Source of the DNA: an uncultured Burkholderiales bacterium | GTDB taxonomy: Bacteria; Pseudomonadota; Gammaproteobacteria; Burkholderiales; Burkholderiaceae_C | Length of the DNA: 34,977 nt | Reading direction: 5' to 3' | Assembly: GCA_903935585.1 (NCBI GenBank) | Contig: CAIZSE010000088.1 | Span: 1-34,977, forward strand | In this document: positions 1-34,977 of the stretch, piece by piece | Layout of the letters: the number at the start of each line of letters is the position of its first letter | Position numbering within the stretch: position 1 is the first letter of the stretch | Notes under the pieces: model-generated | The model's database searches: none | What the model was told of the DNA's origin: nothing | The model's input: the letters and a program-made list of their open reading frames with translations, nothing else | Made by a program: the position numbers and the translations under genes

Positions 1-528
1 ACCACCACCACCGCCGCCGCCTTCACGGCGACCACCACCACCACCTTCCCGGCGACCGCCACCGCCGCGGGGTCCAGCACCGTAGGGACTGCGGAAACCG
101 CCACCTTCGCCGCCACCGCCACCGCCACCTTCGCGACGACCCCCGCCGCCGCCATAGCCTCCCCCACCGCCGCCGCCTCCACCCCCGTAGCCGCCGCCAC
201 CACCTTCACGACGCTCGCCACCGCCACCATAGCCACCTCCGCCTCCGAAACCGCCACCGCCAGTTCTGGGTGGGCGGGCTTCCATGGGGCGGGCTTCATT
301 GACCACCACATTGCGGCCGCCCAAAGGCTGGCCATTCATGCCATGGACGGCGGCTTGGGCTTGATCATCGTTGCCCATTTCCACAAAGCCGAAGCCTTTG
401 GAGCGGCCCGTGTCACGTTCCATCATGACCTTGGCGCTGGTGACCACACCGAATTCACCGAAAGCTTGCTCGAGATCGCCGTCGCGAACTGAATATGGCA
501 GGTTGCCGACGTAAAGTTTGTTGCCCAT
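1..528 (-). CDS. RRM RNA-binding protein with Gly-rich tail (3' end off window)
   Basis: Single RNA-recognition motif followed by a very long glycine-rich tail. RNP2 (LYVGNL) is at residues 5-10 and RNP1 (KGFGFVEM) at 44-51. The RRM ends near residue 80 (NVVVNEARP). From about residue 88 the protein is almost only Gly with scattered Tyr, Phe and RRE/RR groups, and it is still open at the window edge after 176 codons. The start is set by a GAGGAG Shine-Dalgarno ahead of ATG at 528. Small bacterial RRM proteins of this kind (cyanobacterial Rbp type) are RNA-binding and often cold-induced; that role here is inferred. The usual family length is nearer 90-150 residues, so the tail is long. The C-rich plus-strand sequence at 1-260 is simply Gly codons. 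Confidence 0.9.
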   Translation of the reverse strand, partial: MGNKLYVGNLPYSVRDGDLEQAFGEFGVVTSAKVMMERDTGRSKGFGFVEMGNDDQAQAAVHGMNGQPLGGRNVVVNEARPMEARPPRTGGGGFGGGGGYGGGGERREGGGGGYGGGGGGGGGGYGGGGGRREGGGGGGGEGGGFRSPYGAGPRGGGGRREGGGGGRREGGGGGGG

Positions 529-671
529 GAAGGGGACTCCTCAAAACACAAAGATAAAAGCGATGGAGCTCCGAAAACGCATTCAACAAACCTGAAAACA
601 TCGGAAGGAAAGCGAAACTGATCTGGTCACCGCAAACATGACTTCGTTGCTTCTGACAATGAAGTTAAATA

Positions 672-702
672 ATTATGCGGGAAAAAGTCGAAAAAAGTTC
701 AA
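672..702 (-). promoter_or_regulatory. possible sigma-70 promoter of the RRM gene
   Basis: Reading the minus strand, a TTGAAC -35 (697-702) and a CATAAT -10 (672-677) are separated by 19 bases, slightly long. Transcription would begin near 665 and give an untranslated leader of about 137 bases, a length common in cold-shock mRNAs. A GGGGG-ATT-CCCCC hairpin (703-715) sits immediately upstream. It could help end amtB transcription, although its T run (691-696) lies 6 bases away. Nothing else was seen in the 529-756 gap. Confidence 0.35.
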
Positions 703-756
703 GGGGGATTCCCCCAAAACCCCTCTGAATGTGGCCTGCAGCACACATCTGTTGTT

Positions 757-1959
757 TTACCAACTCACTTCACGGTCGGGCGTGGCGCTGATTTTATGAA
801 TGCTTAAATCGGCACCATCGAACTCTTCTTCAGGGCTCATCTTCAAGCCCATAGTCCATTTCAGGATGCCATAGACCACCACCCCGTTCAGCAGGGCCCA
901 GCTCACGCCCAAGGCGGTGCCGATCAATTGCGCCGACAAATTCACCCCACCCAATCCCCCCAGCGCCTGGGTGCCAAACAGACCTGCTGCAATCCCGCCC
1001 CACGCACCGCAAATACCATGCAGGGGCCAAACACCGAGCACATCGTCAATCTTCCATTTGTTCTGGGTCAAAGTGAACATGACCACAAACAAACCACCCG
1101 CCACAGCGCCGACCACCAATGCGCCAAATGGGTGCATCAAGTCCGATCCGGCGCACACCGCGACCAAGCCAGCCAAAGGGCCGTTGTGCACAAACCCCGG
1201 ATCATTTTTGCCCAGCACCAAAGCCACCAATGTGCCGCCCACCATGGCCATCAGGGAATTGACTGCGACCAGGCCCGAGATTTTGTCGAGCGTCTGGGCG
1301 CTCATCACGTTGAAGCCGAACCAGCCCACAATCAAAATCCAGGAGCCCAGTGCCAAAAAAGGAATGCTGGATGGCGGGTGGGCCGAGACCACGCCGTCTT
1401 TGCGATAGCGGTTGTAGCGGGCACCCAGAAGCACCACCGCCGGCAATGCGATCCAGCCGCCCATGGCGTGGACCACGACCGAGCCTGCAAAATCATGAAA
1501 TTCGTCGCCCGTGGCCGCCTTGATCCAGGCCTGCACACCAAAATGCTGGTTCCAGGCGATGCCCTCAAAAAAGGGGTAAACAAAACCCACGATCACGGCC
1601 GTGGCGATGAGTTGAGGCCAGAACTTGGCCCGCTCTGCAATGCCCCCCGAAATGATGGCGGGAATGGCCGCTGCAAAAGTCAGCAAGAAGAAAAACTTGA
1701 CCAGGTCATAGCCATTTTTCGCCGCCAATTGCTCGGCGCCCACAAAGAAAGTGGTGCCGTAAGCCACGCTGTAACCCACCCCAAAATACACCACCGTGGA
1801 CACGGAAAAGTCGACCAGGATCTTGACCAGGGCATTGACCTGGTTCTTTTTGCGAACCGTGCCCAGTTCCAGAAAAGCAAACCCGGCGTGCATGGCCAAA
1901 ACCATGATGCCGCCCAACAAAATAAAAAGCGCATCTGCGCCCTGTTTTAGTGCTTCCAC
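757..1959 (-). CDS. amtB: ammonium transporter (Amt family)
   Basis: A 400-residue integral membrane protein of the Amt/Mep/Rh family, which conducts ammonium across the inner membrane. It shows the family signature DFAGSVVVHAMGG, whose His belongs to the conserved pore pair; the second pore His is in PLHGICGAWGG. The GGIAER motif and about eleven hydrophobic segments also fit. The start is GTG (1957-1959) behind AAAGGA, giving MEALKQGADALF. That start lacks a cleavable signal peptide, as expected for the short Amt forms. No glnK/glnB gene flanks it, although amtB is commonly linked to glnK, so its PII partner must be encoded elsewhere. A sigma-54-like site lies about 60 bases upstream, consistent with nitrogen control. 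Confidence 0.95.
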   Translation of the reverse strand: MEALKQGADALFILLGGIMVLAMHAGFAFLELGTVRKKNQVNALVKILVDFSVSTVVYFGVGYSVAYGTTFFVGAEQLAAKNGYDLVKFFFLLTFAAAIPAIISGGIAERAKFWPQLIATAVIVGFVYPFFEGIAWNQHFGVQAWIKAATGDEFHDFAGSVVVHAMGGWIALPAVVLLGARYNRYRKDGVVSAHPPSSIPFLALGSWILIVGWFGFNVMSAQTLDKISGLVAVNSLMAMVGGTLVALVLGKNDPGFVHNGPLAGLVAVCAGSDLMHPFGALVVGAVAGGLFVVMFTLTQNKWKIDDVLGVWPLHGICGAWGGIAAGLFGTQALGGLGGVNLSAQLIGTALGVSWALLNGVVVYGILKWTMGLKMSPEEEFDGADLSIHKISATPDREVSW

Positions 1960-1987
1960 GATCGTCCTTTGAGGATTTTTGAATTGA

Positions 1988-2027
1988 TTTGGTGCATTTA
2001 GGGGTCAGTTCATCCCAGTGCACCAAA
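1988..2027. repeat. 9-bp perfect inverted repeat upstream of amtB
   Basis: TTTGGTGCA (1988-1996) and TGCACCAAA (2019-2027) are exact inverted copies separated by 22 bases. The loop itself contains GGGG/ATCCC, which can pair further. GGTGCA/TGCACC resembles NtrC half-sites but faces the wrong way for a standard NtrC dyad. It may be a regulator site or a leader hairpin just before the amtB ribosome-binding site. Confidence 0.5.
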
Positions 2028-2030
2028 CAT

Positions 2031-2047
2031 AAGCAAGATGCAGGCCC
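2031..2047 (-). promoter_or_regulatory. possible sigma-54 promoter of amtB
   Basis: On the minus strand, GGGCCTG-CATC-TTGCT matches the -12 element (TTGCT) exactly. It keeps the GG-N10-GC spacing of sigma-54 promoters, with three mismatches in the -24 element. The predicted start near 2021 gives a leader of about 62 bases to the GTG of amtB. Sigma-54/NtrC control of amtB is well known in Proteobacteria; the site itself is only a pattern match. Confidence 0.4.
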
Positions 2048-2267
2048 AAATTGATGCGCGTCATACACTTTGGACAGTCAGGACCGCTTGCACAGTGAGG
2101 CATCTTGTTTTTGAAGTCAGCATTGAGCAAGCCCAATCCGTGTTGAGCACCCACTGCCGACAGGGGGGGACTGTGCGTTGTTTGCAAGTCGCCGAAAAAA
2201 GGGTCGTCAAACAGGATTGATCGAGCCTGCCAGTGAAAAAACAATTCGGCTCGACATTGAGAAAATG

Positions 2268-2296
2268 TTGACAGCTGAAGAAACAGCATTAATAAT
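2268..2296 (+). promoter_or_regulatory. strong sigma-70-like promoter in a gene-free region
   Basis: A perfect TTGACA (2268-2273), a 17-base spacer and AATAAT (2291-2296, five of six consensus bases) form the best promoter match I noticed in the window. The predicted start is near 2303. No convincing reading frame begins downstream before the terminator at 2441-2466, so it most likely drives a small RNA or the leader of the GNAT gene. The rest of the 1960-2499 gap shows no gene: 1960-2050 is the amtB control region and 2050-2260 holds nothing I can identify. Confidence 0.7.
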
Positions 2297-2302
2297 TATT
2301 TC

Positions 2303-2466
2303 GTGTTCACAAAAGCCGCACTCACACATCACTTTGCACAACTGCTGCAAATGGGCACATCTATGTGCGCGCTGACCCTGTGCAGCCGACGATGGCGGCC
2401 CTTGTGACACCCCGGCAGTGACCCACCGCCAATCCTCCAAGGCCCGCTCACCCAGCGGGCCTTTTT
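2303..2466 (+). ncRNA. candidate small RNA or regulatory leader (about 164 nt), unassigned
   Basis: Bounded by a near-consensus promoter and an intrinsic terminator, with no credible protein. Several short hairpins can be read in order: TTTGCA/TGCAAA around 2334-2352, GCACA-TCTA-TGTGC at about 2354-2367, GCTG/CAGC at about 2370-2385, a long-range TGGCGG/CCGCCA pair at about 2392-2431, and then the terminator stem. It does not resemble 6S RNA, 4.5S RNA, tmRNA, RNase P RNA or a riboswitch class that I recognise. Because the terminator ends 33 bases before the GNAT ATG, it could be a free sRNA or an attenuator-type leader. Transcription is inferred, not observed. Confidence 0.55.
2441..2466 (+). 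terminator. intrinsic terminator upstream of the GNAT gene
   Basis: GGCCCGCT / AGCGGGCC forms a perfect 8-bp stem with a CACCC loop, followed directly by TTTTTGTTT. It ends the candidate RNA and lies just ahead of the GNAT Shine-Dalgarno (2489-2493). Confidence 0.85.
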
Positions 2467-2499
2467 GTTTGTGCAATCCACCACCCATAGGAGCCTTTC

Positions 2500-3027
2500 A
2501 TGACCGCGTCCCCGATCACCCTCCGAAGCGTTCAGCTGCAAGACGCCGCTGCCATCGCCACATTAATGGCCGACCCCGAGGTCTTTGGTAACTCGCTGTC
2601 AGGTCCTTATGCCAATGAAGAGGACTGGGCCAAACGGCTGAGCACACCTCAAACAGGCAGCAGTTTGAGACTGGTCGCAATACAAGCCGAGCAGGTCGTG
2701 GGGCTGGCCAACCTGCACGACATGGGGCGTGTGCGCCGTAGCCATGCTGTCGGTCTGGCCATAGCGGTCGCCAAACACGCTCAAGGCCAGGGGGTTGGCA
2801 CCGCCCTGATGCGTGGATTGACGGATTACGCCGACCAATGGGGACACATCCTGCGCATCGAGCTGACGGTGTTTGCCGACAATGCCCGGGCCATTGCGCT
2901 GTATGAGCGCTTTGGCTTTGAACATGAAGGACGGCACAAGGGTTATGCCTTGCGCAACGGCCAATACAGCGATGTGTTGTGCATGGCCCGCTGGCACCCC
3001 ACGCCGCCTGGCCTGCACCCCTCCTAA
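2500..3027 (+). CDS. GNAT family N-acetyltransferase (YhhY/AaaT-like)
   Basis: A 175-residue GNAT-fold enzyme that would transfer acetyl from acetyl-CoA to a small amine or amino acid. The acetyl-CoA pyrophosphate loop is QGQGVG at residues 95-100. The C-terminal block FADNARAIALYERFGFEHEG followed by KGYALRNGQYSDVLCMAR closely resembles E. coli YhhY, reported as an L-amino acid acetyltransferase, so a similar substrate class is plausible but unproven. ATG at 2500 follows AGGAG with good spacing. The gene sits immediately after a promoter-structured RNA-terminator unit, which suggests that its expression depends on read-through or attenuation. It is monocistronic; the next gene, on the same strand, is an unrelated exporter. 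Confidence 0.88.
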   Translation: MTASPITLRSVQLQDAAAIATLMADPEVFGNSLSGPYANEEDWAKRLSTPQTGSSLRLVAIQAEQVVGLANLHDMGRVRRSHAVGLAIAVAKHAQGQGVGTALMRGLTDYADQWGHILRIELTVFADNARAIALYERFGFEHEGRHKGYALRNGQYSDVLCMARWHPTPPGLHPS

Positions 3028-3091
3028 ACCCATGGGGCCATGTCCCGTCAGAGATGGAGCCCAACAGGCAGGGGGGACGCAGCCCTCCCGT

Positions 3092-3113
3092 AAAATCAGG
3101 ATCTTTTGATTTT
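3092..3113. repeat. AT-rich 7-bp inverted repeat before the exporter gene
   Basis: AAAATCA (3092-3098) and TGATTTT (3107-3113) are exact inverted copies with an 8-base loop. They lie in the short gap between the GNAT gene and the GDT1-family gene. It could be a weak terminator for the former or an operator for the latter. No Mn riboswitch (yybP-ykoY) core was recognisable here. Confidence 0.35.
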
Positions 3114-3145
3114 TAAGTGGGCTGGTCGCCCGCTGTTTGTCCTGT

Positions 3146-3712
3146 ATGGAAGCTTTCCTCGTCTCTACAGGCATCGTGGCGCTGGCCGAAATGGGCGACA
3201 AAACCCAACTTTTGTCTTTGGTGCTGGCAGCCCGTTTTCGCAAGCCCTGGCCCATCGTGCTGGGCATTTTGGTGGCCACACTGGCCAACCACGGGCTGGC
3301 AGGCGCGGTCGGCAGCTGGGTCACCACCATGATGGGGCCGACAGCGTTGCGCTGGGTGCTGGGCGCTTCTTTCATCGCCATGGCGGTGTGGATGCTGATC
3401 CCCGACAAGTTCGACGACGAAGACGGTGACAGCGCCCCGCGCATGGGCGTGTTCCTGACCACCGTGGTGGCCTTCTTTCTGGCCGAAATGGGCGACAAGA
3501 CCCAGATCGCGACCGTGATGCTGGCGGCCCAGTACAACGCCTGGTTTGCCGTTGTGGCGGGCACCACGCTGGGCATGATGCTGGCCAACGCGCCGGTGGT
3601 GTGGCTGGGCGACGCCATCACCAAACGCGTGCCGCTGCGCATGGTGCACATGGTGTCGGCCGTGATTTTTGCCATTTTGGGCGTGATCGCCCTGTCAGGC
3701 TGGGGCAGTTAA
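3146..3712 (+). CDS. GDT1/UPF0016 (TMEM165-like) divalent cation exporter
   Basis: A 188-residue membrane protein of the UPF0016/GDT1 family, whose characterised members move Mn2+ or Ca2+ out of the cytoplasm. The diagnostic EMGDKTQ motif occurs twice, near residues 15-21 and again in the second half (FLAEMGDKTQIATVM). Each copy lies in a repeat of about three membrane helices, as in the family's two-fold pseudo-symmetric fold. ATG at 3146 (MEAFLVSTGIVALAEMG) places the first motif where homologues have it. An in-frame TTG at 3137 is possible but no better, and no clear Shine-Dalgarno is visible. Manganese export is the likeliest role; neither neighbour informs the substrate. Confidence 0.9.
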   Translation: MEAFLVSTGIVALAEMGDKTQLLSLVLAARFRKPWPIVLGILVATLANHGLAGAVGSWVTTMMGPTALRWVLGASFIAMAVWMLIPDKFDDEDGDSAPRMGVFLTTVVAFFLAEMGDKTQIATVMLAAQYNAWFAVVAGTTLGMMLANAPVVWLGDAITKRVPLRMVHMVSAVIFAILGVIALSGWGS

Positions 3713-3729
3713 AGACCGCTTGCGACTGC

Positions 3730-3758
3730 GCGCCGGGATCGCGCCGGGATCGCGCCGG
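3730..3758. repeat. short 11-bp tandem repeat (about 2.6 copies)
   Basis: GCGCCGGGATC is repeated exactly at 3730-3740 and 3741-3751, with a partial third copy to 3758. It lies in the convergent gap between the exporter and the formate/nitrite-type channel. A small hairpin (CCTGC-ACA-GCAGG) follows at about 3774-3786 without a T run. Confidence 0.7.
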
Positions 3759-3787
3759 CACGGCAGCTTCAAGCCTGCACAGCAGGT

Positions 3788-4603
3788 TCAAGCCTTCGGC
3801 ATGCGGCGGTAAATGACGTGGTAAATCCCTGCCACCAACACCGCCCCACCCAAAATATTGCCCAGGATCACGGGCAGCAGATTGCCCAACATGCCGCTCC
3901 AGGTGACGGCCGGAAAACCTGCCAAGCCCCCGTTTTGCAACAACATGGCCAAAGGCATGAGGTACATGTTGGCGATGCTGTGCTCAAAGCCGGCCGCCAC
4001 AAAAGCCATCACCGGCAGCATCACGGCCACCGCCTTGTCGACCACGCTGCGCCCGGCCATGGCCATCCACACGGCCATGCAGACCAGCACATTGCACAAC
4101 ACCCCGCGCAGCAAGGCGGTGACAAAAGGCAGCTCTTGCTTGGCCACGGCGATCTTGACCACCTGTTGGCCAATGGCACCCCCGTTGAGCCCCGCATGGC
4201 CACTGGCAAACACCAGCACCGCCACCCCGGCGGCCCCCACAAAATTGGCCAAGCACACGATGCCCCAGTTACGCAGCACCTGCCCCGTGCTGACCCGCCC
4301 ATCGGCCCAGGCCATGACGATCAGGTTGTTGCCGGTGAACAGCTCGGCCCCGGCCACCACCACCATGAGCAAACCCATGGCGAACACCAGACCGCCCAGC
4401 AGCGCGCTGGTGGCAAACCCCAGCGTCGGATCGGACTTGACGAGCACGAAGAGCATGGCCCCCAAACCAATGAATGCCCCGGCCAGCACACCCAGCAAAG
4501 CCAGCGGCAGTGTGGCCATGCGGGCCTTGACCTCACCCACCGACTCGATGCGGCGGGCAATTTCAACGGGACTGTAGGCGTCCGAGCCATAAAGGTCTGA
4601 CAT
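3788..4603 (-). CDS. formate/nitrite transporter family protein (FocA/NirC-like)
   Basis: A 271-residue inner-membrane channel of the FNT family, which passes formate, nitrite, hydrosulfide or other small monovalent anions. The family signatures are present: AELFTGNN (omega-loop Thr region, about residue 90) and GFEHSIANMYLMP (central pore His, about residue 209). Six hydrophobic segments are readable. ATG at 4603 is preceded by AGGAGC. No formate dehydrogenase, pyruvate formate-lyase or nitrite reductase gene is adjacent, so the anion cannot be named. It is divergent from the metX leader, only about 50 bases away from the predicted riboswitch transcript start. Confidence 0.92.
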   Translation of the reverse strand: MSDLYGSDAYSPVEIARRIESVGEVKARMATLPLALLGVLAGAFIGLGAMLFVLVKSDPTLGFATSALLGGLVFAMGLLMVVVAGAELFTGNNLIVMAWADGRVSTGQVLRNWGIVCLANFVGAAGVAVLVFASGHAGLNGGAIGQQVVKIAVAKQELPFVTALLRGVLCNVLVCMAVWMAMAGRSVVDKAVAVMLPVMAFVAAGFEHSIANMYLMPLAMLLQNGGLAGFPAVTWSGMLGNLLPVILGNILGGAVLVAGIYHVIYRRMPKA

Positions 4604-4637
4604 GGGTGCTCCTGAAATGGGTTCAATCTCTTCGTCT

Positions 4638-4643
4638 TATACT
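4638..4643 (+). promoter_or_regulatory. probable -10 element of the metX leader
   Basis: TATACT at 4638-4643 (five of six consensus bases) would start transcription near 4650, directly at the first riboswitch helix. No good -35 is visible at the right distance. Confidence 0.4.
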
Positions 4644-4649
4644 TGCCCG

Positions 4650-4716
4650 ATGCGCCGATTTGAACCCGATTGCGGGCGCCGGGACCCGAAGGGTTCCGAA
4701 ATTCAGCTAAATGGCG
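4650..4716 (+). promoter_or_regulatory. SAM-II (metA-type) riboswitch, extended form
   Basis: The first helix is GCGCC (4652-4656) with GGCGC (4675-4679). The conserved loop GATTTGAACC follows its 5' arm, and TTGC immediately precedes the 3' arm. The downstream conserved segment AGCTAAATGG is at 4705-4714. These blocks match, in order, the SAM-II consensus I know (GAUUU-ACC, UUGC, then AGCUAAA before GG). An extra hairpin GGGACCC-GAA-GGGTTCC (4681-4697) is inserted before the 3' block, as in larger SAM-II variants. SAM-II is a pseudoknot that senses S-adenosylmethionine and represses methionine genes, which fits metX just downstream. Confidence 0.8.
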
Positions 4717-4737
4717 TGTGTTTCAACTCACTGAAGC

Positions 4738-4771
4738 CCGGCCAAGCTGACTGCGAAGCCGGTTTTTTTTT
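4738..4771 (+). terminator. intrinsic terminator between riboswitch and metX
   Basis: CCGGC (4738-4742) pairs with GCCGG (4758-4762) around a 15-base loop, and a run of nine T follows directly. Lying 23 bases downstream of the SAM-II-like core and 19 bases before the metX ATG, it suggests control by premature termination rather than only by ribosome occlusion. Confidence 0.7.
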
Positions 4772-4789
4772 GACACCTGAACACTTTCG

Positions 4790-5944
4790 ATGCTGATCGC
4801 CGAGTCCAAAAGCATGTTGTTTGAAGCCCCTTTGCCTTTGCAAAGCGGCGCCTCCATTCGCGCTTATTCACTGAGCTACGAAACCTACGGCACGCTCAAC
4901 GCCGACAAGTCGAATGCCGTGCTGATCTGCCACGCCCTGAACGCCTCGCACCATGTCGCGGGCGTCTATGCCGACCAAGCCGGCAACGTGGGTTGGTGGG
5001 ACAACATGATTGGCCCCGGCAAATCCCTGGACACCGAAAAATTCTTTGTGATCGGCGTGAACAACCTGGGGTCGTGCTTTGGCTCGACCGGCCCCATGAA
5101 CACCCACCCTGACACCGGTCGCGTTTACGGCGCCGACTTTCCGGTCATCACCGTCGAAGACTGGGTCAACGCCCAAGCCCGCTTGCTCGATGCATTGGGC
5201 ATCGAAAAATTGGCCGCCGTTATGGGCGGCAGCCTCGGCGGCATGCAGGCGCTCTCGTGGACGCTGCAATACCCCGAGCGCATTCAGCACGCCGTGGTGG
5301 TGGCCAGCGCACCCAACCTGAACGCCGAGAACATCGCCTTCAACGAAGTGGCGCGCCGCGCCATCGTGACCGACCCGGACTTCCACGATGGCCACTTTTA
5401 CGAACACGGCGTGGTGCCCAAGCGCGGCCTGCGCATTGCCCGCATGATCGGCCACATCACTTACCTGAGCGACGATGTGATGAACGAAAAGTTCGGTCGC
5501 CAGTTGCGCCAGGCCGTGACCGACAACGCCACCGGCTACAAATACTCCACGCAAGAAGTCGAGTTCCAGATCGAGAGTTACCTGCGTTACCAGGGCGACA
5601 AGTTCAGCGAATATTTTGACGCCAACACCTATTTGCTGATCACCCGGGCGCTTGATTACTTCGATCCGGCACGCCAGCACGGTGGCGACTTGTCTGCCGC
5701 GCTGGCCCGCGCCACCTGCCAATTTTTGCTGATCAGCTTCACCACCGACTGGCGCTTTTCGCCGTCCCGCAGCCGGGAAATGGTCAAGGCCCTGCTGGAC
5801 AACCGCCGTGACGTGAGCTATGCCGAGATCGATGCGCCGCATGGTCACGATGCCTTCTTGCTGGACGATGCGCGCTACATGAACGTGGTGCGCTCTTACT
5901 TTGACAACGTGGCCAGTGCCTTGGGCCAAAGGGGTGCAGCATGA
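4790..5944 (+). CDS. metX: homoserine O-acyltransferase MetX (acetyl- or succinyl-)
   Basis: A 384-residue alpha/beta-hydrolase-fold enzyme that acylates L-homoserine in the first committed step of methionine synthesis. The nucleophile elbow GGSLGGMQ places the catalytic Ser at 148. The acid is Asp320 (TTDWRFSP) and the base His353 (HGHDAFL). The [12 protein letters not shown] block at 91-102 is diagnostic of the family. Members called MetX may use acetyl-CoA or succinyl-CoA, and betaproteobacterial forms paired with MetW include succinyltransferases, so the donor is left open. ATG at 4790 has no clear Shine-Dalgarno; Met9 (MLFEAPLPL) is an alternative start. The gene is preceded by a SAM-II-like riboswitch and terminator, and its stop overlaps metW (ATGA). 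Confidence 0.95.
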
Positions 5945-6525
5945 GCGACGCCCTGACCATGCAAGCCATTGCCCGCCTGGTGCCGCAAGGCGCCCGCGTG
6001 CTTGACCTGGGCTGCGGCGATGGCGCCTTGCTGGCCTACCTGCAAAAGCACAAGGCTTGCACCGGCTACGGCGTGGAACTCGACGATGCCAATGTGCACG
6101 CCTGCGTGCAACGCGGCGTGAACGTGATCCAGCTGAACCTGGACGAAGGCCTGAGCCTGTTTGACGACCAGTCGTTTGACGTGGTGCTGCAAATCGACAC
6201 GCTGCAACACCTGCGCAACGCCGAGACCATGTTGCGCGAGACGGTGCGCGTGGGCCGTGTCGGCATCCTGGCCTTCCCCAATTTTGCGCACTGGTTCAAC
6301 CGCCTGAGCGTGCTGCAAGGCCGCATGCCGGTGACCCGGCGTCTGCCCTACCAGTGGTACGACACCCCCAACATCCGCGTGGGCACCTTTGCCGACTTTG
6401 GCGATCTGGCCCGCAAAAACCAGTTGCAAGTCGTGGACGCTTTCGGTTTGCAAAACGGCCAGGAAGTGCGCCTGCTGCCCAACCTGATGGCGGGCACTGC
6501 GGTCTACAAGTTGCAGCGCGGCTGA
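5941..6525 (+). CDS. metW: methionine biosynthesis protein MetW
   Basis: A 194-residue protein of the MetW family with a class I methyltransferase fold. The SAM-binding motif VLDLGCGDG is near residues 20-28, followed by GVELDD. The ending [10 protein letters not shown] is usual for the family. MetW is almost always encoded directly after metX in Proteobacteria and is reported to be needed together with MetX for homoserine acylation in some species. The ATGA overlap with metX indicates translational coupling and joint control by the riboswitch. Confidence 0.93.
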
Positions 6526-6526
6526 C

Positions 6527-7729
6527 ATGCCGCAACAACTCGCCGGGGTGAATCCGCACCCCGAACACGGCCGCTGGCTGATCGCCAACTTGCTGGCCCA
6601 GATTTCCTTTGGCCTGCTGGCCATGACACTGTGTCTGCCGTCCATGCAGGAATGGGGCACCATCTTTGACACCAGCCAGGCCGATGTGCAGCTGACTTTC
6701 AGCGGCTACTTGGTCGCCTATGGGGTCTTGCAGCTGGTCTATGGCCCCTTGTCAGACCGGCATGGGCGCAAGCCGATCCTGATGCTGGGGCTGGCGGTGG
6801 CCGGGCTGGCCTCCATCATGGCCGCGATGGCCAGCGACATCACCACACTGACCGTTGCGCGCGTGTTGCAAGGCGCCGGCAGCGCAGCGAGCATGGTGGT
6901 CAGCCGCTCGATGGTGCAAGACCTCTTCACCGGGCCGAAGCGCACACGGGTCATGGCCTACATCGGCATGGCGCTGGGCATGTGCCCACCACTGGCCACA
7001 CTGATCGGCGGCCAGATCCATGTGCGTTGGGGCTGGCAGGTCAACTTTGTATTGCTGGCGGTGCTGGCCTTGCTGCTGTTGCTGGCCGCTTGGTGGGGCC
7101 TGCCCCGCTCACCCCAACCGGCGCAAAGTGACAGCCACTGGCTGCACGCCATGCTGAGCGCCTACGCGCGCCTGGCACGCGAGACACGCTTTGTGCTTTA
7201 TGTGGTAATTCTGGCGGGCAGCACCGCCACGTTTTATGTGTTTCTGGGGGGCGCACCGATCGTGCTCAAGGCTTACGGCATCGGACCCGACCGGATCGGC
7301 TGGTTCATCATGGCGGTGCCGCTGTCTTACATCTTGGGCAACTTCATGACCTCACGGCTGATCCAGCGAATGGGCGAAGCCCGCGTGATGGCCTGGGGCC
7401 AGGTCCTGACCCTGACCGGTCTGGTCCTGATGCTCGCCCTGGGTTTAGCGGGTTTCCAGAACGCATTGGCGGTGGCGATGCCGCTGATGCTGCTGGGTTT
7501 CGGCCATGGCTTGATCAACCCGCCTGCGCTGGCGGGCACTGTGGGCGTATTGCCCGCACTGGCCGGGTCGGCTGCTGCTGTCGCAGGCCTGATGCAACAA
7601 CTCACCGGGGCCACAGGGGGCTACCTGGTGGGCTTGGTGCCGCACGAAGGCGCAGTCAACCTGGGCTGGATGATGCTGGCCTTTGCACTGGTCGCAGCAG
7701 GCGCCCAATTTTTTCTGCACAAACGTTGA
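6527..7729 (+). CDS. MFS transporter, Bcr/CflA drug-efflux type
   Basis: A 400-residue major facilitator with about twelve membrane helices. The MFS motif A between helices 2 and 3 is GPLSDRHGRKP (residues about 73-83), and ARVLQGAGSAA follows in helix 4. Both fit the Bcr/CflA subgroup (DHA1 family) of proton-coupled exporters. ATG lies one base after the metW stop, so it is the third gene of the metX transcript. Co-transcription with metXW makes export of a methionine-pathway metabolite conceivable, but this subgroup is usually annotated as drug efflux and no substrate can be read from sequence. Confidence 0.88.
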   Translation: MPQQLAGVNPHPEHGRWLIANLLAQISFGLLAMTLCLPSMQEWGTIFDTSQADVQLTFSGYLVAYGVLQLVYGPLSDRHGRKPILMLGLAVAGLASIMAAMASDITTLTVARVLQGAGSAASMVVSRSMVQDLFTGPKRTRVMAYIGMALGMCPPLATLIGGQIHVRWGWQVNFVLLAVLALLLLLAAWWGLPRSPQPAQSDSHWLHAMLSAYARLARETRFVLYVVILAGSTATFYVFLGGAPIVLKAYGIGPDRIGWFIMAVPLSYILGNFMTSRLIQRMGEARVMAWGQVLTLTGLVLMLALGLAGFQNALAVAMPLMLLGFGHGLINPPALAGTVGVLPALAGSAAAVAGLMQQLTGATGGYLVGLVPHEGAVNLGWMMLAFALVAAGAQFFLHKR

Positions 7730-7795
7730 TCGACAGCAAGGCCTGACACGCCGCAGGCGCACCACAAGCCATGATGGCACTGTAGGCTTGGTGCA

Positions 7796-9421
7796 ATGCT
7801 CACCGAACCCCTACCGACCCCCGATGCATTGACCCCTGATGCACCGCCCGCCACAGCATCACCCGCCAACGTGCCAGGTCGGCCATCTGCCCTGTCGCTG
7901 CGCAGGGTGGCCATCGACAGCTACCGTGAAAACGTGGCTTACCTGAACCGCAATTGCGCCGTGTACCGCGCCGAAGGCTTTCAGGCGCTGTCCAAAATCG
8001 AAGTGCGGGCCAACGGCCGGCATGTGCTGGCCACGCTCAATGTGGTGGACGATGACAGCATCGTTGCCTGTGGTGAAGTGGGTTTGTCCGAAGACGCCTT
8101 TCGGCATTTGGGCATACCCGATGGACACGCCGCCTCGGTTGCACAAGCCGAGCCGCCAGCCTCCATGGAGGCGCTGTTTCGCAAGATCCATGGCGAGCGT
8201 CTGGACAAGGACGACTTTCACGCCATCGTGCAGGACATTGCGGGGCACCACTATTCCAAAATCGAGCTCACGGCTTTTGTGGTGGCCACCAACAGGGGCG
8301 AGATGGACCGCGAAGAAGTCTACTTTCTCACCGAAGCCATGGTCGCAGCGGGCCGCCGGCTGGACTGGCGCGAATCCCTGGTGGTCGACAAGCACTGCAT
8401 CGGTGGCATTCCCGGCAACCGCACCTCGATGCTGGTGGTGCCCATCCTGGCGGCTTACGGCATCTTGTGCCCCAAAACCTCTTCGCGTGCCATCACCTCT
8501 CCTGCGGGCACCGCCGACACGATGGAGGTGTTGGCCAACGTGGAGTTGCCGTTTGAAAAATTGTCCGAGATCGTGCGCACCCACCGGGGCTGTCTGGCCT
8601 GGGGCAGCTCGGCCGATTTGTCACCGGCCGACGATGTGCTGATCGCGGTGGAGCGGCCCCTGTCGCTGGACTCGCCCGCGCAAATGGTCGCGTCCATCCT
8701 GTCCAAAAAAATTGCGGCGGGCGCCACCCACTTGGTGCTGGACATCCCGATCGGCCCCACCGCCAAGGTGCGCTCCATGCCGGACGCACAGCGCCTGCGG
8801 CGTCTTTTTGAGTACGTGGCCGCGCGCATGCATTTGTCACTTGAAGTGGTCATCACCGATGGCCGCCAGCCAGTGGGCCAGGGCGTGGGCCCGATGCTGG
8901 AAGCCCGCGATGTGATGCGGGTCCTTGAAAACGACCCGCGTGCGCCCATGGACTTGCGGCAAAAGGCCTTGCGCCTGGCCGGGCGGCTGATCGAAGCTGA
9001 CCCCGATGTGCGCGGCGGCGATGGCTTTGCCGTAGCGCGCGACATCCTGGATTCAGGGCGCGCCCTGACCCGCATGCAGGCCATCATCGCGGCGCAAGGC
9101 GCACGCCCCTTTGACCACAACCACCCACCCCTGGGGGCGCTGACCCTGGAGGTGTGTGCCATCACCGATGGGGTGGTGACGGGCATCGACAACCTGCAGA
9201 TCGCCCGCGTGGCTCGCCTGGCCGGCGCCCCCAAGGTGCAAAGCGCAGGCGTCGACCTGCTGCACAAACTGGGCGACAGCGTGACCCAAGGCGAGCCTTT
9301 GTACCGGGTACATGCGGCCTACCCCAGCGACCTGGATTTTGCCTCGCAGCTGTGCCGCAAATCGAGCGGCTACACCCTGGGCCAGGCCCATGAAGTACCG
9401 CATGTGTTTGTGGAGTTCTGA
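7796..9421 (+). CDS. AMP phosphorylase/thymidine phosphorylase family enzyme
   Basis: A 541-residue protein of the class II nucleoside phosphorylase family, in the long branch that includes archaeal AMP phosphorylase. An N-terminal AMPpase-type domain (about 35-120) precedes the helical and glycosyltransferase domains. Phosphate/substrate motifs are [14 protein letters not shown] (199-212) and [16 protein letters not shown] (229-244), the latter in the form seen in AMP phosphorylases. The C-terminal beta/alpha domain starts near 440. Family members cleave a nucleoside or NMP with phosphate; an NMP would give a base and ribose-1,5-bisphosphate. The first 30 residues are Pro/Ala-rich, so a later start is possible. 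The stop is 13 bases before a PRPP-synthetase-like gene, indicating a two-gene salvage operon. Confidence 0.85.
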
Positions 9422-9434
9422 GAGTCAAGCGCCG

Positions 9435-10319
9435 ATGTCAGATACCGCCGCCCTGCTGTACTTTGAAGACGAGACGCCCGCCGCGCTGCGCCTGGCCGTT
9501 GCCGCGGGCCTGGTGCCACAACAGATCCAGCGCCACCGTTTTCCAGACGGCGAAATCCGGCTGACACTGCCTGCGCTCTTGCCGCCGCGCGTGGTGTTGC
9601 TGCGCAGCCTGCACCACCCCAACGACAAACTGACCGAGCTTTTGCTGGCGGCCCCCACAGCGCGTGAGTTGGGTGCGCGGCATCTGAGCCTGGTGGCCCC
9701 TTACCTGGCCTACATGCGCCAAGACACGGCGTTTGCGCCCGGCCAGGCGGTCAGCCAGCGCATCGTGGGCCATTGGTTGGCGTCGCTGTTCGATGCGGTC
9801 ATCACCGTGGACCCGCATTTGCACCGGGTGGCCACCTTGGCCGAGGCCGTGCCCGCCCGTCAGGTCACCTCGCTGAGCGCAGCACCGTTGCTGGGCGAGT
9901 GGATTGCACAACACCGCCCCGGCGCTTTCCTGCTCGGGCCCGACAGCGAATCGGCGCAATGGGTCAGGCAAGCGGCTGCTGCCCACGGCCTGCCGCACGC
10001 GGTGTGCAACAAAGTGCGCCACGGCGACCGTGCTGTGCGCATCACGCTGCCCGCATGCGATCTGCGCGGTCAAGCGGTGGTGCTGCTGGACGACGTGGCC
10101 AGCAGTGGCCACACCCTGGCCACCGCCGCCGCATTGGCCCTGGCCGCAGGTGCCGCCAGCGTGGACGTGGCCGTGACGCATGCCCTCTTGGCAGGCGATG
10201 CGCTGCAGCGCATCCACCATGCCGGGGTGGGTGAATTCTGGAGCACCGACAGCGTGGTGCATCCGAGCAATGTGGTGGCCTTGGCGTCGTTGCTGGCGCA
10301 AGCCTTGCGACCCTTGTAG
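9435..10319 (+). CDS. ribose-phosphate pyrophosphokinase-like protein
   Basis: A 294-residue PRPP synthetase homologue, shorter than housekeeping Prs (about 315). It keeps FPDGE (36-40), RQDTAF...G (95-103, cf. RQDRKF of Prs), DPHLHR (126-131), a candidate catalytic-loop Lys193 and the PRPP loop VVLLDDVASSGHT (216-228). The loop is divergent from the usual VDDMIDTGGT. Prs makes PRPP from ribose-5-phosphate and ATP; this divergent form could use another ribose phosphate or be a phosphoribosyl enzyme of salvage. It follows the phosphorylase gene by 13 bases. ATG at 9435 begins MSDTAALLYF and fits the family N terminus. Confidence 0.85.
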   Translation: MSDTAALLYFEDETPAALRLAVAAGLVPQQIQRHRFPDGEIRLTLPALLPPRVVLLRSLHHPNDKLTELLLAAPTARELGARHLSLVAPYLAYMRQDTAFAPGQAVSQRIVGHWLASLFDAVITVDPHLHRVATLAEAVPARQVTSLSAAPLLGEWIAQHRPGAFLLGPDSESAQWVRQAAAAHGLPHAVCNKVRHGDRAVRITLPACDLRGQAVVLLDDVASSGHTLATAAALALAAGAASVDVAVTHALLAGDALQRIHHAGVGEFWSTDSVVHPSNVVALASLLAQALRPL

Positions 10320-10342
10320 TTCCGGGCTGCTCCAGCAAGTAC

Positions 10343-10879
10343 TCAGTGCTGGAGTTCTTGTTCGTGCATCCAGGCGGCGTGCTTGGGCGCGCGTTTGGTC
10401 TGGGCCCATTCGTTGAGCATGTCCCACTTGCAGGCATCCAGCTTGGCGTACATCTCGGGGGTGCCCACGTCAGCGGCCAATTCTAGGCGGTGACCGCTCG
10501 GGTCAAAAAAGTAAATGCTCTTGAAGATGGTGTGGTTGGTGGGCCCCAGCACCTCCACGCCATTGGCCTGCAAGCGGGCCTTGGCTTCTTCCAGCACTTG
10601 CAGGTTGTCGACCTTGAAGGCGATGTGCTGCACCCACTCGGGGGTGTTGGTGTCACGACCCATGTCGGGCGAGTTGGGCAACTCGAAAAAGGCCAGCACA
10701 TTGCCGCCGCCAGCGTCCAAAAAGACGTGCATGTACGGGTCGGGCGCTTTGGTCGAAGGCACCAGGTCTTCGGCAATTGCCAGCACAAAGTCCATGTTCA
10801 GGTTTTTGACGTACCAATCAACCGTTTGCTTGGCGTCTTTGCAGCGGTAGGCAACGTGGTGGATTTTGTTCAGCTTCAT
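10343..10879 (-). CDS. VOC family (glyoxalase/extradiol dioxygenase-like) protein
   Basis: A 178-residue protein with two beta-alpha-beta-beta-beta modules of the vicinal oxygen chelate superfamily. Likely metal ligands are His8 (HHVAYR), Glu in LAFFELP, His in VQHIAF and Glu in HRLELA, the H-E/H-E pattern of metal-dependent VOC enzymes. SIYFFDPSGHRLELA is typical of the second module. It is the last gene of an operon after the FAD monooxygenase and DUF2783 genes (27-base gap), so it probably acts on a hydroxylated aromatic or its ring-cleavage product. Start ATG at 10879 follows GGAGAAA. The precise reaction cannot be assigned. Confidence 0.87.
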   Translation of the reverse strand: MKLNKIHHVAYRCKDAKQTVDWYVKNLNMDFVLAIAEDLVPSTKAPDPYMHVFLDAGGGNVLAFFELPNSPDMGRDTNTPEWVQHIAFKVDNLQVLEEAKARLQANGVEVLGPTNHTIFKSIYFFDPSGHRLELAADVGTPEMYAKLDACKWDMLNEWAQTKRAPKHAAWMHEQELQH

Positions 10880-10906
10880 GGCGGTTTCTCCAGGTAAGAA
10901 GTGTGT

Positions 10907-11194
10907 TCAGGGCAGCAGCTTGCCCTTTGGACGCGGTGGCCAATCCGCGAAATGGCCCAGCGTGCAAGCGCTCTGTTGGGCGGCTTGCAGGGCTTCACGC
11001 AGCACTTGCAAATCGCCTATGTGGTTGGCCAGCAGCAAGATCAAGCGGGCATTCAGCGCTTCGCTTTGTTCGTCGCTCAAGCCGTTGTGGGCATCGATCA
11101 GTTTTTCATAAAACTCGTCGCCGGGCGAAAAGTCACGGAAAAACCGGCGACCGGCTTCGTGGAAATTCGGGTCTGTTTTCAATGCGCTGTTCAT
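10907..11194 (-). CDS. DUF2783 domain-containing protein
   Basis: A 95-residue soluble, mostly helical protein. The core DEFYEKLIDAHNGLSDEQSEALNARLILLLANHIGD matches what I recognise as DUF2783, small proteins commonly encoded beside FAD-dependent aromatic monooxygenases in Burkholderiales. No catalytic motif is visible; a role as accessory or stabilising partner of the monooxygenase is a guess from this gene order. ATG at 11194 follows GAGG. It lies 46 bases after the monooxygenase stop and 27 before the VOC start, within one operon. Confidence 0.75.
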   Translation of the reverse strand: MNSALKTDPNFHEAGRRFFRDFSPGDEFYEKLIDAHNGLSDEQSEALNARLILLLANHIGDLQVLREALQAAQQSACTLGHFADWPPRPKGKLLP

Positions 11195-11240
11195 GTCGGT
11201 CCTCACGGGTGTCTGGGTTTGAGAGGGGTGCGGGAGGCGT

Positions 11241-12896
11241 TCAGGCCTGGCCGATGGCGCGGGCCAATGCTGCCTGCACCTTGGCAATGTCCAGTTGGCG
11301 CCAGCGGCCCACCACATGCTGGTCGGGGCGCAACAGATAAGCAGTGCCAGCTTGGGCGTCATAGCGCTTGGCCATCCAGCCTTGGTGGTCCACCAGCACC
11401 TGAAAGCCGGGCACATCGAGCGCCTGGCGGGCCACGATCAGGGCCTCGACAGGCACTGCGCCTTGCTGGAGGGCCTGCAGTGCGGCCAAGTCTTTGCCAA
11501 CGGGCGCCGCATCCACAAAGTACAAAGCCTGAAAGCCCTTGCCCACTTGGTCGAGCAGCCAGGCGTCCTGCCCCTCGACCTGCACGGGGGCGTCGTCCAT
11601 GGGCGCGCCGGGCACCATATTGCCTTCAAAGGCATCGGCATCGGGCGTGTTGAGCGCCGAGCCCGTCAGGAACGAGGGCACCGACAAGCGGCCCGAGTTG
11701 ACCAGCTTGCGTGCAAACGGGTGATGCTTGGCCAGCGCCAGCACCTGGTTGCGGAAAGTCTTGCTGGTGCGGCTCTTGGGGGTGATGAAGTCGGTCGAGC
11801 GTGTCGAGTTCATGATGTTCTCGTCGGCGGCAAACTGGCGGTCGTGCGCATAGGTGTCGAGCAAGCGCTCGGACGCCTGGCCTTTGATCACCAGGCCCAG
11901 CTTCCACATCAGGTCATCGGCATCCTGAAAGCCAGAGTTGGCGCCACGCGCACCAAAGGGCGAGACCTGGTGCGCCGCGTCGCCCGCGAACAGCACGCGG
12001 CCGTGGCGAAAGTCGGTCATGCGGCGGCACTGGAAGGTGTAGATGCTGACCCACTCCAGCTCGAACGGGCGTTCATCGCCGAGCATGGCCTGCAGACGCG
12101 GAATGACTTTTTCAGGCTTCTTTTCTTCTTCAGGATCGGCGTCCCATCCGAGCTGAAAATCAATGCGCCAGACGTTGTTGCTTTGCTTGTGCAGCAGCAC
12201 GCTTTGGTTGGGGTGAAAGGGGGGGTCGAACCAGAACCAGCGCTCTGCCGGGTAGTCGGCCTTCATGATCACATCGGCGATCAGGAAACGGTCCTGGAAG
12301 ACGCGGCCTTCGATGTCCAGCCCCAAATGGCGGCGCACCGGGCTGCGCGCGCCATCGGCCACCACCAGCCAGTCGGCCTCGATGTCAAAGCAGCCATCGG
12401 GCGTTTCCACCGTCAGCGTGGCGTGCTCGGCGGCAGGGGTGACGGCGGTGACCTTGTGCTGCCAACGAATGTCTGCGCCCAGCTCCAGGGCCCGGGCGAT
12501 CAGCATTTCCTCAATGTGGTACTGCTGCAAATTGATCATGCCGGGGCGCTTGTGGCCCGCATCGGGCACCAGGTTGAACTGGTACACCTCCTCTTGCTCC
12601 AGGAAGGTGCGGCCAATGTTCCAGCTCACACCCATGTCGCAAGCTTGATCGGCAATGCCCAGCCGGTCCAGGATTTCGAGCGAGCGCTTGGCATAGCAAA
12701 CAGCCCGCGAGCCAACCGACACGGTCTTGTCGTCATCGAGCACCAACACCTCCAGCCCCTGCAGACGGGCATCGATGGCCGCAGCCAGACCCACAGGCCC
12801 TGCCCCAATGACGATCAGAGGCTTGCGCTGTGGGGGTGTCGACATCAGGTCGGCAGCCCCTTTGTAGGGGTAAATCGGGTTGGTATAAGCGCCCAT
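11241..12896 (-). CDS. FAD-dependent aromatic monooxygenase (MhpA/PheA/TfdB type)
   Basis: A 551-residue class A flavoprotein hydroxylase. The FAD dinucleotide fold is VIGAGPVGLAAAI (GxGxxG at 31-36), the DG motif is VVADGARSPVR, and the GD motif is VLFAGDAAHQVSPFGARGANSG. All three motifs are intact, so an NAD(P)H-driven aromatic ring hydroxylase is expected. A C-terminal thioredoxin-like domain (about 440-551), as in phenol and 3-(3-hydroxyphenyl)propionate hydroxylases, is present without a CxxC. ATG at 12896 follows GGAGAG; Met18 is a weaker alternative. It heads the operon with DUF2783 and VOC genes, behind a palindromic operator. The substrate is unknown. Confidence 0.9.
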   Translation of the reverse strand: MGAYTNPIYPYKGAADLMSTPPQRKPLIVIGAGPVGLAAAIDARLQGLEVLVLDDDKTVSVGSRAVCYAKRSLEILDRLGIADQACDMGVSWNIGRTFLEQEEVYQFNLVPDAGHKRPGMINLQQYHIEEMLIARALELGADIRWQHKVTAVTPAAEHATLTVETPDGCFDIEADWLVVADGARSPVRRHLGLDIEGRVFQDRFLIADVIMKADYPAERWFWFDPPFHPNQSVLLHKQSNNVWRIDFQLGWDADPEEEKKPEKVIPRLQAMLGDERPFELEWVSIYTFQCRRMTDFRHGRVLFAGDAAHQVSPFGARGANSGFQDADDLMWKLGLVIKGQASERLLDTYAHDRQFAADENIMNSTRSTDFITPKSRTSKTFRNQVLALAKHHPFARKLVNSGRLSVPSFLTGSALNTPDADAFEGNMVPGAPMDDAPVQVEGQDAWLLDQVGKGFQALYFVDAAPVGKDLAALQALQQGAVPVEALIVARQALDVPGFQVLVDHQGWMAKRYDAQAGTAYLLRPDQHVVGRWRQLDIAKVQAALARAIGQA

Positions 12897-12953
12897 GCTT
12901 GCTCTCCGGCCATGAGAAATGCACCTCTCGGGTGCGACAGGCTGTAATTTACT

Positions 12954-12975
12954 ATAGATAAATGAATTTACCTAT
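12954..12975. promoter_or_regulatory. 22-bp palindromic operator upstream of the monooxygenase operon
   Basis: ATAGATAAAT and ATTTACCTAT are inverted with a 2-base centre (GA) and only one mismatch. It overlaps a minus-strand TATAGT that could be the -10 of the monooxygenase promoter. The size and symmetry suit a MarR- or TetR-type repressor, but no such gene is adjacent; the next gene is a toxin-antitoxin pair. Confidence 0.6.
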
Positions 12976-13040
12976 CCGTAATTGACTAAGTTGCAGGGGT
13001 TTTGTTGGAAGGGGCGGCTGGCCGCCGGTTTACTGGCCGT

Positions 13041-13060
13041 CATCCGACGTCATCCGACGT
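13041..13060. repeat. two exact copies of a 10-bp unit
   Basis: CATCCGACGT occurs twice in direct tandem between the operator and the toxin gene. No function is apparent. Confidence 0.6.
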
Positions 13061-13112
13061 GAAGCCAGCTTGCTCGTTCAGGTGCTGGGAATTTGATGGG
13101 TGGGGGTCCACT

Positions 13113-13430
13113 TCAGTGGTCATCGTCTTCACGTTGATGGCGAACGGCTCCGATGATGACGGTCTTGCTGTCCACAATCTCGAACAGCGCAACATAGCCG
13201 GTGTGACCAAACGGAATGATCAACTCACGAATAAAGGAACTACTCCCCACCTTGCGACAGGCAAACGGCGAAGATGTCAAAAATGCGATGCCGTTCTTGA
13301 TGGCCTGCACTGCGCTGTCCGGGATGTCGAGGTCGCCGGTTTCACTGTCCAATTCACGTTGCAGCGCAAAGTCAAACAATTGCGCCAAATCTTCCGCTGC
13401 AGCTTGGCTGAACACGACTGAATATTTCAT
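13113..13430 (-). CDS. RelE/ParE family toxin
   Basis: A 105-residue protein with the ParE/RelE arrangement. It begins KYSVVFSQAAAEDLAQLFDFA, has a central helix (AVQAIKNGIAFLTSSPFACRKVG) and ends in beta strands (IRELIIPFGHTGYVALFEIVDSKTVIIGAVRHQRED). The terminal AVRHQRE is the usual ParE motif. ParE-type toxins poison gyrase and RelE-type toxins cleave mRNA on the ribosome; the sequence leans to ParE. Its ATG overlaps the antitoxin stop by 4 bases (13427-13430), the normal antitoxin-first arrangement. Confidence 0.88.
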   Translation of the reverse strand: MKYSVVFSQAAAEDLAQLFDFALQRELDSETGDLDIPDSAVQAIKNGIAFLTSSPFACRKVGSSSFIRELIIPFGHTGYVALFEIVDSKTVIIGAVRHQREDDDH

Positions 13431-13708
13431 CCCTTGCGCTGCGCCAAGACCTGCCTGGCATCCGCCAACTTGGCTTCAAGCTTGGCAACCACCTGATCAG
13501 CGGGAACACCGCTGCCGTCGCGCTTGGTGGCTTCGATGGCGACAATGCCCCGCCGAATGAACTCAGCCTGATTCTTGCGCTTGGCAACCGTGGTACGAAC
13601 CGCGTTTTCTACGAATTGCGACAAGGATTCACCTTGTTCCAGCACGCCTTCAAGCTCAAGCCGGAAGTCCGGGGCAACACGGATGGGGGGCAGTGTGGCT
13701 GTTTTCAT
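13427..13708 (-). CDS. antitoxin, YlcI/YnfO-like (ParD-type)
   Basis: A 93-residue protein with an N-terminal strand and helices resembling a ribbon-helix-helix domain (IRVAPDFRLELEGVLEQG, then LSQFVENAVRTTVAKRKNQAEFIRRG). A charged C-terminal tail would wrap the toxin. It matches what I know as YlcI/YnfO-type antitoxins paired with ParE toxins. The ATG at 13708 has no Shine-Dalgarno, and a TACAAT -10 sits so close upstream that the mRNA may be leaderless. Confidence 0.82.
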   Translation of the reverse strand: MKTATLPPIRVAPDFRLELEGVLEQGESLSQFVENAVRTTVAKRKNQAEFIRRGIVAIEATKRDGSGVPADQVVAKLEAKLADARQVLAQRKG

Positions 13709-13714
13709 GGGTTA

Positions 13715-13737
13715 ATTGTATTGCATGTGCAATGCAA
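13715..13737 (-). promoter_or_regulatory. toxin-antitoxin promoter with TTGCA palindrome
   Basis: TACAAT on the minus strand (13715-13720) is a good -10. Its predicted start falls within a base or two of the antitoxin ATG. Directly upstream, TTGCA-TG-TGCAA (13721-13732) is a perfect 5-bp dyad, followed by ATGCA, a further inverted partner. The position between -10 and -35 suits autorepression by the antitoxin. Confidence 0.5.
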
Positions 13738-13812
13738 ATTCACTTCAACAACGCCCTCCGCGCAATTATTCAGCTCAAATCCACATCTCAGGCTATGCTC
13801 GGGTCTTGTCTT

Positions 13813-13823
13813 TTGTATGACAA
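13813..13823. promoter_or_regulatory. FadR/GntR-type operator TTGT-ATG-ACAA
   Basis: A perfect TTGT/ACAA dyad with a 3-base centre, matching the T-GT-N3-AC-A consensus of FadR-subfamily regulators. It lies 5 bases before the regulator's own ATG, so autoregulation is likely. Confidence 0.65.
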
Positions 13824-13827
13824 CTTC

Positions 13828-14601
13828 ATGACCCAAAACTTCACCCCCGTCTCCAGTGGCGCACGCCTGTCCGACCAGGTCGCCGAGCAGCTGGCGACTG
13901 AAATCAAGCAGGGGCGCCTCATGCCCGGCGACAAGCTGCCCACCGAGGCCCGCCTGGTCGAGCAATTTGAAGTCAGCCGCACGGTGGTGCGCGAAGCGGT
14001 GTCGCGTCTCAAATCCTTGGGGCTGGTCGACTCGCGTCAGGGCAGCGGGGTGTTTGTGAGCCAGAAGCTGCCGTTCGCACCTCTCAACTTTGAAGCCCGC
14101 CATGCCGCCTCTCAAGAGGCCGTGGTCCAGATGGTCGAGGTGCGCCGGGCGCTGGAAGCCGAGGTGGCCGCGCTGGCGGCCAAGCGGCGCAACACCCATG
14201 ACATTGGCGCCATTCGGCAAGCAGTGACGGCGCTGGATACCGCTGTGAAATCAGGCGGCAATGGCGTGGCCGAAGACGTGAAGTTTCACCGGGCCATTGC
14301 GGACGCTGCGCGCAACCCCTTTCTGATTCAGACCCTGGAATACCTGGGCCAGTTTTTGCACGGGGCCACGCAAGTGACCCGGGCCAACGAAGCACGCCGG
14401 GTGGACTTTGCCGCCGAAGTGCAACGCGAGCACCAAGCCATTTTGAAGGCCGTTGAAGCCGGTGACGCCGAAGGGGCCAGGCAAGCAGCGGCCACGCACA
14501 TGGGCAACGCCATCACCCGCATCCAGAGTGCAGACCCGGCCTTCTGGTTGCAAGAAGGCGAGCGCCTGGCGCAACCCTTGGTCAAAGGGCTGCGGGGTTG
14601 A
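13828..14601 (+). CDS. GntR family regulator, FadR subfamily
   Basis: A 257-residue transcription factor. The winged helix-turn-helix occupies about residues 13-78 (PTEARLVEQFEVSRTVVREAVSRLKSLGLVDSRQGSGVFV). An all-helical FCD ligand-binding domain follows, with His in VKFHRAIA and in the EHQAIL...THMGN helices, positions that usually bind a metal and a carboxylate. It probably senses an organic acid. ATG at 13828 (MTQNFTPVSSG) lacks a clear Shine-Dalgarno but directly follows a TTGTATGACAA dyad. The stop is one base from the convergent Bug receptor stop. The regulator likely controls the receptor, lyase and SDR genes that follow. Confidence 0.9.
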   Translation: MTQNFTPVSSGARLSDQVAEQLATEIKQGRLMPGDKLPTEARLVEQFEVSRTVVREAVSRLKSLGLVDSRQGSGVFVSQKLPFAPLNFEARHAASQEAVVQMVEVRRALEAEVAALAAKRRNTHDIGAIRQAVTALDTAVKSGGNGVAEDVKFHRAIADAARNPFLIQTLEYLGQFLHGATQVTRANEARRVDFAAEVQREHQAILKAVEAGDAEGARQAAATHMGNAITRIQSADPAFWLQEGERLAQPLVKGLRG

Positions 14602-14602
14602 A

Positions 14603-15622
14603 TCACTCCGCCTTGATGTTGGCCGCCTTGACCACCGCTGCGTAGCGCGAGAGGTCACGCGCCATGTCGCGGCCAAATTTCTCAGGGCCGCCAGGACTGG
14701 CGGTGATGCCCAGGGTGTTCAGGCGCTCGCGCACCGCCGGGTCGTTCAGCACCGCGTTCAGCTCGGTGTTGAGCTTGTCCACAATCGCGCGGGGCGTTTT
14801 GGCCGGGGCCAGCAAGCCCACCCAGGAGTTGATGTCGAAGTCGGCCACACCGTTTTCAATGAAGGTGGGCACATCGGGCAAGGATGGCGCACGCTGCGCG
14901 CTGGACACCGCCACGGCATGCAACTTGCCCGACTTGACGTGCTGGATCGCTCCCGCCACGGCGGTGTACACCAGCGGGATAGAGCCACCCATCACATCAA
15001 CCATGGCCTGGCCACCGCCTTTGTAGGGGATGTGCGTCAGGTTGGCGCCGGTGCGCTGCTTGAGCAATTCGCCCGCAATGTGCGGCGTGCCGCCCGTGCC
15101 GGACGTGCCATACGACAGGCCACCCGACTGGGTTTTGGACAGGGCGATCACTTCCTTGAGTGTCTTGGCCGGCACGCCCGGGTGCGAGACCAGAATCAGG
15201 ATGGCATCACCGATCTTGCCAATCGGGGCAAAGTCTTTGGCGGTGTCAAAACCCACTTTGGGAAAGACGTGCGGGTTGATGACCAGGGTGCCGTCAAAGC
15301 CCAGCAGCAAGGTGTAACCATCGGGCTCGGCCGCGCTCACCATTTGCGTGCCGATGCTGCCCGAGGCCCCCGGTTTGTTGTCCACAATCACCTGCTGGCC
15401 CAGGCGTTTGGACAGCTGCTCGGCGATCAGTCGGCCGCTGGTGTCGGTCACGCCGCCGGGCGCAAAGGGCACCACCAGGCGAATCGGTTTGGCCGGGTAG
15501 GCTGTTTGCGCGGCGGCCGTGCTGGCGCCAAGCGCCAGGGCAGCGCACACACCCGCCGTCAGGCTGGTGGTCAACAGGTTTTGCAGCCAGTGGCGGCGAT
15601 GTGTGGTGGTGAGGTTTTTCAT
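14603..15622 (-). CDS. Bug/TctC-type periplasmic solute-binding protein
   Basis: A 339-residue exported receptor of the tripartite tricarboxylate (TTT)/Bug family, abundant in Burkholderiales. The signal peptide has an RR-containing start and an ALALGASTAAAQ end, with cleavage likely near residue 39. The mature start TAYPAKPIRLVVPFAPGGVTDTSGR is the family hallmark. LPDVPTFIENG near residue 250 is also typical. No TctA/TctB membrane genes are adjacent, as is usual for orphan Bug proteins. Its position beside a lyase and SDR under a FadR regulator suggests capture of a carboxylic acid, not identifiable from sequence. Confidence 0.92.
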   Translation of the reverse strand: MKNLTTTHRRHWLQNLLTTSLTAGVCAALALGASTAAAQTAYPAKPIRLVVPFAPGGVTDTSGRLIAEQLSKRLGQQVIVDNKPGASGSIGTQMVSAAEPDGYTLLLGFDGTLVINPHVFPKVGFDTAKDFAPIGKIGDAILILVSHPGVPAKTLKEVIALSKTQSGGLSYGTSGTGGTPHIAGELLKQRTGANLTHIPYKGGGQAMVDVMGGSIPLVYTAVAGAIQHVKSGKLHAVAVSSAQRAPSLPDVPTFIENGVADFDINSWVGLLAPAKTPRAIVDKLNTELNAVLNDPAVRERLNTLGITASPGGPEKFGRDMARDLSRYAAVVKAANIKAE

Positions 15623-15691
15623 GCTTGTCTCCTTGTGGTTTTCGTCATGTACGGGGGCCGCATGGCGCCGTTTCCGGCATTCAGGCGTTTG

Positions 15692-16564
15692 TCATTCGGT
15701 TTCAGCGTAGCGCTTCTCAAAAGCCCACACATCCTCAAACCCCATCAGGCGCGTGAGGTCGGCAAAGTCGTACAAGGGCGTGCTGCCCTGCGCCGAAGAG
15801 CCCGTGTCCTTGAACTGCTGGTAGACCTGCGTCATGGCCTGCACCCCAGCCAGTAAGGCGGTGACCGGGAAGATGGCGATCTTGTAACCCAGCGCCTCCA
15901 GCTCGGGCCGCGTCAGCACCGGGGTTCGGCCTTTCTCGACCATGTTGGCCACCAAAGGCACGTCAAAGCTTTGGCCGATGCGCCGCATTTCCTCTTCGGA
16001 CTCGGGGGACTCGACAAACAGGATGTCGGCCCCCGCCTTGGCATAGGCTTCGGCGCGGCGCAAGGCTTCGTCCAGGCCCAGCGTGGTGCGGGCGTCGGTG
16101 CGCGCAATGATCAAAAAGTCTTTGGATGCACGCGAATCCACCGCCACACGGATTTTGCGCACCATGTCGGCGACCGGAATCACCCGGCGGCCCGGTGTGT
16201 GGCCGCATTTTTTGGGGAACTCCTGGTCTTCGAGCTGAATGGCCGCCGCACCCGCCGCCTCATAGCCGCGAATGGTGTGGCGCATATTGAGCAAACCGCC
16301 ATAGCCCGTGTCGGCATCGGCGATCAAGGGCGTGCGCGCCATGCCCGCCATGGCCGTGACGCGGCCCACCATGTCGCTGTAGGTGGCCAGGCCCGCGTCG
16401 GGCAAGCCCATGTGCGAGGCCACCGTGCCATAACCGGTCATGTACAGCGCATCAAAACCGAAGCTGTCGGCCAGGCGCAGGGACACCATGTCGAACACAC
16501 CAGGGGCCACCACCAGTCCGGGCTGGTTCAAACGCGCACGCAAGGCAGAGGTATGGGTGTTCAT
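15692..16564 (-). CDS. isocitrate lyase/PEP mutase family lyase
   Basis: A 290-residue (beta/alpha)8 enzyme of the PEP mutase/isocitrate lyase superfamily, in the 2,3-dimethylmalate lyase/oxaloacetate decarboxylase region. Metal-binding ADADTGYGG is at 82-90. The mobile catalytic loop is KKCGHTPGRRVIP with Cys120, indicating a C-C bond lyase rather than a phosphonate mutase. QLEDQEFPKK and ARTDAR are also conserved. The start chosen is ATG 16564 (MNTHTSALRARLNQPGLVVAPGVFD), which aligns with homologues; an in-frame ATG at 16615 is possible. It is in the same direction as the Bug receptor (69-base gap) and divergent from the SDR, so substrate uptake and cleavage of a 2-hydroxy or 2-methyl dicarboxylate is a reasonable inference. 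Confidence 0.88.
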   Translation of the reverse strand: MNTHTSALRARLNQPGLVVAPGVFDMVSLRLADSFGFDALYMTGYGTVASHMGLPDAGLATYSDMVGRVTAMAGMARTPLIADADTGYGGLLNMRHTIRGYEAAGAAAIQLEDQEFPKKCGHTPGRRVIPVADMVRKIRVAVDSRASKDFLIIARTDARTTLGLDEALRRAEAYAKAGADILFVESPESEEEMRRIGQSFDVPLVANMVEKGRTPVLTRPELEALGYKIAIFPVTALLAGVQAMTQVYQQFKDTGSSAQGSTPLYDFADLTRLMGFEDVWAFEKRYAETE

Positions 16565-16634
16565 GGGCAAGCTTTGGGCAAGAGTGATTAAATCGGCAAG
16601 ATTGGAATTTTTCATTTCAGCACAAGAGACCCCC

Positions 16635-17429
16635 ATGAACCTTCACCTGAGCGACAAGCACATCCTGATCACCGGCGGCAGCAAAGGCATTGGCCTGGCC
16701 TGCGCCCAGGGCTTTTTGGACGAGGGCGCCCGCGTGACGCTGGTCTCGCGCGATGCGGCCAACCTGACCCGTGCACAGCAGCAACTGCTGGCCGCCTGTC
16801 CGGGTGCACGCATCCACACCGTTGCCGCCGACTTGCGCGATGCCGGCGCGGCCCTGGCTGCGCTGGATTCATCCGAAGCGGCATTCGGCCCGGTGGACGT
16901 CTTGGTCAACTCTGCAGGCGCCGCCAAGCGCACGCCCGCCCCCGAGTTGACACCAGCGGCATTTGTCAACGCCATGCAGGCCAAGTACTTCACTTACATC
17001 CACATGATCACACCAACCATCCACCGCATGGCCGCGCGCGGTCAGGGTACTGTGGTCAACGTGGTGGGCAATGGCGGCAAAGTGGCCAGCCCGATTCACC
17101 TGCCCGGTGGCGCGGCCAATGCGGCGCTGATGCTGGTGAGTGCCGGCCTGGCCGCGGCCTACGGCCCGCAAGGCATCCGTGTGAATGCGGTCAACCCCGG
17201 CCTGACCCTGACCGACCGGCTGCACGAAGGCTTTGCAGCCGATGCCCGCGTCAAGGGCCTCAGCCCCGATGAAGTCATGGCGCAATCGGTTGCCAAAATT
17301 CCCCTGGGCCGCATGGCCGAGCCCGAAGAAATTGCCAACGCGGTGCTGTTTTTGGCCTCGTCCAAGGCCAGCTACATCACCGGCATTTGCATGAGCATGG
17401 ACGGGGCCCTCAACCCCATCGTGGTTTGA
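16635..17429 (+). CDS. SDR family protein lacking the catalytic Ser-Tyr-Lys
   Basis: A 264-residue short-chain dehydrogenase/reductase fold. The cofactor loop TGGSKGIG (13-20) and VNSAG (91-95) are intact, as are NAVNPG (184-189) and the C-terminal PLGRMAEPEEIANAVLFLAS. At the active site the normal Y-x-x-x-K is replaced: the segment aligning with YSASKAAL reads GGAANAAL (158-165), and the preceding Ser region reads VVGNGGKV. All three canonical catalytic residues are therefore absent. It may be a divergent SDR subgroup with another mechanism or a non-enzymatic binding protein. It is divergent from the lyase, and its stop overlaps a possible TTG start of the lipocalin gene. Confidence 0.85.
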   Translation: MNLHLSDKHILITGGSKGIGLACAQGFLDEGARVTLVSRDAANLTRAQQQLLAACPGARIHTVAADLRDAGAALAALDSSEAAFGPVDVLVNSAGAAKRTPAPELTPAAFVNAMQAKYFTYIHMITPTIHRMAARGQGTVVNVVGNGGKVASPIHLPGGAANAALMLVSAGLAAAYGPQGIRVNAVNPGLTLTDRLHEGFAADARVKGLSPDEVMAQSVAKIPLGRMAEPEEIANAVLFLASSKASYITGICMSMDGALNPIVV

Positions 17430-17998
17430 GCAGGCTTCCACCCCTGACCAGCCTGCGACAACTTGGGCTGGCTGCACTGGTCTGCCTGGGCACATGGGGC
17501 GCGGCCTGCCAGGCCCAGACCCCCTTGGCGCCCTTGGTCACCGTGCCCTCGGTGGATGTGCCGCGTTACATGGGCACCTGGCATGAGATCGCCAAATACC
17601 CCAACTGGTTTCAAAAGAAATGCTTCAGCAGCACGCAAGCCACTTACAGCCTGAAGACTGATGGACAGGTACAGGTGCTCAACCGCTGCAAAACCGACAA
17701 AGGCGAGTGGAGCGAAGCGCTGGGCGCGGCCCGGCAGATCGGTGGCCCGACCTCTGCGCAACTCAAGGTGCGCTTTGCACCCGAGTGGCTGTCTTTCATT
17801 CCGCTGGTGTGGGGCGATTACTGGATCATCGCGCTCGATGCGGACTACCAGTGGGTGGTGGTCAGCGAACCGCAACGCGAGTACCTGTGGGTTTTGTCGC
17901 GCACACCGCAAATGCCAGCCGCTACTTACCAGGCCTTGCTGGGCAAGCTTGAGGGCTGGGGCTTTGACCTGAAACGGATCGAGCCCAGCCGCCCCTGA
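17426..17998 (+). CDS. lipocalin (Blc-like), exported
   Basis: A bacterial lipocalin of about 190 residues that would bind hydrophobic ligands in the envelope. The first structurally conserved region is MGTWHEIAKYPNWFQKKC, followed by ATYSL, and near the end come DYWIIALDADYQWVVVSEP and EYLWVLSRTP, closely like E. coli Blc. The N terminus is hydrophobic (RQLGLAALVCLGTWGAACQAQ): either a Sec signal cleaved after QAQ or an imperfect lipobox (GAAC). The start is uncertain. A TTG at 17426 overlaps the SDR stop (TTGA) and gives a sensible signal; no ATG and no clear Shine-Dalgarno are available. Co-transcription with the SDR is likely. Confidence 0.85.
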   Translation: MSRLPPLTSLRQLGLAALVCLGTWGAACQAQTPLAPLVTVPSVDVPRYMGTWHEIAKYPNWFQKKCFSSTQATYSLKTDGQVQVLNRCKTDKGEWSEALGAARQIGGPTSAQLKVRFAPEWLSFIPLVWGDYWIIALDADYQWVVVSEPQREYLWVLSRTPQMPAATYQALLGKLEGWGFDLKRIEPSRP

Positions 17999-18016
17999 AA
18001 ACTGGCGCCGTGGTGT

Positions 18017-18634
18017 TCAGTGCGCCGCTTCGGCCTGGCGCACCTGAGTGGCCTCACTGGCCATCAACCAGCCTTGGTTGGCGGCGTCTTGCGCCAATTG
18101 GGCAATCAAGGCGCGGGCATCGGCATTGACCATGGCCACCGGCTGCAAGCGCAAAGCGGCATCACAAAAGTGGTGCACCACCTCGGCCACATCATCGGCA
18201 TTCAGCGCGGTGGGTTTGTAGACCGGTGTGCAACGGACTTTTTGGCCCAGCGCCCGGTAAAACACCGCCGCCATGTGGGCCGATGCGCCGTACACGCTTC
18301 GCTGCTGGCCCGCTGCGGTCACGCGCAAGGTGTAACCGTATTTGCCCTTGACACACTCGGCCTCGGTGATGTCGCCCAATGCGAAATGGTGCACCAGGTT
18401 GCCGCTGCCATGCTCTGAAACCAGCAGCTGCTGATCGGTCAGCAACCACAGGCCGCGACCGGCCAACACCACGCGACCCAGCACATAGGCCAGCACACGT
18501 TCCTGGGGCTGGATGTGGTCGCGCATCTGGTCCACATCGGCTTGCTTGAGCAAGCTGGCGCCATAGGGGTTAGCGCCCTCAATCAGCAGTTCGCTCAATT
18601 CATTGCCGTTTTTCAAAAAGTCCAGCCAGGCCAT
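18017..18634 (-). CDS. hypothetical protein with PH-like domain
   Basis: 205 residues, soluble, no signal peptide. Residues about 40-125 alternate strands ending in a helix (ERVLAYVLGRVVLAGRGLWLLTDQQLLVSEHGSG, then YGYTLRVTAAGQQRSVYGASAHMAAVFYRAL), a pattern like bacterial PH (YokE-type) domains; this is a fold guess. The C-terminal helices (DVAEVVHHFCDAALRLQPVAM onward) are unassigned. ATG at 18634 follows GGAG. It converges on the lipocalin gene (18 bases between stops). No function can be given. The 238 bases upstream, to the MpaB gene, hold no gene or clear promoter. Confidence 0.7.
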   Translation of the reverse strand: MAWLDFLKNGNELSELLIEGANPYGASLLKQADVDQMRDHIQPQERVLAYVLGRVVLAGRGLWLLTDQQLLVSEHGSGNLVHHFALGDITEAECVKGKYGYTLRVTAAGQQRSVYGASAHMAAVFYRALGQKVRCTPVYKPTALNADDVAEVVHHFCDAALRLQPVAMVNADARALIAQLAQDAANQGWLMASEATQVRQAEAAH

Positions 18635-18872
18635 ACAGGTCTCCAAATTAGCCTTCGATGTTCGTGCATGACGCTGGGCGCAACCCCTTCTGGCGAAGAA
18701 TGGGCCTGTTGTTTGTCAGGTTATTGGCCGTGAAATCGGTCAGGCCCTTGAGGGTGTCAGGGTGGGGGACTGCAGCGCCCAAAGACCGAGGCATTTCACG
18801 GCCTTTGCCAGGCCCCCTGCACCGGACAGCCCCCTGACCCAAACTGCGGCTTCTTTTTTAATTCTTCAGGCC

Positions 18873-19847
18873 ATGTTCACCCCATCCCCCATTTTGTCCA
18901 CCTTGAACGCCTGGGCCTGGCAGACCCAAGCGCGTCTGGCTGGGCAGATCAAAAAGCAACTGGGCGAACGCGTGCGGTCCATGACCGGGGCAACCGGCGA
19001 TGCACGCGACTTTTTGCTGCCCGCCGGAGACCCCGGGCTGTTTGGCCCCGACTCGGCCGCGTGGCAGGTGCACGCGGATTTTGTGGCCATGATGACCGGC
19101 GGTTTGTCCTCGCTGATCTTGCAAGCCCTGCACCCTCGGGCCTTGGCTGCGGTGTGGGACCACTCCAGCTTTCGCACCCAGTTGCAGGCCCGCCTGGGAC
19201 GCACCGCCTTGTTTGTGGCCACCACCACCTACGGCGGCACAGAAGCCGCATTGCACGCCATCGAACGGGTCAACCGCATCCACGCGCACATTCGCGGCAC
19301 CCTGCCCGATGGCAGCCCTTACACCGCCAACGAGCCCGATTTGATCCGCTGGGTACATCTGGGCGAGACCACCAGCTTTTTGCGGGCCTACCAGGACCTG
19401 TCGCTGCAGCCTTTGAGCGCTGCACGGCAAGACCGCTATGTGGCAGAAATGGCGCAAGTGGGCCAGCGCCTGGGCGCCCACGACCTGCCCATGACACGGC
19501 ACCAGGCCCTGACGCAACTGCAGGCTTTTAGACCCGAACTGCGGGTCGACGAGCGCACCCGCGAGACCATCCATCTGGTTGAAAACTACCCCTGCGAACC
19601 GTTGGACCGCCCCCTGGTCAGCCTGATTGTGCGGGCCGCTTTTCAGATGCTGCCCGACTGGGCGCTGGACATGCTGGAACGCCCTCGCAGTTGCGCGCTG
19701 GAACAAGCGGCTGTGCGCGCCGCCTTGCAAGGCATGGGGGCCTCGCTGGCCTGGGCTTTCGCAGACACCGGTGTGGCTGCACGGGCACGGCAGCGCATGC
19801 GCTCGGTCCAAGGCGTCACGGCAGCTGAACCGTCTCCAGGTACATGA
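18873..19847 (+). CDS. oxygenase MpaB family protein (DUF2236)
   Basis: A 324-residue protein of the DUF2236/MpaB-like family, related to the haem-containing latex-clearing protein Lcp. Family blocks are FVAMMTGGLSSLILQALHPRALAAVWDHS (70-98), ATTTYGG (116-122), NRIHAHIRG and DLIRWVHLGETTSFLRAYQ. His162 in the last block is a candidate haem ligand. MpaB itself acts in fungal mycophenolic acid synthesis; the bacterial substrate is unknown. ATG at 18873 was chosen because conserved sequence begins soon after it; the upstream frame is not conserved-looking. Its 3' end overlaps the convergent cytochrome c gene by 32 bases. Confidence 0.85.
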   Translation: MFTPSPILSTLNAWAWQTQARLAGQIKKQLGERVRSMTGATGDARDFLLPAGDPGLFGPDSAAWQVHADFVAMMTGGLSSLILQALHPRALAAVWDHSSFRTQLQARLGRTALFVATTTYGGTEAALHAIERVNRIHAHIRGTLPDGSPYTANEPDLIRWVHLGETTSFLRAYQDLSLQPLSAARQDRYVAEMAQVGQRLGAHDLPMTRHQALTQLQAFRPELRVDERTRETIHLVENYPCEPLDRPLVSLIVRAAFQMLPDWALDMLERPRSCALEQAAVRAALQGMGASLAWAFADTGVAARARQRMRSVQGVTAAEPSPGT

Positions 19848-20244
19848 GCAATGACACGATGCGGTTGCGCGCCGACCACTCGGCGGTGCGGGGTGAGTCG
19901 CTTGGCTGGGTCATGGCCCGGGCCTTGAATTCGTTGCCCCACACCGGCATTTCGCGCGACCCATGTGGCCCGGAGTCGCCCGACCAGCGGCCGTCGATCA
20001 CCTCCCACATCAACTCCTGCGGGAACTTGCCGCCGTTGCGTCGGGCAATGGTGGTCAGGTCCGAAGGGGGCTTGACCAGGAAAGACTGCACGGGTCCATC
20101 GCCTTTGGCCGACATTCCGTGGCAACTGGCGCAATTGTCCCTGTAGTCGGCACGGCCCAGGCCCACCGAAGTTTGCGCCCAGGCTGTGGCCGTGATGCTG
20201 AGAATGCTGGCGACAACCGCTTGGCTGATGGGATTGTTTTTCAT
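19816..20244 (-). CDS. periplasmic class I cytochrome c
   Basis: A 142-residue exported monohaem cytochrome. The Sec signal ends TATAWAQ (about residue 24). The haem site is CASCH (Cys38, Cys41, His42), and the probable axial Met is Met99 in MPVWG. It carries electrons in the periplasm; the partner is not evident, although it converges on and overlaps an oxygenase gene. The start has a strong AGGAGA Shine-Dalgarno. About 130 bases separate it from the pyroglutamyl peptidase gene upstream on the same strand. Confidence 0.92.
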   Translation of the reverse strand: MKNNPISQAVVASILSITATAWAQTSVGLGRADYRDNCASCHGMSAKGDGPVQSFLVKPPSDLTTIARRNGGKFPQELMWEVIDGRWSGDSGPHGSREMPVWGNEFKARAMTQPSDSPRTAEWSARNRIVSLLMYLETVQLP

Positions 20245-20374
20245 AAGGTCTCCTGTTGATTTCCAAGAGTCCTATCATCGAAAAACAAGCCGCTTGGGTC
20301 TGTGCGTTTGCGCGCCAAAACCACGCAAAACCACTACCGCATACCGCACCGCCGCCTACCGGTTAAAGGGTATT

Positions 20375-21031
20375 TCAGTTCAGCGTGCCACCCGTCAGCA
20401 CCGCATCACTCAGCCCCTGCTGCCGGTGCAGCACCAACAAGGCCAGGGCCTGCTGCACCCCCGCCACCAACAAGCTGGCAGGCAGGCTTGGCAAGCTGGC
20501 ACCTTTCCAGTGCGCCGCCTGCTCGGGCAGCAAAGGCAAATGCATGAAACCGCTGTGCACACCCTGGCCGGCCAGTGCATGCTGCAAGCCGTAAAAAACC
20601 TGGTTGCAGACAAAGGTGCCCGCCGTTTGCGAGACCGAGGCTGGAAACCCCGCTGCCCGCAAACCCGCCACCAGCGCCTTGATGGGCAAGCTGCTGAAAT
20701 AAGCCGCCGGGCCGCCGGCCACCACCGGCACGTCAATTGGCTGCGCACCGGCGTTGTCGGGAATGCGGGCGTCTTGCACGTTGATGGCCACGCGCTCGAC
20801 TGAAAAATCGCAGCGCCCCTCGGCCTGACCCAACGCCAGCACGATGTCGGGGCGATGCGATGCCAAGGCCTGTTGTAAAGCGGGCAGCGCCAGCGCAAAC
20901 ACGCAGGGCAATTGCACCGCCGTGACCTGCGCCCCGGCCATCACCACACCGTGCAGTGCGCGCGCCACCTCCCACGACGGGTTGAGGCTTTGCCCGTCAA
21001 AAGGCTCGAACCCGGTGACCAGGACACGCAT
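20375..21031 (-). CDS. pcp: pyroglutamyl-peptidase I
   Basis: A 218-residue cysteine peptidase (family C15) that removes N-terminal pyroglutamate from peptides in the cytoplasm. The N terminus MRVLVTGFEPFDG is diagnostic. The catalytic triad is Glu79 (SVERVAIN), Cys142 (TAGTFVCN) and His164 (GFMHLP), close to the usual Glu81, Cys144, His168. Length is normal. It starts 13 bases after the aldehyde dehydrogenase stop, so the two are probably co-transcribed. Confidence 0.94.
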   Translation of the reverse strand: MRVLVTGFEPFDGQSLNPSWEVARALHGVVMAGAQVTAVQLPCVFALALPALQQALASHRPDIVLALGQAEGRCDFSVERVAINVQDARIPDNAGAQPIDVPVVAGGPAAYFSSLPIKALVAGLRAAGFPASVSQTAGTFVCNQVFYGLQHALAGQGVHSGFMHLPLLPEQAAHWKGASLPSLPASLLVAGVQQALALLVLHRQQGLSDAVLTGGTLN

Positions 21032-21044
21032 CGGCTTGAAAGCC

Positions 21045-22481
21045 TCAGACGTTGAAGATCGACACCGTCTTGGTGTTCAGGTACGCATCCAACGCCTCAG
21101 GGCCGCCTTCAGAGCCGTAACCGGAATCCTTCATGCCGCCAAAAGGCAGCTCGGGCCAAGGTGCCGCAGGCTGGTTGACCCACAACATGCCCACTTCCAA
21201 GCGCTGGCTGAGCAGGTGCGAGGTCTTGAGCGATTGGGTGAATGCGTAGCCGGCCAGGCCAAAGGGCAGGCGGTTGGCCTCGGCGATGGCGTCTTCGATC
21301 TTCTCGAAGCTGCGAATCGCCGCGATGGGGCCAAAAGGCTCGTGGTTGACCACATCGGCATCGAGCGGCACATGCGACAAGACCGTGGGGGCAAAGAAGT
21401 GGCCTTGCGTGCCGATGCGTTCACCACCGGACAACACCTTGGCGCCTTTGGCGCGGGCGTCCTGCATGATGGCCTGCATGGCCAGCAAACGACGCTCATT
21501 GGCCAGCGGGCCCATGCCGGTGCCGGCGACCAGGCCATCGCCGACTTTCAGCGAGTCGGCGTGCGCAGCCAACAAGCTGGCAAATTCATCGGCAATCTTG
21601 TGGTGCACCAGAAAGCGGGTGGGCGAAATGCAGACCTGCCCCGCATTGCGGAACTTGGCAGCGCCTGCCGTCTTGACGGCCAAGGCAATGTCGCCATCTT
21701 CGGCCACGATCACCGGGGCGTGGCCACCGAGCTCCATGGTCACGCGCTTCATGTGCAGCCCGGCCATGGCGGCCAGTTGTTTGCCCACGGGCGTGGAGCC
21801 AGTGAAGGTGATCTTGCGGATCAGCGGGTGCGCGATCAAATAACTGGAAATGTCGGCCGGGGTGCCAAACACCAAACCAATCACACCTGCGGGCACGCCC
21901 GCATCGTGAAAGGCCCGGATCAATTCGGCAGGCGATGCGGGGGTTTCTTCAGGGGCCTTGACGATGATCGAGCAGCCGGTAGCCAGGGCCGCCGCCATCT
22001 TGCGCACGGCCTGGTTGATCGGGAAATTCCAGGGCGTGAACGCAGCGACCGGGCCCACAGGTTGTTTCAGCACGTTTTGCTGCACATTGATGTTGCGCGG
22101 CGGCACGATGCGGCCATAAACGCGTCGGCCCTCTTCGGCAAACCACTCGATGATGTCGGCCGACGACATGACCTCGACCTTGGCTTCGGCCAGCGGCTTG
22201 CCCTGCTCTAGCGTCAGCAACTCTGCAATTTGCGGTGCGCGTTCGCGCATCAGGGCGGCCGCCTTGCGCATGATGGCGCTGCGTTCGTTGGCCGGCACAT
22301 CGCGCCACAACTCAAAGCCTTTTTGCGCTGCTTGTGCAGCACGCTCAAGATCAGGCACATCCGCATGGGCGAGACGACCGATCTCGGTGCCGTTGGCCGG
22401 GTTGAACACGGGCATGGTGCGGCCACCTTCGGCATCGCACCACTGGCCGTTGATGAAAAGTTGGGTGTGGGGATAAGTCAT
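21045..22481 (-). CDS. NAD(P)-dependent aldehyde dehydrogenase (succinate-semialdehyde type)
   Basis: A 478-residue enzyme of the aldehyde dehydrogenase superfamily. The catalytic Glu is at 250 (MELGGHAPV) and Cys284 lies in [10 protein letters not shown]. The cofactor site FTGSTPVGK and PWNFP are intact. [14 protein letters not shown] and the ending [15 protein letters not shown] resemble succinate-semialdehyde dehydrogenases (GabD group), but the substrate is not certain. The second Cys of the E. coli GabD redox loop is absent. ATG at 22481 is preceded by AGGA; an in-frame ATG 69 bases upstream lacks support. It lies downstream of a LysR gene on the same strand (109-base gap). Confidence 0.92.
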
Positions 22482-22590
22482 GACAAGGTCCTGGCTGATG
22501 ATCAGTGGGTAAAAAGGTGGGCCATTGTGGCTCGGTTTGGAGTTTGCCATGCCCCGTGCAAGGTCAACAACGGGACACCCAAGGCCCCGC

Positions 22591-23478
22591 TCAGCTTTTG
22601 CCCATGAAGCCGGCGAGGTGGTCCATCAGCACATTCACCCGGTGCGGAATGTAGCGGTTGCTGGGCAAAACCGCGTAAATGCCCAAAGGCGGCGCCTGGA
22701 ACGGCTGCAGTATTTCCACCACCTCGTGGCGCTGCAAAAATGGCTCGGCAATGAAGTCGGGCTGCACTGTGATGCCCATGCCCTGGGCTGCGGCCTGCAC
22801 CAGCGCCAGCCCGTTGTTGGCCTGGATGCGACCGCGCACCGGCAAAACCTGCACCTGCCCGTCCATCTGGAACGGCCAGGTGGCGCTCTTGGCAGTCATC
22901 GAATAGACCAGGCAATCGTGGTGGCGCAGCTGCTCGGGGTGTGTGGGTTCGCCGTGCTCGGACAGGTAGCCCGGCGAGGCCAGCGTCAGAAGGCGGCAAT
23001 GGCCCAGCGTGCGCACGATGTCGCCGGGCTGCAAGTCAGCCGTGATGCGGATCGACAGGTCGAGGCCCTCCTCGATCAGGTTGGCATGCTGATCAGAAAA
23101 GTCCATCAACAACTCAATGTGCGGCTGTGTCTTGGCAAAGTCGAGCAGGGCGGGCATCAGGCGCTGCAAGCCAAAAATCAAGGGCAAGCCCAGCCGGATG
23201 CGCCCGCGCGGCACGGCTTTTTCTTCCTCCAGACTGGACTCAGCGGCATCGACCAGGTTCAGGATGACACGGCACTTTTCCAGATACGCCGCGCCTGCCG
23301 GGGTCAGGGTCAGGCTGCGGGTGCTGCGCGTGATGAGCTTGACGCGCAGGTGCTTTTCGAGCGCGGCGATCTGGCGCGTAACCACCGAGCGGGCCACCTG
23401 CAGCTGGTCTGCCACGGCGGTGAATGTGCCCGCCTCGGCCACACGCACAAAGATTTGCATTGCATCGAGTTTGTCCAT
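22591..23478 (-). CDS. LysR family transcriptional regulator
   Basis: A 295-residue LTTR. The winged HTH is at residues 1-60 ([41 protein letters not shown]), followed by the linker helix and a periplasmic-binding-protein-like effector domain ([23 protein letters not shown]). It belongs to the CrgA/DsdC-like group common in Burkholderiales. ATG at 23478 is the family start. It is divergent from the DODA-type dioxygenase, with a TTGTTG/CAACAA inverted repeat over its own start, so it probably controls itself and the divergent dioxygenase operon. Confidence 0.93.
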
Positions 23479-23498
23479 TGTTGTCAATTGTGCAACAA
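23478..23498. promoter_or_regulatory. LysR-type operator in the divergent region
   Basis: TTGTTG (23478-23483) and CAACAA (23493-23498) are exact inverted copies with a 9-base centre. They contain the T-N11-A core expected for LysR regulators and touch the lysR start codon. Confidence 0.6.
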
Positions 23499-23570
23499 AC
23501 ATTTGTAGATTTGCTACTTTTTCTGATCGAGTCAAGCCCCTAAAGTCCTCCCATCGAAAACGAAACCACC

Positions 23571-24356
23571 ATGTCTACCACTCGCCCCGTCCTGTTTGTG
23601 CCCCACGGCTCCCCCATGTTTGCCCTGCGCCCCGGCGCGGCAGGTGCGGCCATGAGCCAGCTCGCGGCAAAGCTGGGCACGCCCCGCGCCATCGTGGTGG
23701 TCAGCCCGCACTGGGAAACCGCCGTGCCCACCGTCGGCTTTGCCACCCGGCCCGAGACCCTCCACGACTTTGGCGGCTTTGACCCCCGCCTGTACGACAT
23801 GCAATACCCCGCGACCGGTTGTCCCGAAGTCGCCGCCCAAGTCGTGAACGCTTTGCAAAATGCGGGCTTGCCGGTGGCGCAAGACGCCGGGCGCGGGCTG
23901 GACCACGGCGCCTGGATTCCGCTGCGCCAGATGTTCCCCGATGCGGACGTGCCGGTGGTGCCGTTGTCGGTGCAAAGCCATCTGGGGCCAGAACACGCTT
24001 ACCGCATCGGTCAGGCATTGGCACCTCTGGCTGCGCAAAACATCCTGATCCTGGCCTCGGGCAATGTGACGCACAACCTGCGCGACTTCATGCTGGTGAG
24101 CTCACAAGGGGGCGGCACCCCGACTTATGTGCAGGCATTTGCCGACTGGATCCACGCCCACATGACAGCGCGCGACGTGCCCGGCCTGCTGGCCTACCGC
24201 CAGACCGCCGAAGGCCAGCGCGCTCACCCCACCGACGAACACCTGTTGCCCCTGTTCACCGCCCTGGGTGCTGCGGGCGATGGCGCGCAGCCGGAGGCAT
24301 TTTTCCGGGGCATCAGTGACCATGTGATCGCCATGGACGGCTACACCTTCCACTGA
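23571..24356 (+). CDS. DODA-type (class III) extradiol ring-cleavage dioxygenase
   Basis: A 261-residue LigB-fold enzyme of the 4,5-DOPA dioxygenase family (YgiD-like). Conserved His residues are at 12 (VPHGSP), 47 (SPHWE), 112 (LDHGAW), 168 (GNVTHNL) and 219/224 (HPTDEH). These include the metal ligands and catalytic His of the family. It would open a catechol ring between or beside the hydroxyls; the physiological catechol is unknown. It is divergent from a LysR gene and 21 bases before the cytochrome b561 gene. The Shine-Dalgarno ahead of ATG is weak (GAAACCACC). Confidence 0.9.
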   Translation: MSTTRPVLFVPHGSPMFALRPGAAGAAMSQLAAKLGTPRAIVVVSPHWETAVPTVGFATRPETLHDFGGFDPRLYDMQYPATGCPEVAAQVVNALQNAGLPVAQDAGRGLDHGAWIPLRQMFPDADVPVVPLSVQSHLGPEHAYRIGQALAPLAAQNILILASGNVTHNLRDFMLVSSQGGGTPTYVQAFADWIHAHMTARDVPGLLAYRQTAEGQRAHPTDEHLLPLFTALGAAGDGAQPEAFFRGISDHVIAMDGYTFH

Positions 24357-24377
24357 ACCTTGCCAAAGGACCACCGC

Positions 24378-24947
24378 ATGAGCACCCCCACCAGCCTGCA
24401 CTACACCCACACCGCCAAAAGCCTGCACTGGCTGATGGCCTTGATGATTTTTGGCCTGCTGGCTTTGGGCTTTTACATGAGCGACCTGCCGCTGTCACCC
24501 GATAAATTGCAGTACTACGCATGGCACAAATGGGCCGGCGTGAGCGTGTTCGCCCTGGTCTGGCTGCGCCTAGCTTGGCGCGTCACGCACCGCCCACCGG
24601 CACTGCCAGGCAGCATGCCCCGCCACATGCAATGGGCCGCGCACGCCGGTCACGCCCTGTTGTATGCGCTGATGATCGCCATCCCCTTGAGCGGCTGGCT
24701 GATGAGTTCGGCCAAGGGCGTGCAAACCGTCTGGTTCGGCGTGCTGCCCATCCCCGACCTGCTGGCCAGAGACAAGGAACTGGGCCGCACCCTGGCCGAG
24801 CTGCACGAAGCCCTGAACATCGGCTTGCTGCTGCTGATCGCGGGCCATGCAGCGGCCGCGTTTTTCCACCACTTTTTCCTCAAAGACGACACGCTGCGCC
24901 GCATGCTGCCAGGCCGTCCATCTGCCAACCCACGAGAAACCCCATGA
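24378..24947 (+). CDS. cytochrome b561 (prokaryotic CybB type)
   Basis: A 189-residue four-helix membrane protein that binds two b haems through conserved His residues (AKSLHWLMA, YYAWHKWAG, HAGHALLYALM, LHEALN). It would pass electrons between quinol and envelope acceptors. ATG at 24378 follows AAGGA. Its stop overlaps the first yceI gene (ATGA at 24944), the frequent b561-YceI pairing of Proteobacteria, in which YceI may carry an isoprenoid or quinone. Confidence 0.92.
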   Translation: MSTPTSLHYTHTAKSLHWLMALMIFGLLALGFYMSDLPLSPDKLQYYAWHKWAGVSVFALVWLRLAWRVTHRPPALPGSMPRHMQWAAHAGHALLYALMIAIPLSGWLMSSAKGVQTVWFGVLPIPDLLARDKELGRTLAELHEALNIGLLLLIAGHAAAAFFHHFFLKDDTLRRMLPGRPSANPRETP

Positions 24948-25510
24948 ACACCCTTTTGAAAACCCTGCTGGCCATGTCGGTCGGCGCACTGACTTGGCAA
25001 GCCCAGGCAGCGCCTTACCAGTCCATCGTGCCGGCCAAGAGCAGCGTCAGCTTCAGCTACAAGCAAATGGGCGTGGCCATGGACGGCCGCTTCAAGAAGT
25101 TTGCCGCGCAGCTGAGCTTTGACCCGGCCAAAGCCGAGCAGGCCAAGGCCAGCTTTGAAGTCGATCTGACCAGCGTGGACACCGGCTCGGGCGAGGCCGA
25201 CGACGAGGTGGTGACCAAGTCGTGGTTCAACGCTGCGGCCTTCCCCAAAGCCCAGTTTGTGGCCAAACAAATCAAACAAACCGCCCCCAACCAGTACGAA
25301 GTGCAAGGCACGCTCAGCATCAAGGGCCTGACCCGCGAGCTGAAGTTCCCCATGAAGCACACCGCACAAGGCAAGGACGGCCTGCTGACCGGCGGCTTCA
25401 CCATGAAGCGCGCCGACTACACCATCGGCGAAGGCATGTGGGCCAAGTTCGATGTGGTGGCCAACGACATCCAGGTCCATTTTTCCCTGGCCACCACGCC
25501 GGGCAAATAA
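24944..25510 (+). CDS. YceI family periplasmic protein (copy 1)
   Basis: A 188-residue exported lipocalin-like beta-barrel protein. The signal peptide ends TWQAQA (about residue 22). YceI features are the DLTSVDTGSGEADDEV loop, SWFNAAAFPKAQF, GTLSIKGLTRELKFP and YTIGEGMWAKFDVV. The family binds long isoprenoid chains. It is translationally coupled to cytochrome b561. Confidence 0.92.
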   Translation: MNTLLKTLLAMSVGALTWQAQAAPYQSIVPAKSSVSFSYKQMGVAMDGRFKKFAAQLSFDPAKAEQAKASFEVDLTSVDTGSGEADDEVVTKSWFNAAAFPKAQFVAKQIKQTAPNQYEVQGTLSIKGLTRELKFPMKHTAQGKDGLLTGGFTMKRADYTIGEGMWAKFDVVANDIQVHFSLATTPGK

Positions 25511-25596
25511 GCCTCCAAGCCAAAGCCAAAACCCAAACCCATTTCTGCCCCTTCACTTTTTCCACCCGCACTCTTTTTTTACACAGGAGCTTTCCC

Positions 25597-26175
25597 ATGA
25601 CATCTTTGAAAAAACTCGCCGCCGCATTGGCCTTCGCATCGGTGGCCACAGGCTCGGCTCTGGCCGCCCCCGTGACCTACAACGTGGATGGCTCGCACAC
25701 CTTTCCACGGTTTTCTTATTCTCACTTTGGCCTGTCCAACCAACTCAGCAGTTTCAGCAACACCACCGGCAAAGTCGTCTTTGACGCTGCTGCCAAAACC
25801 GGCTCGGTAGAGATCGTGATCGACCTGAAGTCGGTGAACACCGGCTTTGCCGACTTCAACAACCACATCCAGGGCGAAGATTTCCTGGACACCGCCAAAT
25901 TCCCCACCGCCACCTTCAAGTCGACCCAGGTGGTGTTTGAAGGCGACAAGCCCAAGGCCATCGAAGGGCTCCTGACCCTCAAAGGCGTGACCAAGCCGGT
26001 CACCCTCACGGTGACCCATTTCGTGGCAACCGCCCACCCCATGGCAAAAAAGCCGGCCTTGGGCGCCAACGCTTTCACGACCGTCAAGCGCACAGAGTTC
26101 AACGCCGGCAAATACGCGCCTTACGTGGGTGACGAAGTGCGCATCGACATCGCCATCGAGGCCATTGCGCCTTAA
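25597..26175 (+). CDS. YceI family periplasmic protein (copy 2)
   Basis: A 192-residue exported YceI protein with signal end GSALA (about residue 23). HTFPRFSYSHFGLSN, DLKSVNTGFADFNNHIQGEDFLDTAKFPTATF and GLLTLKGVTKPVTLTVTHF are typical of the canonical YceI group. It is clearly diverged from copy 1, so this is an old paralogy rather than a fresh duplication. Strong CAGGAGC Shine-Dalgarno; an 86-base gap from copy 1; a strong terminator follows. Confidence 0.93.
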   Translation: MTSLKKLAAALAFASVATGSALAAPVTYNVDGSHTFPRFSYSHFGLSNQLSSFSNTTGKVVFDAAAKTGSVEIVIDLKSVNTGFADFNNHIQGEDFLDTAKFPTATFKSTQVVFEGDKPKAIEGLLTLKGVTKPVTLTVTHFVATAHPMAKKPALGANAFTTVKRTEFNAGKYAPYVGDEVRIDIAIEAIAP

Positions 26176-26200
26176 GCCCTGCTGCAGCCGTTGGGTGCAA

Positions 26201-26233
26201 GGCCACCCCGTGTCACAACGGGGTGGCCTTTTT
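26201..26233 (+). terminator. intrinsic terminator after the b561-yceI operon
   Basis: GGCCACCCCG (26201-26210) and CGGGGTGGCC (26219-26228) form a perfect 10-bp stem with an 8-base loop and a following run of five T. Confidence 0.92.
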
Positions 26234-26248
26234 CATGGGTGTGGGCGC

Positions 26249-26268
26249 CCTACACCTCAAGGTGTAGG
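26249..26268. repeat. 8-bp perfect inverted repeat with TCAA loop
   Basis: CCTACACC-TCAA-GGTGTAGG lies between the terminator and the universal stress gene. There is no T run on either strand, so it is not an obvious terminator. It could be an operator or an RNA hairpin. Confidence 0.55.
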
Positions 26269-26302
26269 CCTTCAGACAGAGGCCAATTAACCGTTGGGTA
26301 GC

Positions 26303-26326
26303 TGGCAAATTGCCATTTGTTTTTTT
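26303..26326 (+). terminator. weak terminator-like hairpin before the usp gene
   Basis: TGGCA-AAT-TGCCA followed by TTTGTTTTTTT. The stem is short, so this may be only an AT-rich promoter region. Confidence 0.3.
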
Positions 26327-26398
26327 AGCATGGGGGCTCCTTTCATATAGAAGCCGGTAACAACCCATGCGCCCAGAAACACGCCCCTTCATGGGACT

Positions 26399-26425
26399 GT
26401 GGTCGCAAACAATTGTGGAGACCAC
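26399..26425 (+). promoter_or_regulatory. leader hairpin covering the usp ribosome-binding site
   Basis: GTGGTC (26399-26404) and GACCAC (26420-26425) pair around a 15-base loop that itself holds the palindrome ACAATTGT. The Shine-Dalgarno GGAG (26417-26420) lies in the loop and stem edge, two bases from the ATG context. It could hide the start site until melted or bound. Confidence 0.45.
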
Positions 26426-26426
26426 G

Positions 26427-26870
26427 ATGTCCTTGTTCAAGAAAATTCTGGTGCCAATCGATGGCAGCAGCACGTCCAACAAAGCGCTGGACTATGCGAT
26501 CAAAATTGCACAGGCCGACAAAGCCGAGGTGCGCCTCGTCTATTGCATTGACGAGCTGTCATTGCTCGTCAACCCTGAGTATTCTGGCGAAATCATCCAG
26601 CTGGCTCGGGACACGGGTCACAAAATTTTGCAAGACGGCATGGCGGTCGCCAAGGCGGCCAACGTCAAAGCCGACACAAACCTGATCGACCGGGCCGGGC
26701 AGCGCCTGGGTGAATCGGTGGCCAATGCAGCAGGCGACTGGGGTGCCGATTTGATCGTGCTCGGCACACATGGCCGACGCGGCATTGGCCGCGTCTTGCT
26801 GGGCAGTGGCGCAGAACAAGTCATGCGCATGGCCCCCGTGCCCGTGCTCATGGTCCGGGGTTTTGACTGA
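26427..26870 (+). CDS. universal stress protein (UspA superfamily, ATP-binding type)
   Basis: A 147-residue cytoplasmic protein. The N-terminal KKILVPIDGSSTSNKAL and the ATP-binding signature G-x2-G-x9-G-S (Gly113, Gly116, Gly126-Ser127 in GTHGRRGIGRVLLGSGAEQ) mark the nucleotide-binding branch. USPs support survival during starvation, redox or respiratory stress. ATG at 26427 follows GGAG within a hairpin; an in-frame ATG at 26367 is less likely because conserved sequence starts only after Met21. The gene stands alone and converges on a Bug receptor gene. Confidence 0.92.
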   Translation: MSLFKKILVPIDGSSTSNKALDYAIKIAQADKAEVRLVYCIDELSLLVNPEYSGEIIQLARDTGHKILQDGMAVAKAANVKADTNLIDRAGQRLGESVANAAGDWGADLIVLGTHGRRGIGRVLLGSGAEQVMRMAPVPVLMVRGFD

Positions 26871-26888
26871 GCGGCCTGGGGCCGGCGA

Positions 26889-27857
26889 TCAGTCGATTTT
26901 GGCGCCCGAGGCCTTCACCACCTGGGCCATGCGCACGAAGTCCGCCGCCAACAGCTTGCTGAAATCGGCGTTGCTCATGTCGCGGGGCTCGATGCCTTGC
27001 TTGTCCAGGCGGGCCAACACGGCCGGGTCTTTGAGCAGCTTGCTCACCGCCGCGTTGATGCGGTTGGCCTCTGCGGCCGGAACGGCAGCAGGGCCAAGGA
27101 AGCCGAACCAGGAATCAAACTGATAACCCGGCAAGCCACTCTCGGCAATGGTGGGCAAATCGGGCAGGTATTTGCTGCGCTGGGGCGAGGTCACGCCCAG
27201 CAAACGGATGCGGCTGTCTTTGGCAAATGACAGCGCACCGATGCTGGCCGCGATCACCGCCTGGGCACGGCCCGACAGCACTTCGTTGATGGCTTCGCCC
27301 GTGGCCTTGAGGGGCACATGCACCACGTCCGTGCCTGACAGGCCCGTGAAATAGGCCATGGCCAAGTGGGTGGCACTGCCCACGCCGGCGCTGGCGTAGT
27401 TCATCTTGCCGGGGTTGGCCTTGGCGTAACGGATGAATTCGGCCGCCGTTTTGGCCGGCACGTCGGGGTGCACCATCAGCACATAACTGGCGCTGCCAAT
27501 GTGCGCCAAGGGAGCAAAGTCTTTTTGCGGGTCGTAGGCCAGCTTGGTGTAAAGCGATCCTGCAATGTTGTGGCTGGCCGCCGCCGCCACCATCACGCTG
27601 CCATCGGCTTCTGCACGCGCCACATAGCCTGTACCAATGGTGCCGCCCGCGCCTGCGCGGTTTTCCACAATGACCGTTTGGCCCAAGGCCGCGCTCATCT
27701 CTTGTGTCAGGGCGCGGGCCAGCGTGTCTTGCACGCCCCCGGCCGCGAAGGGGACCACAATGCGCACCGGTTTGGTGGATTGGGCTTGGGCCATGCCCAC
27801 CGCTGTCAGCAAAGCGGTGCCCAGACTGGACGCCAAAAGTTCACGCCGTTGAATCAT
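26889..27857 (-). CDS. Bug/TctC-type periplasmic solute-binding protein (second)
   Basis: A 322-residue receptor with signal peptide MIQRRELLASSLGTALLTAVGMAQAQ, in which the paired Arg hints at the TAT-like leaders common in this family. The mature start is STKPVRIVVPFAAGGVQDTLARAL. LPDLPTIAESGLPGYQFDSWFG is typical. It is encoded 40 bases after argE on the same strand, so it may deliver an N-acylated amino acid or related acid to the deacylase. It differs widely from the other Bug protein here. AAGGAA precedes ATG 27857. Confidence 0.92.
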   Translation of the reverse strand: MIQRRELLASSLGTALLTAVGMAQAQSTKPVRIVVPFAAGGVQDTLARALTQEMSAALGQTVIVENRAGAGGTIGTGYVARAEADGSVMVAAAASHNIAGSLYTKLAYDPQKDFAPLAHIGSASYVLMVHPDVPAKTAAEFIRYAKANPGKMNYASAGVGSATHLAMAYFTGLSGTDVVHVPLKATGEAINEVLSGRAQAVIAASIGALSFAKDSRIRLLGVTSPQRSKYLPDLPTIAESGLPGYQFDSWFGFLGPAAVPAAEANRINAAVSKLLKDPAVLARLDKQGIEPRDMSNADFSKLLAADFVRMAQVVKASGAKID

Positions 27858-27897
27858 GAGAGTTTCCTTGAAGAGCGATTAAAAAACATTTAAAAAA

Positions 27898-29118
27898 TCA
27901 GGCCACGCACACCCGGTCGGCCAGGCGGCGCATGAAGCGCTCACACCAGGCCAGTTGTTCAATCGTGACCCACTCGTTGGGCTGGTGCGCCTGCGCAATA
28001 TGGCCCGGGCCGCACACGATGGTGGGCACGCCGGCCTGATGAAACAATGCAGCTTCCGTGCCAAAAGAGACCTTGCCTGCCCCGTTGGCCGGATCGACCT
28101 CGGCGCAGTCAAAGCACAGTTGGGCAATCTCGCTGTCGGCCTCGGTGGCAAAACCCGGCAGCACCGATTTGAGTTCGTGCGTGATGCCCGTGTCGGGCGC
28201 CACCGCTTGCATGGCAGGCACCAGGCTCTGCCCAAAGGCCTGGGCCTGGGCAAACAAGGCCTCGGGCGAGTTCATGTGGTGGTGGCGGATTTCCCAGGTC
28301 ACTTCGCACTGACGCGGGATGATGTTGAGCGCGGTGCCCCCCGCGATGACGCCGGTGTGGATGGTGGTGTGCGGCACATCGTAAATCAGGTCAAACGGGC
28401 CGTTTTGCACCAACTCGCGGTGCATGGCTTTGAGGTTCGCCACAAACTCGCAGGCGATCTCGACCGCGTTCACGCCCAAGGGCGTGAGTGAGGAATGCGC
28501 CTCAAAACCGTGCACGGTGGTTTTGTACGAGTGCTTGCCTTTGTGCGCGATCACCACCTGCATGCCGGTGGGCTCGCCCACGATGCAGCCAGCGGGCTTG
28601 AAGCCCTGGGCCTGCATGTCGGCGATCATGCGGCGCACGCCGATGCAGCCCACCTCTTCGTCGTAGCTGAAGGCCAGATGGATCGGCCGCTTGAGCTGGC
28701 GCTTGAGCAACTCGGGCACCATCATCAGGCAGGTGGCGCCAAAACCCTTCATGTCGGTCACGCCCCGGCCAAACATCTTGTCGCCCATGATCTCGACCTT
28801 GAACGGGTCGGTGTCCCAGGGCTGGCCGTCCACCGGCACCACATCGGTGTGGCCCGACAAGACCAGTCCGCCAACTTTGGTTTCGCCGTCGTGCGCAGGC
28901 AGCGTGGCCCACAGGTTGGCCTTTTGGCCACTGTCGTCATACGTTCGGCTGCAGCTGATGCCCAGATCATTCAAATAGGCCTCGGTCCAGTCCAGCAAAG
29001 CCAGGTTGCTGTCGCGTGAAACCGTGGCAAAGGCAATCCATTTTTCGATCAGGGGCAGGGCGGCCAGATCGGCGGCCTGCACATTGGCCAAGGCAGCGCT
29101 TGAAAGAGGGGCGTTCAT
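27898..29118 (-). CDS. argE: acetylornithine deacetylase (M20 family)
   Basis: A 406-residue metallohydrolase of peptidase family M20, ArgE group, hydrolysing N2-acetylornithine to ornithine. Metal and catalytic residues are His90/Asp92 (SGHTDVVPVDG), Asp122 (GRGVTDMKG), the Glu154-Glu155 pair (YDEEVGCIG), Glu in GEPTGM, and a late His (GPGHIAQAHQPNEW). ATG 29118 follows GGAG; the upstream frame is not conserved. Pairing with a Bug receptor instead of arginine genes suggests that it may serve catabolism of an acylated amino acid, so the symbol is by similarity. Confidence 0.88.
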   Translation of the reverse strand: MNAPLSSAALANVQAADLAALPLIEKWIAFATVSRDSNLALLDWTEAYLNDLGISCSRTYDDSGQKANLWATLPAHDGETKVGGLVLSGHTDVVPVDGQPWDTDPFKVEIMGDKMFGRGVTDMKGFGATCLMMVPELLKRQLKRPIHLAFSYDEEVGCIGVRRMIADMQAQGFKPAGCIVGEPTGMQVVIAHKGKHSYKTTVHGFEAHSSLTPLGVNAVEIACEFVANLKAMHRELVQNGPFDLIYDVPHTTIHTGVIAGGTALNIIPRQCEVTWEIRHHHMNSPEALFAQAQAFGQSLVPAMQAVAPDTGITHELKSVLPGFATEADSEIAQLCFDCAEVDPANGAGKVSFGTEAALFHQAGVPTIVCGPGHIAQAHQPNEWVTIEQLAWCERFMRRLADRVCVA

Positions 29119-29278
29119 GAGGGGCTCCGTCAAAAATGGCCTCGAGCGGGTGAGGACGTGCATTGATCTTACAGGGCCTCACCGTGCAAGTGGGCGAAGG
29201 GCGTCACCTTGCCGACATGCCCACGGGCCGTGCCCGCCTAAAGTGGGCGGGTCATCCACCTCATTACCTGGAGTTTTC

Positions 29279-29596
29279 ATGGCCATTTATGAACTGCGCA
29301 CCTACAGCGTGATCGTCGGAAAAATGTCGGAAGTCATCTCGCATTACAGCCAGGAGGGCTGGCCTGCGCTGTCCAAGCACCCGCAGAAATTGGTGGGCTA
29401 TTTCACGGGCGACGTGGGCGCGCTGAACGAACTGATCCATGTGTGGAAATTTGACGACGACGCCGACCGCCGGGCCTTTTGGGCCGGGGTCTTTTCCGAC
29501 CCGGCCTTTATGGCCTTTGCAGCCAAAATCCGACCGCTCATGCGCGAGCAAAACAACAAGCTCATGCTGTCAGCGCCCTGGGGACCCCAGCCCTGA
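29279..29596 (+). CDS. NIPSNAP family protein
   Basis: A 105-residue ferredoxin-like alpha+beta protein. MAIYELRTYSVIVGKMSEV, then LVGYFTGDVGALNELIHVWKFDD and ADRRAFWAGVF, is the NIPSNAP pattern. The biochemical function is unknown; bacterial members often sit near catabolic genes. TGGAG precedes ATG. A CCCGCC/GGCGGG inverted repeat (29233-29251) lies upstream. It converges on the SDR gene of the dehalogenase operon (33 bases between stops). Confidence 0.88.
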   Translation: MAIYELRTYSVIVGKMSEVISHYSQEGWPALSKHPQKLVGYFTGDVGALNELIHVWKFDDDADRRAFWAGVFSDPAFMAFAAKIRPLMREQNNKLMLSAPWGPQP

Positions 29597-29629
29597 AGCT
29601 GTGCGGGCTTGAACATCGGGTTCGGCCGT

Positions 29630-30349
29630 TCACTGGATCAGGTAGCCGCCATCGATGGGCAAAATCACGCCCGTGATGAAACGCGCCGCCGTGCTGGCCA
29701 GAAACAGCACCGGGTCAGCCACATCTTCAGGCTGACCCCAACGACCCAAAGGCGTGCGGCTCAGAATCTGGGCCGTGCGTGTCGCATCGTCCTGCAAGGC
29801 CTGGGTCAAGGGCGTGGCGATCCAGCCCGGTGCCACCGCGTTCACGCGGATGCCATCTGCCGCATAGGCGATGGCCAGCGACTTGGTCAGTTGCGCCACG
29901 CCGCCCTTGCTGGCGCTGTAGCCTGGCACCAGTCCGCCCCCGAAAAAACTGAGCATCGAGGCGGTGTTGATGATGCACCCCTTGCGGGCCTTGAGCCCCT
30001 CGCGCGCAGCAGCGCACACGCGCATGGTGCCGTTCAAGTTGATGTCCACCGTCTGCGCGAACACCTCGGGGTCGAGTTCGGCCTCGCGCCGGATCACCCC
30101 GGCGCAATTGACCAGCACATCCAGCGCCGGGAACTCCCCCACCAGTGCGCGCACATCTGCGCCCTGACGCACATCCAGCACACGAAACGCAATGGGGTGA
30201 TTGGCAGGCCAGGCTTGCGCCGCCTCGACCTCGGCCGACGTGGCCCCAGTGGCCGTGACACGGGCCCCCGTAGCGGCAAATGCCCGGGCAATCGCGGCAC
30301 CAATGCCGCTGGTGCCGCCGGTGATGAAAACTTGCTTGACCGTGTCCAT
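29630..30349 (-). CDS. classical SDR family oxidoreductase
   Basis: A 239-residue NAD(P)-dependent alcohol/ketone oxidoreductase. The cofactor loop is TGGTSGIG (10-17); the active site has Ser in NTAS and YSASK, all intact. NAVAPGW and the ending FITGVILPIDGGY are standard. The ring of Asp (VLDVR) and Ala/Thr at the cofactor end of strand 2 do not settle NAD versus NADP. It begins 15 bases after the reductive dehalogenase stop on the same strand, so it probably processes a product or co-substrate of that enzyme. Confidence 0.92.
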   Translation of the reverse strand: MDTVKQVFITGGTSGIGAAIARAFAATGARVTATGATSAEVEAAQAWPANHPIAFRVLDVRQGADVRALVGEFPALDVLVNCAGVIRREAELDPEVFAQTVDINLNGTMRVCAAAREGLKARKGCIINTASMLSFFGGGLVPGYSASKGGVAQLTKSLAIAYAADGIRVNAVAPGWIATPLTQALQDDATRTAQILSRTPLGRWGQPEDVADPVLFLASTAARFITGVILPIDGGYLIQ

Positions 30350-30364
30350 GAATCGCTTTCCTTT

Positions 30365-33300
30365 TTAAAGATCGAGGGCGATCAGACCCCCGGCATGCTT
30401 GGCCCGTGAGCAGCACAGGATGATGTTGTGTTGTCGCTGCTTTTGCCCGAGTACAAAGTCACGGTGCTCGACCTCGTCAGACGCCTGTGCGTCGTAGTGC
30501 CGGGCACACACGCCACACAGGCCGTCGCTGCATTTCACGTCGATGGCCACGCCTGCATCGGCCAGCACTTCGGTGGCGCTGCGGTCGGCGGGCACACTCA
30601 GGCGGCGCCCTGACTTTTGCAGCAGCAACTCAAAAGGCTGGTTCACCCAGGCGTCTGCCTCGGGCACGCTGAAGTATTCGCGGTGCATGGACTCTTCTGG
30701 CCAGCCGTGCGCGGTGGCGGCCTCGAACACGCCGTCCATGAAACGCGGCGCACCGCAGGTGTAGACGTGCCTGCCCGGCTCATATGCAGGCAGCAATTGC
30801 ATCAAGTCGGCACGCTGGCCTTCGTCCTTGAAGTGGAACCGCACCCGCTCAGTCCATGGGGCGCTGGCCAGGTCTTTCAGAAAGCCCGCCGTCTTTCGGC
30901 TGCCTGCGCTGTAATGAAAGTCAAAGGGCTTGCCCAAAGCGTGCAGCCGGTGCGCCATGGCGATCATGGGCGTCACGCCAATGCCGCCTGCCAACAGCCA
31001 GCTGTGCGCAGCGTCTTCGTGCAGCGCAAAGTGGTTGACGGGGCGCGACACAAACACCCGCCGCCCTTCGCGAAAGGCCCGGTGCATCAGGGCCGAGCCG
31101 CCACGCCCGCCAAGCTCCGGGGGCTCACGCAAAACGCCCAGCACGTAACGGCTGCGGTCGGCCGGGTCACCTGCCAGGCTATAGGGCCGCTGGTATTCGG
31201 GCGCGATCACCACATCAATGTGGCCCCCCGCCTCAAAAGGCGGCAGCGCACTGCCATCGGGCGCCTTGAACTCATAGCGCGCCAGGCCCTCGGCCATCTC
31301 TTCGCGGCGGTGCAGCACCACCGGGAACACGGGCGGCTCGCCCTGCAAGGGCTGCGGCCCCGGGGCCAGGCCGTCGGTTTGGCCTGCCGCCAGCCGGGCC
31401 TGGTATTGCACTGGTGTGAGCAAGGTCTGGTAGCGTGCAATGCCTTCTTCTCGGTTGACCGGGTAGGTCACCGGGTAAGGCGGCGGCATTTTGTCGGCCG
31501 GGTAGACGGCCAGGGTCTGGTCTTCGTAGCGCAGCTTCAGGTCTTTTTGCAGGCCGCGGCGATGCGTTTGCTGCGCCTGCACATAGCGCCCGGTGCGCTT
31601 GTCCAGCTCGATGTCCCACCACCATTTTTTGACCGGGTTGATGCTGCCCCGGTCCATCAGGTCATCCAGGCGGGCCAAGGCCGGTGCAGCGGCTGGCAAC
31701 TTCATGGCCACCTGTCGCCACAGGCTGTCGGCCAGCAGGCCTTCGAGGTTCCAGGGGCAGGTTTTCATGCAGCGCCCGCACATGCCGCCAGCGGCGTTGG
31801 TGATGCGGTAACGGGCGCATTTTTCGGCGTCGCTTTTCCAGATTTCGTAGCCGTTGTACATCAGCTTGGGGCCTGCGGTGATGGCCCCTGACGGGCACTC
31901 GCGGGCGCACTTGTTGCAGCTTTCGCAAAAGCTTTGCAAACCAAAGTCGATGGGCCGGTCTGCCGTCATGGGCATGTCGGTGGTCACGCTGCCACTTTTC
32001 AGGCGCGGGCCCAAAAACGGGTTGAGGATCACCTCGCCAATCCGGCTGACCTCGCCAAGGCCTGACAACAACAGCAAGGGGGGCTGAAGCACATCGCCAT
32101 CGAGCACGGAATGCACCCGGGCCGAATAACCCAGACGCCGGATCTGCTCGGCCAGGATGCCGCCCATGAGAGAAAACCGCAGATAAGCCCGCATGCTTTG
32201 CGCCACAGAAATCCAGTCGTCGCCACTCGCGCCTTCCATGGTCTCGTGTCCCTGGTCGATCAGCAGGTTCAGCGCGTTGGCGTGGTAGGCCGGCATGGGG
32301 TTGCCGCCCGCGTCGTGCGAGTAATAGGCCCACTCGGGCACGGCGCACAGGCCCACCGCGTCGACCCCCAGGTAATACGAGGCGGCTTTCAGATTGTCGG
32401 CATTGCGCAGCGGGTCGGCGGTGCTGGCCGCCACCGGGCCACGCGCCGGGCCAAATTGCAAGAGCAGCAAAGCCCCCAGCGCCCGGCGTGCACAGGCCCC
32501 GATGGGGCTTTTCATCACGTAGTGCGCGTTCTTGGCGCTGTCTTGCACGGTCTTGCCCAAATCGCCAAACAGGGCACGCGCAAAAAAGTCGGCACGCTTG
32601 GGAAAGCGCGGCACCCGCTCGTGGTCAATGAAGGTGGTGGGCGTGTCGCGACGCTTGAGCGTCTCAAACGGGTGCGCGCCTTGGCGAAACTCGCGCTGGG
32701 CAAATCCGTCCCGGTGCAAGGCCCCCTTGAAGGTGCCCCGGCCAAGCCACCAGGCCGGGCCGTGGGTGTGCCAGCGGTTTTGCTGGGGCGACAGGGCCTG
32801 GTCGGGTGCCAACGCCAAGGTGGTGCTGACCGCCGCCAAGGCAAATCGATCGCCGACATACGGGTTTCGACCCTCCGCATCTGTCAGGCCGGCCGCCAGG
32901 GCCAGACGCCCCAGATCCAGGTCGCTGCAGCTGGCGCTGTGCGCGCGGGCTTCATGCCCGAGCATGCGCAAATAACTGGACAGCAACACGGCAGTTTGCG
33001 CGGCCAGCACGGCAGCACGCTGGGCTTGCGTGCCCGCCAGCCAGTCGCAACCGGGCTCACCAGGTTTCGGGTCACGCGCAAATTCCACCAGGATCACGAT
33101 GGCTTGCCCGTGGTGCGCTATCGGCCCATGCACCGTGCGTGCCGAGTCCAGCACATCGGCCAGGATCATGTCCATGCCCGCCGCAAAACTGGCCGGTTGG
33201 CTTTGCGCCAGCTCTTCACCCAGCGCGGGTACGGCGGGGTTGCGGATCGGATCGGCCAGCCAAGCTGTGGCGGGCAGGGTGCAGATGCCCATGATCGATG

Positions 33301-33583
33301 CGTCAAAGTAATAGCCAGCGGCCTTCAGGTGCTGGGCGCGTTCGTTGGTGTCTTGAGGAATTTCCCCGATTTGCGGGTTGACTGCGCCATCGCGCACCAG
33401 GTCAAACATGGCCATGTAACGCGCCATGGCGTGCGACAAGGATTCGGGGTCATCGTGCGCAAAGCGCAGTGCCTGCATGGGCGGCAGGCCGCTGTCGTCA
33501 GGCGCGGCGCTTGTGCGGCGCAAGCGCTCCAGCGGGTAGGGCCCCAGGTGAACGGGGCGGTCGCGGTATGAAAACAAACGCAT
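30365..33583 (-). CDS. self-sufficient reductive dehalogenase fused to flavin/[2Fe-2S] reductase
   Basis: 1072 residues. Residues about 390-615 form the corrinoid/[4Fe-4S] core of reductive dehalogenases. It contains GLGEVSRIGEV, TTDMPMTADRPIDFG and two ferredoxin clusters (Cys553-556-559-563 and Cys589-602-605-609). Residues 80-255 look like a degenerate copy of the core (HLKAAGYYFDASIMGICTLP versus NLKAASYYLGVDAVGLCAVP). From about 750 on is a phthalate-dioxygenase-reductase-like module: flavin site RPYSLAG (799-805), NAD site AGGIGVTPMI (865-874) and plant [2Fe-2S] Cys1018, 1023, 1026, 1057. There is no TAT signal and no RdhB anchor gene. This is the architecture of cytoplasmic, catabolic, oxygen-tolerant enzymes such as BhbA (bromoxynil). 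It probably reduces a halogenated phenolic or benzoate using NAD(P)H. The chosen ATG is 33583; TTG 33610 is possible. Confidence 0.88.
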   Translation of the reverse strand: MRLFSYRDRPVHLGPYPLERLRRTSAAPDDSGLPPMQALRFAHDDPESLSHAMARYMAMFDLVRDGAVNPQIGEIPQDTNERAQHLKAAGYYFDASIMGICTLPATAWLADPIRNPAVPALGEELAQSQPASFAAGMDMILADVLDSARTVHGPIAHHGQAIVILVEFARDPKPGEPGCDWLAGTQAQRAAVLAAQTAVLLSSYLRMLGHEARAHSASCSDLDLGRLALAAGLTDAEGRNPYVGDRFALAAVSTTLALAPDQALSPQQNRWHTHGPAWWLGRGTFKGALHRDGFAQREFRQGAHPFETLKRRDTPTTFIDHERVPRFPKRADFFARALFGDLGKTVQDSAKNAHYVMKSPIGACARRALGALLLLQFGPARGPVAASTADPLRNADNLKAASYYLGVDAVGLCAVPEWAYYSHDAGGNPMPAYHANALNLLIDQGHETMEGASGDDWISVAQSMRAYLRFSLMGGILAEQIRRLGYSARVHSVLDGDVLQPPLLLLSGLGEVSRIGEVILNPFLGPRLKSGSVTTDMPMTADRPIDFGLQSFCESCNKCARECPSGAITAGPKLMYNGYEIWKSDAEKCARYRITNAAGGMCGRCMKTCPWNLEGLLADSLWRQVAMKLPAAAPALARLDDLMDRGSINPVKKWWWDIELDKRTGRYVQAQQTHRRGLQKDLKLRYEDQTLAVYPADKMPPPYPVTYPVNREEGIARYQTLLTPVQYQARLAAGQTDGLAPGPQPLQGEPPVFPVVLHRREEMAEGLARYEFKAPDGSALPPFEAGGHIDVVIAPEYQRPYSLAGDPADRSRYVLGVLREPPELGGRGGSALMHRAFREGRRVFVSRPVNHFALHEDAAHSWLLAGGIGVTPMIAMAHRLHALGKPFDFHYSAGSRKTAGFLKDLASAPWTERVRFHFKDEGQRADLMQLLPAYEPGRHVYTCGAPRFMDGVFEAATAHGWPEESMHREYFSVPEADAWVNQPFELLLQKSGRRLSVPADRSATEVLADAGVAIDVKCSDGLCGVCARHYDAQASDEVEHRDFVLGQKQRQHNIILCCSRAKHAGGLIALDL

Positions 33584-33600
33584 GGTGAAGATTCCCGGGT

Positions 33601-33735
33601 TCAGCCCCAACGCGCGGGCGAGCGCATGGCCATCAAGTTCTGGATGCCGCCATCGCCATGTGGCGCAACGCCATGCCTTGGCAACGCAGTGGCCATGCCG
33701 CCGCCAACGATGAGAAAGTCTGCGGTGGGGGTCAT
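33601..33735 (-). pseudogene. N-terminal stump of a FAD-dependent oxidoreductase
   Basis: A 44-codon frame starting MTPTADFLIVGGGMA, the unmistakable first strand and GxGxxG loop of a Rossmann FAD protein (DFLIVGGG). After Ala15 the sequence no longer reads like the family, and the frame stops at 33601, 17 bases before the dehalogenase ATG. It looks like a gene reduced by deletion to its first 15 codons plus scar. A short tail in the dehalogenase frame (GHALARALGLNPG) may be another remnant piece. Confidence 0.6.
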
Positions 33736-33751
33736 GGGATTGACTGTTCTT

Positions 33752-34609
33752 TCAATCAGCCACTCGCTGGCCGGAGACTTTCACCACCTCCGGCTGCACC
33801 TCAATCATGCCGTAAGGTCCGACCAGCTCGCCTGCCAGGGTCTGTCCCTGCACCTGCAGCTTGGCGGCCTGCAACTGGCCGTCGGCGTTGATGAAACTGA
33901 AATGCAGCTGGGCGCCGTCGATGCGCGCACCCAGCAAGGGCTGCACTTGCGAGCCCCAGGCCAGGCTGCCGCCCAAGCGCTGGTGCCGCTGCGTCAGATT
34001 GAGCAGCACCGGGCCACGGCGGTCCAGTCCTTGCACCGCCCACTGGCCAGCCGCCACGGCAGGCACGGTCCACAAATAGCCGGTGTGGCCGCCCACGCGG
34101 ATCACCTGGTCCGGCTCCCAATCACCCATCGAAAACGAGTTGGACACCACCCGCGTGCCCGGACGCATTTTCAAAATCGTGGGGCGCAACTGCGCGTTCA
34201 ACTCTTCCAGCAGGTACAGGGTGACCACGCTGGCTTTGGAGAAGTCTTCCTTGAAGATGTCGCCATGCACGATGCGCACACGGTCTGCCACCCCCGCCCG
34301 TTGCGCGTTGCGCTGGGCCAGGGCGGCCAGGTCCTTGTTGTACTCAATGCCCCAGGCCCGTGCCCCGAACTGCCGCGCCGCCGCGATCGGGATCTTGCCG
34401 TCGCCCGCACCCAGGTCCACCACCTCGTCCTCGGGCGTGACCCGCGCCGCCGCCAGCATCTGCGTGACCAGCTCATCGCGCGTGGGCAACCACATCACGT
34501 CCTTGCCCATTTGGCCCAGCTTGGGGGCATAAATTTCGGTCGGCAGGCTGCTGCAGGCTTGCAACAGCAACAAGGCCGCAAGGGGCCAAAGGCGGGTGAG
34601 CTTGGGCAT
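33752..34609 (-). CDS. class I SAM-dependent methyltransferase with lipoprotein-like signal
   Basis: 285 residues. Motif I is VVDLGAGDGKIPIAAA, followed by GIEYNKDLAALA and HGDIFKEDFSKASVV. These resemble the FAM173/ATPSCKMT-like lysine methyltransferase group and related bacterial proteins. The N terminus MPKLTRLWPLAALLLLQACSSLP is a lipoprotein signal with lipobox LQAC, which would place the protein outside the cytoplasm where SAM is not expected. The C-terminal third (from about 175) is strand-rich and unassigned. The start is ATG 34609; TTG 34630 is weaker. It is upstream of the FAD stump and dehalogenase on the same strand. The 191 bases upstream contain no gene, only a GCGCG/CGCGC hairpin near 34740. 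Confidence 0.75.
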   Translation of the reverse strand: MPKLTRLWPLAALLLLQACSSLPTEIYAPKLGQMGKDVMWLPTRDELVTQMLAAARVTPEDEVVDLGAGDGKIPIAAARQFGARAWGIEYNKDLAALAQRNAQRAGVADRVRIVHGDIFKEDFSKASVVTLYLLEELNAQLRPTILKMRPGTRVVSNSFSMGDWEPDQVIRVGGHTGYLWTVPAVAAGQWAVQGLDRRGPVLLNLTQRHQRLGGSLAWGSQVQPLLGARIDGAQLHFSFINADGQLQAAKLQVQGQTLAGELVGPYGMIEVQPEVVKVSGQRVAD

Positions 34610-34800
34610 GGACTGGGCCTGACAGGTCAAGGGTGTTGAGAAGTTTTGCAGGGTAACCGGATTTCAGGGCCAGGGGAGCCATGGGGGTGACAGGGCGGAG
34701 CCTGCTGGCTGGCGGAGGTGTTGCCGGGGTTGGCATGCGCGGCTTTTCGCGCAGGTAAGTCGATGACCGGGTAAGACCTATTGCTCCGGCCCTTTGAAGT

Positions 34801-34977
34801 TTAAGCTGCATAGCGAACCCGACGGTCCTGGAAGTAACCAATAACCCGCTCGGGTGTTTTCTCCAACATCGACATATGTTAGTTGGCAGATTCTCGTAAT
34901 TTGGCATTGGTTCGCACTGGAACGCGTTTGCCCATCTCCTGCTTAAAGTCCGCATTCAGCCGCTCTTCTGGTTTGAT
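34801..34977 (-). pseudogene. IS630-type transposase, C-terminal remnant with in-frame stop
   Basis: Reading inward from the right edge, the frame gives KPEERLNADFKQEMGKRVPV, then RTNAKLRESAN, a TAA stop at 34876-34878, and in the same frame HMSMLEKTPERVIGYFQDRRV ending RYAA before TAA at 34801. This is the C-terminal end of IS630-family transposases (PEERLNADLK...YFQDPRVKYAA type). The internal stop shows that the gene is broken. The rest of the element lies beyond the window; its terminal inverted repeat could not be placed with certainty. Confidence 0.75.

Follow-up and report, generated by a model that had tools for sequence, protein, structure and literature searches.

In NpRdhA, Y426 acts as proton donor and K488, R552 and S422 bind the hydroxyl group of the substrate, according to PMC7565698, and the N-terminal duplicate of the enzyme is described as vestigial and non-cobalamin-binding in the JtRdhA paper (PMC10463259). 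The same paper reports that JtRdhA let E. coli W grow on 3-bromo-4-hydroxyphenylacetate and that the fused enzymes carry an insert. JtRdhA (WP_104007082) has been expressed in E. coli carrying a BtuCEDFB plasmid and supplied with cobalamin. Homologues of bhbA are stated to be widespread in the Roseobacter clade in PMC13101508. In the literature consulted, few enzymes of the self-sufficient class have been assayed.

The stretch of DNA analyzed here (hereafter "the window") comprises 34,977 nucleotides of an uncultured Burkholderiales bacterium, whose assignment to Limnohabitans rests on named relatives among the 80 loci that we kept from a homology search. Limnohabitans is a major freshwater bacterioplankton genus. 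We hold, with a probability of roughly 0.87, that the window encodes a cytoplasmic, self-sufficient catabolic RdhA of the BhbA/JtRdhA class, which would act on bromo- and iodo-phenolics by the mechanism proposed below. This reading draws on the intactness, constraint, residues, clade and predicted fold of the protein, on its neighbors and downstream genes, and on a riboswitch-led uptake-type operon (features in Table 1). It adds a member to a known enzyme group and entails no new pathway or reaction.

Table 1. Features of the rdhA locus (window coordinates; residue numbers refer to the encoded protein)
Feature	Position	Strand	Remarks
rdhA, self-sufficient catabolic reductive dehalogenase	30365..33583	-	1072 aa
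N-terminal part, ~residues 1-330, counterpart of NpRdhA vestigial duplicate	32594..33583	-	alignment to 4RAS; boundary approximate
Cobalamin-binding catalytic core and [4Fe-4S] region, ~residues 331-735	31379..32593	-	mapped to NpRdhA
Phthalate-dioxygenase-reductase-like module (flavin, NAD(P)H, [2Fe-2S]), ~residues 750-1072	30368..31336	-	
Y467	32183-32185	-	NpRdhA Y426
K529	31997-31999	-	NpRdhA K488
R593	31805-31807	-	NpRdhA R552
S463, M464, F334	within core 31379..32593	-	NpRdhA S422, M423, F291
Two [4Fe-4S] motifs, C553 C556 C559 C563 and C589 C602 C605 C609	31757..31927	-	
[2Fe-2S] motif, C1018 C1023 C1026 C1057	30413..30532	-	
Classical SDR oxidoreductase	29630..30349	-	239 aa; 15 bp downstream of rdhA
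NIPSNAP-family protein	29279..29596	+	convergent with SDR; PF07978; conserved Limnohabitans neighbor
M20/acetylornithine-deacetylase-like hydrolase	27898..29163	-	NF005710, 509 bits; conserved flank
TctC/Bug-type solute-binding protein	26889..27857	-	PF03401; conserved flank
FAD-dependent oxidoreductase remnant, between methyltransferase and rdhA	33601..33735	-	44 codons

The initial annotation had described a dehalogenase fused to its own NAD(P)H reductase, and the protein bears this out: the gene is intact, with zero internal stops, the core is homologous to NpRdhA/PceA, a C-terminal PDOR-like reductase with [2Fe-2S] follows, and the catalytic and cofactor residues are all in place. The N-terminal duplicate is also present, since residues 1-104 and 157 onward align with NpRdhA from NpRdhA residue 1. 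In the predicted structure, which contains no cofactors, residues 3-735 align with residues 4-697 of 4RAS, with pLDDT values below 50 at 446-452 and 501-527, near Y467 and K529 in sequence. Residues 104-145 face a gap in NpRdhA together with ten unread NpRdhA residues; judged from the alignment, this segment fits the insert described for the fused enzymes, its position not being mapped onto JtRdhA. The protein passes the TIGR02486 model (172 bits; cut-off, 160) and is unmatched by Pfam PF13486 (Dehalogenase), which says little, as the genome search with PF13486 scored 0 of 14 controls. As claimed earlier, neither a TAT signal nor an RdhB anchor gene was found, here by a motif and hydropathy scan rather than a trained predictor, and a respiratory RdhA was ruled out on the same two grounds.

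Conservation of the active site was assessed in an alignment of 93 rows (the window, 91 loci and NpRdhA). Every row has the NpRdhA residue at F291, S422, M423, Y426, K488 and R552, so that the alignment check of the active-site Tyr, Lys and Arg suggested at the outset finds Y467, K529 and R593 kept. The eight [4Fe-4S] and four [2Fe-2S] cysteines first noticed by eye turn out to be invariant, the former in 92/92 rows (leaving out the partial row L090) and the latter in 88/88 fused rows; near-copies and the same genome under two ids were kept in the 92- and 93-row alignments. Five pocket positions differ between NpRdhA and the window protein (K307→N352, F310→Y355, P311→V356, A419→V460 and N452→V493), and substrates therefore cannot be read across. 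Valine is the most frequent residue at the NpRdhA 419 position (75 of 93 rows) and the 452 position (86 of 93), which makes NpRdhA, not the window protein, the odd one there.

A tblastn search of the genome collection at 1e-3 returned 450 matching stretches. The 80 loci kept range in identity from 91% (Limnohabitans) down to 55%, each matching at least residues 2-1060, and the matches beyond them, whose length was unchecked, may include reductase-only relatives. Thus, the statement that such enzymes are known from few organisms holds for the assayed enzymes only. In a tree of 86 rows, 73 fused rows including BhbA lie opposite 13 reductase-less rows across a branch with SH-aLRT 100, as obtained by a quick LG+G4 search, drawn with a midpoint root and carrying long-branch warnings for BhbA and NpRdhA. 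From the originally proposed "BhbA/NpRdhA type" we therefore retain BhbA, to be joined by JtRdhA, and drop NpRdhA, which has no reductase (PMC10463259) and falls in the other of the two clades. Two loci are titled Bordetella parapertussis (L029, CAMBZS010000081.1) and Candidatus Fonsibacter lacus (L034, RFXW01000085.1), and their genes group with other betaproteobacterial copies, mostly from MAGs; they are possibly mislabeled or contaminated bins.

Of the 399 genomes sampled from the family, 11 match at ≤1e-100, three of them at about 44% identity and restricted to the dehalogenase part. A search of 90 genus genomes, scoring up to eight candidates per genome, found the full-length fused gene at ≥86% identity in 15, window included, and in pieces in G424 and G400. 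Another 14 carry a type of 43-47% identity whose match is limited to the dehalogenase part; internal stops occur within the match in four, and ten of the 14 were seen as stop-free open reading frames of 691-751 aa without reductase. No genome of the 90 holds both the fused type (15 intact and 2 in pieces) and the reductase-less type (14), a mutual absence with a chance of 0.04-0.06 if kinship is ignored and which may reflect chance or kinship. The named loci and the genus genomes overlap, with 12 of 12 tested pairs being the same DNA, and are not independent samples. Its occurrence across the genus is patchy, and some members have only a broken copy or a stub. Carriers of the gene include the culturable Limnohabitans 2KL-51, WS1 and DM1. 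For the window copy, dN/dS lies at 0.095-0.117 in comparisons with 12 orthologues from the Limnohabitans group and at 0.16 with two that are more distantly related. In the titles and abstract openings of the papers listed on dehalogenases in Limnohabitans, the gene is undescribed and no activity is reported for a close homologue.

How might the enzyme work? By analogy with its homologues, from which we infer cofactor binding, electron path, oxygen tolerance and substrate class, NAD(P)H would reduce the flavin of the C-terminal module, and cobalamin would receive the electrons by way of [2Fe-2S] and both [4Fe-4S] clusters. A halophenol substituted at position 4 would bind with its ortho halogen at cobalt and its phenolic oxygen held by S463, K529 and R593, and the halogen would leave with a proton supplied by Y467. 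The likeliest substrates by this analogy are bromo- and iodo-phenolics, with chloro-phenolics less likely, and products resembling 4-hydroxybenzoate or 4-hydroxyphenylacetate could feed PobA/LigAB or HpaD routes. PobA, LigA, LigB and HpaD all score over their cut-offs in this genome (contigs C112, C127 and C102; the window is C88), PobA on C112 and LigAB on C127 being unlinked to rdhA. The window itself holds an FAD-dependent aromatic hydroxylase-like protein (11241-12896, minus strand; NF006002, 828 bits; cut-off, 416) and a LigB-family protein (23571-24356, plus strand) nearest to 4,5-DOPA extradiol dioxygenase, at 193 bits under the cut-off of 233.

Cobalamin is probably imported rather than made by this cell. 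CobS was not found in the genome, which is 99.88% complete, in a search that was positive in 10 of 14 control genomes. Furthermore, a cobalamin riboswitch (72.1 bits) lies directly before a BtuB homologue. Genes for a permease, an ABC ATPase and two substrate-binding-type proteins, one of which matches BtuF at 77 bits, follow, the whole array spanning L181 8196-13916 (G000, contig C85). The BtuB, BtuF, BtuC and BtuD matches are each under the NCBIfam equivalog cut-off, and FhuB and a heme-transporter model outscore the Btu models on the permease and ATPase. It is therefore the riboswitch and BtuB that carry the B12 reading.

The gene that follows rdhA, with which it is probably co-transcribed, matches classical SDRs nearly end to end, nearest to 4AVY/4B79 (presumably the probable short-chain dehydrogenase PA4098) and to KduD/BudC-type SDRs (E 1.7e-56); none of the 25 NCBIfam matches listed reaches its cut-off. 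The initial annotation took this linkage as a hint of a new pathway. In such a route, the SDR would oxidize or reduce the side chain of a halophenolic, such as an aryl alcohol or ketone, RdhA would dehalogenate it, and 4-hydroxybenzoate may then arise when a cupin dioxygenase encoded elsewhere splits the ketone. We regard this as unlikely. Close linkage does exist: the SDR (≥82% identity) directly follows rdhA, with gaps of 15-80 bp, in 14 of the 15 genus genomes with an intact fused gene, and it adjoins rdhA in 11 of the 12 loci L004-L015. Moreover, SDR relatives of 75-76% identity in G403 and G415 adjoin a cupin that has zero NCBIfam matches up to E 1 and is near the 2,4'-dihydroxyacetophenone dioxygenase 5BPX (E 8e-39), such pairs lying at L170 7723-8943 and L171 7551-8774, both genomes carry a reductase-less RdhA at another place, and the window's genome has a 51% cupin homologue. 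The cupin adjacency of these SDR cousins is a lead toward a role on phenolic side chains, and no proof. However, the ORFs listed beside the window genome's cupin include no SDR, L014/G454 carries rdhA without the SDR, and for the remaining 68 kept loci the best SDR match in the flanks retrieved, some of them short or matchless, is ≤43% identical; close linkage was seen in the Limnohabitans group only. Nor is the SDR commoner in genomes with an unlinked reductase-less RdhA (5/14) than in the genus at large (36/90).

The SDR also occurs without an intact fused rdhA in G416, G438, G449, G402, G462, G420, G400 and G452 (partial). Flanks are readable in five of these: G416 and G462 retain rdhA remnants just before the SDR (residues 1024-1072 and 987-1072), and G438, G449 and G402 have no recognizable rdhA protein at the SDR locus, an absence that need not reflect loss. 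In G420 and G452 the SDR region ends close to a contig edge, and G400 keeps the SDR with rdhA as two pieces. The SDR copies of G438 and G449, two genomes that lack fused rdhA, differ by dN 0.013 and dS 0.116, and between the window and G416 dN 0.013 and dS 0.275, comparisons that span time when rdhA was possibly still present. The SDR is thus maintained, and under constraint, in the absence of rdhA. An obligate pathway partner is hence ruled out, the SDR being an associated yet separable gene, and the expectation of a new pathway is not sustained. Remnants adjoining a kept SDR were located as C-terminal stubs (L164 7836-7982; L166 8508-8765) and as pieces (L110 1336-2430), and from these rdhA has been lost repeatedly at one locus.

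It is tempting to speculate further that rdhA and the SDR of Limnohabitans make up an operon of two genes that funnels natural halogenated aryl-alcohol or aryl-ketone phenolics, of algal or humic origin, into 4-hydroxybenzoate, a scenario that we consider rather improbable. RdhA would debrominate or deiodinate these compounds under air, drawing on imported B12, and the SDR would prepare their side chain for a cupin resembling 2,4'-dihydroxyacetophenone dioxygenase. That the SDR outlives rdhA would then follow from its also acting on the non-halogenated counterparts, and the pocket, more hydrophobic with V460, V493, V356 and N352, would suit neutral side chains better than benzoates.

Beyond the SDR, the order SDR-NIPSNAP-M20-TctC is kept in most Limnohabitans loci with a long enough contig, except in L012, without M20 and TctC, and L014, without all four. 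The M20 hydrolase has no evident tie to dehalogenation, and the TctC gene, ~2.5 kb downstream of rdhA, is a flank gene retained also without rdhA. A sugar-acid operon divergent from the rdhA locus occurs in L012 (2773-7800), with similar ones in L004, L007 and L008; it encodes a 3-oxo-tetronate kinase (629 bits; cut-off, 350), a 2-oxo-tetronate isomerase (339; cut-off, 325) and two further proteins that we take to be LtnD and OtnC. As a part of the system it was ruled out, being also present where rdhA is missing (L164, L166, L169). A tblastn search of the window with its enzymes found only TctC relatives, and because the window stops ~350 bp past the methyltransferase, the presence of the operon there cannot be judged.

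Could the window copy instead be a decaying, non-functional accessory gene on its way out? The scatter of full-length, fragmented and stub copies across the genus (15/90 full-length, pieces in G400 and G424, stubs in G416 and G462) would suit such a fate, as would the adjoining FAD oxidoreductase gene, already a stub here and intact (375 aa) at that place in two relatives, each under two ids (L006 = L098, L015 = L106). Yet a copy without internal stops, with all catalytic residues kept and with dN/dS of ~0.1 makes decay very improbable. We give scarcely any credence to a class III cobalamin enzyme that does not dehalogenate, epoxyqueuosine-reductase-like or other, as initially named for refutation: RdhA and QueG do share that family (PMC10463259), the dehalogenase substrate is predicted by analogy and TIGR00276 gives a weak match, but its 26.2 bits lie far under the cut-off of 200, ruling out QueG itself, TIGR02486 is passed, no pocket residue of the invariant halophenol-binding Ser/Tyr/Lys/Arg set is lost, and the alignment with an assayed enzyme extends over the entire length of the protein.

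Taken together, rdhA is intact and constrained in several freshwater Limnohabitans whose cells appear to import B12 and to carry ring-cleavage routes. In lakes and rivers, these bacteria are therefore candidates, open to testing, for debrominating and deiodinating phenolics aerobically; a known enzyme class is thereby found more widely, and its reaction is not new. Among the described systems, NpRdhA of Nitratireductor pacificus (4RAS, 6ZXU, 6ZXX) has no reductase module, is 43.2% identical and differs at the five pocket positions given above. JtRdhA of Jhaorihella thermophila, compared by its description in PMC10463259, has the domain order of the window protein (duplicated cobalamin-binding domain, 2×[4Fe-4S], PDOR-like reductase), and likewise no TAT signal, the Y426/K488/R552 equivalents and an extra segment relative to NpRdhA; JtRdhA has been assayed, whereas the window protein is known from sequence. 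BhbA of Comamonas sp. 7D-2 (plasmid pBHB, NC_021077, WP_015585978) is fused as well, with 51.8% identity and all catalytic residues, and reads D/S/V/S/A at the five variable pocket positions versus N/Y/V/V/V in the window. Its gene lies on a plasmid typed as conjugative, where ligAB and a gene for a TctC-type protein sit immediately upstream and porin and IS3 genes downstream, whereas the window gene has SDR, NIPSNAP, M20 and TctC neighbors and an unlinked ligAB.
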